NCBI GenBank assembly: GCA_946628415.1
Contig: CAMOWK010000005.1
Span: 1-64,000, forward strand
DNA length: 64,000 nucleotides
Source: an uncultured Lachnospiraceae bacterium
GTDB taxonomy: Bacteria > Bacillota > Clostridia > Lachnospirales > Lachnospiraceae
Direction: 5' to 3'
Shown piece by piece: positions 1-64,000 of this stretch. Below the pieces are notes generated by a model, which saw only the letters and a program-made list of their open reading frames with translations, searched no databases and was not told where the DNA came from. Made by a program: the position numbers and the translations under genes. The first letter of the stretch is position 1; the number at the start of each line of letters is the position of its first letter.

Positions 1-66
1 ATCTGATTCGGATATAGATGTTACTCCTATTTTGTGTGAAGTTTTGAAGGTACATACCTTTATCGG

Positions 67-174
67 CACCAACCCCGCTAGCGCGGTGTTGATTCGGCTA
101 CGCCGAATGTTCGTGCTACGCACGAGTGTCCTCGCGATGCTCGGATTCTCGATTCACTTCGTGAATCGGAACTA
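67..174. repeat. Hairpin-array repeat, copy 1
   Basis: About 108 bp made of consecutive short inverted repeats: ATTCGGC-tac-GCCGAAT, TCGTGC-tac-GCACGA and GATTCAC-ttc-GTGAATC, preceded by a CCGC/GCGG arm. A second copy lies at 2806-2914, and each copy ends in GGAACTA just before a tRNA gene (Asn here, Leu there). It has no reading frame of note. Function is unknown; candidates are a processing signal or a small non-autonomous repeat. Confidence 0.8.
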
Positions 175-178
175 TTAT

Positions 179-250
179 TCCTCGATAGCTCAATGGTAGA
201 GCACTCGGCTGTTAACCGAGTTGTTGTAGGTTCGAGCCCTACTCGGGGAG
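179..250 (+). tRNA. tRNA-Asn (GTT)
   Basis: The cloverleaf folds fully: acceptor 179-185 with 243-249, anticodon stem 204-208/216-220, anticodon GTT at 211-213, T arm 226-230/238-242 with loop TTCGAGC. The 3' CCA is not encoded. It is the first of three tRNAs in the leading cluster. Confidence 0.95.
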
Positions 251-253
251 CTT

Positions 254-411
254 AGTCACGGGATTGCCTGAGCAGAGCGAAGGAGGGACCCGTGATCACG
301 AGCGAAGCGATGTGATGTGCGACTGCGAAGCAGCGCCAACACTTGCGAAGCAAGGGTTGCATAACCTGCGAGGAACGAGCAGGGAATGACACCTAAAAGT
401 CACGGGATTGC
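254..411. repeat. Spacer element with GCGAAGC mini-hairpins and flanking direct repeats
   Basis: The gap between tRNA-Asn and tRNA-Glu holds a 14-base direct repeat AGTCACGGGATTGC at 254-267 and 398-411. Between these lie hairpins CTGCGAAGCAG (323-333) and CTTGCGAAGCAAG (342-354), plus a third GCGAAGC at 302-308. GCGAAGC is known to form an unusually stable DNA mini-hairpin. The direct repeats look like the boundaries of an inserted or duplicated block. No coding potential is seen. Confidence 0.6.
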
Positions 412-437
412 TGATTGCCTTTAATCCTGTTTTATCC

Positions 438-509
438 GGCCCGGTGGTCAAGAGGTTAAGACATCGCCCTTTCACGGCGGTAACACGGGTTCAATTCCCG
501 TCCGGGTCA
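438..509 (+). tRNA. tRNA-Glu (TTC)
   Basis: Acceptor 438-444 pairs with 502-508. The anticodon loop carries TTC at 471-473 in a CGCC/GGCG stem, and the T arm is 485-489/497-501. CCA is not encoded. Confidence 0.95.
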
Positions 510-528
510 CTCTTATTATTTCATAACT

Positions 529-602
529 GGACGCTTAGCTCAGTTGGTTAGAGCATCCGGCTCATAACCGGACGGTCCTGGGTTCGAGTCCCCGAGCGTC
601 CA
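529..602 (+). tRNA. tRNA with CAT anticodon (Met, or Ile2)
   Basis: Acceptor GGACGCT 529-535 pairs with 595-601. The anticodon loop CTCATAA has CAT at 563-565. A CAT anticodon is used by elongator Met and by Ile2, where C34 becomes lysidine. The body, with GGAC at the 5' end and a GGCTCATAACC anticodon arm, resembles Firmicute Ile2 at least as much as elongator Met, so identity stays open. It is the last tRNA of the first cluster, followed directly by a terminator. Confidence 0.9.
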
Positions 603-607
603 CTATT

Positions 608-632
608 CCCAGCAATATGCTGGGCTTTTTTT
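608..632 (+). terminator. Rho-independent terminator of tRNA cluster 1
   Basis: Stem CCCAGC (608-613) pairs with GCTGGG (619-624) across AATAT, followed by C and seven T. Confidence 0.9.
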
Positions 633-666
633 ATGTTCCGTTAAGGTTTTATTAATTAAAAAACAG

Positions 667-696
667 TTGAACTGGAATATTGTGAAATAGTATAAT
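667..696 (+). promoter_or_regulatory. SigA-type promoter of the EAL gene
   Basis: TTGAAC (667-672), an 18-base spacer and a perfect TATAAT (691-696), 37 bases before the ATG at 734. Confidence 0.75.
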
Positions 697-733
697 CACA
701 ATAACTTATTGTTTATACCAGTGTGGAAAAGAT

Positions 734-2659
734 ATGTTAAACAGTTCATTTGCCATGGGACTTTCAGCTGCATCGCTGCTCGTGTGCATTTCAAATTTAA
801 TATTTACGTATATCCTTGGGAAAAATGATAAATCACATAACAGAGTTTATGCTGTAATAGTATTTATCCTTACTATAAATTCACTGACAGGTATTTTTTC
901 TGCCATAGCAGGATCAGGGGAGCTTCCTATTAAAGATGCTATTCTGCTTCAGAAAATCTCAAGGACTGTTTATTTCATTACTCATACGGCACTTTGCCCT
1001 ATGTTTTATTACTATGTCTCAAAGGTAAGTTTTGTATCGGTTCGATTTTCAAGTATCAAAACAAAAATCATTGCGATTCCATTTGTTATTACTGAACTGC
1101 TTGCTATCTCAAACCCTTTTACCAACTACGTTTGGTACATTGATAATAAAGGGGAGTTTCATCGTCTATGGGGAGAAATGCTTATTTATCTCTCTGCACT
1201 TTTTTATTACATTCTGGCAACGGTAGTTCTCGTTACGTCATGGAGTGTCATTTCCAAGAAAAGAAAATCTGCACTTCTTTTTTGTCTAATTCTGGTTGCA
1301 CTCGGAGTTCTGACTCAGTTGATTAATAAGAATCTGAAGGTTGAAGTATTGGCCGAATCAATCGGTTTTACCGGAGTGCTTATGTCTGTGGAAAATGAAG
1401 ATGACCGTATTGATTTCGGTATGGATTTTTACAACAGATCAGCTCTCAGTCTTGATATAAGCGGTGCGTTAAAGCATAACAGAAAGCTTAGTGTCATAAT
1501 TATCCATATCAGGAATTATGATATTATCAACAGGATAGCCGGAAATGGGGAGTCAAATGTTCTTTCTTCTATTCTCGCCGATTATCTCAGATCGCTTGTA
1601 AAGAGATATTATATTTATGTACCGAATGTCGATACATTTGTTCTGACTGTATATAGCCGTGATACAGAAAAAGTTGAAAGAATGGCGAGCGGAATAGCAG
1701 ACATGTTCGATAAACCGTGGGATTATAAGGATTACAACATTCATATGGATGCATCAATCATGGTTGCGGAAATCCCGGATAATATTAAATCTGTCAAAGA
1801 TCTGTTCTATATGACGGACAATCCTGTAAGTAATGACGTAGACATGAGGATTATAAAGGGCGATTCTCTTAATGTATTTATGAGAAGGCAGGAAGTTGAA
1901 GACGCGGTTTCTCATGGTTTTGCCGAGAACAGCTTTGAAGTGTACTATCAGCCGACTTTTAATATTGATGGAAGCCTGCATGGCGCAGAAGCACTTATAA
2001 GGATGCACGATAAGAAACTTGGAAATCTGTATCCGGATGAGTTCATTCCGATTGCAGAATCCAACGGACTTGTTGATGATATAGACAGATTTGTGTTAAA
2101 TGAAGCGTGTCGGCTCATAGAATCAGGCGTAACCAAGGAGAATGGAATAGACAATATAAATGTAAATCTGTCTGTTACTGAGTGCATGAAACCAGGGTTT
2201 ATTGAGAATATTAACAGGATTGTGGAAAAATATAAGATTGACAAGAATAATATTAACTTTGAAATAACTGAATCCATAGCTGCAAGTGATTACGGTACAT
2301 TAGGAGGGATCATTCATCAGCTTAAGGACGAGGGTTTCTTATTTTCAATGGATGATTACGGAACCGGTTATTCAAATGTAAGTGCTGTATTTTCACTAAA
2401 TCTTGATGTAGTAAAGATTGATAAGAGCCTTCTCTGGGGAGCAGAGAAAAGTGAGCTCGGAATGATCATTCTCGAAAATACTATCAGGATGATTCGTGAG
2501 ATGGGAAAGAAGATTCTTGTTGAGGGAGTTGAGACTTCTGCTCAGATTGAACTGCTTAAAAAACTTGGAGTTGATTATCTTCAGGGCTTCTATTTCTCTA
2601 AACCTATTCCTAAGGATGATTTTATTGACTTCATAAGAGAAAAACATCTTGCAGAATAA
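734..2659 (+). CDS. Membrane protein with degenerate GGDEF and intact EAL domain (c-di-GMP phosphodiesterase)
   Basis: 641 residues. The first ~225 carry about seven hydrophobic helices, a membrane sensory module. A GGDEF-like fold follows (about 235-365), but its signature position reads NVDTF, so cyclase activity is not expected. The C-terminal EAL domain (about 385-635) keeps GAEALIR, the NVNLS Asn, ITES Glu, DDYGTGYS double Asp, KID Lys and EGVET Glu, which bind metal and catalyse in c-di-GMP phosphodiesterases. Seen: intact EAL and lost GGDEF motif. Inferred: degrades c-di-GMP in response to a membrane signal, with the dead GGDEF perhaps binding GTP. It is monocistronic, with its own promoter, between two tRNA clusters. 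Confidence 0.9.
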   Translation: MLNSSFAMGLSAASLLVCISNLIFTYILGKNDKSHNRVYAVIVFILTINSLTGIFSAIAGSGELPIKDAILLQKISRTVYFITHTALCPMFYYYVSKVSFVSVRFSSIKTKIIAIPFVITELLAISNPFTNYVWYIDNKGEFHRLWGEMLIYLSALFYYILATVVLVTSWSVISKKRKSALLFCLILVALGVLTQLINKNLKVEVLAESIGFTGVLMSVENEDDRIDFGMDFYNRSALSLDISGALKHNRKLSVIIIHIRNYDIINRIAGNGESNVLSSILADYLRSLVKRYYIYVPNVDTFVLTVYSRDTEKVERMASGIADMFDKPWDYKDYNIHMDASIMVAEIPDNIKSVKDLFYMTDNPVSNDVDMRIIKGDSLNVFMRRQEVEDAVSHGFAENSFEVYYQPTFNIDGSLHGAEALIRMHDKKLGNLYPDEFIPIAESNGLVDDIDRFVLNEACRLIESGVTKENGIDNINVNLSVTECMKPGFIENINRIVEKYKIDKNNINFEITESIAASDYGTLGGIIHQLKDEGFLFSMDDYGTGYSNVSAVFSLNLDVVKIDKSLLWGAEKSELGMIILENTIRMIREMGKKILVEGVETSAQIELLKKLGVDYLQGFYFSKPIPKDDFIDFIREKHLAE

Positions 2660-2699
2660 ATGATTTGATTATATAATTAGAAAGCTGGTTTAAAAGCAA

Positions 2700-2773
2700 G
2701 GCCCAGTGGCTCAGTTGGTTAGAGCGCCGCCCTGTCACGGCGGAGGTCGACGGTTCAAGTCCGTTCTGGGTCG
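2700..2773 (+). tRNA. tRNA-Asp (GTC)
   Basis: Acceptor 2700-2706 pairs with 2766-2772. Anticodon GTC at 2734-2736 sits in a CCGCC/GGCGG stem. CCA is not encoded. A small hairpin GGTGTT-ggt-AACACC lies just downstream at 2779-2793. Confidence 0.95.
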
Positions 2774-2805
2774 CTCGGGGTGTTGGTAACACCTCCTGCC
2801 TATTG

Positions 2806-2914
2806 CACCAACCCCGCTGTCGCGGTGTTGATTCGGCTACGCCGAATGTTCGTGCTACGCACGAGTGTCATCGCTGACGCTCGGATTCTCGATTCACTTC
2901 GTGAATCGGAACTA
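2806..2914. repeat. Hairpin-array repeat, copy 2
   Basis: Nearly identical to 67-174. Differences lie at the CTGT/CTAG position and in the segment before CTCGG, where this copy reads GTCA-tcgc-TGAC and is one base longer. It ends one base before tRNA-Leu. Confidence 0.8.
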
Positions 2915-2915
2915 G

Positions 2916-3001
2916 GCCGGCATGGCGGAACTGGCAGACGCACGGGACTTAAAATCCCGCGAGGCTAACCCCTCGTACCGGTTCGATTCCGGTTGCCGGC
3001 A
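2916..3001 (+). tRNA. tRNA-Leu (TAA)
   Basis: Class II tRNA of 86 bases with a long variable arm. Acceptor GCCGGCA (2916-2922) pairs with 2994-3000; anticodon TAA at 2950-2952. CCA is not encoded. Confidence 0.95.
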
Positions 3002-3006
3002 CAACT

Positions 3007-3046
3007 AAAAGCTTAAATCCTGATTATCAGGGTTTGAGCTTTTTTT
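3007..3046 (+). terminator. Terminator of tRNA cluster 2
   Basis: Long stem around TGATTATCA with arms AAAGCTTAAATCC and GGTTTGAGCTTT, running into seven T. Confidence 0.85.
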
Positions 3047-3088
3047 GTATGGTATAAGAAAAGGAAAATAGCTTTGGCCCTTTTTTCT

Positions 3089-3117
3089 TTGACACTTTCT
3101 GGCAAAGGCTTTACAAT
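3089..3117 (+). promoter_or_regulatory. SigA-type promoter of the first Ser/Thr kinase
   Basis: TTGACA (3089-3094), a 17-base spacer and TACAAT (3112-3117), 40 bases before the kinase start. Confidence 0.8.
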
Positions 3118-3156
3118 TCAAGTATGTAGTTTAATGCTTAAGAAAGGAGCACGCTT

Positions 3157-5106
3157 ATGGCAAAAGAATACCCTGTTGCGCTGCCGAAGGATACGGTACT
3201 GGCGGGACAATATGTTATAGATAAGGTTTTGGGGCAAGGCGGTTTTGGTATCACTTACAAGGCGCTGGACCACAAAACGAAGAAGTACGTTGCTATCAAG
3301 GAATATTTTCCGGATACGATGGTTACGCGTGAATCTACCACGGTCGTTCCATTTACGGGAGAGCGCGGCGAGATTTACAGCTATGGTAAAGAGTGCTTCC
3401 TTCAGGAGGCGCAGACTCTGGTAAAATTTATTGGAAGTGAAAATGTAGTCAGAATTCTTTCGTATTTCGAAGAAAATGGAACTGCTTACTTCGTCATGGA
3501 ATATATCGAGGGAAAGAGCTTCGATGAATATATCAAGGAGAAGGGCGGACGAGTTTCATTTGATGAAGCATATGCCATACTCGGTCCGGTGATAGATGCG
3601 CTCGCCGAGGTTCACAGCAAGGGCATCATTCACAGAGATGTTACACCTGACAATATCTATATTACTAATGACGGCAAGATCAAGCTTATTGATTTCGGTG
3701 CCGCAAGATACAGCATCGGTGACAGAAGCCAGAGTCTTGACGTTGTACTTAAGCATGGCTTTGCGCCGAAGGAGCAGTATACCAGACGTGGCAAGCAGGG
3801 TCCTTATACGGATGTTTATTCGCTCGCGGCCAGCTTCTATTATGCCATTACCGGCAAGAGACCGCCTGATTCCATAGACCGTCTCGAGGAGGATGAACTT
3901 ATTCCTCCGAGCGCACGCGGTATCAAGATAGGAAGGATAGCCGAGCAGGCCATACTTCATGCGTTAAATGTACAGCCGAAGGATAGATTCCAGACTATGA
4001 AGGAATTCAAGAATGCCATGACTTCGTCGGTTGAATATGATGACATGGAGCAGAAGGCTGCGACCGGATATCTGACACGCTCTGATAGACCTGATTACAT
4101 GAAGTCGGAAGCGCCGAAGCAGGCACCTGCGCCGCAGCCGATAACACCAAGGCCGGAGGCAACGCCAAAACCTGCAGCAGCAACACCAGAGCCGGCAGCC
4201 GCAAAACCAGAAGCACCAAAACTCGATCGCTTCGGGGATCCGATAGCTGATGCTACGAAGGGTTCTAACGGTGGAGGTACATTTCCGGATAATATCGTTT
4301 CGTTCATAAAGGCGAATAAGATATTATGCGCCTGCATATTGGCGGGAGTTGTCGTTGTCATAGTAGGCATATGTATTGCGGCCGGAGTAAAGAAGAAGGG
4401 ACGTTCTGATACTACACATAATACCGTGACTACTGAGTCCACAGCCAAGGCAACTACCGAGGCTACGATCAAGGCCACCACGGAAGCAACAACGAAGGCC
4501 ACCACCGAGGCTACGACCAAGGCTACCACCGAGGCGACTACGGAAGCAACGACCCAAAAGAGAGATGTGAAGACTCCGAACGGAAATTCTGCTGATGCAG
4601 TTTTCAATATTTATTCGACCGACGGATGGTTCAATATAGACGAGTCGGCGCTCGGAATGAGCTATGATGATCTTGATGCTATGTTTGGACTTCCTGCGCT
4701 TACTGACTGGGATTACAGTATAGAGGATCTTGAGTATTGCGACTTTAATTACAGCGGAAAGAAGTTTGCCCTGTTCTTTAAGAGTAAGAAGCTTGTAGCG
4801 GCGCGTTATGAGACTATCGGTTCGGAGATTGACTATGGCATGTGCCGTACCGTAATCAATTACGGCGGATATCCTGATACAGGAATTCAGGAGAGGACCG
4901 GCGAATATACTCAGTTTGATTTCGAGTCGCCCGGCGGAAATGTTTATACTGTATTTACTAACTATTATGATGACGTCTGTCACATAACACAGGAATATTC
5001 AACGAGAAAATACATAACCAGAGATTTCACTTCAAAGGACATAGAAGGATTCGAAGTTCCTATCAGCTTAAGCACCTTTGAGGATTCGGATTATTATGAC
5101 GAGTAG
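3157..5106 (+). CDS. Membrane Ser/Thr protein kinase with Thr-rich extracellular stalk
   Basis: 649 residues. The kinase domain (about 19-290) has glycine loop GQGGFG (26-31), K48 in AIKEYFP, HRDVTPDN (D161, N166) and DFG (179-181), so it should be active. An Ala/Pro-rich linker (about 315-360) leads to one membrane helix (389-410), then a Thr/Glu/Ala stalk (418-468) built on ATTEATTK units, then an external C-terminal domain not recognised. No PASTA repeats, unlike PrkC/IreK. Start ATG follows AGAAAGGAG. The catalytic domain closely matches the two tandem kinases at 32380 and 34874, so this is a detached paralogue. A hairpin terminator lies downstream. Inferred: senses an outside cue and phosphorylates cytoplasmic Ser/Thr targets. 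Confidence 0.92.
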   Translation: MAKEYPVALPKDTVLAGQYVIDKVLGQGGFGITYKALDHKTKKYVAIKEYFPDTMVTRESTTVVPFTGERGEIYSYGKECFLQEAQTLVKFIGSENVVRILSYFEENGTAYFVMEYIEGKSFDEYIKEKGGRVSFDEAYAILGPVIDALAEVHSKGIIHRDVTPDNIYITNDGKIKLIDFGAARYSIGDRSQSLDVVLKHGFAPKEQYTRRGKQGPYTDVYSLAASFYYAITGKRPPDSIDRLEEDELIPPSARGIKIGRIAEQAILHALNVQPKDRFQTMKEFKNAMTSSVEYDDMEQKAATGYLTRSDRPDYMKSEAPKQAPAPQPITPRPEATPKPAAATPEPAAAKPEAPKLDRFGDPIADATKGSNGGGTFPDNIVSFIKANKILCACILAGVVVVIVGICIAAGVKKKGRSDTTHNTVTTESTAKATTEATIKATTEATTKATTEATTKATTEATTEATTQKRDVKTPNGNSADAVFNIYSTDGWFNIDESALGMSYDDLDAMFGLPALTDWDYSIEDLEYCDFNYSGKKFALFFKSKKLVAARYETIGSEIDYGMCRTVINYGGYPDTGIQERTGEYTQFDFESPGGNVYTVFTNYYDDVCHITQEYSTRKYITRDFTSKDIEGFEVPISLSTFEDSDYYDE

Positions 5107-5252
5107 GCGGTACATTTACGATTTTTACTGACAGGGATTTGGGGTTATGATAATATACGTTCCAATACAAATATAGGGAGTAGCTGCAGGGGATATTTCC
5201 ACTGTACACACTTTCGTCATCACGACCTTTTTGGTCCGGAATGTGCATAATC

Positions 5253-5300
5253 AGCAAGACTGTATTGTAGTTTTAAAACTGCATTACGTCTTGCTTTTTT
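5253..5300 (+). terminator. Terminator after the kinase gene
   Basis: GCAAGAC (5254-5260) pairs with GTCTTGC (5288-5294), enclosing an inner AGTTTTAAAACT palindrome, followed by six T. The rest of the 310-base gap 5107-5416 holds no clear gene; a TATAAT at 5351-5356 without a convincing -35 may serve the next gene. Confidence 0.85.
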
Positions 5301-5416
5301 ATTCTCTTTGAAATATAAAAATGTATAAAGACATAACGAGGCTGATATCGTATAATACTGATTGAGGCGATGATGTGGGTCTGCGACCCCGGTATTAACT
5401 GATGGAGTTTAGATCT

Positions 5417-6358
5417 ATGAGTGATTTCGAGAATGATTATGGAAATTATTCTGATAATAATTTAGGAAATAATCCTCCGGAAGACGTTCCTTACCCGGAA
5501 GATGATCAATGGGTTCAAAGAATCACAAGGAATGTGGCTTCAGACAACGTGAACGCTGGTGTATCGGGCGCCATGAACGGCAGTCAGTATGGTGGTATGA
5601 ACGGCGGTCAGTATGGTGGTATGAATGGCGGTCAGTATGGTGGTGCGAACGGTGGCAGGTACGGTGGTATGCTGGGAAGTGCACCGTCAGGAAAAACGAG
5701 TGGCAGGTCATTCACTACGATGGACAACAGAGCCAGAGAAGTAAAGAATGCGAAGGTACTCGGAGTTCTGTCCATAGTTATGAGCTTCTGCTGTGTTCCG
5801 TTTCTGGGAGCTGTGCTTGGTGCGATAGGACTTGCATTTGCAAAAGGTAAGCAAGAGGCGAAGGCTTCCAGGATACTCTGCATCATAGGTATAATCACTT
5901 CAATCCTTGTAGCAGGATCAAGTGTCGCATTTTATCTATATGTCGAACACAAAGCCGGCGAGGATTACGGAAGCTCCGCCGATGTATTTGTAATACGGAA
6001 ATATATGAAAGCATTGGATCAGAAGGAAGAGGCGGATGCAAGAAGGTGCTATATGAAGTCAGCCGATGTTAAGTTCGGTCCAATATGGGATGAGAACGGA
6101 ACTCCTGATTATGAGCCTTCACATTATGACTGGGACACGGAGGTTGTAAGCATCAGTGCGCCTGTCAGCATGGAAATTAAGGAATACAGTGCCAAGTACA
6201 ACGTTATTCCGACGGCTATGAATAAATATACCGTCAAAGATTTGTATTATTATGACGGCGAGTACGGGTGGTACAGCTTTACATTTGTCACCTGTGAATA
6301 TATGGGACGTTACTATATACTGGATGTAAGCGAGAACGGGCCTTGTGAGGAACCATAG
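5417..6358 (+). CDS. DUF4190-like membrane protein with Gly/Gln/Tyr repeats
   Basis: 313 residues from ATG 5417, chosen because GGAG (5404-5407) lies nine bases upstream; an ATG at 5402 has no site. The N-terminal part is acidic and Asn-rich, followed by about four near-perfect GGQYGGMN units (protein residues about 53-85). Two membrane helices (about 113-140 and 151-175) with an AKGKQEAK loop between them match the small DUF4190 helical pair. The C-terminal ~130 residues are outside the helices and rich in Tyr/Asp, not recognised. The disordered Gly/Tyr head resembles the linkers of the Ser/Thr kinases in this window, so it could be a phosphorylation substrate; that is inference. Confidence 0.7.
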   Translation: MSDFENDYGNYSDNNLGNNPPEDVPYPEDDQWVQRITRNVASDNVNAGVSGAMNGSQYGGMNGGQYGGMNGGQYGGANGGRYGGMLGSAPSGKTSGRSFTTMDNRAREVKNAKVLGVLSIVMSFCCVPFLGAVLGAIGLAFAKGKQEAKASRILCIIGIITSILVAGSSVAFYLYVEHKAGEDYGSSADVFVIRKYMKALDQKEEADARRCYMKSADVKFGPIWDENGTPDYEPSHYDWDTEVVSISAPVSMEIKEYSAKYNVIPTAMNKYTVKDLYYYDGEYGWYSFTFVTCEYMGRYYILDVSENGPCEEP

Positions 6359-6449
6359 AGTTGAGCCGAGGTAAAGAATGTTTGGCTGGGATTAACTGAA
6401 ATGACATTAATATACTAAACGAGAAATGATAAATGAGGAGGACAGTAGG

Positions 6450-7601
6450 ATGATAATCAAGGATGATATCTTGTATGTAGGAGTTAACGATCATGAGATT
6501 GATCTTTTCGAGGGACAGTACATAGTTCCTGAAGGTATGGCATATAATTCATACGTGATCATGGATGAGAAGATCGCAGTCATGGATTCTGTAGATCAGT
6601 ATTTCGGAAATGAATGGATAGCCAATATCAAGGAGGCGCTTGGCGAAAAGGAGCCGGATTTCCTCATCGTGCAGCATATGGAACCGGATCATTCGGCAAA
6701 TATCGGTACATTTGCAGAGGCATTTCCAAATGCAAAGATTGTTGGAAATGCAATGACATTTACAATGATGAAGAAGTTCTTTGGGACGGACTATCCTGAT
6801 AAGAAAGTCATCGTAAAGGACGGTGATACGCTTTCTCTTGGAAAGCATGAGCTTAAGTTTGTGACTGCGCCTATGGTGCATTGGCCGGAAGTAATGATGA
6901 CTTATGATATGACTGATAAGGTGTTTTTTACTGCCGACGCATTCGGTAAGTTCGGGGCTCTTGATATAGAGGCTGAATGGGCATGCGAAGCAAGAAGATA
7001 TTATTTCGGAATCGTCGGCAAATTCGGAACTCAGGTTCAGGCACTTCTAAAGAAGGCTGCAGGGCTTGAAATAGATGTAATATGTCCTCTCCACGGACCG
7101 GTGCTTTCAGAGAATCTTTCATATTATCTTGACCTTTACAACACATGGTCATCCTATGGGGTTGAGAGCGAGGGCGTATTTATAGCTTATACATCTGTTT
7201 ACGGGAATACAAAGAAAGCGGCACTTATGCTTAAGGATAAGCTCGAGGCGCTTGGCTGCCCTAAGGTAGCAATTGCTGATCTCGCAAGAGAAGATATGGC
7301 TGAGTCGGTTGAAGATGCATTTAGGTACGGAAAGATAGTACTTGCGACAACAACTTATAACGGTGATATCTTCCCGACAATGAGAGAATTCATAAATGAA
7401 CTTCTTGAAAAAAATTACCAGAACAGAACCATAGGAATCATTGAAAATGGAACATGGGCGCCGATGGCAGCGAAGGTTATCAAGGCAAAGTTTGAGAACA
7501 GCAAGAATGTTACATTTGCTGAAAATACTGTGACAATAAATGCTGCAGTAAATGAAACAAATGCGGAAGAGATTGATAAGCTTGCAGCTGAACTGGCGTA
7601 A
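6450..7601 (+). CDS. fprA: Flavodiiron protein FprA (A-type flavoprotein)
   Basis: 383 residues from ATG 6450, eight bases after a perfect AGGAGG (6436-6441); an upstream in-frame ATG at 6426 overlaps that site and is rejected. The metallo-beta-lactamase-like half carries the di-iron ligands H76, E78, D80 and H81 (HMEPDH), H144 (MVHWPE), D163 (TADAFG) and H215 (PLHGP). The C-terminal flavodoxin half starts at FIAYTSVYGNT (about 244) and binds FMN. Family role: four-electron reduction of O2 to water, or of NO, in anaerobes. No rubredoxin domain is fused. The expected electron donor, Hrb, is encoded at 20409-21044. Confidence 0.95.
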   Translation: MIIKDDILYVGVNDHEIDLFEGQYIVPEGMAYNSYVIMDEKIAVMDSVDQYFGNEWIANIKEALGEKEPDFLIVQHMEPDHSANIGTFAEAFPNAKIVGNAMTFTMMKKFFGTDYPDKKVIVKDGDTLSLGKHELKFVTAPMVHWPEVMMTYDMTDKVFFTADAFGKFGALDIEAEWACEARRYYFGIVGKFGTQVQALLKKAAGLEIDVICPLHGPVLSENLSYYLDLYNTWSSYGVESEGVFIAYTSVYGNTKKAALMLKDKLEALGCPKVAIADLAREDMAESVEDAFRYGKIVLATTTYNGDIFPTMREFINELLEKNYQNRTIGIIENGTWAPMAAKVIKAKFENSKNVTFAENTVTINAAVNETNAEEIDKLAAELA

Positions 7602-7623
7602 GCTTGGCGGTTGCGTGTAGAAA

Positions 7624-7656
7624 GAGCCGGGGGGTACACATATTCCTCCGGCTTTT
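7624..7656 (+). terminator. Terminator after fprA
   Basis: AGCCGGGGGG arm at 7625-7634 pairs with TCCTCCGGCT at 7644-7653 (with G-T pairs), followed by a short T run. Confidence 0.7.
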
Positions 7657-7691
7657 AAGTTACAAATGGATGCTTATGGAGAAACGAAAAA

Positions 7692-8402
7692 ATGAAGCAG
7701 GAACAGAATATAAATAAAGGTACATTATTTGGCATAGGTGTAGGCCCCGGTGACCCGGAAATGATGACTCTAAAGGCAATCAGAATTATTAAAGAGGTTG
7801 ATATAATATGTATCCCCCGATCAAAAAAGGAAAGCAGCAGAGCATATCAGATTGCATTTTCAGTTGTTCCGGAAATAAGCGAAAAGAAATGCATTGAATT
7901 TGATTTTCCTATGACAAAGGATAAAAACATTTTAGATGAAATTCACGAAAGGATTTACGGAGAAACGAGAGCGTATCTTTTGGAAGGAAAGAGCGTTGCA
8001 TTTCTTACGATAGGAGATCCGACAGTTTACTCGACGTTTTCATACATCATGGAAAAGGCAGAGAGCGATTCATTTCCTGTTTCTATCGTGAGTGGGATCA
8101 CATCATTCAGCCTTGCTGCGGCGAGACTGGGAATCAGTCTTTCATGTGGTGACAATGAAATTCATATTGGAAGCGGCGAAGAAGATGTGGAGGGGGTGCT
8201 TAGGCTCACGGGCACAAAGGTTATCATGAAATGCGGAAGGTATATCGGGAAGGTGAAGGAGCTTTTGAGAAAGTGCGAAGCTGATGGGAAGACGTCGGTT
8301 TATGCCATTTCCGACGCAGGGCTTCCGAATGAAAGTATATACCTCGGTGCAGATGAGATACCTGATGATGCCGGTTATATGACAACAATAATTGTGAAGT
8401 AA
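7692..8402 (+). CDS. cobI: Precorrin-2 / cobalt-factor II C20-methyltransferase
   Basis: 236 residues, the usual length for CobI/CbiL. It has the SAM-binding glycine motif VGVGPGDPEMMTLKA near the N-terminus, the GDPTVYSTF segment (about 112-120) and SGITSFSLAAARLG (about 136-149), all typical of the tetrapyrrole methylase fold. It transfers a methyl group from SAM to C20 of precorrin-2 or its cobalt form in corrin ring assembly. No other cobalamin gene is in the window, so it is separated from the expected cbi cluster. Start ATG follows TGGAG; its own terminator is not evident. Confidence 0.88.
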   Translation: MKQEQNINKGTLFGIGVGPGDPEMMTLKAIRIIKEVDIICIPRSKKESSRAYQIAFSVVPEISEKKCIEFDFPMTKDKNILDEIHERIYGETRAYLLEGKSVAFLTIGDPTVYSTFSYIMEKAESDSFPVSIVSGITSFSLAAARLGISLSCGDNEIHIGSGEEDVEGVLRLTGTKVIMKCGRYIGKVKELLRKCEADGKTSVYAISDAGLPNESIYLGADEIPDDAGYMTTIIVK

Positions 8403-8536
8403 ATCGATAGGTTTTTGGGTGTTCCGAATGGCAGATAAGAGCTGAGGTAAAGCTTGGAGTTTTTACAGAGAAATCGGATTAGGATTTTGAAGATTTTGAA
8501 GAGATATAAGAAAAATAAGACAAATACTGCTAAATG

Positions 8537-8552
8537 TGCTATTATAATAGCA
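8537..8552. promoter_or_regulatory. hipBA operator 1 overlapping a -10 box
   Basis: Perfect 16-base palindrome TGCTATTATAATAGCA. It contains TATAAT at 8543-8548, so a bound dimer would block RNA polymerase. The centre is 40 bp from the second site. Likely bound by the adjacent HipB. Confidence 0.7.
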
Positions 8553-8576
8553 ATTATCAATGAAAATGCATGAAAT

Positions 8577-8592
8577 TGCTATTATAATGGCA
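8577..8592. promoter_or_regulatory. hipBA operator 2
   Basis: TGCTATTATAATGGCA, the same palindrome with one broken pair, again containing TATAAT (8583-8588). It lies 17 bases before the TTG start of hipB. Confidence 0.68.
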
Positions 8593-8608
8593 GAAGAGAG
8601 GTGCTAAG

Positions 8609-8887
8609 TTGGAGGAATATATTTGGGAGACACCAACAGAGGTTGATAAAACTCTTGCAGGCAGGGTGAAAAAAATAAGAAAAAGAAAAAAGATTACGCA
8701 AAAGGAACTTGCAGAGCGTGCCAACGTTAGCTATGGGGCGCTTAAAAAGTTTGAGCAGACCGGTGATATATCATTAAAATCTCTTACTAAGATTGCTATG
8801 GAACTTGGCCTTATAAATGAGATAAAAGGACTGTTTCAAAATACAGTTTATAATAGTTTGGATGAGGTTATCAATGAACAGAGGTAA
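8609..8887 (+). CDS. hipB: HipB-like antitoxin, Cro/C1-type DNA-binding protein
   Basis: 92 residues. It starts at TTG 8609, seven bases after AGAGAGG. The helix-turn-helix occupies about 18-70 (KITQKELAERANVSYGALKKFE). By analogy with other HipB proteins it dimerises, binds the two upstream palindromes and neutralises HipA. Its end overlaps hipA by 14 bases, implying coupled translation with antitoxin made first. Confidence 0.88.
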   Translation: MEEYIWETPTEVDKTLAGRVKKIRKRKKITQKELAERANVSYGALKKFEQTGDISLKSLTKIAMELGLINEIKGLFQNTVYNSLDEVINEQR

Positions 8888-10031
8888 AACACTGGATGTT
8901 TTCTATAAAGGGAAAATTGTAGGAACACTTGCTATTACTGGTGATAACAGGGTAGCTTTTCAATATAGCGATGACTGGCTCAGAGATGGATTTGCAATCA
9001 GCCCTTTTTCATTACCGCTAAAGAATGAAATATTTGTTCCGGAGCCTGAATCCAGGAGGATTTTTAGAGGCCTTTTTGGCGTGTTTGCTGATAGCCTTCC
9101 TGACAGCTGGGGAGAATTGTTGCTTGATCGGGTATTGGCAAGTAAAGGAATAAAAGTTGATGATATTTCTATTTTAGACAGATTGGCATATGTGGGAAGT
9201 TCGGGTATGGGAGCATTTGAGTATTACCCATCACGTAACATTGATTATTCAATAAGTGGATTTGATTATGATTTAATTGCCAAAGAATGTGAAAAACTGT
9301 TATCGTCTAAAACATCGGATAAGCTGGATATACTATACAAGCTCGCTGGATCAAGTGGTGGAACCAGACCTAAGATTCTGATCAAAGAAGGGAATTCGGA
9401 ATGGATAGTAAAGTTTCCGGCTAGTGTTGATTATATAGAGAGTGGAAAAAGAGAATATGATTATTCTCTGTGTGCAAAAAAGTGTGGAATCAGAATGACA
9501 AAAACTGAACTTGTTCCGTCGAAGATTTGCAGCGGGTTCTTTAAGACGGAAAGGTTTGATAGGGAAAATGGAGAAAAGATAATGTGCGTTTCATTTTCCG
9601 GGCTTTTGGAAGTGGATTATAGGTCTCCATCATGTGATTATACTACGTATATGAAGTTAGTAAATGTACTTACACGTGAGAACAAAGACGAAATTGAGCA
9701 GATGTTTCGTTTGATGTGTTTCAATGTATTCGCTCATAATCATGATGATCACACTAAGAATTTTTCTTTTTTGAGAAAAAATGAAAGATGGGAGTTGGCA
9801 CCTGCATATGATTTGACATACAGCGAAACGTATTTTGGAGAACATACCACATCGGTAAACGGCAAGGGTAAAGGAATCTCGGATAATGATTTGATTTTTG
9901 TCGGTAAGGAGGCAGGATTAGCGAAGGCAAAATGTAAGGCTATAATCAGTGAGATTAAGGAGAATATCAAAGAGCTGGAAGATTATCTGTACAGGAAACC
10001 CAAAGAAAAGTTTGGGAAAGTGGGCAGGTAG
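8874..10031 (+). CDS. hipA: HipA-family serine/threonine kinase toxin
   Basis: 385 residues from ATG 8874, six bases after GAGG inside hipB; the alternative ATG at 8862 lacks a site. The N-terminal subdomain (1-100) and kinase core are joined in one chain as in classic HipA. Seen: the flexible P-loop SSGGTRPK (160-167), K180 in WIVKFP, the catalytic DDHTKNFSF (291-299) and the metal-binding D313 in PAYDLTYS. In E. coli HipA phosphorylates GltX and causes persistence; the target here is unknown. All catalytic residues are present, so the toxin should be active. Confidence 0.92.
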   Translation: MNRGKTLDVFYKGKIVGTLAITGDNRVAFQYSDDWLRDGFAISPFSLPLKNEIFVPEPESRRIFRGLFGVFADSLPDSWGELLLDRVLASKGIKVDDISILDRLAYVGSSGMGAFEYYPSRNIDYSISGFDYDLIAKECEKLLSSKTSDKLDILYKLAGSSGGTRPKILIKEGNSEWIVKFPASVDYIESGKREYDYSLCAKKCGIRMTKTELVPSKICSGFFKTERFDRENGEKIMCVSFSGLLEVDYRSPSCDYTTYMKLVNVLTRENKDEIEQMFRLMCFNVFAHNHDDHTKNFSFLRKNERWELAPAYDLTYSETYFGEHTTSVNGKGKGISDNDLIFVGKEAGLAKAKCKAIISEIKENIKELEDYLYRKPKEKFGKVGR

Positions 10032-10060
10032 CCCACCAAAATGAATAGAGTAAAATGTAA

Positions 10061-10092
10061 AATGTCCATAGTGGGTACTATGGGCATTTTTT
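10061..10092 (+). terminator. Terminator after hipA
   Basis: ATGTCCATAG (10062-10071) pairs with CTATGGGCAT (10078-10087), followed by T residues. It is preceded by a second inverted repeat GTGGGC/GCCCAC around the hipA stop codon. Confidence 0.8.
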
Positions 10093-10161
10093 AGTGGCAA
10101 ATTTTTATAAAATGATTAAAGATTCAGTGTTTATAGAAATGTCGATGAACAAGATTATGTT

Positions 10162-10407
10162 TTAAGATTCGTCATAGACGTATTCGATAATATCTGCAGG
10201 GTTACAGCCCAATGCATAGCATATGCGGGCAAGCACATCGGCATCTATTTTTTCAACATGCCCTTTGTACCATTTATCGACTACTTCAAATCGGGTGTTG
10301 ATGGCACGGGCAAGGGCATTTCTAGTGATGTTGTTCTTATCCATATAGTCTTTAAGGTTTAGTCTAATGTAGCCATAGTTGTTAATTGAGATAACTTGAT
10401 TCTGCAT
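10162..10407 (-). CDS. Small Cro/C1-type regulator
   Basis: 81 residues on the minus strand. The HTH covers about 17-70 (LKDYMDKNNITRNALARAINTRFEVVDKWYKG) and ends with the LGCNPADIIEYV tail common in the small XRE/HTH_26 type. It is divergent from the SPFH/TIR operon with 209 bases between. Its position and the 18-base palindrome over the operon's -10 box suggest it represses that operon. Inference. Confidence 0.85.
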   Translation of the reverse strand: MQNQVISINNYGYIRLNLKDYMDKNNITRNALARAINTRFEVVDKWYKGHVEKIDADVLARICYALGCNPADIIEYVYDES

Positions 10408-10527
10408 AGCATACCTTCCTATATTCTTTTGATACTAACAAAGGGGTTTTAAGAATTTAATGTCAAAATGTCGTAAATTACATCTAATAATTACCATACA
10501 GAACCATACTATGTGAAAAGTAAATGA

Positions 10528-10567
10528 TTGACTAATCCCTTGTAGAAAGTTACTATATAGATAGTAA
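10528..10567 (+). promoter_or_regulatory. Promoter and palindromic operator of the SPFH/TIR operon
   Basis: TTGACT (10528-10533) and TACTAT (10551-10556) are 17 bases apart. The inverted repeat TTACTAT-atag-ATAGTAA (10550-10567) covers the -10 box and the start region, a typical repressor site. The rest of the 10408-10616 gap shows no gene. Confidence 0.65.
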
Positions 10568-10616
10568 TTTTTGTAGATTAAGCTATGCGGTTTTTACAAA
10601 AAAGGAGAAGGAGTAT

Positions 10617-12059
10617 ATGGCAAAGCAAGAAAAAAGAGAGGGAATAATAAGTGTTATAAAGTATGAAGGTCCAAATAGCGTTTTTGCTTGGAAACATCCT
10701 ATAGAGGATTTTAGTTCCGGTTCGCAACTAATTGTGCATGAATCTCAAGAGGCAATTTTCTTTAAAAATGGTAAAGCGCTGGATCTGTTTGGTTCAGGAA
10801 GATATACATTAGAAACAGAAAATATTCCGCTTCTAAGAGATACATTTAGCGTGCCATCAAATGCGGATACTCTGTTCCATGCTGAGGTATATTTTGTAAA
10901 TCTCACAACTCAGATGGGTATTAAGTGGGGGACTGATTCAAAAGTAAGGCTTTTTGATCCTGCATCGGGTCTTCATATAGAAATCGGTGCATGTGGAAGT
11001 TTTAATCTAAGAGTTACTAATTCGAGGAAATTCCTTGTTAAGATTGTTGGCACTGAAGGTGGATTCGGGCAGGGTCAAGTGCTGAATGGTGACGGTTCAG
11101 GTTTTACAACGGGTAAATTCAAGTCACTTATCATGAATCGTGTAAAGGCAAATCTTGCCAGAATTATTAAGGAGCAGAATATAAATATCCTTGAAGTTGA
11201 CGAGCATTTAGACAGCTTATCTGAAGCAATGAGGATTTCAATAAATGAAACGCTGGATGACTATGGAATGGTCATGCCTGAATTCTTTATTACTTCAATA
11301 ATGACACCGGATGATGATCCGAATTTCCGTAGATTGAAACAGCAATTTGCAGATAAGACATTAAAAGTAAGAGAGGAAGAGGTAAGAAAGGCAGAGGCAG
11401 AAGCCGCTCAAAGAAGAAAGGTAGTCGAGGCTGAAACAGAGGCACAGCTTAAGATGGTTGGTGCTAAAGGAGAGGCTGAGGCGACCAAGATAAAAGCAGA
11501 GGCAGAGGCAGAAGCATATAAGATGAAAGCTTTCGCAGAGGCAGCTGAAATGAAGGCAAAGGGTTATACCTACCAGCAGGAAACCGCAAGACAGGTTGGT
11601 ATGGAAGCTATGCAGAACGGAATAACAGGTGGTGAATCCGGTGGGAGCGGAATAGGAGATATAGCAGGGCTTGGTGTAACTCTTGGAGCAATGGGTGGAG
11701 TTATGAATATGACTAGAGAAGCTATGAATCCTATTATGGATAGTTCCACTCAGGTTGGAACCGGTTTTGGAAATGTAATTAGCGACTCGGCAAAGGATAC
11801 ATGGGATTGTCCTAATTGTGGCGCCAAAGGAATTACAAGTAAGTTCTGTCCGGATTGTGGCTCTCCAAAGCCTATGATGAATCGAGTTGGAGTTTGGGAT
11901 TGCTCGAATTGCGGTACTAAAGGAATAACAAGTAAGTTTTGTCCTGATTGTGGAAGTCCTATGCCAAAGGCTGATGAGGGATGGACTTGTCCAAATTGTG
12001 GAACCACTGGAATTAAGAGTAAATTCTGTCCTGACTGTGGACAAAAGAAAGATGAATAA
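10617..12059 (+). CDS. SPFH-domain protein with three C-terminal zinc ribbons (YdjI-like)
   Basis: 480 residues after AAAAAAGGAGAAGGAG. The N-terminal ~240 residues form an SPFH/band-7-like domain of the 'virion core protein' type seen in B. subtilis YdjI. A charged helical stretch rich in Ala/Glu/Lys (about 255-330) is probably coiled coil. After a Gly-rich linker, three near-identical zinc ribbons (about 393-480) repeat WxCxNCGxxGIxSKFCPDCG, four Cys each. There is no membrane helix of its own. Known for the family: SPFH proteins form rings or scaffolds at membranes, and YdjI helps bring PspA to the membrane. First gene of a four-gene operon; next gene 11 bases on. Confidence 0.85.
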   Translation: MAKQEKREGIISVIKYEGPNSVFAWKHPIEDFSSGSQLIVHESQEAIFFKNGKALDLFGSGRYTLETENIPLLRDTFSVPSNADTLFHAEVYFVNLTTQMGIKWGTDSKVRLFDPASGLHIEIGACGSFNLRVTNSRKFLVKIVGTEGGFGQGQVLNGDGSGFTTGKFKSLIMNRVKANLARIIKEQNINILEVDEHLDSLSEAMRISINETLDDYGMVMPEFFITSIMTPDDDPNFRRLKQQFADKTLKVREEEVRKAEAEAAQRRKVVEAETEAQLKMVGAKGEAEATKIKAEAEAEAYKMKAFAEAAEMKAKGYTYQQETARQVGMEAMQNGITGGESGGSGIGDIAGLGVTLGAMGGVMNMTREAMNPIMDSSTQVGTGFGNVISDSAKDTWDCPNCGAKGITSKFCPDCGSPKPMMNRVGVWDCSNCGTKGITSKFCPDCGSPMPKADEGWTCPNCGTTGIKSKFCPDCGQKKDE

Positions 12060-12070
12060 AGGAGACTGCT

Positions 12071-12766
12071 ATGAATACAAAGAGTAAAAATACATCAATA
12101 ATAATATACGCAGTAATAGCAGTACTATATTTAGTCTGCTTTTTTGCAATTCCATTTGAAAAGAATGCTATTACATGGACAGCCTTCGCCTTTGGATTTG
12201 TTTCGATAATCGGAGGAGCGATAGCTGCATTCGTTTCATTTGAAAATGGACAGGAATTGAAATCAAAGATTTACGGCTTCCCTATATTTAGATTGGGTTA
12301 CTACTATACGATAGTTCAATTGATATTAACAGTAATCTTCTGCACGGCCGGTTCATTTATAGAACTCCCGGTGTGGATAGTTGTCGTATCCGGAGCAATA
12401 CTTCTTGGCGTGTTCATTATAGGAGTCATCTCAGTTGACAGAGTACGTGAGGTTGTTGAACGACAGGACATTAGTGATGCAATAAATACAAAAACAGTAG
12501 AAACCTTTAGGCTGGATATTGATTCGCTTGTTAGAAAAAGTCCAGATGCCAATGTTCAGCGAGCTATGGAAAAACTTGCAGAGGAGTTCAAGTATAGTGA
12601 TCCAATGTCAAGTGAGGCTACAAGAGGGATTGAAGAAGAGATTAAGGGCAAGATAGAGGAATTGGCTAGTGCTTTGGTTTCTGATCCTGGGAGGAGTATG
12701 GGGATTATAGACGAAGTTAGAGGATTGTTGGAGAACAGAAATAGGGTTTGTAGGAGTTCAAAGTGA
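12071..12766 (+). CDS. Four-helix membrane protein, unrecognised
   Basis: 231 residues. Start ATG follows AAAGGAGACTG, 11 bases after the SPFH gene. Four membrane helices are visible at about 9-28, 35-57, 75-98 and 100-121, followed by a soluble, charged, helical C-terminal part (122-231). No catalytic motif is seen. Sandwiched between an SPFH protein and a TIR protein, it is a plausible membrane anchor or channel for a complex of the two. Function not known. Confidence 0.8.
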   Translation: MNTKSKNTSIIIYAVIAVLYLVCFFAIPFEKNAITWTAFAFGFVSIIGGAIAAFVSFENGQELKSKIYGFPIFRLGYYYTIVQLILTVIFCTAGSFIELPVWIVVVSGAILLGVFIIGVISVDRVREVVERQDISDAINTKTVETFRLDIDSLVRKSPDANVQRAMEKLAEEFKYSDPMSSEATRGIEEEIKGKIEELASALVSDPGRSMGIIDEVRGLLENRNRVCRSSK

Positions 12767-12818
12767 TTTGATGGTTTTGCAAATGGTTGATGCTGAAACA
12801 AACAAGGATTGATAAAAA

Positions 12819-13277
12819 ATGACTATTAGTACAATAAAAGATATCTCAGAGATACTCATGGCAATTACTTCTATTATTTGTGGTTTGTTTGCCATCTACA
12901 CTTATTATAAGGATCGAAAAAGAAACAAGAAAAAGGATACTTTGGATGCATATAATGATTTACAGAATAAATCATTAAATATGATTAATAAGTGGAAGCC
13001 TTCAGAGATTAAAGAAGTAATTCATAATAAGCAATCGAATGAGTTTAAAGAGTTAAGTGGGTATTTGGCAGATATTGAAAGGTTTTGTGTAGGATTGAAT
13101 GTAGGAATATATGACTTAGAAACTTTCTATGAAATTGCTCATGGTTACTTTGAAAGTGATAGGGGGCTATTACCTCCTAGGATTCTACCTTTAATTGAAG
13201 AAAAGAATAAAAATTCGGATGGTGAATACTATAATAACATTCAACTAGTAATGAATAGAATGAAAAGCATGAATTGA
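12819..13277 (+). CDS. Small single-pass membrane protein, DUF4760-like
   Basis: 152 residues. One N-terminal helix (about 8-28) is followed by a basic RKRNKKK stretch, placing the rest in the cytoplasm. The C-terminal domain has evenly spaced aromatic and acidic residues and resembles the helical DUF4760-type proteins that often accompany accessory genes. The ribosome site is weak (AAGG 14 bases upstream). It is the third gene of the operon, with 41 bases before the TIR gene. Function unknown. Confidence 0.7.
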   Translation: MTISTIKDISEILMAITSIICGLFAIYTYYKDRKRNKKKDTLDAYNDLQNKSLNMINKWKPSEIKEVIHNKQSNEFKELSGYLADIERFCVGLNVGIYDLETFYEIAHGYFESDRGLLPPRILPLIEEKNKNSDGEYYNNIQLVMNRMKSMN

Positions 13278-13318
13278 AAGAATGAAACGAACACTAAAAT
13301 AAAGGAAGGGTATACGAT

Positions 13319-16105
13319 ATGTCAGTAATTAAGTGCAAAATGTGTGGAGGTAGCCTTTCATATGAAGTGGGTTCGTCGGTATGTGAATGTGAATACTGCG
13401 GAACAAAGCAGACTATTCCAGATACTGATGATGAAAAGAGACTCAAGTTATACGAAAGAGCCAATAAACTCAGAATCAATAATGAGTTTGATAAGGCTGC
13501 AGGGGTATACGAGTCTATAGTTGCAGAATTTCAGTCTGAAGCTGAAGCTTACTGGGGACTGGTACTCTGTAAGTATGGAATAGAGTATGTAGATGATCCT
13601 ATGACAGGTAAGAAGATTCCGACCTGTCATAGGTCTTCTTTTGATTCTATTTTTGATGATTCTAACTTTGATTTTGTAATGGAAAATGCCGATACAGTAG
13701 CTAGAGGTATTTATAGAGAAGAAGCTAAACAGATTGAAGAGATAAGAAAAGGAATAATAGAAGTATCGTCTAAAGAAGAACCGTATGACATTTTTATTTG
13801 CTATAAAGAAACAGCAGAAGATGGAGAAAGGACAATCGATAGCGTTATAGCTCAGGATGTATATGAGGAATTAACAGAAAATGGTTACCGGGTCTTCTTC
13901 TCAAGAATAAGTCTTGAAGATAAGCTTGGCCAGGAGTATGAACCATACATTTTCGCTGCCTTAAATTCTGCTAAAGTAATGCTTGTATTTGGAACTCAGT
14001 ATGACTATCTCAATGCTGTTTGGGTAAAGAATGAGTGGAGTAGATTTCTTCAGTTAATGGAGTCCGGGCAGAAGAAAACACTCATTCCTTGCTACAAAAA
14101 TATAGATGCCTACGATATGCCAAAGGAGTTCGCAAAGCTCCAGGCTCAGGATATGGGTAAAGTGGGCGCAACTCAGGATTTAATCCGTGGGATTAATAAG
14201 ATTTTCGGAAAGACTTCTGGTAGTGTAAATAGTGCCATGGAATCATCGAAAGTCTCGTCAGTAACAACTCCGCTTGGATACAGTGAGGAGCCTATCCTTA
14301 AGAGAATCAGGATGTTCCTTGAGGATGAAGATTGGGATGCGGCTTCAACGTATTGTGAGCAAGTACTGAACCATAATCCTGAATGTGCATTAGCTTATGT
14401 ATATAAACTAATGATTGGGTTGAAGGTGACGGAACAAAATAAGTTAGGTAATTTGGATAAAACGTTTGAACATGAAAAGAATTACCAAAAAGCAATCAGG
14501 TTTGCTGATGAAAACCTAAAGGCTGAGTTAGAGGGTTATAACCGGGCAATTATCGAAAGAAAAAAAGAAAATGAGTATGAGTCTGCACTTAATATAATTA
14601 AATATGCAAAGACTCAGGATGACTATGTTGGGGCAAAAAAAGCATTTGAGTCATTAGGTGATTATAAAGATTCAAAGGAGTTGGCAGCCGATGCTGATAA
14701 ACTATACCATGATTTTGGTATGAATTCTATTTATGATGGAGCAATTGGACTGTCCAAAAGTGATTCTATCAATGATCTTGAAAAAGCACTTAAAGAGTTT
14801 GATACTATACTTGGTTGGAAGGATGCCGATGAAAGGAAAGAAGCTTTAAATGTAAAGCTTCATGAAATGAAATATGAATCAGCAATAGCTTTTATGAATG
14901 AGGCTAATGAACTATTAGAACAAATTAAATCAGGGAAGTATACTGATGCTTATACAGAGCTAACGAATTATGATAAGTGTATAGAAAAATTCACTCAAAG
15001 TGCTAAGAAATTTGAAGCGTTGCGTGAGTATATGGATTCTGAAGAAAAGTTAACACAATGTGATGAAATTGCAAATCAGCTTAAAGATGAATATAAGAAA
15101 AAAAGAGATATATATGAAAAACATAAAAAACGAACTGTCATAAAATGTTTAGTGGCATGCGGAGTTATTGTAATACTCGTGTTACTTTATATTATACTGG
15201 TGCAACCTTATTTAAAAAATGAGGGCGCTTATAAAAATGCTAAGAAACTATTAGAGAATGGCTCTTATGTTGAGGCGGATATTGAGTTTAGCAAAATAGA
15301 GAATTATAAAGATTCTAAGGATTTGTCAAAGGAGGCAATGTATAGATTAGCATCGAAGTATTATGAAGAAGGGGAGTACAAAGATGCAATAAATGTTTGG
15401 GATGAAATTGGAGATTATAAGGATTCAAAGACCAGGGTGACTGATTACTTTGAAAAAGAATATAGTGATGCGACAGATGCTCTTTCAAAAAAAGAGTATG
15501 CAAAGGCGTGTGAGATATTTAAAAAAATATCCGGTTATAAAGATGCGGACGATAGGTATTTAGAGAGTTCCTATGAATATGCATGTAAGTTGCTGGAAGG
15601 TAAAGAGTATCAAAGTGCAATTGTTTGGTATCAGAAATGTATTAATTACAATGATTCAAAAGAGAGAATCCTTGAGGCTGAGTATGATTATGTATTAGAA
15701 AATAAGGATTTAAGTGACCAAACACACACATATCTTAAGGAACTTGTAAAAGAAAAATACCCAGGGTCTCAGAAACTATTTGATGAATTATATACATGGA
15801 AGGTGGATGTACTCATTAATAAAGGGGCGTCTACGGTATACTATGCCGATAGAACAAATTTGGAATATACTGTCGTAGGGGGAGAACCCGGAGTAACTAA
15901 AAAAATACGAGAAGTTATTACATATCCAAATGGGGAGGTCGAAAAAGGAGAATGGCAAAGTGTTCATCAAGGCGATACTCTTAGTAGCTATTGGGCTGAT
16001 GGCGTGATGCAAGGCCCAGAGTTTATAGGTTCAACTCTTAAGGTAGAGATAGTTGATGAATCAAACAAAGTACTTGGAGAGGCAAGTATTAAAGTCTTAA
16101 ATTAA
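13319..16105 (+). CDS. Zinc ribbon-TIR-transmembrane protein with YKDS repeats
   Basis: 928 residues. Zinc ribbon at 6-29 (CxxC ... CxYC); helical segment 38-150; TIR domain about 154-280, starting YDIFICYKE and including FFSRISLEDKLG and WVKNEW. E239 of WVKNEW aligns by motif with the catalytic Glu of SARM1 (WVHKEI), so NAD+ cleavage is plausible. Helical repeats follow, one membrane helix at 606-631, then more repeats carrying Y/WKDSK or KDAD signatures (six seen across 449-781), and a C-terminal beta-rich domain (about 825-928). Related zinc ribbon-TIR proteins are common in Clostridia, but I know of no assigned function. Last gene of the SPFH operon; no terminator is clear downstream. Confidence 0.85.
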   Translation: MSVIKCKMCGGSLSYEVGSSVCECEYCGTKQTIPDTDDEKRLKLYERANKLRINNEFDKAAGVYESIVAEFQSEAEAYWGLVLCKYGIEYVDDPMTGKKIPTCHRSSFDSIFDDSNFDFVMENADTVARGIYREEAKQIEEIRKGIIEVSSKEEPYDIFICYKETAEDGERTIDSVIAQDVYEELTENGYRVFFSRISLEDKLGQEYEPYIFAALNSAKVMLVFGTQYDYLNAVWVKNEWSRFLQLMESGQKKTLIPCYKNIDAYDMPKEFAKLQAQDMGKVGATQDLIRGINKIFGKTSGSVNSAMESSKVSSVTTPLGYSEEPILKRIRMFLEDEDWDAASTYCEQVLNHNPECALAYVYKLMIGLKVTEQNKLGNLDKTFEHEKNYQKAIRFADENLKAELEGYNRAIIERKKENEYESALNIIKYAKTQDDYVGAKKAFESLGDYKDSKELAADADKLYHDFGMNSIYDGAIGLSKSDSINDLEKALKEFDTILGWKDADERKEALNVKLHEMKYESAIAFMNEANELLEQIKSGKYTDAYTELTNYDKCIEKFTQSAKKFEALREYMDSEEKLTQCDEIANQLKDEYKKKRDIYEKHKKRTVIKCLVACGVIVILVLLYIILVQPYLKNEGAYKNAKKLLENGSYVEADIEFSKIENYKDSKDLSKEAMYRLASKYYEEGEYKDAINVWDEIGDYKDSKTRVTDYFEKEYSDATDALSKKEYAKACEIFKKISGYKDADDRYLESSYEYACKLLEGKEYQSAIVWYQKCINYNDSKERILEAEYDYVLENKDLSDQTHTYLKELVKEKYPGSQKLFDELYTWKVDVLINKGASTVYYADRTNLEYTVVGGEPGVTKKIREVITYPNGEVEKGEWQSVHQGDTLSSYWADGVMQGPEFIGSTLKVEIVDESNKVLGEASIKVLN

Positions 16106-16201
16106 CAAATTGCGTATCCTATATTTATAGTTTTGCCTTAGACTTCTTAACTGTGAATAAATTGGCGCAACAAAAGCTAACATTTTACACATATTATTTA
16201 C

Positions 16202-16231
16202 TTGACACATTCAGAATTGCGGTCATATATT
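16202..16231 (+). promoter_or_regulatory. Promoter of the broken Rpn-type gene
   Basis: TTGACA (16202-16207), an 18-base spacer and TATATT (16226-16231), 82 bases before the ATG at 16313. The gap 16106-16312 otherwise holds nothing recognisable. Confidence 0.65.
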
Positions 16232-16312
16232 TAAATTGAGGTATATCCTACTTATTTCCGTTAATGGAGCAGAATGCTTCAGCGGTACATTTTAAATAAG
16301 GAGGATATGCAT

Positions 16313-16779
16313 ATGGGAGAAAAAGTAGTAGAAAAACCAAGGGAGAACAGAGAGTATAGGGACAGCGTGTTTGTTGATCTGTTCCAAACAAGTGAGTTTG
16401 CGCAGGAGTATGCGAAGGAATTATCCAGATGGCTTATGAATCTGGGGGATGATTGGGACGGAAAAATAAAAGCTCCGGTATATCAGAGCCGTTTAAAAGG
16501 GCGGTCAACGATTGCATACAGTCCAATATCCTAAAGGATTATCTCAAGTCAAGAGGCGCGGAGGTATTTAATATGTTATTTGCGGAATATGATTATAATG
16601 AAGATATAGCCGTTAAGCAGGCTGAGGCTTATGAGGAAGGCGTTGCTAATGGTTTAGAAGAGGGAATAGAAACATCTATCCGAAGGTTAATGAATAATAT
16701 GAATATTTCTCAGGATAAGGCAATGGATTATCTTGGGATTCCTGAAGAAGACAGGGATAAATATATGGAAAAGGTATAG
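16313..16779 (+). pseudogene. Remnant of an Rpn/PD-(D/E)XK transposase-like nuclease gene
   Basis: An excellent AAGGAGG (16298-16304) and ATG at 16313 open a frame whose first ~45 residues (ENREYRDSVFVDLF...) match the N-terminus of Rpn-family recombination-promoting nucleases. The reading then runs out of register. A second frame from about 16480 to 16779 encodes the family's C-terminal tail (KRAVNDCIQSNILKDYL, then AEAYEEGVANGLEEG and a helical end). The central PD-(D/E)XK catalytic part, roughly 150-200 residues, is missing, so this is an internal deletion with a frameshift. Confidence 0.8.
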
Positions 16780-16794
16780 GGGTTTCCTATACCT
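16772..16794. terminator. Hairpin between convergent genes
   Basis: AGGTATAGG (16772-16780) pairs perfectly with CCTATACCT (16786-16794) and includes the stop of the broken gene. It lacks a T run, so termination on either strand is possible but weak. Confidence 0.45.
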
Positions 16795-17354
16795 CACTCC
16801 TGCACTCTGTTCAGATATCTTGCCCATTCAAATGTAACGTCTTTGTAGCTGATCTTGAATTGATACGAAATGGCATCGGCACCGGTGATGTCATCTGTTG
16901 GAAGCTCGATTCCGAGGGCTGCTGTGTTGCTGACTTCGGATGTTGTATTTCCGCTTATGTCATTTCCTGCGCTACTTGTGATATCACTTGTGGCAATCGT
17001 AGTTTCACCGGGTTTCATTTCCTGCATATCATAAAGATAAGCACCTTCCAGTGAACGGATCAGAGTAGAAATGTCAGCGGCATTTACATCCTCATCAGGA
17101 ATTTCTTTAAGAAGAACGCCATTTGCGTCGTAGTATTTGTAACCGTCTTTAACTGCTTTTTCAAGAGTACCGCCGATGAATGTGATAAGCGTTTCATCGG
17201 CATAGCTCTTTGTGAAGTTTGTATTCTGTGAGTTGTGAGGCTCAACGATAAGAGCCTCGACAATTAGCTGTATTTCATTTTCCGAAACAGTGAATTTCTT
17301 TATCACTGCATCCCTGAATGTAAAATTATTAATTTCATTTTTTGAAATAAACAT
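16794..17354 (-). CDS. Hypothetical protein
   Basis: 186 residues, not recognised. No signal peptide or membrane helix. The first ~115 residues mix strands and helices. A Ser/Thr-rich, low-complexity stretch (about 120-150, ATSDITSSAGNDISGN) precedes a C-terminal segment ending FEWARYLNRVQE. It follows the MIF-like gene by 51 bases on the same strand, so the two are probably co-transcribed. Confidence 0.7.
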   Translation of the reverse strand: MFISKNEINNFTFRDAVIKKFTVSENEIQLIVEALIVEPHNSQNTNFTKSYADETLITFIGGTLEKAVKDGYKYYDANGVLLKEIPDEDVNAADISTLIRSLEGAYLYDMQEMKPGETTIATSDITSSAGNDISGNTTSEVSNTAALGIELPTDDITGADAISYQFKISYKDVTFEWARYLNRVQE

Positions 17355-17405
17355 GTCATTTCCACCTTAAGATTATTATTCCGAAGGACTTTTCATTTGT
17401 CTTTT

Positions 17406-17747
17406 TTAGAAGTTTCCGCCGTTCCATCCCCAGTCGGTTGTTGATCTGTATTCAACATAGATGTTACCGGCAGGGATACCGAGTTCCTCTTCGTAAATTC
17501 TGCAGATTTCCGCTGTCATTTTGTCTGATGCAGGAGAATTGGAACCGCCGAAAATGTCGACCGATACGTAGGCAGCTTTTTCCATCTTGTTTCCTGCAAA
17601 GTAAAGAGTATAGTCATCATCAAAACCTATCATTACGAAACGTTCGGACTTTCCTATTATGGAAGCAGCCTCCCCGAGTCTGGCTTTAATGATATCCTTT
17701 TTTTCGTCACTGACTTTAAGTGTAATCTTTGAATCAATAAATGGCAT
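17406..17747 (-). CDS. MIF-family tautomerase homologue
   Basis: 113 residues, the length of MIF/phenylpyruvate tautomerase proteins. After Met removal the N-terminus would be Pro (MPFIDSKI), the catalytic base of the tautomerase superfamily. The GFDDDYTLYFAG and VSVDIFGGS segments fit MIF strands, and the C-terminus ends GWNGGNF. A strong AAGGAGG precedes the ATG. Family: mammalian MIF is a cytokine, and bacterial homologues are uncommon with mostly unproven roles. Confidence 0.85.
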   Translation of the reverse strand: MPFIDSKITLKVSDEKKDIIKARLGEAASIIGKSERFVMIGFDDDYTLYFAGNKMEKAAYVSVDIFGGSNSPASDKMTAEICRIYEEELGIPAGNIYVEYRSTTDWGWNGGNF

Positions 17748-17782
17748 GATATAATCCTCCTTTTTTGTTGCGCTTTTGTTGT

Positions 17783-17812
17783 ATTATAAATATTAAAATG
17801 ATATCATGTCCA
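17783..17812 (-). promoter_or_regulatory. Promoter of the MIF-like gene
   Basis: On the minus strand TGGACA (17807-17812) and TATAAT (17783-17788) are 18 bases apart, 36 bases before the start codon. Confidence 0.65.
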
Positions 17813-17860
17813 GTAGAAAATGACTGGTGCTATATTATTATAAAAAGGATGGAGAATGAC

Positions 17861-18508
17861 ATGAGAAAAATTGCATTACTGATTGTAACAGGACTTTTGG
17901 GAGCAGCACTTTTGACAGGCTGTGGAGCAAAGAAGGATACTTCAAGTGAGACCGCTACTGCAGCAGATACATCATCTGCAAATTCGGCTGGGCAGTCTAA
18001 AGAAACACCTGAAACCTTTGGAGATATATATAATACTCCGGGTTATACAGAAAATGGATCATCCTGCTATGATAATAAATTTATATTAGCATATGAAGCA
18101 GATGGGATATATTACAGAGCTATAGCAGATCTTACAGATGAGCAGAGCAAAACTATAAACGATGCATATGGAACTGAAGATTTTGATGTTAAGATTAAGG
18201 CGGCTACGGAATCATTAAAAGTATCGAGCTTTGAGAATCTCAGCGACACTATCCCATCTCAGGAAGAGATGGACAAATGGATCGGCATGACAGGTGAGGA
18301 GCTTTTAGATGATGGCTGGACAGTATGGGGATATGATCTCGAGAATATGGAATTCAACATGGGCAAAGGTGCGTTTATTTATATCATAACATTTGACGGC
18401 TCAATTTCTGAGTTTTCAGATGAAAATGAATATCCGGAGCTTAAGCCTTGTAAAGTGACATCAGTTAAGTTTGATGGATTAGGAGAAGCAACCACGCTAT
18501 ATGAATAA
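17861..18508 (+). CDS. Secreted lipoprotein, unrecognised
   Basis: 215 residues from ATG 17861, with GGAG seven bases before; upstream in-frame starts would add an unlikely N-terminus. The signal peptide ends in lipobox LLTGC, with C21 as the lipidated residue. A short Ser/Thr/Ala linker leads to a soluble acidic domain of unknown type. The last eight bases overlap the following acyltransferase gene. Confidence 0.82.
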   Translation: MRKIALLIVTGLLGAALLTGCGAKKDTSSETATAADTSSANSAGQSKETPETFGDIYNTPGYTENGSSCYDNKFILAYEADGIYYRAIADLTDEQSKTINDAYGTEDFDVKIKAATESLKVSSFENLSDTIPSQEEMDKWIGMTGEELLDDGWTVWGYDLENMEFNMGKGAFIYIITFDGSISEFSDENEYPELKPCKVTSVKFDGLGEATTLYE

Positions 18509-19850
18509 GAATAAGAAAAATGACATGCGGCCTTTTGATATGAAGAAGGAACCGAAAACGGTGCCAAAATACCTTCTGCCGCTTGTATGGGGCGGTGCAT
18601 TTTTTGCTACGGCTCCGCAGAAACTTAAGATTAAAAAGACTGGGATGGAGGGAATTAAGCCTCCATTCCTTGTTTTGTCTATGCATCAGGGTTTTTCTGA
18701 TTACTTTATAGCACCGAGGGCGCTATTTCCTTATAAAGCCAATTATGTATCCGATATGGAAGGGTTCGCAAATTATGGCGAATGGCTCTACAGGAGTATA
18801 GGCTGTATCGGTAAGAGGCGTTATACGCCGGATGTGACGGTGATTCAAAATATAGGTAAATGCTTCAATGCAGGAAATCCGGTGGTCATTTTCCCTGAAT
18901 CAAGGCATTCAAATGTCGGGACAACGGCGAAACTTCCGAAGAATCTCGGTCGGCTGGCGATACATTTTGCAAAGAGATATAATACGCCGCTGGTAATTCT
19001 TTCCATACACGGAAGCTATCTGGCAAATCCTTTCTGGGATGAGGAGCATACGAGAAAGGGCAGAATGGAGGCGGAGCTGAAGCTTCTTTATACTGCGGAG
19101 GAGCTTCTAAGCCGGAACGAGGATATTATTCAGAAGAGGATTGAAGATGCCCTTACGTACGATGAATACGAATGGCAGCAGCAGAATAATCTTGTATTTG
19201 CGGGGAAGAATCTTGCGGAAGGGCTTTCAAAGCCGCTTTATCAGTGCAGATCCTGCGGCACGAAGTACAAGATGGTTTCAAAAGATGACAGAATCGGCTG
19301 CACTGCCTGCAGAAAGGTATGGAAGTTTATTCCCAAAGGATATCTCAGGGATACAAGAGGCAGAAAATACAGCATTACCGAGTGGTATGACTGGGAGCGG
19401 GAAAATGTATTGAAAGAGCTTTCAGAATATGAATATCCAAACAAGAAGGGCGATGGTGCTGTTTCCGGACAAGTAGGATTTAGAAAAGAATTTCGGGTTC
19501 AAATAGAGGCACTCCCTAATGAAAAAGGTTTTGTAAATCTTGGAGAGGGAAAGCTTACTCTTACAGATAAAGAATTCATACTTAAGTTCAGGCAGGAAAG
19601 AAGATACAATTACATTCCTAAGGATTGGAAGATAGAGAAGAAGGACGGAGTAAAAACCGTCAGCATTTCATTTCCGCATAAATATAGAGAATCGCTCCAG
19701 ACAGAGTATAACTACAGAGGTAAGGGCATGGCAATCGTGCTGTCAAATACAGACGCCACATATTATCTATACTCGGATGACAAGGATTTTAATGTGACTG
19801 AACTGCAGTTCATAGCGGAAAATTTATCGGAGGGACAGTCCCCTTGGTAA
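18501..19850 (+). CDS. PlsC-like acyltransferase fused to a zinc ribbon
   Basis: 449 residues. The acyltransferase part (about 30-210) has HQGFSD (HX4D) and FPESRHS, a variant of the FPEGTRS motif of 1-acylglycerol-3-phosphate acyltransferases. A zinc ribbon (about 247-275, CRSCG ... CTAC) and an unassigned beta-rich C-terminal domain (about 310-445) follow. The nearest AGGAG is 15 bases before the ATG, so translation probably relies on coupling to the overlapping lipoprotein gene. The last residues (LSEGQSPW) and the stop codon are supplied by the palindromic repeat at 19823-19880. Inferred: acylates a glycerolipid or a related substrate at the membrane. Confidence 0.82.
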   Translation: MNKNKKNDMRPFDMKKEPKTVPKYLLPLVWGGAFFATAPQKLKIKKTGMEGIKPPFLVLSMHQGFSDYFIAPRALFPYKANYVSDMEGFANYGEWLYRSIGCIGKRRYTPDVTVIQNIGKCFNAGNPVVIFPESRHSNVGTTAKLPKNLGRLAIHFAKRYNTPLVILSIHGSYLANPFWDEEHTRKGRMEAELKLLYTAEELLSRNEDIIQKRIEDALTYDEYEWQQQNNLVFAGKNLAEGLSKPLYQCRSCGTKYKMVSKDDRIGCTACRKVWKFIPKGYLRDTRGRKYSITEWYDWERENVLKELSEYEYPNKKGDGAVSGQVGFRKEFRVQIEALPNEKGFVNLGEGKLTLTDKEFILKFRQERRYNYIPKDWKIEKKDGVKTVSISFPHKYRESLQTEYNYRGKGMAIVLSNTDATYYLYSDDKDFNVTELQFIAENLSEGQSPW

Positions 19851-19880
19851 ATTCTCCATGGGGACTGTCCCTCCGGTAAA
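19823..19880. repeat. Palindromic repeat, copy 1 (GACAGTCC type)
   Basis: Long inverted repeat with arms CGGAGGGACAGTCCCC and GGGGACTGTCCCTCCG. It lies between the convergent acyltransferase and thioesterase genes and supplies the acyltransferase stop codon, so it may act as a two-way terminator. Related copies: 21211, 22199 and 28698. Confidence 0.88.
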
Positions 19881-19886
19881 AATGTA

Positions 19887-20366
19887 TCAGATAGAAACAG
19901 TCTTCCTTGATTCACGTCTTTTCTTTGCAATTTCAAACTCGGCCTTTTCGGATTCATTTGAAAGGGTCAGTCCATATGGAACCGGAACGGGCTTTCCGTC
20001 CTTATCAACGCACACTTCGGTAAGATATGCGCGGTTGATAGGTCGACGGAGGCCTGTTTTTACGTCCTCAACGTACGTATCAACTCTGACGTCAATTGAT
20101 GTATTCCCCACATAAACAACTTTCCCGATTATAACAAGTATGTCGCCGAGATAAGCACCATTTTTAAATTCCAAATGGTCAACTGCAGCGGTAGTAACGA
20201 CAATTCCCGAATGTCTCATTGCTGTGACTCCGGCAGTCGTATCTATCCATTCCATAAGCCGACCGCCGAAGAGTCTTCCGAAGCCATTTATATCTTCATA
20301 CTGAAGGCAGTGAATGGTTTCAGTTTTAGAATCTTCGATCGTTTTATATCCTTTTTCGAAATGCAT
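19887..20366 (-). CDS. Acyl-CoA thioesterase (hotdog fold)
   Basis: 159 residues. The N-terminal GRLFGGRLMEWIDTTAG stretch (about 30-46) carries the conserved catalytic region of YciA/BACH-type acyl-CoA hydrolases, followed by DHLEFKNGAYLGDI and YVGNTSIDVRV strands. It hydrolyses acyl-CoA to free acid and CoA in the cytoplasm; chain-length preference cannot be told. It is convergent with the acyltransferase, facing it across the palindromic repeat. Start ATG follows AAAGGAT. Confidence 0.9.
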   Translation of the reverse strand: MHFEKGYKTIEDSKTETIHCLQYEDINGFGRLFGGRLMEWIDTTAGVTAMRHSGIVVTTAAVDHLEFKNGAYLGDILVIIGKVVYVGNTSIDVRVDTYVEDVKTGLRRPINRAYLTEVCVDKDGKPVPVPYGLTLSNESEKAEFEIAKKRRESRKTVSI

Positions 20367-20408
20367 TTTTCTATCCTTTCGTTACTACCGCTGTTAATTG
20401 AGTTTTAT

Positions 20409-21044
20409 TTACTCCTGAAGCTTGAAATACTCTTTTCCGTGCTTGCACCATGGGCAGGTCCAGTCATCAGGCAGCTCTTCAAATGGAACACCTTCAACGG
20501 CTTCATCATATGTATATCCGCAGATTTCACATACCCAAACCTTGCTGTCTGATTTAGGCGCAGCTTCTTTTTTAGGCTTTACATTTGCATGGTAAAATGA
20601 ATAGCTCATAGCATTATTATCTGAAAGATTTTCTCCATCATCTACAGATGCGATGAAGAGAGTGTGGCTTCCAAGATCTATTGACTGCTCTACGCTAAGT
20701 GAAAGATATCCGCAGGTTCCTTTTGTAATGTAAGGAATTCCGTTTGCGGCAAAGGCAAAGTCCTTAAAGTCAGCAAACTTGTCAACATCTTTGCCGCTCT
20801 GGAAGCCGAAATGCTTGAAGAGAGAGAAGTCGGCACTTTCATCGATAAACGATACATTTATCCTGCCGGTTCTCTTTATCATTCCTTCCGTGTAGTTCTG
20901 CTTATTCACAGTAACTGATACTCTGTTTGGCTCTGATGTCTGCTGCATAACAGTATTGACAATGCAGCCGTTCATCTTGTCGCCTTCTTTGGCGGTCAGA
21001 ACGAAGAGTCCGTAAGTCAGCTTAAACATTACAGTATTATCCAT
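20409..21044 (-). CDS. hrb: Hrb: flavin reductase domain fused to rubredoxin
   Basis: 211 residues. The N-terminal flavin reductase-like FMN domain (about 1-160) includes GCIVNTVMQQTSEP and INVSFI. The C-terminal rubredoxin (about 168-208) has CEICGYTYDEAVEG and CPWC, four iron-binding Cys. In Moorella, high-molecular-weight rubredoxin passes electrons from NAD(P)H to FprA; here FprA is 13 kb away instead of adjacent. A GAGGGGGT ribosome site precedes the ATG. Confidence 0.93.
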   Translation of the reverse strand: MDNTVMFKLTYGLFVLTAKEGDKMNGCIVNTVMQQTSEPNRVSVTVNKQNYTEGMIKRTGRINVSFIDESADFSLFKHFGFQSGKDVDKFADFKDFAFAANGIPYITKGTCGYLSLSVEQSIDLGSHTLFIASVDDGENLSDNNAMSYSFYHANVKPKKEAAPKSDSKVWVCEICGYTYDEAVEGVPFEELPDDWTCPWCKHGKEYFKLQE

Positions 21045-21210
21045 TTTTTGTTACCCCCTCAAATAGTATTTTTTAGTCGAAGCTCACACCGAAATGATAA
21101 CCCAAAGAATCCCTTGACCATATAAAATGGTTCGACATCCGGTATTCAGCTTCAATATCTTATTCAATGATAATCGAGACAGGGGGTGTATGTCAAATGA
21201 ATCAAAGGAA

Positions 21211-21268
21211 TTTACCAGAGGGACAGACCCCTTGGCAAATTTACCACGGGGTCTGTCCCTCTGGTAAA
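21211..21268. repeat. Palindromic repeat, copy 2 (GACAGACC type)
   Basis: Arms TTTACCAGAGGGACAGACCC and GGGTCTGTCCCTCTGGTAAA enclose a CTTGGCAAATTTACCACG centre. It lies between the divergent hrb and membrane/HTH genes, 167 bases upstream of hrb. The wider gap 21045-21472 also holds a promoter and a palindrome. Confidence 0.9.
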
Positions 21269-21322
21269 TAACTAGTATTCGATAGCAAAATGACATCATG
21301 AAAAGATATTTGTAAAATATAG

Positions 21323-21351
21323 TTGACAAACTGCTACCAAAGATGTATTAT
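21323..21351 (+). promoter_or_regulatory. Promoter of the membrane/HTH pair
   Basis: TTGACA (21323-21328), 17 bases, TATTAT (21346-21351); a TATAAT lies three bases further on. Confidence 0.75.
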
Positions 21352-21366
21352 AATGCCAGAAGCTTC

Positions 21367-21380
21367 AAAGAACGTTCTTT
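21367..21380. promoter_or_regulatory. Palindromic operator candidate
   Basis: Perfect 14-base palindrome AAAGAACGTTCTTT a few bases after the likely transcription start. It could be bound by the HTH protein of the same operon. Confidence 0.5.
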
Positions 21381-21472
21381 ATTTTTATGAAATCAACAAT
21401 CCGGTTATTGAAGTCGGTATAAGTGATTAACATGAAAAATGACTATTTAATTTAGAAAGAAGGAAAAAAGTT

Positions 21473-21997
21473 ATGGATATTTTCAGTTCATTATTATTAG
21501 TAGCAGTAATACTTATCGCAACTATAGGATTTGTTTTTTTGGCACTTAAGTTATTAAATAAAGATGGAAATGCATTGACAAAGTATGATGAGAGACAGAA
21601 AATGGCTCGAGGTGAGGCGTATAAATATGCATTTTTCTCTGTGATCATTGCAGATGGCGTGCTTATGTTCGCCGGTATTTTTGGAGACGGCTTTAAGTCT
21701 CTTGGTTTTAACATCTTCTTTATTCCGATATTTATCGGCGTAGTAGTTCAGGTTTCAGTCAGTATTTTCAAGGATGCATATGTAGGACTTAATACTAACA
21801 TGACAAAATTTATGATATTCATGTTCATTGTATCGGCATTTAATCTTGGACTTGGAATCAGAGCAATAGTTGCAAAGGAAATGATTGTTGATGGCGAACT
21901 TCAGACACCGTTTCTGAATATATTGTGCGGACTTCTTTTTATTATCCTTGCCGTTGAACTATTAATAAAGATGCTCATTGATAAAAAGGAGGACTAG
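21473..21997 (+). CDS. Membrane protein paired with an HTH regulator
   Basis: 174 residues. Five membrane helices are visible (about 5-26, 50-70, 78-100, 112-134, 147-166). The YDERQKMARGEAY motif after helix 1 is typical of small Firmicute membrane proteins that sit before a Cro/C1-type regulator. Its stop codon lies five bases before the HTH start, and that gene's ribosome site lies inside this coding sequence, so translation is coupled. Role unknown; possibly it senses membrane state and controls the regulator. Confidence 0.8.
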   Translation: MDIFSSLLLVAVILIATIGFVFLALKLLNKDGNALTKYDERQKMARGEAYKYAFFSVIIADGVLMFAGIFGDGFKSLGFNIFFIPIFIGVVVQVSVSIFKDAYVGLNTNMTKFMIFMFIVSAFNLGLGIRAIVAKEMIVDGELQTPFLNILCGLLFIILAVELLIKMLIDKKED

Positions 21998-22001
21998 CGA
22001 T

Positions 22002-22196
22002 ATGAAAAATCTAAGACTTAAGGCAGCGAGAGCCGGTCTTGACATGTCGCAGGACGACCTCGCGAAGAAGGTAGGAGTGTCACGACAGACGATAAGCGCT
22101 GTAGAAAAGGGTGATTATAATCCCACAATCAATCTATGCATTGCAATCTGCAAAGCACTTGGTAAGACGCTTGATGAATTATTCTGGGAAGAGTAG
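22002..22196 (+). CDS. Small Cro/C1-type transcriptional regulator
   Basis: 64 residues from ATG 22002, with AAGGAGG at 21986-21992 inside the previous gene. Nearly all of it is one helix-turn-helix (DDLAKKVGVSRQTISAVEKG). It ends LGKTLDELFWEE, as in the short YvaO/YozG-like regulators co-transcribed with membrane partners. Confidence 0.92.
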   Translation: MKNLRLKAARAGLDMSQDDLAKKVGVSRQTISAVEKGDYNPTINLCIAICKALGKTLDELFWEE

Positions 22197-22198
22197 AC

Positions 22199-22273
22199 TG
22201 GGACAGCCGCAAAATTTTCCATGGGGACAGTCCCTCCGGTAAATTTACCACGGGGTCTGTCCCTCTGGTAAAT
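22199..22273. repeat. Palindromic repeat, rearranged copy 3
   Basis: This copy joins pieces of both variants: a GACAGTCCCTCCGGTAAA half and then a TTTACCACGGGGTCTGTCCC half, with a damaged left end. It lies between the convergent HTH gene and bioB. Confidence 0.75.
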
Positions 22274-23268
22274 TAGATTATGGTTCGGCCGAGTTTGGTG
22301 AGCATTGCACGATCACTTTTAATGGTGGAACCGGTGGTTGTCAGCATGTTGCCTGTTATGGTCGCACTTGCACCGCCTCTAAATGCATTGATTCCGGTTT
22401 CTGTCATGAGACGTCTTCCTGCTGCAAGACGAATATCCGCTTCAGGATTTATAAATCTGAAGATGGCTATGGTACGAAGAATCTCATCTTCGGTAAGTCG
22501 TGGCAGCGTCTCAAGGGGAGTTCCCGGAATTGGTATAAGGGCATTTATCGGAATGGATTTAATTCCTAGAGAAGAAAGTGTAAATGCCATATCTATCCGA
22601 TCATCCATCGTTTCACCCATCCCGATTATTCCGCCTGAACATACAGAGAGCCCGGCAGCCTGGGCTCTTTTTATATTTGCAATCTTGTCGTCAAATGAAT
22701 GTGTGGTACATATTTCGCTGAAAAATCTTCTGGATGTTTCGATGTTATTATGATAGCTCGAAACCCCTGCCGCATGCAGCCTTTCGAATTGCTCGGCAGT
22801 GAGAAAACCAAGAGATGCACAGAGAGAAATGTTTAGCTCCTGTTTCATTTTACTGTAATACTCAAGCAGCTTTTCAAAATCTTCGTCAAGAGGAGAACGT
22901 CCGGCCGTAACGATAGCAAAGCGGTTGACCCCTTCTTCCTCGTTTGATTTTGCTTCCTTAATAATTGCTTCATAAGGTAGAAGCTTATGGATATCGCAGT
23001 TCGTATGGCTGTGCGCAGACTGGGCACAGAACTTACAGTCTTCGCCGCAGTTGCCGCCTTTGCCATTTATGATTGTGCATAGATCAACTGTGTCACCGAC
23101 AAGAGTTTCCCTGATCCTGTCAGCGTTCTCCATAAGGACAGATAGCTCCCCTTCTTTCAGAAAACTAATGTCATCCTCCTCGCAAAGCCTCTTCCCATCA
23201 AGAATATCATCAGTAATTTTTCTTATAGAAAATGTATCGTTAACAGATTTTTTCTCGTGATCGTACAT
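22273..23268 (-). CDS. bioB: Biotin synthase
   Basis: 331 residues from ATG 23268, which has GAGG nearby; the frame stays open upstream but adds 27 hydrophobic, unconserved residues. Radical-SAM cysteines C74, C78 and C81 (CGEDCKFC) bind the 4Fe-4S cluster. YHNNIETS and the LAAGRR region, whose Arg ligates the 2Fe-2S cluster, are present. It inserts sulfur into dethiobiotin. No other biotin gene is nearby. A consensus promoter lies directly upstream. Confidence 0.95.
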   Translation of the reverse strand: MYDHEKKSVNDTFSIRKITDDILDGKRLCEEDDISFLKEGELSVLMENADRIRETLVGDTVDLCTIINGKGGNCGEDCKFCAQSAHSHTNCDIHKLLPYEAIIKEAKSNEEEGVNRFAIVTAGRSPLDEDFEKLLEYYSKMKQELNISLCASLGFLTAEQFERLHAAGVSSYHNNIETSRRFFSEICTTHSFDDKIANIKRAQAAGLSVCSGGIIGMGETMDDRIDMAFTLSSLGIKSIPINALIPIPGTPLETLPRLTEDEILRTIAIFRFINPEADIRLAAGRRLMTETGINAFRGGASATITGNMLTTTGSTIKSDRAMLTKLGRTII

Positions 23269-23320
23269 TGTAAATACCTCATAAATGTATATAACAATTC
23301 TATTTAATACCAGCCACCTG

Positions 23321-23349
23321 ATTATAATTATATGCAGAGAAAATGTCAA
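23321..23349 (-). promoter_or_regulatory. Consensus promoter of bioB
   Basis: On the minus strand TTGACA (23344-23349) and TATAAT (23321-23326), both perfect, are 17 bases apart. Confidence 0.85.
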
Positions 23350-23360
23350 CTAATGTTATC

Positions 23361-23464
23361 GGTGAAGTTGACAAACTGTCTGTAGAATCAAATCAGACAA
23401 ACTGGTTATGATAGCGAAGTTGACAATCTGCCTGCTAAAGCGAATCAGACATATCGGTAAATAG
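23361..23464. repeat. 52-bp tandem duplication upstream of bioB
   Basis: Two imperfect copies with a 52-base offset. Each has GTTGACAA (23367 and 23419) and AATCAGACA (23391 and 23443), with an internal inverted repeat (TGTCTG/CAGACA in copy 1, a degraded CTGCCTG/CAGACA in copy 2). It lies between divergent bioB and an ABC transporter operon. It could be a regulator-binding array; no gene is seen in it. Confidence 0.65.
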
Positions 23465-23599
23465 CTGATTAGGCATATAATAGTGAGTTTTTTCAACCGA
23501 ATATAGAAAGAATAAGTATTTCGTGTTAAAATTTACTTTTAAGAATCTAAACAAAGATGCCGTAAGTTTTGTGTGGAGAGAATATCGGAGGACTGACCA

Positions 23600-24493
23600 T
23601 TGTTAAAGGTTGATAATATAAAAAAGAGTTTCGGAGCAAATCATGTTTTAAATGGCATTTCCTTTGAAGTTGCGCCGGGAAGCATATATGGACTTATCGG
23701 AAAGAATGGAGCAGGCAAAACCACGCTAATGAATATTATGGCGGGACTGATTCCGGCTGACAGCGGAAGTGTTACGGCTGATATTACACCTGCATCCACC
23801 AGCACTCAGCATGGAGCACTTATACATGGCAGCAGCCACATTGGTTACCTTCCGGATCTTCCAAATTATTTCGAGTATCTGACGACCGATGAATATCTTG
23901 ACTTTCTTCTCATGGGAAAAAAGAAAGAGAGAAGAGACGAGCTCCTTAAGACAGTGGGACTTCCGCACGGGGCAAAGATACAGAATATGTCCAGAGGCAT
24001 GAGGCAGAGGCTCGGAATTGCGGCGGTTCTCGTAAATGACCCAGATATCATTCTTCTTGATGAACCTACCAGTGCACTTGATCCTGCAGGTCGAAATGAT
24101 GTTAAAAATATCCTGCTTGATCTGAAAAATAAGGGGAAAACCATAATTCTGTCGACACATATTCTGGCAGATATGGACAGCTTATGTGATAAAGCCGGTT
24201 TCATGAATGGCGGTGTCATTGCACGCGAAGTTGATGTTAGGAAAGAAAAAGAAAGCAGCGAAGAAATGGTTATTACCTTTAGAGAAGAGCCGGATCTAAA
24301 AACACTGCACGAATATGCTCCAAGAATTTTTATTATAAATCCTACAACAATAAAGCTTTCGATTGATAGAGATAAAAGACTTGAAAGTCAAAGCAGAATA
24401 TTTGAAGGACTTTCAAAACTCGGACAGGAGGTTCTGTCAGTGAATACAGTCACACTCTCTCTTGACAGTATCTTTAAGGAGGTGTGCTTATAA
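23600..24493 (+). CDS. ABC transporter ATP-binding protein
   Basis: 297 residues, starting at TTG 23600 seven bases after GGAGG. Walker A GKNGAGKTT (about 36-44), an unusual signature SRGMRQRLG in place of LSGGQ, Walker B IILLDEPTSALD and the H-loop STH are present. This is the DrrA/CcmA-like class that pairs with ABC-2 permeases. It overlaps the permease start by one base (TAATG). Substrate unknown. Confidence 0.92.
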   Translation: MLKVDNIKKSFGANHVLNGISFEVAPGSIYGLIGKNGAGKTTLMNIMAGLIPADSGSVTADITPASTSTQHGALIHGSSHIGYLPDLPNYFEYLTTDEYLDFLLMGKKKERRDELLKTVGLPHGAKIQNMSRGMRQRLGIAAVLVNDPDIILLDEPTSALDPAGRNDVKNILLDLKNKGKTIILSTHILADMDSLCDKAGFMNGGVIAREVDVRKEKESSEEMVITFREEPDLKTLHEYAPRIFIINPTTIKLSIDRDKRLESQSRIFEGLSKLGQEVLSVNTVTLSLDSIFKEVCL

Positions 24494-25290
24494 TGGAAAG
24501 ACTTATGCCTTGTATCAGAAAAGATATAAAAGAAGTCCTGCGCACAGGCAAGATCATACTTTTTCCGGCGGTTGTGATAGGAATAGGAATCATGATCATG
24601 GGATTTACGGTGATATTTTCGGATATCCCGGACGAACTTGTAAGCCAGCTCCAGGGCTTTGACATCAGCTCGCTCGAAGAAATGATGGGAACGCTTTATC
24701 CGAAAGTTGTTTCAGGCAGCATCGGAGTTTACTCCTATTATATAGGCGTCTTCTTCTCACTGGTGGCAATACTCGTAATCAGCGGACTCCTGCCGAAGGA
24801 ACTGCGAAAAGGAAGATGGGTTCTTCCTATAGAACAGGGCTACACAAGAAGAGATTTTGTCACAGCCAAATGTATCGTTTACGGCGTATTTGGCGCTTTG
24901 TCCGTTATCATAGGTTATCTTCTTTATTTTATAGTTGCAAATTCATTTATGGAGAGGAATATGAGCTTCGGCGATGCATTTCTTCATGCACTTGTTCACG
25001 GCCTTAATCTCTTCTTCATCATTGCATTTACACTGCTCCTTTCAGTCTGCTTTAAGTCGAGCCTAATAGGCGCGATATCGATGATAGCGACAGTAATGGT
25101 GGCGCCTGACATTTTCGGAATCTTCCCGTTTGGAAGGTATCTGCCTACACATATGCTCACATTTGTTTATGACAGCAGATCTGACTATGGGGAGCTCATA
25201 GGTCCACTGCTTCTCAATATCCTGTCACTTGCATTTACTTATGTAGTGGCGATAAACAGAGTAGAGAAGTTAAATGTATCGCGTAATTAA
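24493..25290 (+). CDS. ABC-2 type permease
   Basis: 265 residues from ATG 24493, ten bases after AAGGAGG; the GTG at 24484 is too close to that site. About six membrane helices are visible, with the first at about 16-38, and a PIEQGYTRRDFVTAK loop typical of ABC-2 permeases. It pairs with the preceding ATPase to export an unknown substrate. Confidence 0.88.
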   Translation: MERLMPCIRKDIKEVLRTGKIILFPAVVIGIGIMIMGFTVIFSDIPDELVSQLQGFDISSLEEMMGTLYPKVVSGSIGVYSYYIGVFFSLVAILVISGLLPKELRKGRWVLPIEQGYTRRDFVTAKCIVYGVFGALSVIIGYLLYFIVANSFMERNMSFGDAFLHALVHGLNLFFIIAFTLLLSVCFKSSLIGAISMIATVMVAPDIFGIFPFGRYLPTHMLTFVYDSRSDYGELIGPLLLNILSLAFTYVVAINRVEKLNVSRN

Positions 25291-25354
25291 AGAAGGATCT
25301 ATCCAAAGACAGTGGAAATGAAATGATTTTTCGTCATGAAAGGACATAAAAGTT

Positions 25355-26599
25355 TTGGCAGAAATATGGAAAAACATTACATCAGTTGATTTCTGGTGGG
25401 GACTTTTAAAGAGCTTTCAGCATCTTGGCCCTCTTGCACCGATCATTCTCTCGATGATCGAGTCATTTGTACCGCCGCTCCCAATGGTTGCGATAGTAAC
25501 GATAAATGTAGCGGCGCACGGACCATTTCTCGGATTCCTCTACAGCTGGGTCGGAACATGCGTTGGCTGCACCCTGGTATTTCTATTCTTCAGGCATGTA
25601 TTCCAGAAGCTTGCAGTCCGCGTATCCGATAAGCATCCGAAGATAATGAAAGCCAGGAACTGGGTAGGAGGAATGAATGCACCGACACTCTTTATGCTTG
25701 TGCTTCTTCCCTTTACACCTTCCGCATTCCTTAACTTTGCATTTGGTGTATCGGAGTATTCCAGACGGAAATACCTCTTTACTCTATACTTTGGCAAGCT
25801 GATCATGATCGCTCTCCTTGCGGTGATAGGGCAGAGTGCAGTCAGCGCACTTGAAAATCCGTGGTATCTGGTTCTCTCGGGCGGAGTACTGGTTTGTACA
25901 TATATTCTTTCTAAACTCGCTACAAAATTAAAGGTTAGGTACAATAAAAATATGAAATACATTTTCTTTGATCTTGATGGAACACTTGCAAAAACATCTC
26001 CGGGCGTGCTCGATTCATTTAACTATGCACTTTCAAAATTTGGCATTAAAGAAGAGAATAAGGAAAGGCAGAGGCAGATTATGGGGCCGCCTCTCACGGT
26101 GTCATTTAAAGAACTGTACGGACTGAGTGATGAGGATACAGAGACCGCCATTAAGCACTACAGGAAGTTTTATGAAGACGGAGCTTATAAAAATGCACCG
26201 CTTTATGACGGGATTGAAACGACGCTTCGGGCGCTTAAAAAGAAAGGCTACATCCTCATGGTTGTAACCTCAAAACCTAAGTATCTGGCGGAGAGAGTTA
26301 TAAACTATCTGAATATTGAATGGTATTTTCATTCGATAGTAGGCCCTGTTGAGGAAAAGAAGAACTCAGATAAGGCTGAACTTATAGAAAAAGCAATGAA
26401 GATTCTCGGGCTTACGGACTGCAGTAAAGTAGTTATGGTAGGGGACAGACGCTACGATATGGCAGCAGCAAAGAAACTTGGAGCAACAGCAGTTGGGGCT
26501 CTTTACGGATATGGTACAAAGGACGAACTGGATGAGGCAGGAGCGGACTATATAGTAGAAGACCCAAAGGAGATTATTGATATAGTTGAGAAGATATGA
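25355..26599 (+). CDS. VTT/DedA-like membrane domain fused to a HAD phosphatase
   Basis: 414 residues, starting at TTG 25355 with AGGA 11 bases before. Residues 1-195 form a VTT (SNARE-associated/TVP38-like) membrane domain with helices at about 24-45, 47-78, 110-133, 142-163 and 171-190 and a PFTPSAFLNFAFG re-entrant segment. Residues 200-414 are a phosphoglycolate phosphatase-like HAD hydrolase: DLDGT (nucleophile D206, D208), TSK, and GDRRYD. VTT proteins flip lipid carriers, so a fused phosphatase suggests a phospholipid or prenyl-phosphate substrate; inference. An internal ATG at residue 200 could give a free HAD protein, but its ribosome site is weak. Confidence 0.85.
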   Translation: MAEIWKNITSVDFWWGLLKSFQHLGPLAPIILSMIESFVPPLPMVAIVTINVAAHGPFLGFLYSWVGTCVGCTLVFLFFRHVFQKLAVRVSDKHPKIMKARNWVGGMNAPTLFMLVLLPFTPSAFLNFAFGVSEYSRRKYLFTLYFGKLIMIALLAVIGQSAVSALENPWYLVLSGGVLVCTYILSKLATKLKVRYNKNMKYIFFDLDGTLAKTSPGVLDSFNYALSKFGIKEENKERQRQIMGPPLTVSFKELYGLSDEDTETAIKHYRKFYEDGAYKNAPLYDGIETTLRALKKKGYILMVVTSKPKYLAERVINYLNIEWYFHSIVGPVEEKKNSDKAELIEKAMKILGLTDCSKVVMVGDRRYDMAAAKKLGATAVGALYGYGTKDELDEAGADYIVEDPKEIIDIVEKI

Positions 26600-26699
26600 T
26601 AAATGAATTGAATGGTCATGTTGAGATGTGACAGATGGAATACCGATCAGGTCTGGAAGATAAAGTCGGACTGTATCAGATACATTCGGGGGTGGGGTT

Positions 26700-26927
26700 A
26701 TGTTTTTTAAGAAAAAGGATAAAGAACTTGAGAGCATTGTAGCAGAGATAAAGGTTGATCTTTCTAATAATTATAAGGATAATGCGGTTCTTGGCGTTAA
26801 AAAACTCCGCGAAAAGATCGCGGAGAAAGAGTCGCTTGGTAAAATCAAAGAAAAAGATCTGAATGTCTACAAAGGCTATCTCAATGATTTCGAAATGGAT
26901 ATTAAGAATTTCAAGCGGACATACTGA
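26700..26927 (+). CDS. Small charged protein
   Basis: 75 residues, about one third Lys/Glu/Asp, mostly helical, with no signal or membrane segment. ATG 26700 follows GGTGGGG. It is convergent with the racemase gene seven bases away. Not recognised. Confidence 0.6.
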   Translation: MFFKKKDKELESIVAEIKVDLSNNYKDNAVLGVKKLREKIAEKESLGKIKEKDLNVYKGYLNDFEMDIKNFKRTY

Positions 26928-26933
26928 TATGCA

Positions 26934-27638
26934 TTAATAAGCCTGACCGCCGCATTTTTCGATGCATGCCTTTGCAACTACGTCAAGAGCGTCAATGTAA
27001 AAGTCACTGTTCAGGTCATAGTTATTATTGAATACAGAGAGCTCGGTACATGCAAGGACTATTGCCTCGCAGCCTTTGTCACGGAGAGATTTCGCAACGT
27101 CCATGAACTTATGCTTATCGCCCTTTTCGCCTGCCTTAATCTCATCATATATAATGGACATAACCTTCTTTTGATCGGCTTCATCCGGATAAATGGCTGT
27201 GATTCCGTGATTTTCGAAAGCCTTTCCGTAGATATCATTCTTAACGGTGCCGTCTGTTGCCATGATGCCGACTTTTTTAAAATTTCTTTTTGCAACATAA
27301 GCAGCAGTTTCTTCAATCATGTTTATAAAGTGACCATCCATAAGGTGGTCAAATTTTTTTGCAAAAAAATGACATGTATTGCAGGGGATTGCAAGAAAGT
27401 CGCATCCACAGTGCTTGAGAGTTTCCACATCGCTTTCAAGTACTGCCCAAAGTTCATCAGCCCTGCCGCTGATTATATATTCTGTCCTGTCAGGAATTGA
27501 TGCATGAGAGTAAATCATGATATCAAGATGATCCCTGTCATTTGAAACAACAGTTCCTTCAGTTATCTTCTTATAGAAAAGTTCTGTGGCTTCAGGACCC
27601 ATTCCGCCCAGAATGCCAAGCTTCTTACGTTCATTCAT
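26934..27638 (-). CDS. Aspartate/glutamate racemase family protein
   Basis: 234 residues. LGILGGMGPEAT at the N-terminus and the two catalytic Cys regions PCNTCH (about 83-88) and ACTELS (about 196-201) define the Asp/Glu racemase family. Interconverts L- and D-aspartate or a related acid in the cytoplasm, with cofactor-free two-base chemistry. GAGG precedes the ATG. Which amino acid is used cannot be read from the sequence. Confidence 0.9.
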   Translation of the reverse strand: MNERKKLGILGGMGPEATELFYKKITEGTVVSNDRDHLDIMIYSHASIPDRTEYIISGRADELWAVLESDVETLKHCGCDFLAIPCNTCHFFAKKFDHLMDGHFINMIEETAAYVAKRNFKKVGIMATDGTVKNDIYGKAFENHGITAIYPDEADQKKVMSIIYDEIKAGEKGDKHKFMDVAKSLRDKGCEAIVLACTELSVFNNNYDLNSDFYIDALDVVAKACIEKCGGQAY

Positions 27639-27674
27639 ATTAGTGCCTCATATTATATAATTTTTTCACATTTT

Positions 27675-27892
27675 ACCACAGTACCGAGATTCGCATCAGC
27701 GAATCCGGGACGTAACAGGCTGGTTTCGGAGAAACCAGTCCGACGAAGGAGGATACAATGTGCGTCACATATACGCACATTGTACCATAGTACCGAGATT
27801 CGCATCAGCGAATCCGGGACGTAACAGGCTGGTTTCGAAGAAACCAGTCCGACGAAGGAGGATACAATGTGCGTCACATATACGCACATTGT
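27675..27892. repeat. Two tandem 109-bp hairpin units
   Basis: Units 27675-27783 and 27784-27892 differ at only two positions seen. Each has three hairpins: GATTCGC-atca-GCGAATC, CTGGTTTC-gga-GAAACCAG and ACAATGTGCGT-cacatat-ACGCACATTGT, joined by a CGACGAAGGAGG linker. They fill the 265-base gap between tatD and the racemase gene. The three-hairpin plan recurs at 54328. Confidence 0.92.
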
Positions 27893-27903
27893 ACCACAAA
27901 AAA

Positions 27904-28683
27904 CTATTGTTTTATACGATATAATTTCTTTGCATTTTCGTATGTTATATGAGCGACTTCTTCCTCACTGATACCTTTAAGACCTGCTATTTCAGCAATT
28001 ACATAAGGAAGATTACGCGAGTCATTTCTTTCACCCCTATATGGAGAAGGCGCAAGATATGGGCAGTCAGTTTCAAGAACTATATTCTCTATAGGTATGG
28101 AAGCAACGGCGCGCTTCAGCCTTTTAGAATTCTTGAATGTCACGACGCCGCCTATTCCAAAATAAAAGCCCATTTTAAGAAATTCGCGTGACATTTCTTC
28201 AGAATAGGAATAGCAGTGAACAACACCGCCTATATCTTCGGCGTGAGCCTGTTTCATAAGCTCATAGGTGTCCATGGCAGCATCGCGACTGTGAATTACT
28301 ATGGGAAGACCAAGTTCCTTTGCAAGTGACATCTGAGCAAGAAACCATTTATGCTGAACTTCCTTCTCGGGCTCGTCATAATGATAATCGAGACCTATTT
28401 CACCTATCGCAACAACCTTTTTATTGTTTTTGGCAAGCGCCCTGAGGGCGTCTATGTCGTCATCCTTCATATCGCCGACATGATGAGGGATAAACCCTAT
28501 CGCAGCATACATATAGTCATATTTATTTGCAAGCTCTACTGACATGATGGAGGAGTCCATGTCACAGCCTATATTAGTGATATTACTGATTGCAGATTCC
28601 GGGATCAGGCGGTCAAGAAGTTCGCTTCGATCTGCGTCAAATGCCTCATCATCGTAATGCGCATGTGTGTCAAATATTCTCAT
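27904..28683 (-). CDS. tatD: TatD-family metal-dependent hydrolase/DNase
   Basis: 259 residues. It has DTHAHYDD at the N-terminus (HxH metal ligands), GEIGLDYHYD (Glu), VIHSRDA (His), VHCYSYS (His) and ETDCPYLAP (Asp), the full TatD ligand set. The family acts as metal-dependent 3'-5' exonuclease in DNA repair and quality control. AAAGAGG precedes the ATG, and the palindromic repeat at 28698 sits directly upstream in its leader. Confidence 0.93.
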   Translation of the reverse strand: MRIFDTHAHYDDEAFDADRSELLDRLIPESAISNITNIGCDMDSSIMSVELANKYDYMYAAIGFIPHHVGDMKDDDIDALRALAKNNKKVVAIGEIGLDYHYDEPEKEVQHKWFLAQMSLAKELGLPIVIHSRDAAMDTYELMKQAHAEDIGGVVHCYSYSEEMSREFLKMGFYFGIGGVVTFKNSKRLKRAVASIPIENIVLETDCPYLAPSPYRGERNDSRNLPYVIAEIAGLKGISEEEVAHITYENAKKLYRIKQ

Positions 28684-28697
28684 AATAACCTCTTTCT

Positions 28698-28756
28698 TTT
28701 ACCAGAGGGACAGACCCCTTGGTAAATTTACCGCGGGGTCTGTCCCTCTGGTAAAT
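28698..28756. repeat. Palindromic repeat, copy 4 (GACAGACC type)
   Basis: Same as copy 2 with CGCGG in place of CACGG next to the centre. It lies in the leader of tatD, within about ten bases of its ribosome site. Confidence 0.9.
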
Positions 28757-28761
28757 TCCAT

Positions 28762-28789
28762 AAAAAAGGGGGAGTCTGGTGACTCCCCT
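28762..28789 (-). terminator. Terminator of the DUF5684 gene
   Basis: On the minus strand GGGGAGTC-acca-GACTCCCC is followed by C and six T. Confidence 0.88.
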
Positions 28790-28802
28790 AAAAGTTTATG
28801 TA

Positions 28803-29195
28803 TTAGTTCTGTGGGCCAATATACTGAGCGCTTCCAAATGCAAGGATTGGAAGGAAGATTACTGGCAGGAAGATAAGACCTGCAGCAAATCCGCCGCCCT
28901 TACCAAATGCTTTAGCAAGCTTAACAAAAAGAATAATAGAAACAACTACGTTTACTATAGGTACGAAACACAGAAGGAATAACCAGCCATTTCCCCAAGC
29001 AATTTTGAATTCTGTATAATTGTTGAGGAAAGGAACGATTGATTTCCATCCAGCCTCTCCGGCTTTTGAAAAGATTTTCCACATGCATACGACGTAGAAA
29101 ATGCAAACGATGATAGCTACAACATAGTAAGCAGTCATCATACCTGCAAGTGCCTGCTGCTGAGCAGGATCAAGAGTTGTTGTGTAAGTATCCAT
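28803..29195 (-). CDS. DUF5684 small membrane protein
   Basis: 130 residues, three to four hydrophobic helices (about 20-42, 70-90, 104-120). KIFSKAGEAGWKSIVPFLNNYTEFKI is the family's hallmark loop. Function is unknown. It is monocistronic, with a consensus promoter and a strong AGGAGGAG ribosome site, so likely well expressed. Confidence 0.85.
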   Translation of the reverse strand: MDTYTTTLDPAQQQALAGMMTAYYVVAIIVCIFYVVCMWKIFSKAGEAGWKSIVPFLNNYTEFKIAWGNGWLFLLCFVPIVNVVVSIILFVKLAKAFGKGGGFAAGLIFLPVIFLPILAFGSAQYIGPQN

Positions 29196-29249
29196 AAACT
29201 TTTTCTCCTCCTTTGTTTAGTAACGATTGTTACAACTAGATACGCCATA

Positions 29250-29278
29250 AATATATCAATAAAGATTTGTCTTGTCAA
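29250..29278 (-). promoter_or_regulatory. Promoter of the DUF5684 gene
   Basis: On the minus strand TTGACA (29273-29278), 17 bases, TATATT (29250-29255). Confidence 0.78.
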
Positions 29279-29353
29279 GAATGACCTATTTAGAGGCAAA
29301 AATCTATGCATAATTACCAAAAGAGGAAGCTGTTCTCATATATTAACTATGGG

Positions 29354-30241
29354 TTATGCAAGAGCCTTTCCGGTTATAAGCTCGTAAGCTTCAAGATATT
29401 TACTTATAGTCTTATCAGCTATATCCTGTGGAAGCATCCAGTCATCTGTAGAAGCAGCCTTATTTTCATCAGACTTCAGCCAGTCTCTTGCAAACTGCTT
29501 GTCAAATGAAGGCTGTCCATGTCCCGGCTCATAAATGTCTGCCGGCCAGAATCTGGAACTGTCAGGAGTCAGCATCTCATCGCCGAGAACGATATTGCCG
29601 TCTTCATCAAGACCGAACTCAAACTTTGTATCAGCTATGATTATTCCACGGGTAAGTGCATAATCAGCACATTTTTTATAGAGGGCTATAGTGTAGTCGC
29701 GAAGCTTCTCCGCATATTCCTCACCCTTCTCTGGATAGATTTTCTTAAGTATTTCAACACTCTTTTCATATGAAATGTTTTCATCGTGATCACCAAGATC
29801 GGCTTTGGTTGAAGGAGTGTATATCGGTTCAGGAAGCTTATCTGATTCGATGAGACCATCCGGGAGCTTGATTCCGCAAACAGTGCCGTTCTCCTTATAG
29901 CTTGCCCATCCGCTTCCTGTAATGTAGCCGCGAACAATGCATTCTATAGGAAGCATAGTAAGCTTTTTGCACTTCATGCTGTTTCCATTGAATCTGTCCT
30001 GTCTGAAAAACTCAGGCATTTCGTTTACATCGGTTGTTATCATGTGGTTAGGAAGAATATCTTCAGTCATATCGAACCAGAATCTTGACATCTGAGTAAG
30101 AACCGTACCCTTCTTAACAATCTCATTCTTAAGAATTACGTCGTAACAGCTGATTCTGTCCGTTGCAACCATGACAAGGCTGTCGCCTATATCGTAGATC
30201 TCTCTGACTTTTCCTTCCTTGATCGGCTTTAAAGCTTCCAT
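29354..30241 (-). CDS. purC: SAICAR synthetase (PurC)
   Basis: 295 residues, the longer PurC type. KEGKVREIYDIGD at the N-terminus, IECIVRGYITGSGW and IIADTKFEFGLDEDG near the ATP/substrate site are diagnostic. It joins CAIR and aspartate in purine synthesis. It is monocistronic on the minus strand; purE lies at 44792, so the pur genes are not clustered here. Confidence 0.96.
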   Translation of the reverse strand: MEALKPIKEGKVREIYDIGDSLVMVATDRISCYDVILKNEIVKKGTVLTQMSRFWFDMTEDILPNHMITTDVNEMPEFFRQDRFNGNSMKCKKLTMLPIECIVRGYITGSGWASYKENGTVCGIKLPDGLIESDKLPEPIYTPSTKADLGDHDENISYEKSVEILKKIYPEKGEEYAEKLRDYTIALYKKCADYALTRGIIIADTKFEFGLDEDGNIVLGDEMLTPDSSRFWPADIYEPGHGQPSFDKQFARDWLKSDENKAASTDDWMLPQDIADKTISKYLEAYELITGKALA

Positions 30242-30335
30242 CGCAAGTACCTCGCTTTTTTCTAAAACTATTCTAACAGAATATATCTTTTTAATGTGTA
30301 TTGCAAGAGTAAAAACGAAGAATATTCGCTATTGT

Positions 30336-32066
30336 TCAGTCATTATCCCTTATCGGCGGAATATAATCCGAAAATGCCTCGATCATTCTTTTATGATATA
30401 TAATGAAATGAATCGTTGGGAATTTGTTCTTTGAAACAATAACAGCTTTATTACCTATTATAATGTAAGTGATGTTGCTGAAGTTTGGCTTGGCGTCCTC
30501 CGTAATGGTAAGATTCTTGTTATTCTTTGCGTATTCCAAAGATTCCTTAACATGAGAAATGTATTCCTCATATGTATACGGAATGTCATCTTCAAAAAAG
30601 ATTTCACATAAATCAAGGTTAAGAGGTCTTTCCTTAAAGTTCTTTTCATTCAGTTTCGGAATCACGAAAACGGCAGTTTTATCCTTTAGCTTTTCATTCA
30701 TTTCCTCACGGGATTCCTGTAAATAGTTCTTGATAAGCGTGGCATTTTCTTCGGAAATATTGTTTCTTTTCAATATCTTTTCCAGAAGTTCATCCGACAT
30801 TGTGAAAAGCGGGATACTGCTGTGTATGACTCTTATATCCTGATCCTTTCCGAGTTCATGCAGTTTTTCCGAAAACTCAGTCTTCTTGTCATTTCTATAT
30901 ACTTCCATGAGTGGAAGAGATTTTTTAAGAAGCTGATTTGCATGTATTGTAACAGCCTCGACATCGCTCTTTGATTTATATAGTATGTATCTTCCCGACG
31001 AGTGGTGCCCGGAAATTGCCGTTCCGACTAAGGCTGCAGCACCGGAAACATAAATAAGGTGGCAGAATACACTGCTCTGAGAATCCGGAAGATAGTAGGG
31101 CGTTATCTGACCTGTCATATACATAGGAAGATAAGTTTCAAGCCCAAGCATCATTTCACTGAAGGGACGATTGACATCATGAATTATATGGAAATTGAGC
31201 CCCTTCTTCAGCATGAGGGCACGCCCAAACATCCATTTCTTCGGGAACTCGGGATCCTTAGCCATCTCACCCATAGGCATGTCGCTGTAAAATATGCAGT
31301 CTTTTTTGGATTTCGAAAGGAAGGTTGCTGTATTAAAATCAAGCTCCGATTCCATGATTTCGGAAAGTCCCTGATAAGTTTTAGTCGTCGGGAACTGGAA
31401 CGGCAGAGTCGGAACCTTTATATCATCAAAATGAATCGATCTCAGAAAGTCATCCAGATTAAAACTGTCCATCTTACCAAGAAAGCTTTCAACGGGACTG
31501 CTTATTTCCTTGTTGGAGCCAAGCCATGTAACGATGGCGTCATTCATAATTCTTGTATCGCCAAGCTTTTCCGCATCTTTATTAATAAGGTGAGCGATTG
31601 CTTCTATACTGTTTTCGTCACTATAACGGGTTGAAATGTATTTCGCTATCTGCGAGGTGAATTTAGCCACATCGCCCGGACGGCGCTGTCCGGAAAGAAT
31701 CTTTGAAATGTGGGAAGGGTCATAGGAAAGAGCTTTTGCAAGAGAGCTTCCCTTTACGCCGAGCATTTTAAGAATGGAATTCAGGTTGGAAAGATACGAA
31801 TCATAATCAATGGATATATTGTCTTTAAATGTACCTGAAAAAGAGAGGATGATATCATGGACGGATATATCCTTACCTGCTTCTTTATAAAGTGCCGCTA
31901 TTCCTTCGGTGAGCATTTTAATTTCCCGGCTGTCATAGGAAGGTTCACGTTCGCCTTTCACATAATTTGAAATAGTACTTACCGACAGACCCGATGCCTT
32001 TGCAAGACCTGTGTAAGTTGTATCAAGATTTCTTATATATTCGCTTAATTTTTCTCCAAATGTCAT
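30336..32066 (-). CDS. Large regulator with two Cro/C1-type HTH domains
   Basis: 576 residues from ATG 32066, which has GAGGG five bases before; the upstream ATG at 32081 has no site. Two HTH units are visible: about 3-45 (YTGLAKASGLSVSTISNYVKGERE) and about 90-132 (SLAKALSYDPSHISKILSGQRRP). The remaining ~430 residues form an unrecognised domain with no membrane helix, perhaps a ligand sensor. It is divergent from the kinase/FHA operon with 313 bases between, so a regulator of that island is likely by position. Confidence 0.82.
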   Translation of the reverse strand: MTFGEKLSEYIRNLDTTYTGLAKASGLSVSTISNYVKGEREPSYDSREIKMLTEGIAALYKEAGKDISVHDIILSFSGTFKDNISIDYDSYLSNLNSILKMLGVKGSSLAKALSYDPSHISKILSGQRRPGDVAKFTSQIAKYISTRYSDENSIEAIAHLINKDAEKLGDTRIMNDAIVTWLGSNKEISSPVESFLGKMDSFNLDDFLRSIHFDDIKVPTLPFQFPTTKTYQGLSEIMESELDFNTATFLSKSKKDCIFYSDMPMGEMAKDPEFPKKWMFGRALMLKKGLNFHIIHDVNRPFSEMMLGLETYLPMYMTGQITPYYLPDSQSSVFCHLIYVSGAAALVGTAISGHHSSGRYILYKSKSDVEAVTIHANQLLKKSLPLMEVYRNDKKTEFSEKLHELGKDQDIRVIHSSIPLFTMSDELLEKILKRNNISEENATLIKNYLQESREEMNEKLKDKTAVFVIPKLNEKNFKERPLNLDLCEIFFEDDIPYTYEEYISHVKESLEYAKNNKNLTITEDAKPNFSNITYIIIGNKAVIVSKNKFPTIHFIIYHKRMIEAFSDYIPPIRDND

Positions 32067-32123
32067 ATTCGCCCTCACCATTATAAGAATTATGTATTTC
32101 CCTGTAATAAAGGCTTATTATAA

Positions 32124-32135
32124 CCTTATATAAGG
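32124..32135. promoter_or_regulatory. Palindrome in the regulator/kinase divergent region
   Basis: Perfect 12-base palindrome CCTTATATAAGG, 58 bases upstream of the double-HTH gene. A possible autoregulatory site. The rest of the 32067-32379 gap holds the kinase promoter and no gene. Confidence 0.4.
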
Positions 32136-32298
32136 GCTGCTTGTTAGGATGTTCACGGAAAGTCATGGACTAATCGTGAAAATCCTTTGTTGCAGATAAT
32201 AATTATAGAGTATAATAGATTAGCTATCTATAAATTTTTTTGTGATAGCATTTTGGGGTGATAAAAACTATTGACAAATGCATTGCTACGAAAAAGTT

Positions 32299-32327
32299 TT
32301 GCTTATATATATGTCAGGTATTATAAT
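32299..32327 (+). promoter_or_regulatory. Promoter of the kinase/FHA operon
   Basis: TTGCTT (32299-32304), 17 bases, perfect TATAAT (32322-32327), 53 bases before the first kinase start. Confidence 0.72.
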
Positions 32328-32379
32328 AATGACCAAAGGTATGGGTTGGGGTTGTCATTTATAAAAAGGAGAAGGTATA

Positions 32380-34851
32380 TTGAACGACAGATTTCCTCTT
32401 GCGCTTCCGGAAGGTACAGTCCTTGCGGGGCAGTATGTTATCGAGAAGGTGCTCGGACAGGGCGGCTTCGGAATAACATATAAAGCAGTTGATCATAATA
32501 CAGGGAAGTACGTCGCTGTTAAGGAGTTTTTCCCTGACAGTATGGCTACAAGAAGTGCCACCATGGTTATTCCGTTTACAGGTGAACGTGGTGACAGTTT
32601 TAATTATGGCAAGGATTGTTTCCTTAAGGAGGCAGAAACGCTTGCCAGGTTTATCGGAAATGAAAATATAGTCAGAATCTTCACATATTTTGAAGAGAAC
32701 AGCACGGCTTATTTCGTAATGGAATACATCGAGGGTAAAAGCTTCGATGTATATATCAGAGAGCGTGGCGGAAGAGTTAGCTTCGACGAAGCGGCAGCTG
32801 TTCTTATTCCAGTCATGGATGCCTTAAATGATGTTCACAGTAAAGGCATCGTTCATAGAGATGTTACCCCGGATAATATTTATATAACGAATGATGGAGT
32901 GGTTAAGCTCCTTGACTTTGGCGCGGCGAGATACAGTCTCGGAGATAAAAGCCGGAGTCTTGATGTAGTACTTAAGCATGGCTTCGCACCTAAGGAACAG
33001 TATACGAGGCGCGGTAAGCAGGGACCGTTTACAGATGTATATTCCCTCGGCGCTTCATTTTACTATGCGATAACAGGGAAAAGACCTCCTGATTCAGTTG
33101 AAAGAATGGATAATGACGAGCTTATTCCGCCGAGTAGTCTCGGGGCGGATATAGGTCGTGTCCCTGAACAGGCGATACTTAATGCTCTTAATGTTCAGCC
33201 GGGCGACAGATTCCAGAGTATGGCTGCATTTAAAAATGCAATGCTCGGAGCCAAGGCTATAGATGCGCAGGAAAAGGCAGCCTACGGGACAGGATATTAC
33301 AATACTCAGATTTCCGGCACAGAGCTCTATAACGGTGGGGCGTACGGCAGTCAGAATCCCGGTACAAACTATCAGCAGAGTGGCGCACAGTACGCGCAGG
33401 GAACTGGAAACAGTCAATATGGCAGTCAAGGCTATGGGACAAACTATCAGCAGAGTGGCGCACAGTACGCGCAGGGAACCGGAAACAGTCAATATGGCAG
33501 TCAAGGCTATGGGACAAACTATCAGCAAAGTAACCGTACTGCGCCGGTTGGGAATTATGGCTCAGGCAGTAATTCGGGTTCAGGTAAAAAGAAGAATATC
33601 ATTCCGATAATCATAATCGCATCCGCGGTTGCAGTGCTTCTTCTTGTGATCGGAACTATTGCTATTGTAAAGTCAGGTTCGAAGAAAACCGAAGCCACGA
33701 CTGTAGCAACGGGAACTACAGAGAATATAACAGATGAGATGACGACGGCAGAACCGGTTACTACCCATAGGGATACAGTTGATATCTCAACTCCAAGCAC
33801 GGAAGCGACGACTGAAGGTACGACGGAAAGCACAACAGAGGCGCCGAATAACGGAGATCTTTTTCCGGACATTCTCGGAAATACTCCGGGTAATCTTTCA
33901 AATCTCGGGCTAGTTGCTCTTGACAGCAGCGGAGCGGAATATGATGCCGATTATGTCGGAAAGAGGCTTATAAAATATGTTAAGGATGGAGCTGATGAAG
34001 TCCTTTACGAAGGCGCATACATATGGAATTTAAGTATAGTAGATGATACTTTGTACTTTATAGCAAACCGGAAGGCTTATACCATGAGTCTTGACGGAAC
34101 GAATCTTGAGGAGATACGGGAACTCAGTCAGTATGATGATATTGAGACGCTGTTTGTTTCGGAAGATTATTACTTTGCATTGAGAGTTGATATGGGTAAT
34201 GACATTTCAAGAATCATTTCAGTGCAGAGAAGAAGCGGAACACTCCTCGGTGAGATAAGACTTGATTATGAATTTGATCAGGAAGCACACATCGGTTCGA
34301 GACAGGTGACATTTTCAAATGGGAAAATGTACTACCTTCTTACATCAAATGACGGGAAAAACTATTCGGCGGACGCTGGAGAGCATTTGTGGTGTCTCCC
34401 TGCAGGAAACTTATCGGCTACACCGGAGGCATGCCTTGACTTTAATGGATACTGTGGCGAAATCGTTGCCGATGATAATTACATTTACTGCCTTACAGGC
34501 GATGCCGACCTTAAAGGCCTTTTGTACGGTATAGCAATGGCAAAGCTCTCTGACTATTCAGTGGTGGCGGACTTTAATTGGGACAAGGAACAGTTTCAGT
34601 TCAATTATATAAATGTAAGAGATGACAGGCTTAGCGTAATATCGCAGGGTGACGGCGGCACATCGATAATGTCAGTCAAGCCGGTTCCAAACGCTGAAAG
34701 CTGGACCCTTAATTATGTCAAAACTATAGAGACAGATACTTTCATATTCGGGCTTAATGATATGAACAATGGTTATTACTTTATAGAAAATGACAAGGGA
34801 ATCTTCTTTATGGGACATGATGGAAACGGATATTCCAATATTTCAGAATAA
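32380..34851 (+). CDS. Membrane Ser/Thr kinase A with 25-residue repeats and DUF5050-like sensor
   Basis: 823 residues, starting at TTG 32380 after AAAGGAGAAGG. Kinase domain about 19-290 with GQGGFG (26-31), K48, HRDVTPDN (159-166) and DFG (179-181). A juxtamembrane linker (300-400) contains a 25-residue Gln/Tyr/Gly unit present twice plus a partial third. Membrane helix 407-430, a Thr/Glu stalk (about 436-490), then an external domain (about 495-823) with DDTLYFIANRKAYTM-type strands resembling DUF5050 beta-propeller proteins. First gene of the signalling island; 22 bases before kinase B. Confidence 0.93.
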   Translation: MNDRFPLALPEGTVLAGQYVIEKVLGQGGFGITYKAVDHNTGKYVAVKEFFPDSMATRSATMVIPFTGERGDSFNYGKDCFLKEAETLARFIGNENIVRIFTYFEENSTAYFVMEYIEGKSFDVYIRERGGRVSFDEAAAVLIPVMDALNDVHSKGIVHRDVTPDNIYITNDGVVKLLDFGAARYSLGDKSRSLDVVLKHGFAPKEQYTRRGKQGPFTDVYSLGASFYYAITGKRPPDSVERMDNDELIPPSSLGADIGRVPEQAILNALNVQPGDRFQSMAAFKNAMLGAKAIDAQEKAAYGTGYYNTQISGTELYNGGAYGSQNPGTNYQQSGAQYAQGTGNSQYGSQGYGTNYQQSGAQYAQGTGNSQYGSQGYGTNYQQSNRTAPVGNYGSGSNSGSGKKKNIIPIIIIASAVAVLLLVIGTIAIVKSGSKKTEATTVATGTTENITDEMTTAEPVTTHRDTVDISTPSTEATTEGTTESTTEAPNNGDLFPDILGNTPGNLSNLGLVALDSSGAEYDADYVGKRLIKYVKDGADEVLYEGAYIWNLSIVDDTLYFIANRKAYTMSLDGTNLEEIRELSQYDDIETLFVSEDYYFALRVDMGNDISRIISVQRRSGTLLGEIRLDYEFDQEAHIGSRQVTFSNGKMYYLLTSNDGKNYSADAGEHLWCLPAGNLSATPEACLDFNGYCGEIVADDNYIYCLTGDADLKGLLYGIAMAKLSDYSVVADFNWDKEQFQFNYINVRDDRLSVISQGDGGTSIMSVKPVPNAESWTLNYVKTIETDTFIFGLNDMNNGYYFIENDKGIFFMGHDGNGYSNISE
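33364..33513 (+). repeat. 75-bp tandem repeat in kinase A linker
   Basis: Two 75-base units, almost identical (one T/C difference seen), with a partial third after 33514. They encode the 25-residue linker repeat and keep frame. Copy number is likely to vary between strains. Confidence 0.88.
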
Positions 34852-34873
34852 ACTTGGTAAGGAGAATGACATC

Positions 34874-37354
34874 GTGAGTGAAAAATATCCTTTAGCACTC
34901 CCGGAAGGCACAGTACTTGCGGGACAGTATTTGATAGAAAAAGTGCTCGGACAGGGCGGGTTCGGTATAACATATAAAGCAACTGACCACACGACCGGAC
35001 AAAAGGTCGCGCTCAAGGAGTTCTTCCCTGACAGCATGGCAACAAGAACAGGAACCAGTGTCGTGCCTTTTAATGGGGAACGTGGAGAAAGCTTTCTATA
35101 TGGAAAAGACTGTTTTCTTCAGGAAGCGGAAACTCTTGCTCAGTTCATAGGAAATGAAAATATAGTCAGAATATTCACATATTTCGAAGAGAACGGCACT
35201 GCATATTTCGTTATGGAATACATTGAAGGAACAAGTTTTGATGTATATATCAAAGAGCATGGCGGCAAGATTTCGTTTGATAAAGCGGCTGCAGTTCTTA
35301 TACCTGTAATGGATGCCCTAAGTGCGGTGCACAGTAAAGGCATAGTGCACAGAGATGTAACTCCGGATAATATTTACATTACTAATGACGGCGTGGTAAA
35401 GCTTCTTGATTTCGGAGCAGCAAGATACAGCCTCGGAGATAAGAGCCGAAGCCTTGATGTGGTACTTAAACATGGATTCGCTCCGAAGGAGCAGTACACA
35501 AGGCGAGGAAAGCAGGGACCATTTACGGACGTTTATTCCCTTGGCGCTTCATTTTATTTTGCGATAACAGGCAAGAGACCTCCTGATTCTGTTGAAAGGA
35601 TGGATGAAGACGAACTTGTACCGCCAAGTAATCTCGGAGCTAAGATAGGGCGTGTTCCGGAGCAGGCAATACTAAATGCGCTCAATGTCCAGCCGGGAGA
35701 CAGATTCCAGTCAATGGCTGCATTTAAAAATGCAATGCTCGGCGCACAGGCTATTGATGAGAGCGAAAAACAGGCGGCAGCTTACGGCGCATATGGGCAG
35801 CAGAGTTATGGCGGTGGCTACGGCAGCGGAAACGGCGGAAGTTACGGCGGTGGAAACAGTGGTGGCGGCTATGGCAGCGGAAGCAGTGGCGGTGGCTACG
35901 GCAGCGGAAATGGCGGAAGTTACGGCGGTGGAAACAGTGGTGGCGGCTATGGCAGCGGAAACGGTGGCGGTGGCTACGGTAGTGGAAACAGTGGCAGCTA
36001 CGGCAGTGGCTATAACGGAAACTACAGCAGTGGAAACAGTGGCAGCGGCGGCTATAACAGTGGCTTTAGCAGCGGAAATACCTACGGTGGAAATGTAAGT
36101 CAGTACGGTGGAAGCAGTACAGGATCCGGTGGCACATATCCGGCGAAACAGAAATCAGGCGGAAAGAATAAAGCTCTTCCTATAATAATAATCGCCGGGG
36201 CTGTAGTTCTGGCAATCATACTCTTCGTTGTTATCGCAGCTATAGGAAGCAGAACCGGGAGTGAACCGAATACTTATGCAAATACGGCGGATACAACCGA
36301 AGAAGGGACAACAACAGCCGATAATGGTAATGTAACGACAGAAGATATCTCCGGCGGTACAAGGGAACTCATGCCCGAGATTCTGGGAAATAACACGAAT
36401 AACATCAAGTATTCCGGATATGTTGCGCTGTCCGAAGCAGGTCAGGAATTTGATATAGATTTTAAAAACAACAAACTGCTCAAATATGTAAATAACGGTG
36501 CTGATCAGGTTCTTGATACCGGAGGACCGCTCTGGTCGATGAGTGTAATAGGAGATACGATATATTACGTCAATGGCCGAAAGGGATATACGATAGGTGT
36601 TGACGGCTCAAACAAAGCAGAGATTCCGGAATTGTCAGCATATTCAGATATAGAGCAACTCTACGTTTCAGAAGATTATTATTTCATTTTCAGATGTAAT
36701 ACGGATGCCGGAGTAAGCAGGCTTGTATCTGTTGAACGCGGAACAGGAGCAGTTGCCGGTGAGCTGGCAATGGATTATGAGTCAAATAAGGATGAAAATA
36801 TCGGCGGCTATTCATTCACATTTATAAATGGTTATATATTCTATGTTAAGAGGTCGTCAAACGGTATAGATTATTCGGCGGATGCGGACCTTTGTCTCTG
36901 GAAGGCTCCCGCAGGAAGGCTCGGATATCAGGCAGAAAAATGCTCTTCATTTAATGTCAACTGTGATTCGATTATTTCCGAAGGTAACTATGTGTATTGT
37001 CTCTGTGGTACACACTATGACTGTAATGGTATCGTTGCATATGACATTTATAAAGATGATATCGTGGCGGATTTTTCATGGGATGATGCTCTTTACTCAT
37101 TTAGCTGTCTTAATGTAAATAACGGAACGCTTTCAGTTATTTCAATAGATGATGGAGGTACGACTCTTTATTCCATTGATGCAGATGTTTCACTTGAAAC
37201 CTGGCATCTTACGGAAGTGGCTTCTTACGAAGCCGGAGACTATTTCTTTGTACTTAATACAACAAAAAATGGTTATATCCTCGTATCGACTGAGAAAGGA
37301 ACCATTTTCCAGCCAAAGGATGGCGGAAGCTATACGGTTATTGATGGTAATTAA
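34874..37354 (+). CDS. Membrane Ser/Thr kinase B with Gly-rich linker and DUF5050-like sensor
   Basis: 826 residues, starting at GTG 34874 nine bases after AAGGAG; the frame is open upstream into kinase A but has no site there. Kinase motifs sit at the same residues as kinase A (K48, D161, D179) with very high identity. The linker (about 304-420) is instead Gly/Ser/Tyr/Asn with GGYGSGN-type units. Membrane helix 434-457 and an external DUF5050-like domain (about 495-826) follow. A tandem duplicate of kinase A whose linker has been replaced or rewritten. Confidence 0.93.
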   Translation: MSEKYPLALPEGTVLAGQYLIEKVLGQGGFGITYKATDHTTGQKVALKEFFPDSMATRTGTSVVPFNGERGESFLYGKDCFLQEAETLAQFIGNENIVRIFTYFEENGTAYFVMEYIEGTSFDVYIKEHGGKISFDKAAAVLIPVMDALSAVHSKGIVHRDVTPDNIYITNDGVVKLLDFGAARYSLGDKSRSLDVVLKHGFAPKEQYTRRGKQGPFTDVYSLGASFYFAITGKRPPDSVERMDEDELVPPSNLGAKIGRVPEQAILNALNVQPGDRFQSMAAFKNAMLGAQAIDESEKQAAAYGAYGQQSYGGGYGSGNGGSYGGGNSGGGYGSGSSGGGYGSGNGGSYGGGNSGGGYGSGNGGGGYGSGNSGSYGSGYNGNYSSGNSGSGGYNSGFSSGNTYGGNVSQYGGSSTGSGGTYPAKQKSGGKNKALPIIIIAGAVVLAIILFVVIAAIGSRTGSEPNTYANTADTTEEGTTTADNGNVTTEDISGGTRELMPEILGNNTNNIKYSGYVALSEAGQEFDIDFKNNKLLKYVNNGADQVLDTGGPLWSMSVIGDTIYYVNGRKGYTIGVDGSNKAEIPELSAYSDIEQLYVSEDYYFIFRCNTDAGVSRLVSVERGTGAVAGELAMDYESNKDENIGGYSFTFINGYIFYVKRSSNGIDYSADADLCLWKAPAGRLGYQAEKCSSFNVNCDSIISEGNYVYCLCGTHYDCNGIVAYDIYKDDIVADFSWDDALYSFSCLNVNNGTLSVISIDDGGTTLYSIDADVSLETWHLTEVASYEAGDYFFVLNTTKNGYILVSTEKGTIFQPKDGGSYTVIDGN
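35806..36115 (+). repeat. Gly-rich low-complexity repeat in kinase B
   Basis: Irregular tandem units coding GGYGSGN and GSYGGGNSG. The base pattern ggcggtggctacggcagc recurs with small changes, as expected for slippage and unequal exchange. Confidence 0.8.
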
Positions 37355-37404
37355 AACAGTAAATTACAAAACTGTTTGATATATAAAATAAGGAGGTATT
37401 AATT

Positions 37405-38136
37405 ATGGCACTTATCGAGTGTCCAAACGGACATCTTTACAACACTGACCAATACGCAACATGCCCGTACTGTGGGGGTACAATGAATCGTGTTGAATTT
37501 GGTTATGGCGGAGATTCATCTATCGGTAAGACCGCACCGGCAGGTTATGGCGCTCCTGATATGGGGTATGCAGCACCGAATATGGGATATGCAGCGCCGG
37601 GGGGTTACGGCGGACCGGAGTACGGAGCAACAGCAGCACCGGGATTTGGCTATAATGCACAGCCTATGGGGTACGGTGAAGAGGTAGGAGCAACAGTAGC
37701 TCCTTCAAGTTACACAGGTGGAAATGACTCGGCAAAGAAGGATGAGAGTGATGACACCGGAAAGACAGTGGCGGTTCTTAAAAAGAGTCTCAATGTTGAG
37801 CCGATCGCAGGATGGCTTGTATGTATCGAGGGTTCTGACAAGGGTAAGGACTTCCGCATCATGGCAAGAAACAACAGTATCGGAAGAAGTGAGAAAATGG
37901 ATATCTGTCTTAAGGGCGATACTACCATTTCAAGAGAGAATCACGCAAGAATCGCATATGATGTTAAACACAATACATTTCATCTGATTCCTGCAGAAAG
38001 TACGAACAGTATATATCTGAACGGGGAGCCTGTATATGTTCCGACAGTTCTTTCGGCATATGACACTCTTGAGTTCGGAGAAAGCAAATTCCTTTTCGTG
38101 CCTTTCTGTAATGACAAATTTGTATGGCAGAGTTAA
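37405..38136 (+). CDS. Zinc ribbon-FHA protein
   Basis: 243 residues. The N-terminus CPNGHLYNTDQYATCPYCGG (6-25) is a zinc-binding knuckle often found before FHA domains in Firmicutes. A Gly/Tyr/Ala/Pro linker (34-105) with MGYAAP repeats follows, then an FHA domain (about 135-235) with SIGRS, TTISRENH and a TNSIYLNG loop. FHA domains bind phosphothreonine, so it can read marks made by kinases A and B. AAGGAGG precedes the ATG. No membrane segment: cytoplasmic. Confidence 0.9.
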   Translation: MALIECPNGHLYNTDQYATCPYCGGTMNRVEFGYGGDSSIGKTAPAGYGAPDMGYAAPNMGYAAPGGYGGPEYGATAAPGFGYNAQPMGYGEEVGATVAPSSYTGGNDSAKKDESDDTGKTVAVLKKSLNVEPIAGWLVCIEGSDKGKDFRIMARNNSIGRSEKMDICLKGDTTISRENHARIAYDVKHNTFHLIPAESTNSIYLNGEPVYVPTVLSAYDTLEFGESKFLFVPFCNDKFVWQS

Positions 38137-38157
38137 TTACCGGGATGGAGAATTAAT

Positions 38158-38937
38158 ATGCAGGATTTTAATCTAAATGGAGGAAGTCTTTCCTATAAGA
38201 TTGGCAATTTGCAAGGCGTAGGAGCAAGAGCCAGACAAGAGGATTCTTTCGCTGTTGCAAATGCATTTGATGTCGAAAAAATAAGAACAGAAGGTCTTTT
38301 TTTCACAGTTTGCGACGGTATGGGCGGCATGAAGGATGGTAAGAAAGCAAGTGAGACAGCAGTTGCAAGTCTTAGAAATTCATTCATGGAAATGAATCGC
38401 ATGGGTGATATAAGCAGTGAGCTTAGGGACAGTGCTTTTAAAGCTTCAGAAGCTGTTTATTCGGTAATAGGAGGAAGTGGAGGAAGTACCACGGTCACGG
38501 GAGTAATCTATAATGATAAGCTTTACTTTGCGAGCGTCGGAGACAGTTATTTCTTCCTCCTCAGAGATAAAAAGCTTTACAGGCTCAATCATGAGCACAA
38601 CCTAAGACACGAGAAGTATCTGTCCGGGATAAGAAACGGCGATATGGATCCTTCACATTACAGGAATGTTCCTGAGGCGGAGGCGCTTACGGAGTTTCTT
38701 GGAATGGATGGAATCTCTGATGTTGACTGTACGGTAAGACCTATCCCTTTAAAGAAAGGGGATGTGCTTATGCCATGCTCGGACGGTGTGGGAGGAGTTC
38801 TTACGGAGGATGAAGTAAGAAGATGTCTTTCATTTGTATCCGAAAGGTCAATGTGTCAGCAGATCGAGCAGTTTCTAGTGGCTCATGCGAGAAAGAATCA
38901 GGACAATTATACGGCACTAATTATTAAATGCATATAA
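38158..38937 (+). CDS. PP2C-type Ser/Thr phosphatase 1
   Basis: 259 residues. It has the PP2C metal motifs ARQEDS (D29), CDGMGG (53-58), SVGDSYFF and CSDGVGG, and a DNYTALI end. It removes phosphate from Ser/Thr in the cytoplasm, the eraser for the kinases upstream. 21 bases after the FHA gene; GGGATGGAG ribosome site. Confidence 0.92.
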   Translation: MQDFNLNGGSLSYKIGNLQGVGARARQEDSFAVANAFDVEKIRTEGLFFTVCDGMGGMKDGKKASETAVASLRNSFMEMNRMGDISSELRDSAFKASEAVYSVIGGSGGSTTVTGVIYNDKLYFASVGDSYFFLLRDKKLYRLNHEHNLRHEKYLSGIRNGDMDPSHYRNVPEAEALTEFLGMDGISDVDCTVRPIPLKKGDVLMPCSDGVGGVLTEDEVRRCLSFVSERSMCQQIEQFLVAHARKNQDNYTALIIKCI

Positions 38938-38958
38938 TGTATGAAAGTGAGGAGAGTT

Positions 38959-40341
38959 ATGAAAACAAAAATCAGAAAGTCGATTGCGGTAATTGTATTA
39001 TCCGTGATCATGGCTCTGGGGGTCATCCCTATCAAATCATCGGCGGCATTTGACACATCTGTAAGAGAGGGTGTAGTTGTTGTTATGTGCCTCCTTATCG
39101 ATGCTGAAACAGGCGTTCCGTACGATGGCGGACAGGGTACAGGATTTTTTATCGGCGATTTAAACAGTAATCCTGAATACCTTATTACAAATCATCACGT
39201 TGTTGATACTTACCTTAATTATGGTAAGGGAGAAAAATGGCAGGCTCAGCTAACTGATGGAAGAACTGTGTACGTAAGAGCAACAGTAAGGGTTTACTTT
39301 GACAGTGTACAGTATGTTGAGGCAAGAGTTATAGATGCCGATGATGTGGCAGATGTTGCAGTTCTCAGACTTGCAAGTCCTACAGATATGAGAAAAGCAC
39401 TTCCGCTTCGTGTTCCAACAGACAGTGATATAGGAAGCGCTGTATATTGCGTAGGTTATCCGGGAATAGCTGAGAACTTTGTTGTAGAAGCTTCGCAGAA
39501 ATGGGATAAGGAAGATGCAAGTGTAACAAGCGGTACAGTCAGCAGACTTATAACTGTTGCAGGAACAGGAGTAAAGGCTGTTCAGACTGATGCCCAGATT
39601 AATCACGGTAATTCAGGCGGACCTATGGTCAATGATAATGGTGAAGTAATCGGTATCAATTCATGGGGCGTAACAGATAATGGTGAGAAAGAAAATTATG
39701 CCGTTGATATTTCAGAAGTAACTTCAATGCTCAGCAGAAATAACATTCCTTATGTAGAAGGTAATAATGGTGGAAATCCGGGAGGAGAAGATACGACCGA
39801 GGATGGAACTGAGCCATCTACAGAGGAACCAGAAAAGAAAGGCGGAATGAGTACAGGACTTCTTATTGGCATAATTGCAGCAATAGTTGCTGTTATCGCA
39901 GCTATTATAGTAGTTGTTATAGTTGCATCTAAGAAGGGTGGATCAGCACCGGCAGCTGCACAGAATGCAGCACCTCAGGCACCACCGGTTCATCCGGCAC
40001 CTGCAATGCAGGCAGCAAAAAGACCTATGCTCAGGTCAATGTCAACACAGCATAACGGAGCTACATTCCCTGTCGGATCAACACCTGTCATGATAGGTAG
40101 AGATCGTTCATCATGTGCTATAGTATTCCGTGAAGGAACAGCAGGAGTCAGTGGAAAGCACTGTTCAGTAGCTTATGATGCAGCATCAGGTAACTTTATA
40201 GTTACAGATCTTCGTTCATCATATGGTACTTTCCTTATGAATGGACAGAAGCTTCCGGCAAATACACCTTATCAGCTTAAAGCCGGTGACAGCTTCTATG
40301 TAGGTGATAAGCAGAATGTTATCCGTACTGAATTGGGGTAA
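38959..40341 (+). CDS. HtrA-like serine protease with membrane helix and cytoplasmic FHA domain
   Basis: 460 residues from ATG 38959, four bases after GAGGAG; the ATG at 38941 has no ribosome site. N-terminal signal/anchor (8-29); trypsin-like protease (about 35-262) with H80 (NHHVV), D132 (DVADVAVL) and S219 (HGNSGGP); no PDZ domain. A Glu/Thr linker, a membrane helix (299-324), a Pro/Ala linker and a C-terminal FHA domain (about 366-455, MIGRDRSS, GVSGKHC, SSYGTF) follow. The layout puts the protease outside and the FHA domain inside, so cytoplasmic phosphorylation could control, or report, cleavage at the cell surface. Confidence 0.92.
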   Translation: MKTKIRKSIAVIVLSVIMALGVIPIKSSAAFDTSVREGVVVVMCLLIDAETGVPYDGGQGTGFFIGDLNSNPEYLITNHHVVDTYLNYGKGEKWQAQLTDGRTVYVRATVRVYFDSVQYVEARVIDADDVADVAVLRLASPTDMRKALPLRVPTDSDIGSAVYCVGYPGIAENFVVEASQKWDKEDASVTSGTVSRLITVAGTGVKAVQTDAQINHGNSGGPMVNDNGEVIGINSWGVTDNGEKENYAVDISEVTSMLSRNNIPYVEGNNGGNPGGEDTTEDGTEPSTEEPEKKGGMSTGLLIGIIAAIVAVIAAIIVVVIVASKKGGSAPAAAQNAAPQAPPVHPAPAMQAAKRPMLRSMSTQHNGATFPVGSTPVMIGRDRSSCAIVFREGTAGVSGKHCSVAYDAASGNFIVTDLRSSYGTFLMNGQKLPANTPYQLKAGDSFYVGDKQNVIRTELG

Positions 40342-40344
40342 AAA

Positions 40345-41064
40345 ATGATTGACGTATACGAATATACTAATCAAGGCGGAAGAAGTTACAATGAAGATTC
40401 TGTAGGTTCTGTGGTTCAGGATAACAGCGGGATTTTCGTTGTGGCTGACGGATTGGGCGGACATGCATTTGGAGAACTTGCATCGGCATGTGCAAGGGAT
40501 ACCCTGCTCTCGGAGTGGACTCCGGGGGCGGCAAATCGCCCTGAGTGGTTTAACGCCGAGATTGAAAAAGCTAATAATAATATTCTCATGCTTCAGCAGG
40601 AAAAAGGGGACATAATGAAAAGTACCATTGTTACCCTTTCTATAGATAACGGCATGGCAGTATGGGCTCATTCGGGAGATTCAAGGCTCTACTATTTCCA
40701 TAACGGCTGGCTCCACACATGTACCGAGGATCATTCGGTTGCATTTAAAAAATATAAAGCCGGTGAGATTTCCAGAGAAGCTATCGCAAAAGATGAGGAT
40801 CAGTCAGCCCTGCTAAGGACGCTTGGAGGACCTGACAGATATGAACCTACGATAGGCGGGCTTCAGGAACCTTTAATTCCAGGAGATGCATTTTTCCTTT
40901 GCTCTGATGGGGCATGGGAGTTTCTTAAGGATGAAGAGATTAATATTGACCTTGCTAAAGCAGAAGATGCAAAACACTGGGCAGAACTTATGCTGCTCAG
41001 AATGATGGACAGAATAGAGGGCGGAAATGATAATCTGACACTGCAGACTATCATGATAAGATAA
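40345..41064 (+). CDS. PP2C-type Ser/Thr phosphatase 2
   Basis: 239 residues. Motifs NQGGRSYNEDS, VADGLGGH, HSGDSRLYYF, CSDGAWE and GGNDNLT match the PP2C/Stp1 class found beside bacterial Ser/Thr kinases and FHA proteins. Only three bases separate it from the protease gene. A second phosphatase in one run suggests separate substrates or partners. Confidence 0.93.
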   Translation: MIDVYEYTNQGGRSYNEDSVGSVVQDNSGIFVVADGLGGHAFGELASACARDTLLSEWTPGAANRPEWFNAEIEKANNNILMLQQEKGDIMKSTIVTLSIDNGMAVWAHSGDSRLYYFHNGWLHTCTEDHSVAFKKYKAGEISREAIAKDEDQSALLRTLGGPDRYEPTIGGLQEPLIPGDAFFLCSDGAWEFLKDEEINIDLAKAEDAKHWAELMLLRMMDRIEGGNDNLTLQTIMIR

Positions 41065-41130
41065 AACGCCGCCTTAATTGCCGGCAAAAAGATACATGAG
41101 TGCAGGCAAATTAGGTTAGGAGGAAACAGT

Positions 41131-42195
41131 GTGAATAAAAAAATTGGGATATGGCTTATAGCCCTGTCACTTATATTTGCATATAGTATTCCGCTAAATG
41201 CGGATGCCGCGGGAGTATCCGGTGGAACCATGACCGGGATAGATAACGCGTTGGTTACTGTGACTCTTAAGGAAGACTTGGGAGGAATAAACTTCGCGAA
41301 GGGAACTCCCGGAGGAAATACAGCAACCGAGAGTACTGAAGATACCACGGATGAACCTGACAATCCAAGTAATCCCGATAAAAATCCGAATACTCCCGGT
41401 ATAAAGAAGCCGGAACCACCTGTCATAGAATCTCCGGACGGAAAAACTCCGGGAGTTCAGGAGCCGACAGAAGCCCCTTCATCAGAAGATGGAAGTACTG
41501 AAGCAGAGTCAAGTGAAGACACTGAAAAGACTACTACAGAGAATGACACTGAAGAAGACACAAGTACGGAATCTGGTGATGATAAAACAGATACCGAAGA
41601 GGAAACAACGGTTGCTGTTTTGATAGCTACGGGTGATGACGCATCAAGAGATGGAGGGAATACCGCTGAAGGTAAAGGTTTTCCGCTTACAGCGCTGATA
41701 ATCGGTGCATGCGCTCTCATAATTGTCGCTGCGGTTATCGTTGTTATAATAGCGATTTCAAGGGGAAAGAAGAAAGATACATCAGAGCAGACCCTTTCGC
41801 CTGATGTTCCGCCAAATGATTTTGATGATACAGTTCCGCCGATACCGCCTGCATTTGCAGCGGGAGCAGCAGAGGCGTCTTCAGAACTTGGACCGGAACC
41901 GGAGCCAAGACCTTTGAAGCTTGAAGTTTATAACGGAGCGGCCGAGGACAGGACTCTTTACATCAAGAGAGAACTCATTATAGGAAGCGCACCGGATTGT
42001 GACATAGTTATAAATGAAGGCTATGTTGCACCAAAGAATACCAGAATTTCAGTTGTAAATGGAGTGATCTGTATCGAGGACCTCGGTTCCTCAGCAGGAA
42101 CACATGTTGCAGGACTGAGAGTAAGAAATGCAGTACCGCTCAGAAGCGGCGATGTTATATCCATTGGAGAGGCAGAGTTCTGTCTCATATTCTAA
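41131..42195 (+). CDS. Membrane-anchored FHA protein
   Basis: 354 residues, starting at GTG 41131 after TTAGGAGGAAACAGT. A signal peptide (about 1-26) and a long external Thr/Glu/Pro-rich stalk (60-165) precede a membrane helix (185-210), a cytoplasmic linker and an FHA domain (263-354, LIIGSAPDCD, SSAGTHVAG). The external part has no folded domain that I can see. Likely a membrane docking point for phosphorylated partners. Last gene of the island, followed by a terminator. Confidence 0.88.
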   Translation: MNKKIGIWLIALSLIFAYSIPLNADAAGVSGGTMTGIDNALVTVTLKEDLGGINFAKGTPGGNTATESTEDTTDEPDNPSNPDKNPNTPGIKKPEPPVIESPDGKTPGVQEPTEAPSSEDGSTEAESSEDTEKTTTENDTEEDTSTESGDDKTDTEEETTVAVLIATGDDASRDGGNTAEGKGFPLTALIIGACALIIVAAVIVVIIAISRGKKKDTSEQTLSPDVPPNDFDDTVPPIPPAFAAGAAEASSELGPEPEPRPLKLEVYNGAAEDRTLYIKRELIIGSAPDCDIVINEGYVAPKNTRISVVNGVICIEDLGSSAGTHVAGLRVRNAVPLRSGDVISIGEAEFCLIF

Positions 42196-42235
42196 AACAG
42201 GTAAATGTATATAACGTTAACAAATAATTGAAAGA

Positions 42236-42272
42236 AAAAGGCCTCATGTGTTAATCTGTGCATGGGGTCTTT
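42236..42272 (+). terminator. Terminator of the kinase/FHA island
   Basis: AAAGGCCTCATG (42238-42249) pairs with CATGGGGTCTTT (two G-T pairs) across a TGTTAATCTGTG loop. Confidence 0.65.
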
Positions 42273-42291
42273 GGTTTGCACTATTTTTTCG

Positions 42292-42320
42292 TTGCAAGAT
42301 TTACCGATTATTAGTATGAT
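42292..42320 (+). promoter_or_regulatory. Promoter of the DUF4230 gene
   Basis: TTGCAA (42292-42297), 17 bases, TATGAT (42315-42320). Confidence 0.65.
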
Positions 42321-42352
42321 ACAAGAATCATGGTATGGAGGGCGTATGGCGT

Positions 42353-43084
42353 ATGGCATTTGGGAATAAATCTTCAGACAGCAGTGTTAAAGACGGTGTT
42401 GAAACAATGAAGACCATAAGAGTGGGACTTGTCAGTCTTGCGTTTATTATTTTTGCGGTTATGATAATCATTGTTGCAATGCTGATAAATAAAAATGCTG
42501 AAGTGAAAAAACTTGAGGAAGAGATGAAAAAGGAACCTGTAGTCACTGCTTCCATGATAGAACAACAGCTTGTGAACTGCAGTGAGCTTACTGCGGCAGA
42601 GCTTAATTACAGAGGTGTGATCCGCGTTGAAAAAGGACAGATTCCTATTATAGATAAGAATTCATTTTTCATGATATATAATGCCAAGGTGAAAGCCGGA
42701 ATAGATATAGCAGATGCTAAGATAGACGTCAGCGAAAAGGAAGTGGTTGTAACTCTTCCTGAGACGGAGGTTCTGTCAATTGATATAGATCCGTCTTCCA
42801 TAGAAATGTATGACGAGAAGCAGTCGATTTTCAATCCGTCAGGTAAGCAGGATGCAATTGATGCAATGAATTTTGCAATCGAGGATGTGAATAAAAATGC
42901 AGATCTGGGAGAGCTCAAGAATCGTGCAGAATTACAGACCAGGGCTATCATACAAGGGGTTCTTGAACCGACGCTCGGTGGAAGAACACTGGTAATCAAA
43001 TATGACAGCAGTCTGAACGGGGATACCGAAAGCACTGAAGGTGACAGTACTGAAGCGGTTGATTCTACCGAAAAGACTGAATAG
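42353..43084 (+). CDS. DUF4230 membrane protein
   Basis: 243 residues from ATG 42353, ten bases after GGAGGG; other ATGs nearby either overlap the site or are out of frame. One N-terminal membrane helix (about 22-44), a short coiled segment, then the DUF4230 domain (about 60-215) facing outside, and an acidic Ser/Thr/Glu tail. Function of the family is unknown. It has its own promoter just after the kinase/FHA island. Confidence 0.85.
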   Translation: MAFGNKSSDSSVKDGVETMKTIRVGLVSLAFIIFAVMIIIVAMLINKNAEVKKLEEEMKKEPVVTASMIEQQLVNCSELTAAELNYRGVIRVEKGQIPIIDKNSFFMIYNAKVKAGIDIADAKIDVSEKEVVVTLPETEVLSIDIDPSSIEMYDEKQSIFNPSGKQDAIDAMNFAIEDVNKNADLGELKNRAELQTRAIIQGVLEPTLGGRTLVIKYDSSLNGDTESTEGDSTEAVDSTEKTE

Positions 43085-43145
43085 AATACTTGAACTTGGG
43101 AAAATAGTCAATTTTAGCATGGCGTAGGTAGGAACCAATAAAATG

Positions 43146-43190
43146 CCGGGAGGATGATGACTCAAACAGGAGTGAGAAAATCATTCCCGG
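43146..43190 (+). promoter_or_regulatory. Hairpin in the pncB leader
   Basis: CCGGGA-gg-ATGAT (43146-43158) pairs with ATCATTCCCGG (43180-43190), leaving a two-base bulge and a 21-base loop, 28 bases before pncB. It could be an attenuator or operator. No known NAD riboswitch class is recognised. Confidence 0.4.
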
Positions 43191-43217
43191 GGAAATGTAT
43201 ATATAAGAGGTAGAAAA

Positions 43218-44672
43218 ATGGCGATGACGCAGTATGACAAACGAAATGTTAGTATGATGATGGACTTTTACGAGATGACCATGGCGTATGGTTATTTCAG
43301 CGAAAGTGAAAATGATGTAAAGGTTACATTTGATGTATTCTACAGGAAGAATCCTGACAATGCATCGTTCTCGGTTTTTGCGGGACTTGAGCAGATTATA
43401 GAATATGTCGAGAACCTTCATTTTGACGATGAGGATATAGAGTATTTCAGAAGCCTTTCTCTTTTTGATGAAAAGTTCCTCAGTTTCCTCAAGGATTATA
43501 AGTTTAAGGGCGATATATATTCATTTCCGGAAGGTACTATCATGTATCCGAATGAGCCGATTATTACTGTGTCAGCACCGCTTCTGGATGCGCAGCTCAT
43601 TGAAACAGCGATACTTGCCCAGGTTAACCACCAGTCACTTATAGCTACGAAGACAAGAAGGATAGTTAAAGCGGCAAGAGGAAGAGCGGTATCCGATTTT
43701 GGAGCAAGAAGAGCGCATAACGTAGATGCTGCTGTATATGGAGCAAGAGCGGCATACATCGGTGGAGCTACAGGAACAGCAACAGTTCTTGCCGGGCAGA
43801 TGTTTGATATTCCGATAAGCGGAACTATGGCTCACAGCTGGGTAATGTATCACGAAGACGAATATACTGCATTTAAGAAATACGCAGAGACATATCCTGA
43901 TGCAACGCTCCTGCTTGTCGATACATATGACGTTCTTCAGTCCGGTATTCCGAATGCGATAAGAGTTGCGAAAGAAGTTCTTGAGCCTATGGGAAAGAGG
44001 CTTAAAGGAATAAGACTTGATTCCGGAGACCTTGCACTTCTTTCAAAGCAGGTAAGAGATATGCTTGATGATGCAGGGCTTGATGACTGTAAGATAGTTG
44101 TCAGCAACAGCCTTGATGAATTTACCATTGGATCAATTCTTCAGCAGGGCGGATGCATCGATTCATTTGGTGTAGGCGAAAGACTTATTACCGCGAAGAG
44201 TGATCCTGTATTTGGCGCAGTATATAAGATTGCCGCTGTTACAAAGGATGGAGAGATAGTTCCTAAGATCAAGATTTCAGAAAATCATGAGAAGATAACA
44301 AATCCGGGTATCAAAAAAGTTTACAGGATTTACAATAAAGATGGGCTTGCCATAGCGGATCTTATTGCAGGTAAGGATGAAGTAATCGATATGTCTAAAC
44401 CGTTCAGATACGTAGATCCGGAGAAGCCTTGGAAGAACAGAAGCTTTGAGGGATGCACGGCTAAGGAGCTTCAGAAACTCGTTGTTAAAGACGGAAAAAG
44501 AGTTGAAGAACCAAAGACAATGAATTATCTGCGTGAATTTGTACAGACTCAGCTCAGAGATGAAATCAGAAAAGAAGAGCAGCGTTTTGAAAATCCACAC
44601 CTTCATCTTCTTGCAATGACACCGGATTATTATGAAATGAAGATGGATCTTCTGAAGTCATATGAGAGCTGA
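43218..44672 (+). CDS. pncB: Nicotinate phosphoribosyltransferase
   Basis: 484 residues. The N-terminal FYEMTMAYGYF region, SDFGARRAHN (about 157-166) and KGIRLDSGDLALLS (about 263-276) are typical of PncB. It converts nicotinate and PRPP to nicotinate mononucleotide in NAD salvage. AGAGGTAG ribosome site. An NAD salvage gene 27 kb from a putative TIR NADase is noted without claiming a link. Confidence 0.95.
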   Translation: MAMTQYDKRNVSMMMDFYEMTMAYGYFSESENDVKVTFDVFYRKNPDNASFSVFAGLEQIIEYVENLHFDDEDIEYFRSLSLFDEKFLSFLKDYKFKGDIYSFPEGTIMYPNEPIITVSAPLLDAQLIETAILAQVNHQSLIATKTRRIVKAARGRAVSDFGARRAHNVDAAVYGARAAYIGGATGTATVLAGQMFDIPISGTMAHSWVMYHEDEYTAFKKYAETYPDATLLLVDTYDVLQSGIPNAIRVAKEVLEPMGKRLKGIRLDSGDLALLSKQVRDMLDDAGLDDCKIVVSNSLDEFTIGSILQQGGCIDSFGVGERLITAKSDPVFGAVYKIAAVTKDGEIVPKIKISENHEKITNPGIKKVYRIYNKDGLAIADLIAGKDEVIDMSKPFRYVDPEKPWKNRSFEGCTAKELQKLVVKDGKRVEEPKTMNYLREFVQTQLRDEIRKEEQRFENPHLHLLAMTPDYYEMKMDLLKSYES

Positions 44673-44791
44673 TTCATGAATATTGTTATGAAATGAGATT
44701 GCCGGCTCCGATAGAGCTGCCTGGATGGTTATAAACCCGGCGTCGATGGAACTGCCGTTTAATAAGTAAATAAATATAAAAGGAGACATAT

Positions 44792-45280
44792 ATGAAAGTA
44801 GCAATTATTATGGGTTCGACAAGCGACCTTTCAAAGGTTGAACCGGCAGTCGGAATCCTTAAAGATTACGGTGTTGAAGTAAAAGTAAGATGCCTTTCTG
44901 CACACAGGGCAGCAAGAAAGCTTACCGAGTTTATAGATGAGATTAATAATGACGGAACAGAAGTTATAATTACAGCTGCAGGTATGGCAGCTGCACTTCC
45001 GGGAGTTGTTGCTTCCCAGACAGTACTTCCGGTTATCGGAGTTCCGCTTTCGGGCTCTGTACTTGACGGGCAGGATGCACTTTATTCTATAGTTCAGATG
45101 CCTTCGGGAATTCCGGTTGCAACAGTAGCTATAAACGGAAGTAAGAATGCAGCTTATCTTGCGCTTGAGATAATGGCAGTTAAGCATGAAGAGATAAAGA
45201 CAAGGCTCAGACTCGAGAGAAAATCAATGGAAGAAGCTGCGATAAAAGCAAATGAAGAAGTTATCGCAAAATTTGAGTAA
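44792..45280 (+). CDS. purE: N5-carboxyaminoimidazole ribonucleotide mutase (PurE)
   Basis: 162 residues. GSTSDLSKV, SAHRAARKL, and AAGMAAALPGVVAS place it with class I PurE, which moves the carboxyl group of N5-CAIR to give CAIR in purine synthesis. AAAGGAGAC precedes the ATG. No PurK is adjacent; hisS follows after 45 bases. Upstream, 44701-44756 holds an imperfect 20-base direct repeat of no clear use. Confidence 0.96.
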   Translation: MKVAIIMGSTSDLSKVEPAVGILKDYGVEVKVRCLSAHRAARKLTEFIDEINNDGTEVIITAAGMAAALPGVVASQTVLPVIGVPLSGSVLDGQDALYSIVQMPSGIPVATVAINGSKNAAYLALEIMAVKHEEIKTRLRLERKSMEEAAIKANEEVIAKFE

Positions 45281-45325
45281 TCCGGAAGAGGCGGCATGCC
45301 TTTACAGATTAAGAGAGGACTAACG

Positions 45326-46585
45326 ATGGCACTTAAAAAGACTCCCGTAAAGGGAACCATGGACATGCTTCCGGGCGACATGAGGCTCAGGGAACATGTA
45401 ATAGGCATGATAAAAGAATCATATTCACGTTATGGATTTATGGAGATAGAGACTCCGGTTATGGAGCATATAGAGAACCTTACATCCAAGCAGGGTGGCG
45501 ATAACGAGAAGCTTATATTCAAGATCATGAAGAGAGGCGCAGACCTCATGCGTGCACTTGAGAAAGAAGACGGTGAGCTGGCTGACAGCGGACTGAGGTA
45601 TGACCTTACGCTTCCTCTTGCGAGGTATTATTCTAATAACAAGGATGTCCTTCCATCACCATTTAAGGCGCTCCAGATAGGAAATGTATGGCGTGCCGAC
45701 AAACCGCAGAAGGGCAGATTCAGACAGTTTACACAGTGTGATATAGACATACTTGGGGACTCTACAAACTTAGCCGAAATAGAGCTTATCGGGGCGACGA
45801 GCGACATGCTGAGAACAATTTTCAGTGAGGCGGGCATTAGTGAATTTACGGTGCATTTAAATGACAGAAGATTCCTTATAGCAGCCGCAAAGAATGCCGG
45901 GTTTGCTGAAGAAGCAATCGAAGGAATCCTGATCACACTAGATAAGTACGACAAGATAGGCCTTTCAGGAATAAGAGAAGAACTCCTTTCAAACGGTGAA
46001 AGTGAGGAGACGGTAGATAAGTATCTTGAACTTTATACTGACCTTGAAAATGTAACGATAGAGAGCTTTACTAAGAACATCTCCGCAGAATATCTTGGTG
46101 AAAAAGAGATAAATGAATTAAAAGAGATTCTTGCATGTGCAGGTTCCATGGCTGGTGATGGTGTAAAGATTAAGTTCGATCCTACCCTTGTAAGAGGTAT
46201 GGGATATTACACAGGACCTATCTTTGAGGTAACGCTTGATGATTATAACTTTTCAGTTGCCGGAGGTGGAAGATATGATAAGATGATCGGACGTTTTACC
46301 GGACAGGATACACCTGCAACAGGCTTTTCAATCGGTTTTGAAAGAATTATCACCATACTTAAAGATACCCTTCCTGAAGGTTATAAGCTTAAAGGGGATA
46401 ATGTCGCAATCCTGATAGGAAAGAAGGTTCCTCTGGATAAGAAAGTAGAAATAATAAACGAAGCCAAGGAACAAAGATTAACAGGGAAGACAGTTTTAAT
46501 CCAGCCTATGCAGAAGAATATGGGACATCAGATTGAGATGCTGGAAAAAGAAGGATATACTGAATTTAAAAAAATATTTGAATAA
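45326..46585 (+). CDS. hisS: Histidyl-tRNA synthetase
   Basis: 419 residues from ATG 45326, six bases after GAGAGGA; the upstream ATG 45296 lacks a site. Class II motif 2 (WRADKPQKGRFRQFTQ), the histidine-binding RGMGYYTGPIFEV and motif 3 (TGFSIGFERI) are all present, with a short C-terminal anticodon-binding domain (about 335-419). Presence of the RGxxYYTG motif and the C-terminal domain argues for a true HisS rather than HisZ. A terminator follows. Confidence 0.93.
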   Translation: MALKKTPVKGTMDMLPGDMRLREHVIGMIKESYSRYGFMEIETPVMEHIENLTSKQGGDNEKLIFKIMKRGADLMRALEKEDGELADSGLRYDLTLPLARYYSNNKDVLPSPFKALQIGNVWRADKPQKGRFRQFTQCDIDILGDSTNLAEIELIGATSDMLRTIFSEAGISEFTVHLNDRRFLIAAAKNAGFAEEAIEGILITLDKYDKIGLSGIREELLSNGESEETVDKYLELYTDLENVTIESFTKNISAEYLGEKEINELKEILACAGSMAGDGVKIKFDPTLVRGMGYYTGPIFEVTLDDYNFSVAGGGRYDKMIGRFTGQDTPATGFSIGFERIITILKDTLPEGYKLKGDNVAILIGKKVPLDKKVEIINEAKEQRLTGKTVLIQPMQKNMGHQIEMLEKEGYTEFKKIFE

Positions 46586-46592
46586 AACATAT

Positions 46593-46632
46593 AAAAGCAG
46601 CTGCTTCAGTGATTATGAAGTCAGCTGCTTTT
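46593..46632 (+). terminator. Terminator after hisS
   Basis: AAAAGCAGCTG (46593-46603) pairs with CAGCTGCTTTT (46622-46632); inner TTCA/TGAA pairs extend the stem. Confidence 0.9.
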
Positions 46633-46729
46633 CCAACTTCTCAGCATTGAAATCTACAAGAAGTAATCACAATAGTATATTGCTACAATTGATATTTTTT
46701 ATAGAAAATAAATTTGGTAATTCTGTATG

Positions 46730-46758
46730 TTGACATCTGCTAACAAATAGTGTATTTT
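46730..46758 (+). promoter_or_regulatory. Promoter of the ABC exporter operon
   Basis: TTGACA (46730-46735), 17 bases, TATTTT (46753-46758). Confidence 0.7.
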
Positions 46759-46764
46759 TATAAC

Positions 46765-46790
46765 ATCATATGAAGATGTGTTCATATGAT
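46765..46790. promoter_or_regulatory. Operator of the ABC exporter operon
   Basis: Perfect inverted repeat ATCATATGAA-n6-TTCATATGAT just after the -10 box, covering the start of transcription and ending 27 bases before the ATPase ATG. The geometry fits a dimeric repressor of the TetR or MarR type; no such gene is adjacent. Confidence 0.7.
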
Positions 46791-46816
46791 TAAAAAAACA
46801 AGCAAAGGAGACCGAA

Positions 46817-47515
46817 ATGTTCCTTGAATTAAACGGCATAACTAAATCCTTTGGACAGGGTGAAAACAAAGTAGAAGTTCTTAAAGGGATAGACTTCACA
46901 CTGGAAAAAGGTGAATTTTGTGTCCTACTCGGACCATCCGGTTCAGGTAAATCAACTCTCCTTAATATAATCGGAGGGATAGATAACCCTGACAGCGGTG
47001 AGATTCATATTAACGGAGATAAGATGTCCAATATGAACGAGAAGGCGCTTACTATGTACAGACGTAAGCATCTGGGATACATTTTCCAAAGATATAATCT
47101 TATCCCGAATCTTACGGTAAGAGAAAACATAGAGGTGGGCTCATATCTTGCTGACAGCCCGCTTGATGTAAATGAACTTATAGATGTACTGGGGCTTCAT
47201 GCTCACAGACATAAGTACCCGAATCAGCTTTCGGGCGGTCAGCAGCAAAGATGCAGTATAGGACGTGCCATAGTGAAGAATCCTGACATACTTCTTTGTG
47301 ATGAACCGACAGGAGCTCTTGATTCCAAAACATCGATTGAAATTCTAAAGCTTATAGAGAAAGTCAATAAGACTTACAACAATACAATAATAATGGTAAC
47401 GCATAATGACGGTATTAAGGATATGGCAGACAGAGTTATAAAGCTTAAGGATGGCGCGATACGTAAGAATTATGTGAATGAAGTGAAGAAAGCGCCTGAT
47501 GAGCTCGACTGGTAA
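46817..47515 (+). CDS. MacB/LolD-type ABC transporter ATPase
   Basis: 232 residues. Walker A GPSGSGKST (about 39-47), Q-loop FQRYN, signature LSGGQQQR, Walker B ILLCDEPTGALD and H-loop VTHN. This is the ATPase class that works with FtsX-like permeases. AAAGGAG precedes the ATG. It runs into the permease frame. Confidence 0.94.
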   Translation: MFLELNGITKSFGQGENKVEVLKGIDFTLEKGEFCVLLGPSGSGKSTLLNIIGGIDNPDSGEIHINGDKMSNMNEKALTMYRRKHLGYIFQRYNLIPNLTVRENIEVGSYLADSPLDVNELIDVLGLHAHRHKYPNQLSGGQQQRCSIGRAIVKNPDILLCDEPTGALDSKTSIEILKLIEKVNKTYNNTIIMVTHNDGIKDMADRVIKLKDGAIRKNYVNEVKKAPDELDW

Positions 47516-47573
47516 CAGCAATAGACAGAAGACGTATAGTCAACAATATGAAGAGATAACAGGAAAGACAAGT

Positions 47574-49892
47574 ATGAAAAACCCACTTAACAAAAGGCTG
47601 TTTCGTGACCTTAAGTCCGATCTCGGTAAGTATGTCGTTATATTTATCATGATGACCATGTCGATCGGTTTTACATCGGGTTATCTTGTTGCCGGAGACA
47701 GTATGCTCATGGCATATAACGAAGGCTTTGAAAAGTATAATACCGAGGACGGAAATTTCAGGGTCGAGAACAAACTGAGTAAAGCAAATAAAAAGCTGAT
47801 CGAAGAAGAAGGTATAAAGATATACGAAAACTTTTACATAGAAATGACACTGACTAAAGGGCAGGTTGTAAGAGTCTTCAAGATCAGGGAAGAAGTTAAT
47901 AAGGCGGATATCCTTGAAGGAAAGCTTCCGGAAAATGATGGTGAGATAGCAATCGACAGGATGTTTGCGGATAATAATAAACTGAAAACAGGAGATACGA
48001 TAACCGGCGACGGTAAGGATTATAAGATAACGGGACTTATAGCACTTTCGGATTACAGTACCATGTTCAGAGACAATAATGACATGATGTTTGATGCAAG
48101 TAAGTTCGCTGTAGGAGTTGTTACAAGCCCGACATTCGATACATTTCCCGAAGAAAAAATATACTACAGTTATTCGTGGAAGTACGATGATCCGCCTAAA
48201 GAAGGAAAGGATGAACAGGACAGAGGAACAGAACTCATGAAGAGTCTGACTAAAATCGTTCATCTTGAGAACTTCCTTCCTAAGTATGCAAATCAGGCTA
48301 TAGTCTTTACCGGAGAAGACTTTGGCGGCGACATAGTTATAATGACAGTTGCATTTTATATGATAGTCGTTATTATGGCGTTCGTATTCTCCGTAACCAT
48401 AAACAACACCATAGAGCGTGAGGCAGAAGTTATAGGAACACTTCGTGCGACAGGCTATACAAGAGGTGAAATGATACGCCACTACATGGCAATGCCGGTC
48501 ATAATTACATTTGTAGGTGCTATCATCGGAAATATAATGGGCTATACCTTCATGAAGGATGTCATGGCAATGCTTTATTATCACAGCTACAGCCTTCCGA
48601 GCTTCGTTACTATATGGAATATGGATGCATTTGTTAAGACAACCGTAGTTCCTATCGTAATAATGATCGTGATAACGTATTTCTCGCTGAGAAAGAAGCT
48701 TAAGCTGTCACCTCTTCGGTTTATCAGAAGAGACCTTTCCAAAAAGGGAAGAAAGAAGGCATTCAGACTTAGTCCTAAGATTAATTTCTTTACGCGATTC
48801 AGGATGAGAGTCATTTTCCAGAATATCAGTAATTACATTGTTCTGTTCTTTGGGATACTTTTTGCAAATATACTTCTTATGTTCGGACTTACATTCCCGG
48901 CAGTTCTAAAGGATTATCAGAAAAATATAGGTAAAAATCTTTTCTGTAAATATCAGTATATACTTTCGGTGCCGCAGGACGTTATCGGCAGTGACAGCAA
49001 GCTGAACGGCATGGTAGCTGCCATGCAGTACATGAGCAGTGTTGAGACTGAAAATCCGGATGCGGAAAAGTTTACTGCCTACTCACTTGAAACTACAAAT
49101 GAAAAGTACAGAATTGAAGAAATAAGTCTTTACGGAATTGAGAAGAACAGTAAATACATAGATATAGATTTTGAAGGCTCAGGTGTTTACATTTCAAGGA
49201 GTCTTGCCGAAAAACAGAATATAGGCGCCGGTGATACGATAACGCTTAAAGAAGTTTATGAGGATGAAAAGTACACATTCAAGATTGATGGCGTATATGA
49301 TTACATGGGCGGGCTCACCATATTTATGCCGAGAAATGCAATGAACGGGATTTTTAAATTCGGTGATAATTACTTCTCGGGATATCTGTCGGACAGCAAA
49401 ATAACTGATATAGAAGACAGATATATTGGTACTGTTATAGAATATGAAAGCATAACCTCTGTATCACGTCAGCTTCTTATTTCCATGGGATCATTTATGG
49501 ATGTTCTTGTATATCTCTGTGTTATAATATTCATGGTTCTCATATATCTTCTAACTAAGGTTATTATAGAGAGAAATACTCAGTCAATTTCAATGGCGAA
49601 GATACTTGGATATACAAGCGGTGAAGTCAGCAAGCTGTATGTACATGCGACAACTTATATGGTAATACTGTTCGTTTTCATGACACTTCCTATTTCGGAT
49701 TTTCTGGTGGATGTGGTATTTAAAGCGCTTCTCAGAACGGAAATGAATGGCTGGTTCGATATATACATACCGCTTAGGATAAAGGGAATAATGGTAGGAC
49801 TCGGAGTTGCCACATATTCCGTAGTTGCCCTGATTGAAATGAGAAAAGTAAAACGTGTTCCTATGGAGGACGCACTGAAATATGATGAATGA
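47574..49892 (+). CDS. FtsX-like ABC permease
   Basis: 772 residues from ATG 47574, six bases after AGGAAAG; a start at 47499 inside the ATPase gene would add 25 polar residues. A membrane helix near the N-terminus (about 20-42) precedes an external MacB-like core, a three-helix FtsX unit (about 265-400), another helix (about 435-455), a second external domain and a final three-helix FtsX unit (about 655-760). This long two-FtsX layout is usual for Firmicute exporters of peptides or lipids. Partner: the ATPase upstream. Confidence 0.9.
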   Translation: MKNPLNKRLFRDLKSDLGKYVVIFIMMTMSIGFTSGYLVAGDSMLMAYNEGFEKYNTEDGNFRVENKLSKANKKLIEEEGIKIYENFYIEMTLTKGQVVRVFKIREEVNKADILEGKLPENDGEIAIDRMFADNNKLKTGDTITGDGKDYKITGLIALSDYSTMFRDNNDMMFDASKFAVGVVTSPTFDTFPEEKIYYSYSWKYDDPPKEGKDEQDRGTELMKSLTKIVHLENFLPKYANQAIVFTGEDFGGDIVIMTVAFYMIVVIMAFVFSVTINNTIEREAEVIGTLRATGYTRGEMIRHYMAMPVIITFVGAIIGNIMGYTFMKDVMAMLYYHSYSLPSFVTIWNMDAFVKTTVVPIVIMIVITYFSLRKKLKLSPLRFIRRDLSKKGRKKAFRLSPKINFFTRFRMRVIFQNISNYIVLFFGILFANILLMFGLTFPAVLKDYQKNIGKNLFCKYQYILSVPQDVIGSDSKLNGMVAAMQYMSSVETENPDAEKFTAYSLETTNEKYRIEEISLYGIEKNSKYIDIDFEGSGVYISRSLAEKQNIGAGDTITLKEVYEDEKYTFKIDGVYDYMGGLTIFMPRNAMNGIFKFGDNYFSGYLSDSKITDIEDRYIGTVIEYESITSVSRQLLISMGSFMDVLVYLCVIIFMVLIYLLTKVIIERNTQSISMAKILGYTSGEVSKLYVHATTYMVILFVFMTLPISDFLVDVVFKALLRTEMNGWFDIYIPLRIKGIMVGLGVATYSVVALIEMRKVKRVPMEDALKYDE

Positions 49893-49980
49893 TGCTTTTG
49901 TCCGGGAAGAGAATGGCAAGCTGTAAAAATTGCGGAAATCCCGGGCAGCAGGAATATGAAAGAAGTCATCGGAGGATAAA

Positions 49981-51807
49981 ATGATAAATAGAAAATTCAT
50001 CAAACCCGTCATAACGCTGATTATAATGTCATTTCTTCTTACGGCGTGCGGCAAAAAGGCAGGAGAAACCGTAACGGATGTGACCACAGTGGATACCGAA
50101 GCTGAGGAAGAGGACATAACAGTCTCTATAGATAAAGCTCTGGCAGTGGCGGCAGGAAAACGCGAGGAATCCGTAAGTATAAAAACGGATCCGAATGGAA
50201 AGGTAAAAGAAGTTAAGTCCGAAGTGCTTATATCTGATCTTAAAAAGGGCAAACCTGTAAAAGATACGGCGAAGCTTAAGGATATAAGGAACAAGGTCGG
50301 TGATGAGGAATTATCGCAGGACGGTGATATCGTCTACTGGGAGAATAAGGGTGAAGATATCACATACGAAGGAACGTATGATGGTGAGCTCCCATTCTCT
50401 GTAAAGATCACCTACTATCTTGACGGAAAAGAAACGTCTCCAAAAGAAATGGCTGGAAAGAGCGGCAAGGCGAAGATAAGATTCGATTATAAGAACAAGA
50501 CTTCCCGAAAGGTTAAATCAGAGGGTAAGGAATATGAGGTGAATGTACCGCTTGCATTTATCTCGGCGGTCGCCCTCGACAGTGAAAAGTTTAAGAATAT
50601 AAAAGTGGAAAATGGAAAGCTTACAAGTCTGGAAGGTCAGACAATGGCTATCGGGTATACATTTCCGGGATTAAAGAAAAGTCTTAAGCTTGATACATTC
50701 GGTAAGGATATAAATGTATCGGATTTTGTTGAGATTACGGCAGATGTTACGGAGTTTGAGCTGGACTTTACCGTAACAATGGTAACAAGCGGACTCTTTA
50801 AGGACATTGACACCGCATCCATAAATGATGCAAAAGACTTATCAGATAATATGAAGGATCTGGGAGATGCCAGCGGTGAGCTTGCAGATGCGGCGGATAA
50901 GCTTGCCAGCGGAGCAGGAACTTTTGGAACGGCACTGAATCAGTATGTATCAGGTATGGGACAGTTGAATTCCGGCGCAAAACAGTTGAGGGATGGACTC
51001 GGAACACTGGATTCAAATACCGCAGCACTCGTGGATGGTGCGTCAAAGCTGAATCAGGGACTTATGACGCTTGATCAGGCTCTTAGTAATGTAGATACAA
51101 GTGGAGGCGGATTTAGCGAGACGGATGTAACGAATCTTAAGACGGCGATTACAGGACTTGCAACAGATGCCGGGGAGATGGCAGGAAGTATAGGAGCGCT
51201 GCAGCAAAGTCTGGCAGGGCTTAAAACGGAGCTTGAAGCGATAGGCGCAGAAAATCCTGATATAGATACAAGCAGTGTTATGACAAATGTAAATGCACTT
51301 CAGGGCAGCCTTGGCAAGATGAATACAAATGTAACTCTGCTTCAGACCTCTCTTCAGAATATCAGTGCCAGCGCATCGGGAATGCAGGATATGATGAAAG
51401 GGCTTGAGGATTTAAAGCCTACGATCAGTACGCTTGCATCAGCCAGCGGAGAACTTTCGTCAGGTATAAGCAGCTACGGACAGGGCGTTTCAGCGGCATA
51501 CTCCGGCTCAAAGGAACTTGCGTCGGGAACCGAAAAATTAAGTGGCGCAGGCGGACAGCTTACGTCAGGTTACGGCACACTTGCATCCGGAATCCGTTCT
51601 TATGCAAGCGGAATGCATACCTTCGATGATGAAGGCATTAAAGAGCTTTCCGAGCTTGCAGGTGATGATCTCGGAACGGTGATTGAACAGGTGAAGGCTG
51701 TAAAGGTTGCTGACGAGGAATTCAAAACCTTCAGTGGAGACCCGGATTTCAAAGGGGAATCTACGGTTCGGTTTGTGATTGAAAGCGATGCGATAGAGAT
51801 GGAATAA
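49981..51807 (+). CDS. YhgE/Pip-like secreted lipoprotein
   Basis: 608 residues after CGGAGGATAA. Signal peptide with lipobox LLTAC (C23). Residues about 60-280 form a beta-rich domain. From about 290 to 550 it holds irregular helical repeats with spaced Leu and Gly (SGAGTFGTAL, NSGAKQLRDGL, SSGISSYGQG) as in the YhgE/Pip surface family, likely a long coiled coil outside the membrane. Placed after the MacB-like exporter by 88 bases, it is probably its external partner, akin to a periplasmic adaptor. That role is inference. Confidence 0.82.
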   Translation: MINRKFIKPVITLIIMSFLLTACGKKAGETVTDVTTVDTEAEEEDITVSIDKALAVAAGKREESVSIKTDPNGKVKEVKSEVLISDLKKGKPVKDTAKLKDIRNKVGDEELSQDGDIVYWENKGEDITYEGTYDGELPFSVKITYYLDGKETSPKEMAGKSGKAKIRFDYKNKTSRKVKSEGKEYEVNVPLAFISAVALDSEKFKNIKVENGKLTSLEGQTMAIGYTFPGLKKSLKLDTFGKDINVSDFVEITADVTEFELDFTVTMVTSGLFKDIDTASINDAKDLSDNMKDLGDASGELADAADKLASGAGTFGTALNQYVSGMGQLNSGAKQLRDGLGTLDSNTAALVDGASKLNQGLMTLDQALSNVDTSGGGFSETDVTNLKTAITGLATDAGEMAGSIGALQQSLAGLKTELEAIGAENPDIDTSSVMTNVNALQGSLGKMNTNVTLLQTSLQNISASASGMQDMMKGLEDLKPTISTLASASGELSSGISSYGQGVSAAYSGSKELASGTEKLSGAGGQLTSGYGTLASGIRSYASGMHTFDDEGIKELSELAGDDLGTVIEQVKAVKVADEEFKTFSGDPDFKGESTVRFVIESDAIEME

Positions 51808-51816
51808 AAGAAACTC

Positions 51817-51843
51817 TTGTGGTATACTCGGAAGGTATATAAT
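51817..51843 (+). promoter_or_regulatory. Possible promoter of yhaM
   Basis: TTGTGG (51817-51822) and TATAAT (51838-51843) with a short 15-base spacer. Confidence 0.4.
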
Positions 51844-51871
51844 TCAAAACAGAAAGAAGAGGTTTTTTACT

Positions 51872-52807
51872 TTGGAGTATATTAACACACTCAGAGAAGG
51901 AACGAACGTTTCCGAGACTTATTTTGTAAAATCAAAGACGGTTGCGCAGACCAAGGCAGGTAAGACTTATTACAACCTTGTTCTTCAGGACAAGACCGGA
52001 ACCATAGACGGAAAGATATGGGAGCTTTCAAATGCCATCGAGCATTTTGAAGCCCTGGACTATATCAAAGTTGAAGGAATGGTAGTTTCATTTAATAATA
52101 ATCTTCAGCTCAATATAAGAAGAGTGAGGCGTGCGGGAGAGGGTGAATACGATATAGCTGAATACATGCCTGTTTCAAAGAACAGCACGGGAGATATGTA
52201 TGATGAGCTTATCAGTATAATTAACTCTGTTGAAGAAACACATCTAAATGCACTTCTTAAAGCATTTTTTGTTGATGACAAGGCATTTGCCGAAGGCTTT
52301 AAGAGACACAGCGCAGCAAAGTCCATCCATCACAGTTTTATAGGCGGACTTCTTCAGCACTCACTCGCAGTTACGAGAATATGTATATTCCTTGCCAAGC
52401 AGTATCCTGTTCTGAACAGGGATCTTCTTATAACATCAGCGCTTTGTCATGATATCGGGAAAATGTATGAGCTGTCGGACTTTCCGCATAATGATTACAC
52501 TGACGAAGGCCAGCTTCTCGGGCATATAGTTATGGGCGCTATGATGGTCAGAGATAAGGCAAATAGTATAGAAGGCTTCCCTGTAAAGCTTCAGAACGAA
52601 CTGGTTCACTGCATACTTGCCCATCACGGGGAACTTGAATTCGGTTCTCCGAAAAAGCCTGAGATTATAGAGGCAGTTGCGCTTTCATATGCAGACAACA
52701 TTGATGCAAAGATAGAGACATTTACGGAAATTCTTGAGAATTCAAGCAGTAAAGAAGAATGGCTGGGATTTAACAAGCTGTTTGATGCAAATATAAGAAG
52801 AACCTGA
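51872..52807 (+). CDS. yhaM: 3'-5' exoribonuclease YhaM
   Basis: 311 residues, starting at TTG 51872 after AAGAAGAGG. OB-fold (about 10-90, with LVLQDKTGTIDGKIW) followed by an HD domain (about 150-290) with HHSFIGGLLQHS, CHDIGKM and HH of AHHGELEFG, the metal ligands. YhaM degrades RNA from the 3' end in Firmicutes and can act on DNA. Not in an operon with its neighbours. Confidence 0.93.
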   Translation: MEYINTLREGTNVSETYFVKSKTVAQTKAGKTYYNLVLQDKTGTIDGKIWELSNAIEHFEALDYIKVEGMVVSFNNNLQLNIRRVRRAGEGEYDIAEYMPVSKNSTGDMYDELISIINSVEETHLNALLKAFFVDDKAFAEGFKRHSAAKSIHHSFIGGLLQHSLAVTRICIFLAKQYPVLNRDLLITSALCHDIGKMYELSDFPHNDYTDEGQLLGHIVMGAMMVRDKANSIEGFPVKLQNELVHCILAHHGELEFGSPKKPEIIEAVALSYADNIDAKIETFTEILENSSSKEEWLGFNKLFDANIRRT

Positions 52808-52828
52808 TAAAGTACCGGAAACATTAAG

Positions 52829-52878
52829 CCGGATAATTCATTCGTTAAGGTTAAGTTAAGATTAAAGGATTTATCCGG
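52829..52878 (+). terminator. Hairpin between yhaM and the DUF975 gene
   Basis: CCGGATAA (52829-52836) pairs perfectly with TTATCCGG (52871-52878). The loop is long (34 bases) and no T run follows, so it may be regulatory rather than a terminator. Confidence 0.4.
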
Positions 52879-52948
52879 TAAGGTTGAATGGTTATTATGG
52901 ACACATAACAAAAGACAAGTTATTCACATTTAAAAGGAGTGAAATGTT

Positions 52949-54316
52949 ATGTGGACGAGAAAAGATTTAAAGACAAAAGCAAAGAAAGCATTTAGTGCGA
53001 ACTACTGGAAATGTGTTCTGGTCGCACTTATCCTTTCAATAGTATTAGGTGCTGTAAGCGCACCGTCAATAGGACCTACTTTTACATTTGAAGGCGGGGT
53101 TCCGATTATAGGCTATAATGGGGGCTATAAAGAAGACAAACATAAAGATGACTACGTTCCGGGCGATGACTTTAGAGATGACGATAGAGATGATGATAAA
53201 GACGACGCAGATGATGATAAAGACTATGCAACAGTCAGTGATGCTGACATTGACGAGTCATTCAGCTTTTCAGACGGTGATGGAAATACTGTAAACATCT
53301 CTCTTGGAAAAGATGGCAGCAGCGTAAATGTATCATCCGAAGGTGATGAAAATGCAAGCTTTTCATTTGACGGAAAAGAAGGACATTTTAAAGCAGAATC
53401 GGGCGAAGAAGATAGCTTTTCAGTTGATGGCGATACAGTAGTGATCAACGGCGAAAAGTTAACAGGGGAAGATGGAGTTATAATGAGCACTCTGAAAGAA
53501 CACAGAGGCGAGCTTATATTTGCGGGAGTTGTTTTTGCAATAATATTCTGTGTGATCTTCCTTGTAGCAATGGTTATAGCATTTGTGATCGATGCATTTC
53601 TTCTTAATCCAATCGAACTCGGAGGCAATAAGTTCTTCCTTAAGAATACAGACGAGCCTGCTAAGTTCTCAAATGTACTCTTTGCATTTGATCATGAATA
53701 CCTGAATATAGTAAAGACACTGTTCCTCAGAGATTTATTCATTACACTTTGGTCATTCCTTTTCGTAATACCGGGTATCATCAAGTCTTATGAATACAGA
53801 ATGATTCCATATATACTGGCAGAGAATCCGGGAATGGACAGAAAAGAAGCATTTAAGCTTAGCCGTGAAATGATGACAGGTAACAAGTGGAGAGCATTCG
53901 TACTTGACCTTTCATTCATTGGATGGGAACTTCTTTCAGTACTTACATGTGGAATCCTTTCAATATTCTACGTAAATCCATACAGATATGCTACAAATGC
54001 AGAGCTTTACAAGGCAATCAGAGGGGACAGAGATTTCAGTGCAGCGGAAGCAGTTCCGGCATTTGCAGACGGAGCAGCAGTAAATCCAGCAGCTAATAAT
54101 GTGGTAGCAACAGCTGCAGCAAATGCAACTGCAAACACAGCAGTTAATAATGTGGCAGCAACAGCTGCAGATACAGTAAATACAGCAGTTAATAATGCAG
54201 CACCAACAGCTGCGGATACAGCAAATACAGCAGCAGGAACAGTATCAGATGCAGCGGATGCAGTGAATGACACAGCAACAGATGCGGCAAATGATAATAA
54301 CGAAAATAATCAGTAA
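52949..54316 (+). CDS. DUF975 membrane protein with acidic insert and Ala-rich tail
   Basis: 455 residues after AAAAGGAG. It opens with MWTRKDLKTKAKKAF, the DUF975 start, and a first helix (about 23-43). A long insert (about 55-185) is very acidic with Asp/Lys runs and Ser/Asp strands. Helices at about 189-215 and 250-330 complete the DUF975 body, which includes GIIKSYEYRMIPYILAENP. The C-terminus (about 360-455) is Ala/Asn/Thr-rich with repeats of NTAVNN and TAADT. Function unknown. A hairpin element separates it from the two-component genes. Confidence 0.83.
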   Translation: MWTRKDLKTKAKKAFSANYWKCVLVALILSIVLGAVSAPSIGPTFTFEGGVPIIGYNGGYKEDKHKDDYVPGDDFRDDDRDDDKDDADDDKDYATVSDADIDESFSFSDGDGNTVNISLGKDGSSVNVSSEGDENASFSFDGKEGHFKAESGEEDSFSVDGDTVVINGEKLTGEDGVIMSTLKEHRGELIFAGVVFAIIFCVIFLVAMVIAFVIDAFLLNPIELGGNKFFLKNTDEPAKFSNVLFAFDHEYLNIVKTLFLRDLFITLWSFLFVIPGIIKSYEYRMIPYILAENPGMDRKEAFKLSREMMTGNKWRAFVLDLSFIGWELLSVLTCGILSIFYVNPYRYATNAELYKAIRGDRDFSAAEAVPAFADGAAVNPAANNVVATAAANATANTAVNNVAATAADTVNTAVNNAAPTAADTANTAAGTVSDAADAVNDTATDAANDNNENNQ

Positions 54317-54327
54317 GCACAGGTATA

Positions 54328-54425
54328 GGTATTCGAACACATCAAGTGTTCGGATACCGTACTGACCTAGCTCCGAAGGAGCTACACGAAGGGTTATCGA
54401 ACGGCCATCAAATGCCGTTCGATAA
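54328..54425. repeat. Three-hairpin element
   Basis: GGTATtCGAACAC-atcaa-GTGTTCGgATACC (54328-54358), TAGCTCC-gaa-GGAGCTA (54368-54384) and TTATCGAACGGC-n8-GCCGTTCGATAA (54394-54425), with CACGAAGGG between the last two. The same plan, ATCA-type first loop and CGAAGG linker as the 27675 units, but with different arms. Confidence 0.8.
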
Positions 54426-54450
54426 GGTATAATAATGGAGAATAGACAAC

Positions 54451-55131
54451 ATGAGTCATAAGATTCTTATAGCAGATGATGAAGCAGAAATCAGAGACTT
54501 ATTAAAGCTGTATCTTGAAAATGACGGATATAAGATCATAGAAGCCGGTGACGGAGTGGAGGCTATGGAGCTTCTCGAAAGAGAAGCTCCGGATCTTCTT
54601 ATTCTGGATATAATGATGCCTAAAATGGATGGTTATAAGGTTCTGAGTAAGCTTAGGGAAAAGAGCAATATGCCGGTGATTATCCTTTCGGCGAAGGATG
54701 CTGATTCGGAGAAAATACTGGGGCTTAATCTCGGGGCTGATGATTACCTTGCTAAGCCATTTAATCCGCTTGAAGCCGTTGCAAGAGTGAATTCCAACAT
54801 AAGGAGATTCTACAGCCTTGGTGCAAGTGAAGGTAAAAGCGAGGTTATTAAAGTAAGGGATCTTGAGCTGAACCCTGAAAGCTGTACACTTAAAAAGGCA
54901 GGGGAAGATATAGAACTTACGTCTGTCGAGTATAAAGTAATGGAGCTTTTCATGCAGCATCCCGGAAGAGTGTTCACCAAACAGCAGATTTATGAATATG
55001 CATGGGGTGATGATTATTTTGTGGCTGACAACAATATAATGGTATGTATCAGCAAATTACGATCAAAGCTTTCAGATGACCCGTCCGAATACATTAAGAC
55101 TATGAGAGGGCTTGGATACAGACTGGGGTAA
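54451..55131 (+). CDS. OmpR/PhoB-family response regulator
   Basis: 226 residues. Receiver domain (1-120) with D9/D10, phospho-acceptor D53 (LILDIMMP) and K102 (AKPF). Winged-helix DNA-binding domain about 130-226. Ribosome site TGGAG. The sensor kinase start lies five bases after its stop. Targets unknown; neighbouring membrane and surface protein genes are candidates. Confidence 0.95.
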   Translation: MSHKILIADDEAEIRDLLKLYLENDGYKIIEAGDGVEAMELLEREAPDLLILDIMMPKMDGYKVLSKLREKSNMPVIILSAKDADSEKILGLNLGADDYLAKPFNPLEAVARVNSNIRRFYSLGASEGKSEVIKVRDLELNPESCTLKKAGEDIELTSVEYKVMELFMQHPGRVFTKQQIYEYAWGDDYFVADNNIMVCISKLRSKLSDDPSEYIKTMRGLGYRLG

Positions 55132-55135
55132 ATGC

Positions 55136-56335
55136 ATGGAAGAGCTTAAAGATTTAAGAAAGTATCTTATTAAAAGATTTATATTGACTGTTACATTTAT
55201 AAGTGGAACGGAGTATGTTGTAATGCTGCTTTTACGACGTACTCTCGTTCCATTTGTGTTAAATAATACATTTTCGGGACTGAAGCATGAGAACATAAAT
55301 GCCTATACTGTTATAGTCGGGACTTTGCTCCTTTTTGCTCTGCTCATCATAAATATCATAAAATACATACTTCCGAATGGTGTATTTAATGTACTTGACC
55401 GCCTTGCGGATTATGTGAGCAGGAGCTTCGAGAAGCTTCTTTCCGGACAGGGAAAGGCTATAGGGATAAACTTTGGACCGATGAAAGGAACTATCCTTTT
55501 CATCACATTTATAGCAATCATTCTGATGCTTCTGATACCGATAATACTCGGGGCTGTGTACTACTCGGCAGTGGTCGTGAAAAAAGTCAGAGAACTTGAG
55601 GCAAAAGAGCAGGAGGAGAAGAAGGAGTACGACAGAAGAAGGAATCTCATGCTGTCGGATATCGCTCACGACCTCAGAACTCCTATGACGACTGTATCGG
55701 GTTACGCAAGAGCTATTTCTGACGGGATGGTAACTCCCGAAAAGATGCCGGAATACCTCAGTGCCATTGAGGTGAAATCAGAGAAGATGAATGAACTTAT
55801 AAACCTTCTTTTTGATTATGTAAGACTGGACAGTGAAGGCTTTAAACTAAACATGGAAAAGGTTGATATATGCGAAGCGGCGAGAGAATCGGCGGCTTTC
55901 CTATATCAGGATATTGAAGATAAGGGAATGGAGCTCGTTGTGGGAATTCCTGACAGGGAGGTATATATAGAGGCTGACAGGATTCAGATTTCGCGTGTCA
56001 TTTCCAATCTAATCACAAATGCAATGAAGCATAATGACGCCGGAACAAAGATAGGTGTGTATGTGAGTGCTGAAGAGGAAAGCGATATAAAGATAATGGT
56101 GGCAGACACAGGGGCGGTAATCCCTGATGATATAAAAGAAAATATCTTTGAGCCTTTTGTTATGGGTGATGAATCAAGGCAGTCAAAGGGCGGATCGGGC
56201 CTTGGACTTTCAATCGTTAAAAAGGTTGTGGAAATGCATGGCTTTAAACTAAGGCTTCTGCAGGAAGATGAAGTAAAAAGAACAGGCATCAAAAAAGAGT
56301 TTAAAAAAGTATTTGTGGTAACAGTCCCAACATAA
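55136..56335 (+). CDS. Sensor histidine kinase
   Basis: 399 residues from ATG 55136 after GGGG; the frame opens further upstream inside the regulator gene. Three hydrophobic helices (about 14-34, 56-78, 118-145) with little external sequence suggest sensing inside or near the membrane. DHp helix SDIAHDLRTPMTTV with H178; N-box NLITNAMKH; G-boxes VADTGAVIP and GGSGLGLSIVKK. Layout resembles VanS-type kinases. Partner: the regulator just upstream. Confidence 0.94.
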   Translation: MEELKDLRKYLIKRFILTVTFISGTEYVVMLLLRRTLVPFVLNNTFSGLKHENINAYTVIVGTLLLFALLIINIIKYILPNGVFNVLDRLADYVSRSFEKLLSGQGKAIGINFGPMKGTILFITFIAIILMLLIPIILGAVYYSAVVVKKVRELEAKEQEEKKEYDRRRNLMLSDIAHDLRTPMTTVSGYARAISDGMVTPEKMPEYLSAIEVKSEKMNELINLLFDYVRLDSEGFKLNMEKVDICEAARESAAFLYQDIEDKGMELVVGIPDREVYIEADRIQISRVISNLITNAMKHNDAGTKIGVYVSAEEESDIKIMVADTGAVIPDDIKENIFEPFVMGDESRQSKGGSGLGLSIVKKVVEMHGFKLRLLQEDEVKRTGIKKEFKKVFVVTVPT

Positions 56336-56478
56336 TTTTTAAATGTGTTGCGGTTTTGTTGCTTTCTATCATGTATTATACGCTTAATTAGTTGATTCTA
56401 TGCCCAATTTTCGGGCGGAGATAAGAATAATAACTACTTAGTGTATAGCTTAAGATAAACAAAAGTGGAGATATTTTC

Positions 56479-59400
56479 ATGAGAGAAGTTGAAGATAAAA
56501 AAGTAGATAACGAATTAAATGAAGAGCAAAAGCTTTTCAAAGAGGAAGTGGACAGATATGACGCGGCGCATAAAGAACCGTATGTGCTTGGGAATGTCTT
56601 TGGAACTGTTAATGGCCTTCAGGCTATGCAGGGCATGTTTCCGGAGTTTAGTCAAAGAATAGACGAGCTGACTAAAAAGAATGCTTTTGTCAAGACGGGT
56701 ATCGAGGCAATCGGAAAGCCTTATAAACACGGCTGGGGTATAGATAATGCCACAGAAGAGATACACCTGATCTCAGACCCGGATGAAAAAAGACAGCTCA
56801 CTGAAATTCTTGTAGAGGCAAAGCAGCTTGCTAAAGAGATTAAGGAGCATTGTGCCAAGAAGGCTGCAAATGATAAGGAAACAGGAAAGTATTTCGATAA
56901 GGATAGTACAAGAGGTAAGGCTATTGATATTATCGCGAACCAGATTGACCTCGCCCTTTCGGGAGATCTTGAACTTGTGCAGCAGCTCGATGGTCAGTTC
57001 GCATCTTCTTTCAGCTCTACCTTCATGACATTTCCTACTGATATGTTTTCCGATGGCGTAAAGAATGAAAACGGAAGATATGATTACCAGCGGGATATGC
57101 AGCGTTATGAAGAAATGATGGCACGTCTTCCTTTCCTTAAGCAGCAGGAAGACTCAAGGGATTTTGCCATGAATGTTGCTCTTCCTTACGCAAAGAAGAA
57201 GGCAGCGGGAAGTCTTACTGAAAAAGATGTAGAGGAATACAATGCAAAGCTCTCTGAATACCACAATAAACAGGTTAATTACTTTAATGATATAAGGGAA
57301 AATGCTCCTACAGATAAAGATTTTTCGAAGAATGATGTGGCACTTAATAATGGTACTCCTAAAACTGTTACCGAGACAAACTGGCATGAAAGATTTGGTA
57401 GAGTGGTTTTAGAGAGGATAGTTATTGAAAATGAAATGCGCTTAAATGGATGGCCTGCCGAGGATCGACCACTTTTCATGGCGCTTAATCAAATGGAGCG
57501 TAGTGTCAATAAGCTGGCTGCCGGAGCGTTTAGTAATGCAGCAGAAGAGGATGTAGCAAAGGCCAGAGAAATTCAAAAGGGCATGAAAGAATCCTTCAAG
57601 AAGCTCTTTACTACTAAGATCAAGACTCCTGAGGAAAGAATGGAGCTTATCAACGCAGTCACTCCTTTCGTGGAAGAGTATAACAAGCTCTATCCTAAGG
57701 TAGGTATGTCGCCTCATCGTAACTGGATACAAATGGATATACCTGCCAAAAGAGCGGTGGAAGAAGCAAAGGCTCGCGAGGTAAAGCCTTTTGAAATAGG
57801 AAAAGAAATAGAGATTAAAACCGATAGACCTGAAGTACTTGAGGGCGTAAAAAGAACCCAGGAAAGAAAGCATATAGAATCGGTGCACGTTCAGGCGTTT
57901 TCTGATAGCTTCAGGATTGACCGCATGAATAAAATATATGAGTCTCTTCCGTCAATGGAAGAAAAGCTGGATTTCTTATTTGATTCTATGGTATTCGCAA
58001 ATGCTAATGAAGGTAATAGGGATAACTGGAAGAGTAAGGAAAACAGTAATCTGGAAAAGCTGTATGATTCATTCAGTAATACCTATATAAAAAATGGTAA
58101 TCAGAGGATTCATCAGAGAATATTTGAAAAGCTTGGAAAGTATTCTGCAGAAATCTCGATGCAGATAAAAAAAGATGTAGATAAGATTTTAGAGTCTGAT
58201 CCTGCAATCAAGGCTGATGCCCAAACGGGACAGAAGAAAGCGTATATTATCGCCAGAGATGGTATTAATGCCAATAAGCTCAGTACATTAAACAGACTCA
58301 AAATGTATATAGCCAATGATTATTCGGCTGCTCCTAATGTTAACAGAGAGAAAAGTAAATCCTTCAAAATAGATGAGAATACTACCTGGGATCAGTATGC
58401 TGAGATGATGGGCTTTACAGATCCTGTGGCGAAAGAAAAATTCATAAAGGATAAAAAGGCAACACCTGATAAAAAGCTCATTCAGGGCTTAAAGGAAGAA
58501 GCAGAAATAAATGTAGAAAAACAGAATAAGGAATTGGAAGAGGCTGCGGAAAAAGCAAGACAAGCCGGGAATAATATAAAAGTGTCTAAAATAAAGGCGC
58601 CTTCTACAAAGGATATTATAGGAAATATAAAAGAAGGCCTTTTTAAAAACAGATACAATGTTCTTTGGGCAGATAAAAGCAGTGAAAAGGTGTTTAAAGA
58701 GTCTGGGCTCAGTGACGAAGAGATAAAGGCTGTTAATGATATATCCACGCGAAACTCTCAGGAATTATCGTTCCGTGGAATTGATAAAGACTGGGTTAAG
58801 AACGATTATCCTAAGTATTCTAATTCTGCACATGCAGAGGCTTCAGCGACAGATACCAAAGACTATATCGAAAAGTATATTGTTGGCTTTAATAATTCAG
58901 TTCCGAGATTTGAAGCAGAAAATAAGCTTGTCGAAGATGCTAAAAAGCGTGAAGGGCTTTCGGTTGAAGAAAAGTATTCTGAACTCTTTACATTTGATAA
59001 AGAAGTTGGCGATTTTGAAGTCAGCAAAATCAGTGCGGAAAGAGGAAAAGAAATCTGCCATGATGTACACGCTGATGTACTGGATGATTTTAATAAGATG
59101 ATCTCCGCGCAGAGCAAAATGATGGAGGTTGAGAAGTACGGTGATATCTATAAAAATGCTGTAGGTGCTACTCGTGTACCGACTGTTAATAACATTTTTG
59201 AACTATGGGCACTTGGAACTCATCCGGAGATAGAGATTAACGATATTCTTCATCTTGAAGATGATCCGGCGCTTCTTGAGGAATTCAGGACATTTTGTAA
59301 GGACAATGTAACGCAGGAACCAATAGATGCAGAGAGCTACAGGAAGGCAGTAAATAACTGGGCTGATGTTTTTAGTAAGGCTACAGAGAAGGTTAAGCAG

Positions 59401-61857
59401 TTTAAGCTTCCTAATATAGACTATTCTGATCCTGCCAAGGTGAAGGAATCGGCTGCAATGCTGGGAAAGATCAGAGGACTCATTATTGATTATTCGCAGC
59501 AGAAAGATGACATATTTCACATACGGCATGGTATCGAAGGTAAGAATGCTGCGAGGGAGCATCTTGGGACAAAGGCCTACAATGGAATGCAGGACTTCTG
59601 GGGAGACCTTCAGTCCTTATTTGCACCTTTTAATGATGGATACATTACAGCCGGGTCACTTAAAAAAGGCGGGCAGACTACCGGAATTGCAGGCAGAATT
59701 GCCGGAATTGCCGCATCAAGGGCGCTTTTCGCCGACCAGTTTGGTGGCGCTGCGGGAAAGACCTTAGATGATGCTCTTAAAGGCTTTGACAAAAAGAAAT
59801 ATTATTATAATGCTCTTGCGACAAATATTAGTAGTAGTATGACTGATGAAACCGGATTGCAGAGCAAAGAGTACAAAGATATTGTACCAATCAGTACCAA
59901 AGAGTTTATTGATTATCTGGAAGGGACTAATACTGAGGCATTTATTGAGAAAATCAGAACTATTGAGCAGACGCTTACTCCGCTTTACAAAAAAGATGAA
60001 ATGCTTAGACAAAATGGGAAGGATGCAACCAGCTTCAGAAGAGATGTTGCTTTCGGAAGCGCATTTGACAAAATAAAGAATATGCCCGATGATCCTGATT
60101 CAGTTATAAACTTTGTTAATTCCGAAGAATTGATTACAGGAGTAGACAAGGATAACGACCTTAAACCAAGCGAACTTATAAATGTCAATCTGAAAAGGCT
60201 TTTTAGCGAGAATTTTACGCATATCGTCGAAGGAGCAGGATTAACAAAAGGAGATATTCTTACTGTAAATGGAAAATCCGCAAATGAACTTTTTGGGAAA
60301 AAGTATGACCATCTCAATCCGGAAATGAAGGACAGATGTCTTGCGGTTGAATATCTTAAGGCACTCGCCAATGGTAAAAGTACCCTTGGCTTCAAGAATG
60401 TTTACGTTGGTGAAAACTCAGAGCCAACGGTTACAGAACCGGTTACTCTTCTGATGCCTGAAGAGGATATGAAGGAACTTAAAAACAGCTACAGGATTTT
60501 TAAGGCGGGCAAGGAGCAAATCAAGGAACAGCTTGTTAAATTCCAGAATGATCTTCTTACTACTCATGGGACAGAAAATGCTGCGGAGGCGCGTCAGGAG
60601 ATAGGACAAATCGGTAGTGACTTATTCCGGGATATGGAAAGAACTCTGAATAGAGCCATAAAAGGTCTTGATAACGACGACCTTACCATTAAACAGATAG
60701 AAACCAGACTGTCTGATTACCAGAAGGCGGCCGCAAAGTATAATAAAGAGCGTAGGAATCTTGTCTTTAATAAGAGAACGCCGGAGGGTGAAACAAGATT
60801 TCGTGTATCTGAAGAGTCTACCAATGCGATGACAGACATACTTGTTACTTATCAGGACCTCACAAGGAATTTAAAGACTGATCTGCATGTAAATGATAAT
60901 TATACACTTAAAGATTCGACCTTGGGAAAAATGGATAATCTGATAGAAAACACATTATCCAAAAAAGGAATCAGTCAGGCTTTAAATACTGATAAGGTAA
61001 CCCTTACTAATGATCAGGCAAAGAGTTATGCGGAGAGCGTTGCAGAAGTAGCTCATGCAAAGGTGCAGTATAACGCTGAACTTGTAAAAGGTCTTAAGAC
61101 GATGGGTAAGAGCTATACTAAGTTGAAGGAAGGGATAAAGAAAGCTAAAAGTCCGGATCCTTATGAGGCAGCAGTGTACTATCTTGCATCGGGACCGAAG
61201 GATGATGTAGCTAAAGGAAACTACTCCGTTGGTTATATTAATACATTGCAAAGGGATCTTGCAGAGAGATTTAATAGCGGTGCATTTAAAAAAGAGGCAG
61301 AAAAGCTTTCAAAGAACCCGGTATTCAGAGCTACACTTAAGCAGAACAAAGCGGGTTACAGAAAGGAATGGGCAGATATACAGAAGAAGGCGGATGCAGA
61401 GATTAATTCTATGCAAACAAATCTAAATGATCTGCTTGACCCGGAAAAAGATGTTGCAAGGTATGTCATGACCGGTTCTATGGATGGTAGAAAGTTTGAG
61501 GTTGTGGATAAAGAAGTGGCTGTGGATAAAATGTACAACAGACTTGCAGACATCGTTGCTATGCAGATTCTCACAGAACCATCCAGCAGGGTGATAGTAG
61601 AAGCAATGGCATCCGGACGTATGGAATATGCGGATATATTTAATAACACAAAGGCAACACTTAAAAGTAAAAAGGTTCTTGGCGGAAAGAAATTCGACGT
61701 AGGTGCTTTTAGAGAGAAAATCACTTCGGGTGAATTAAGAACTATGGCTACAGAGTCTGCTATTAAGCAGGCAGGAAGGAACGCAACGGAAAGACTTCCG
61801 ATTGCAAGAAAGGACGAGCCTTTGAAGGATGTCCAGGGACCAAAATTAGGAAGATAA
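56479..61857 (+). CDS. Giant cytoplasmic protein of unknown function
   Basis: 1,792 residues, not recognised. Starts at ATG 56479 after GTGGAG. No signal peptide, no membrane helix, no lipobox and no enzyme motif seen. It is rich in Lys, Glu, Asp and Asn and mostly helical, with several stretches likely to be coiled coil (about 100-135, 665-705, 1320-1370, 1595-1635). Codon use looks like the rest of the window and the frame is intact over 5.4 kb, so it is under selection. It stands alone between a two-component system and a surface-protein gene and ends in its own terminator. A scaffold or an unconventionally exported protein is possible, but there is no positive evidence. Confidence 0.8.
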   Translation: MREVEDKKVDNELNEEQKLFKEEVDRYDAAHKEPYVLGNVFGTVNGLQAMQGMFPEFSQRIDELTKKNAFVKTGIEAIGKPYKHGWGIDNATEEIHLISDPDEKRQLTEILVEAKQLAKEIKEHCAKKAANDKETGKYFDKDSTRGKAIDIIANQIDLALSGDLELVQQLDGQFASSFSSTFMTFPTDMFSDGVKNENGRYDYQRDMQRYEEMMARLPFLKQQEDSRDFAMNVALPYAKKKAAGSLTEKDVEEYNAKLSEYHNKQVNYFNDIRENAPTDKDFSKNDVALNNGTPKTVTETNWHERFGRVVLERIVIENEMRLNGWPAEDRPLFMALNQMERSVNKLAAGAFSNAAEEDVAKAREIQKGMKESFKKLFTTKIKTPEERMELINAVTPFVEEYNKLYPKVGMSPHRNWIQMDIPAKRAVEEAKAREVKPFEIGKEIEIKTDRPEVLEGVKRTQERKHIESVHVQAFSDSFRIDRMNKIYESLPSMEEKLDFLFDSMVFANANEGNRDNWKSKENSNLEKLYDSFSNTYIKNGNQRIHQRIFEKLGKYSAEISMQIKKDVDKILESDPAIKADAQTGQKKAYIIARDGINANKLSTLNRLKMYIANDYSAAPNVNREKSKSFKIDENTTWDQYAEMMGFTDPVAKEKFIKDKKATPDKKLIQGLKEEAEINVEKQNKELEEAAEKARQAGNNIKVSKIKAPSTKDIIGNIKEGLFKNRYNVLWADKSSEKVFKESGLSDEEIKAVNDISTRNSQELSFRGIDKDWVKNDYPKYSNSAHAEASATDTKDYIEKYIVGFNNSVPRFEAENKLVEDAKKREGLSVEEKYSELFTFDKEVGDFEVSKISAERGKEICHDVHADVLDDFNKMISAQSKMMEVEKYGDIYKNAVGATRVPTVNNIFELWALGTHPEIEINDILHLEDDPALLEEFRTFCKDNVTQEPIDAESYRKAVNNWADVFSKATEKVKQFKLPNIDYSDPAKVKESAAMLGKIRGLIIDYSQQKDDIFHIRHGIEGKNAAREHLGTKAYNGMQDFWGDLQSLFAPFNDGYITAGSLKKGGQTTGIAGRIAGIAASRALFADQFGGAAGKTLDDALKGFDKKKYYYNALATNISSSMTDETGLQSKEYKDIVPISTKEFIDYLEGTNTEAFIEKIRTIEQTLTPLYKKDEMLRQNGKDATSFRRDVAFGSAFDKIKNMPDDPDSVINFVNSEELITGVDKDNDLKPSELINVNLKRLFSENFTHIVEGAGLTKGDILTVNGKSANELFGKKYDHLNPEMKDRCLAVEYLKALANGKSTLGFKNVYVGENSEPTVTEPVTLLMPEEDMKELKNSYRIFKAGKEQIKEQLVKFQNDLLTTHGTENAAEARQEIGQIGSDLFRDMERTLNRAIKGLDNDDLTIKQIETRLSDYQKAAAKYNKERRNLVFNKRTPEGETRFRVSEESTNAMTDILVTYQDLTRNLKTDLHVNDNYTLKDSTLGKMDNLIENTLSKKGISQALNTDKVTLTNDQAKSYAESVAEVAHAKVQYNAELVKGLKTMGKSYTKLKEGIKKAKSPDPYEAAVYYLASGPKDDVAKGNYSVGYINTLQRDLAERFNSGAFKKEAEKLSKNPVFRATLKQNKAGYRKEWADIQKKADAEINSMQTNLNDLLDPEKDVARYVMTGSMDGRKFEVVDKEVAVDKMYNRLADIVAMQILTEPSSRVIVEAMASGRMEYADIFNNTKATLKSKKVLGGKKFDVGAFREKITSGELRTMATESAIKQAGRNATERLPIARKDEPLKDVQGPKLGR

Positions 61858-61870
61858 TCAAAAAATGTGA

Positions 61871-61908
61871 AAAAGGGCTGAAAATATGCGGTTTTTCAGC
61901 TCTTTTTT
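61871..61908 (+). terminator. Terminator of the giant gene
   Basis: GGGCTGAAAA and TTTTTCAGCTC pair across ATATGCGG, followed by a T run. Confidence 0.82.
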
Positions 61909-61979
61909 CTTGCATTTGCCAAGTGTTTTAGGTTACAATAAAGTACTACAACTTTGCTTATTTAAAGCGTAGCATAGAT

Positions 61980-62030
61980 ATTTGAACATATCAGCTGTTC
62001 GGATACCGAACCGGACTGGCTCAGTTGATG
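61980..62030. repeat. Degenerate hairpin element
   Basis: GAACA-tatcagc-TGTTC then CGGATACCGAACCGGACTGG resembles the first hairpin and linker of the 54328 element; the second and third hairpins are damaged or lost. It fills part of the 61858-62126 gap, where a TATAAT at 62043-62048 may belong to the next gene. Confidence 0.5.
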
Positions 62031-62126
62031 TGATTTTTAGTATATAATGAATTATGGACGTTAGTGCTGTTTTTATTGACGTAAGCATATTCACGTGTCT
62101 TAGTTAGGATTTACGAAAGGAAGATA

Positions 62127-64000
62127 ATGATGGCAAGAAAAAGATTATACAAAGCATCAGTGCTGATTGTTATAGTGGCTCTTGTGGTTACACTTTTTGC
62201 GCCATATATGAATGCTGCTTATGCCGCTGAGATAGGTCTTGGTGCATCTGCGGAGGTAAGTATTGAGGAAGAGGACTCTAAGAAGAATCTTAGCGAAGGA
62301 ACGGATGCGCTGAGTTCAGATATGGATGATGACCCTGTTTCGGACGAAGAGTTTGCGGATGCCTTTGGTTTGGAAGAACAGAACGACAATGCCCTTGCTT
62401 CTGATACCGATGCAGAAGAAGCATCTGAGGAAGGTTCGGAAGAAGATACAGAAGAGAGCACAGAGGATGATTCAGAAAAAGTTAATGAGATAGATGCTGA
62501 TCATGCCTTTGGTACAGCACCGGAAACAAGCAAGATTACAGAGCTTAATCCTGATGCCGGTTTTGTGCTGACATATGGCCCAAGCGCAGCAAAGATACAG
62601 CAGGAAGCAGCAGACACTCAGGATGTATCAGACTATGAAATTTTCAAGTCACAATATGATAATCTGGGAGCGGTGACTGATAAAGTATATGTAGAGGTGG
62701 ATTTCGGGGCTGAGCATAAAGGTACTTTAAGTAAAGTGCATAATAGTTTTGTTGATGGAGATGTTATAACAAGTTGTGATTGGCAAGAAGGCAGTGGCTC
62801 CTGTCGATATACTCTTAATATAAGCCGAATGGCAGAAAAGAGTGCCGGGGAAGCATGGGCCATAGTTGAAAGATTTGTTGCTAAGGTATTAAGCGGTTCT
62901 GATGATATGGAGGATGCTTTAGGAACTCTTGATGAATCTACAGACGAAAAATATCTTGGACTTTGTACAAGCAAAGTTTTCGGCAGTACAGCCAAGAATT
63001 CACGGTGGGATGAAGCCTGCACACAAGAAATATCAGGGGGCGAGACGATCAGTCTGGTAGCCCTTTGGTGTAAGCCTGCTTCCAAAGTGGATGTGAAGGT
63101 GAATAATCAGTTTAAATGTGGAGATAAAATCACTTATACACTACGCCAAGGATCATCGCCTGCTCCAGATATATCGACAACAACAGGAGGATTTATTATT
63201 AAGGAACTTGAGTGGAATGGGCAATGGATTTATAGCGACATAGACCCCTGTGAAATAAAATGTACTATAGTCTGCAGTGATTGGAGATATTATCTCAAAG
63301 ATGATCCTAGTGAAGTGAGTATAAATGTTGAAGGAGGAATGCTGGAAAATTTTGAAATTCAAAAAATAGACGGCGAAAATTGTTTATTAGTTTATGCCTA
63401 CCCTTCCATCAAGCATGATTTCGGAGACTGGAAAACGGTGAAAGAAGCTACATGCACTGAGGATGGGGAAGAACAACGAACTTGTAAATATCAGTTTCAC
63501 GAGAACTATAAACATCAAGACCCGGCATCAGAAACAAGAGTTATCCCGGCCGGACATAAGTGGACTAAAAAAACAGTAGCGGCAACTTGTACGGAGGCTG
63601 GTTCCGAGACGACAGTATGTGATATGTGTGGTGAGATAAATTCTTCGGAACCCGGTAAGACATTTCCTGCCCTCGGTCATGATATTCCTGATGATTTCGA
63701 GACTATAGACCCTACATGTACAGAAGATGGAAAAAAATACAAAATCTGCAGACGCTGTAATGAGGAAGTGGAAACAGAAGTTTTGACTAAGCTTGGTCAT
63801 GACTGGGGTGATCCTGTTGTAAAGAATCCTACAGAAGATGAAGAAGGTTCAAAAACATGGACTTGTAAGAGGGATGGATGTGATGAGAAAAAGCAGGAAG
63901 TAATTCCAAGACTTGTTCCGGAATACACTCTTATGTCCGGTGACAGACAGATTTTCCCTAAGTCAAGTAATCAGGATATTACATTTACCATAGAACGTGA
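62127..64000 (+). CDS. Large secreted surface protein with Cys/GHxW repeats (partial)
   Basis: At least 624 residues; the frame runs off the window end. ATG 62127 (a second ATG follows at once) lies after AAAGGAAG. A signal peptide of about 35 residues ends near AAYAAE. A very acidic Ser/Glu/Asp segment (about 45-130) precedes a mixed domain. From about residue 430 it has repeats of the form GHxW ... CTExG ... C..C ... P.LGH, for example LGHDWGDPVV with CTEDGKKYKICRRC, common in Clostridial cell-surface proteins. No anchor is visible yet because the C-terminus is missing. Confidence 0.85.
   Translation, partial: MMARKRLYKASVLIVIVALVVTLFAPYMNAAYAAEIGLGASAEVSIEEEDSKKNLSEGTDALSSDMDDDPVSDEEFADAFGLEEQNDNALASDTDAEEASEEGSEEDTEESTEDDSEKVNEIDADHAFGTAPETSKITELNPDAGFVLTYGPSAAKIQQEAADTQDVSDYEIFKSQYDNLGAVTDKVYVEVDFGAEHKGTLSKVHNSFVDGDVITSCDWQEGSGSCRYTLNISRMAEKSAGEAWAIVERFVAKVLSGSDDMEDALGTLDESTDEKYLGLCTSKVFGSTAKNSRWDEACTQEISGGETISLVALWCKPASKVDVKVNNQFKCGDKITYTLRQGSSPAPDISTTTGGFIIKELEWNGQWIYSDIDPCEIKCTIVCSDWRYYLKDDPSEVSINVEGGMLENFEIQKIDGENCLLVYAYPSIKHDFGDWKTVKEATCTEDGEEQRTCKYQFHENYKHQDPASETRVIPAGHKWTKKTVAATCTEAGSETTVCDMCGEINSSEPGKTFPALGHDIPDDFETIDPTCTEDGKKYKICRRCNEEVETEVLTKLGHDWGDPVVKNPTEDEEGSKTWTCKRDGCDEKKQEVIPRLVPEYTLMSGDRQIFPKSSNQDITFTIER

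Follow-up and report, generated by a model that had tools for sequence, protein, structure and literature searches.

A three-gene module of gut Clostridia combining an SPFH protein, a four-transmembrane protein and a zinc ribbon-TIR protein

We analysed a window of 64,000 nucleotides, the whole stretch considered here, from an uncultured Lachnospiraceae bacterium (contig CAMOWK010000005.1 of assembly GCA_946628415.1). The first-pass annotation had described four open reading frames on one strand with short gaps, from an SPFH protein with three zinc ribbons to a protein combining a zinc ribbon and a TIR domain (ZTIR), behind an operator-like promoter and a divergent XRE regulator. This description was borne out: the four ORFs were confirmed at their coordinates, all on the plus strand and separated by 11 to 52 nt, and the regulator was recognised as an HTH_26 protein. 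The features of the locus are as follows:

10162..10407, minus strand: divergent XRE/HTH_26 regulator, 81 aa (HTH_26, E 5.5e-17)
10500..10567, plus strand: conserved promoter/operator with two related sites, 10500-10523 and 10544-10567
10617..12059, plus strand: SPFH (Band_7_1) protein, 480 aa, with three C-terminal zinc ribbons, the putative scaffold (PF13421, E 6e-38; zinc-ribbon models)
12071..12766, plus strand: 4-TM protein (G2), 231 aa, obligate neighbour of the SPFH gene (hydropathy; purpose-built HMM)
12819..13277, plus strand: gene 3, a cargo gene for a DUF4760 protein of 152 aa with one N-terminal TM helix (PF15956, E 3e-7)
13319..16105, plus strand: ZTIR, 928 aa, made of a zinc ribbon, TPR-like helices, a TIR domain, a TPR arm, a TM helix and a C-terminal TPR and beta domain (PF13676 TIR_2, E 2e-11; AF2)
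13334..13402, plus strand: N-terminal zinc ribbon of ZTIR, C6/C9/C24/C27 (CxxC..CxxC pattern; cysteine conservation)
13781..14209, plus strand: TIR domain of ZTIR, aa 155-297, with W235-V-K-N-E239 (E239 codon at 14033-14035)
15137..15202, plus strand: transmembrane helix of ZTIR, aa 607-628, whose N-terminal flank is strongly positive (from the sequence)

The promoter consists of a -35 box TTGACT (10528-10533) and a -10 box TACTAT (10551-10556) separated by a 17-nt spacer. The -10 box is located within the palindrome TTACTAT-ATAG-ATAGTAA, of which a degenerate second copy is found 44 nt upstream. A consensus promoter scan by itself performed at chance level (21 promoters found, 21.4 expected). 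We consider the arrangement to be more than chance because it is conserved across loci: the same promoter, palindrome and second copy precede the SPFH genes of two sister loci, L132 and L134, and L132 carries an XRE homologue (72% identity) at the equivalent place. The XRE protein would repress the operon through the operator overlapping the -10 box.

The first-pass annotation had taken the four genes as a unit and proposed their co-occurrence as a check. The SPFH, 4-TM and ZTIR genes do recur together, but gene 3 is rarely present. Among 295 genomes of the order, the close SPFH clade was found in 23 of the 25 genomes with a strong ZTIR against 4 of the 270 others (Fisher p 5e-28; 7e-18 at the genus level). 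In 77 independently fetched loci, SPFH, 4-TM and TIR were found together in 38, and SPFH or 4-TM in 46, although some contigs were cut. BLAST homologues of gene 3, by contrast, adjoin a ZTIR gene in only two other loci, L134 and L199, and the DUF4760 family of Pfam accounts for 4 of 37 cargo proteins. Three genes make up the conserved unit; they encode an SPFH protein carrying zinc ribbons at its C-terminus, a 4-TM protein and a zinc ribbon-TPR-TIR protein. Gene 3 belongs to a set of exchangeable cargo genes; in sister loci the cargo includes RES, FRG, SIR2 (SIR2_2), HEPN, DUF2971 and UG26 reverse transcriptase proteins. This three-gene module of gut Clostridia is without an earlier name.

The module is chromosomal and confined to gut-type Clostridia, and a single genome collection contains 574 or more stretches matching the ZTIR family. 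Searching phage and plasmid collections returned no match and viral contigs only two, which speaks against a mobile phage or plasmid element; mobility is not evident. The cargo has defence-type domains, yet PADLOC matches are also frequent among flanking control genes, so that the tally of cargo against flanks does not discriminate as a test of enrichment in defence islands. Two neighbours had also been pointed out at first pass. The hipBA pair is real (HipA_C, E 4e-49) but is not supported as part of the system: except for one weak hipB-like match, no hipBA was found beside the sister modules. The supposed broken Rpn nuclease (16274-16779) is indeed a broken ORF pair, without Pfam support at the threshold used.

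The SPFH and 4-TM genes are adjacent in nearly all loci having both, and the 4-TM protein matches no Pfam family. ZTIR genes shift position around this constant pair, with up to four in tandem, and some ZTIRs are found at loci or contigs apart from SPFH. In a phylogenetic tree the TIR-linked SPFH proteins form one clade with a support of 100/99. Elsewhere, the SPFH/4-TM pair is accompanied by a zinc ribbon-5TM protein or a small zinc ribbon-TM protein instead of a ZTIR.

In the ZTIR zinc ribbon, each of the four cysteines is conserved without exception across the 30 homologues aligned. The TIR fold was confirmed by structural comparison, starting from an AF2 model with a pLDDT of 90.9 (80.2 for a further ZTIR model): VIA-align Z scores reached 17.6 with the SPARTA TIR, 15.6 with AbTir and 15.4 with SARM1, over 122 to 141 residues, so that the best structural matches are enzymatic TIRs. 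The full ZTIR sequence retrieved no match in the PDB, and profile matches were mostly to TPR. The WxKNE motif with its glutamate at the catalytic position (E239) is kept in 147 of 149 full-length homologues, and the two homologues lacking it have no SPFH in their locus. In profile alignments, the WxxxE motif aligns with the W and E of the plant L6 TIR and of TLR. The proposal that TIR is an NADase effector is thus sustained as regards the NADase-type fold and the near-invariant glutamate; the ZTIR TIRs probably destroy NAD+.

Across the zinc ribbon-TIR part, identity between tandem ZTIRs reaches 98%; beyond it, identity drops to 19-44%, with the break at about aa 290-303 in 9 of 12 tandem pairs. 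Four-fold sites are saturated past the break (for example 96%/92% before, 59%/40%/38% after). A homogenised effector joined to a divergent sensor is the pattern that one would expect of a bacterial immune receptor set. Sensing had earlier been attributed to the SPFH scaffold and the small membrane proteins; because tandem copies diverge in the C-terminus of ZTIR, this variable part appears the likelier sensor. In about one third of ZTIRs, a single TM helix lies between the TIR and a second sensor part that is probably extracytoplasmic, and the charge asymmetry around the TM is present in 46 of 49 single-TM homologues. A predicted TM after the TIR is absent from 74 of 136 untruncated ZTIRs, and therefore membrane anchoring is not general. 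Cysteine depletion was discarded as a proof of an outside C-terminus, exported-like and cytosolic proteins showing no difference here. A fold search with the C-terminal arm gave generic TPR matches only and no specific sensor family.

Comparison with known systems did not reveal an earlier description. PADLOC-DB 2.0.0 (2023 library) contained no model that SPFH, 4-TM or ZTIR matched significantly, and in the literature searched we found no paper uniting SPFH, TIR and zinc ribbon in one system; Ravi et al. is not a precedent, their Tir being CesT/Tir chaperones and not TIR domains. SPARTA, SpbK, TIR-STING CBASS and Thoeris share with the module a WxxxE TIR fold and an effector joined to a variable recognition part. 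Unlike them, the module comprises no Argonaute, CD-NTase, STING or ThsA and has a TPR/TM C-terminus as its putative recognition part, an SPFH/4-TM platform and tandem arrays with homogenised TIRs. Thoeris combines ThsA (SIR2/SLOG) with the TIR cADPR synthase ThsB; no ThsA partner was detected among the operon proteins, where ThcB4 gave a weak match of 18 bits against a cut-off of 220. Animal Toll-like receptors offer a functional analogy only, through the ZTIRs whose single TM lies between TIR and sensor; in contrast to them, ZTIR has an N-terminal TIR, a zinc ribbon, no leucine-rich repeats and a probably enzymatic activity.

On balance, we regard the locus as a probable module of abortive immunity scaffolded at the membrane, with the SPFH/4-TM pair hosting ZTIR NADases that are triggered via their variable C-termini. 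The SPFH protein would oligomerise beneath the membrane and be retained there by its 4-TM partner, and one or several ZTIR proteins would dock onto this platform, probably via their zinc ribbons. Each ZTIR would combine a constant effector (zinc ribbon, helices and TIR) with its own variable C-terminal arm, often membrane-crossing, acting as trigger. Upon sensing of binding or damage by the arm, the TIRs would cluster, NAD+ would be cleaved and the cell would stop, an outcome corresponding to abortive immunity, most likely against phage. Cargo proteins (here DUF4760, elsewhere RES, FRG, SIR2, HEPN or the UG26 reverse transcriptase) may supply additional effectors. Weighing against this reading are the absence of the core from PADLOC, the lack of a predicted TM after the TIR in many ZTIRs and the near-absence of matches from phage, plasmid and viral sequences. 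More tentatively, the module may constitute a receptor repertoire, in which each genome has a single SPFH/4-TM platform shared by several TIR receptors; gene conversion would homogenise the catalytic halves and the sensor halves would be swapped or diversified, yielding new specificities for an unchanged effector. If true, a membrane-scaffold (SPFH) class would be added to TIR immunity, YdjI-type SPFH proteins would be tied to immune signalling, the large gut clostridial TIR family would acquire a concrete role, and natural receptor pairs that share the same effector but differ in their sensors would be usable for mapping ligands.

A YdjI/PSP-like module for envelope stress or membrane repair, with TIR as a non-enzymatic assembly domain or an NAD-linked regulator, appears rather unlikely. 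The window SPFH matches PF13421, as does YdjI of B. subtilis, which ties PspA to the membrane via YdjG/YdjH (PMC8581546; PMC11237479). Like pspA-ydjGHI, the module comprises a PF13421 SPFH with C-terminal zinc ribbon(s), membrane-held by small membrane proteins (PMC8581546, PMC11237479), and a partner protein with zinc ribbons; the alternative SPFH/4-TM partners without TIR are also consistent with such a function. However, the module lacks PspA and the TPM-domain YdjH, its partner is a zinc ribbon-TIR protein, and it has an XRE and operator instead of the sigma-W control of pspA-ydjGHI. It is not a PSP operon, because none of the ORFs annotated in the locus encodes PspA, and of the 25 ZTIR genomes 18 lack PspA and only 7 have it. 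In the window genome, PspA is on other contigs and a second, PspA-adjacent SPFH is encoded on contig 1. The conserved catalytic-position glutamate also argues against this reading, and the divergence of tandem sensors and the RES/FRG/SIR2/HEPN/RT cargo are ill-suited to housekeeping repair.

We consider improbable a toxin-antitoxin-like growth-arrest element in which the SPFH/4-TM pair restrains the TIR and the trigger is not phage. The XRE with its operator over the -10 box, the neighbouring hipBA and the RES and HEPN cargo of other loci would fit it, but SPFH and 4-TM are far larger and more conserved than usual antitoxins, ZTIRs also occur apart from SPFH, and tandem arrays with divergent C-termini suggest recognition. 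Least probable, and by our estimate very much so, is a regulatory or developmental platform (e.g. for surface or colonisation sensing) signalling through cADPR-type messengers without cell arrest: gut bacterial TIRs do produce ADPR and cADPR variants (PMC9092222), the module is chromosomal, lineage-limited and not found on phages or plasmids, and TPR arms with a beta domain are typical for protein-protein sensing, but the cargo types and the fast sensor turnover typify conflict and not conserved development.

Finally, the UG26 reverse transcriptase, one of the DRT candidates in PADLOC, is an optional cargo of ZTIR operons. It is absent from the window and from the rest of the window genome, and genomes encoding UG26 mostly lack ZTIR; it lies within two ZTIR operons, those of L034 and L043, with scores of 463 and 527 bits.

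The four open reading frames that the first-pass annotation grouped into an operon are present at 10617-16105, all on the forward strand and separated by intergenic gaps of 11-52 nt. In Pfam searches, the first product matched Band_7_1 (PF13421, 6e-38), with zinc ribbons, and is the SPFH protein; the second, a protein with four transmembrane helices (4-TM), had no match; the third matched DUF4760 (3e-7) and the fourth TIR_2 (2e-11). None of the core proteins was recognised by PADLOC or NCBIfam. The fourth protein, a zinc ribbon-TPR-TIR protein (ZTIR), is ordered as ribbon, TPR-like helices, TIR, TPR arm, TM helix, further TPR repeats and beta-rich end, as deduced from sequence and models:

C6/C9/C24/C27: N-terminal zinc ribbon, read from the sequence
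aa 155-297: TIR domain, between the TPR-like helices and the TPR arm
aa 607-628: TM helix, after the TPR arm

Two overlapping ORFs at 16274-16779 of the window are apparent remnants of a single gene; their annotation as an Rpn nuclease found no support in Pfam at the threshold used.

The WxxxE motif described earlier in gene 4 is formed by W235 and E239. The AF2 model of the TIR domain, computed with 30 homologues, had a pLDDT of 90.9; its best structural matches gave Z scores reaching 17.6 for SPARTA TIRs, 15.6 for AbTir and 15.4 for SARM1. WxKNE is retained in 147 of the 149 full-length ZTIR homologues; the two exceptions are divergent ZTIRs (L053:9490-10404 and L054:10447-11352) that lack WxxxE and have no SPFH in their loci. 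The ZTIR W..E motif aligns with that of the plant L6 TIR; in SARM1, AbTir and plant TIRs, this glutamate is the catalytic residue. We infer that the gene 4 protein has NADase activity.

A search with the N-terminal 320 aa of gene 4 against 295 genomes from the order gave matches in 28, frequently in multiple copies. Searching the SPFH part of gene 1 in the same 295 genomes detected an SPFH in 93 and the close clade, i.e. the SPFHs most like gene 1 (at least 200 bits), in 27. Strong ZTIR and close SPFH co-occur: a close SPFH is found in 23 of the 25 genomes with a strong ZTIR versus 4 of the 270 others (p 5e-28, inflated by relatedness), and at genus level in 18/20 versus 2/110 (p 7e-18, a value which relatedness also inflates). 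Shuffled gene order supports the unit independently of these inflated p values: SPFH and 4-TM remain neighbours, and TIR genes precede SPFH in some loci, follow 4-TM in others and stand on both sides in still others. Among 77 loci taken from an independent collection, SPFH, 4-TM and TIR were found together in 38, SPFH and TIR in 6, and 4-TM and TIR in 2, contig ends cutting many others. The TIR-linked SPFHs form a single clade of 70 rows in the tree (support 100/99); this clade also holds 13 rows without TIR in the fetched stretch, most of whose genomes have a ZTIR elsewhere. SPFH, 4-TM and ZTIR constitute a real, conserved and undescribed module. No ZTIR outside the window's own family was found in 398 genomes sampled across the phylum. 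A ZTIR relative was seen in only two IMG/VR contigs, L210 and L211 (62% and 39% identity).

Tandem ZTIR pairs share up to 98% identity over the first 300 aa and 19-44% over the remainder, the best break falling at aa 290-303, the TIR end, in 9 of 12 pairs. At L050, a locus with tandem copies, four-fold degenerate sites agreed at 96% and 92% before the break and at 59-38% after it. Because these sites follow the same split, selection on the protein alone is excluded as its cause, and the N-terminal halves are alike by recent common DNA ancestry or gene conversion, which the C-terminal halves do not share. The pattern fits an effector part held constant and a divergent C-terminal part that would be the sensor. 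Of the full-length ZTIRs (149 in all), 80 lack a TM helix, and a lone TM helix with a downstream part was seen in 48. Flanking charge favours an N-in, C-out topology in 46 of the 49 single-TM ZTIRs; cysteine content was uninformative on this point. At L044:10455-12569, a TAG stop between two frames splits a ZTIR gene, likely a pseudogene, next to an intact copy.

The divergent XRE gene noted previously does lie opposite the operon, at 10162-10407. The promoter region comprises:

TTGACT-17-TACTAT: promoter embedded in a palindrome; a related site lies 44 nt upstream

Taken alone, the promoter pattern scan was at chance level. The arrangement is also kept upstream of the SPFH genes in the sister loci L132 and L134, and XRE is retained in L132 (72% identity); on these grounds the operator was taken as real. 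XRE would repress the operon at this operator.

Cargo genes, defined as those that separate 4-TM from TIR at sister loci, include genes for FRG (2), RES, SIR2, HEPN (2), DUF2971 and DUF4760 (4) domains, together with UG26 reverse transcriptases (2; 463 and 527 PADLOC bits):

L034:8785-10029, reverse strand: UG26 reverse transcriptase in a ZTIR operon, between the TIR and SPFH genes
L043:5786-6991, forward strand: UG26 reverse transcriptase in a ZTIR operon, between the TIR and SPFH genes

Strong ZTIR is present in 4 of the 16 UG26 genomes (p 0.04) and the SPFH clade in 6 (p 0.001); the UG26 reverse transcriptase is optional to the module. Five cargo proteins are ribbon-headed (L132:7740-8957, L135:5298-6347, L139:8394-9980, L205:2394-3878 and L133:4958-6202). 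Their common N-terminal ribbon, e.g. KxxxCEMCGSxDLxKxDGVFVCQxCGTKYS, precedes unrelated tails, that of L139 being an RCC1-like propeller.

The closest characterised SPFH is B. subtilis YdjI (PMC8581546; PMC11237479). Identity with a PSP operon was rejected, since 18 of the 25 ZTIR genomes have no PspA and the window genome has a separate PspA-side SPFH:

G000:C1:182343-183487 (contig 1 of the window genome; L062 9343-10490), reverse strand: second SPFH, PF13421 at 148 bits, adjoining a PspA-like ORF

These two genes make up the genome's PSP-type pair and are distinct from the SPFH linked to TIR. Many cargo domain types also occur in known toxins and phage-defence systems, and mainly for this reason immunity is preferred: in the most likely reading, the module is an immune system whose TIR proteins are scaffolded at the membrane and carry exchangeable sensors. 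In the defence-island comparison, PADLOC models matched flanking control genes as well as cargo, so the comparison does not discriminate between the two as a measure of enrichment.

More distant SPFH/4-TM pairs adjoin small zinc ribbon-TM proteins (loci L104-L108, L110, L117 and L118), and some close pairs have a zinc ribbon-5TM protein where ZTIR would be (L093:6936-7715, L099:9345-10130 and L101:206-1045). Since its partners differ, the scaffold pair appears to accept various ribbon-bearing proteins. The ribbons, numbering one to six per SPFH tail, suggest that partners may dock on the scaffold through them. A SHOCT-like stretch replaces the zinc ribbons at the end of the SPFH tail in L115:2720-3871 and in the second ORF of L183.
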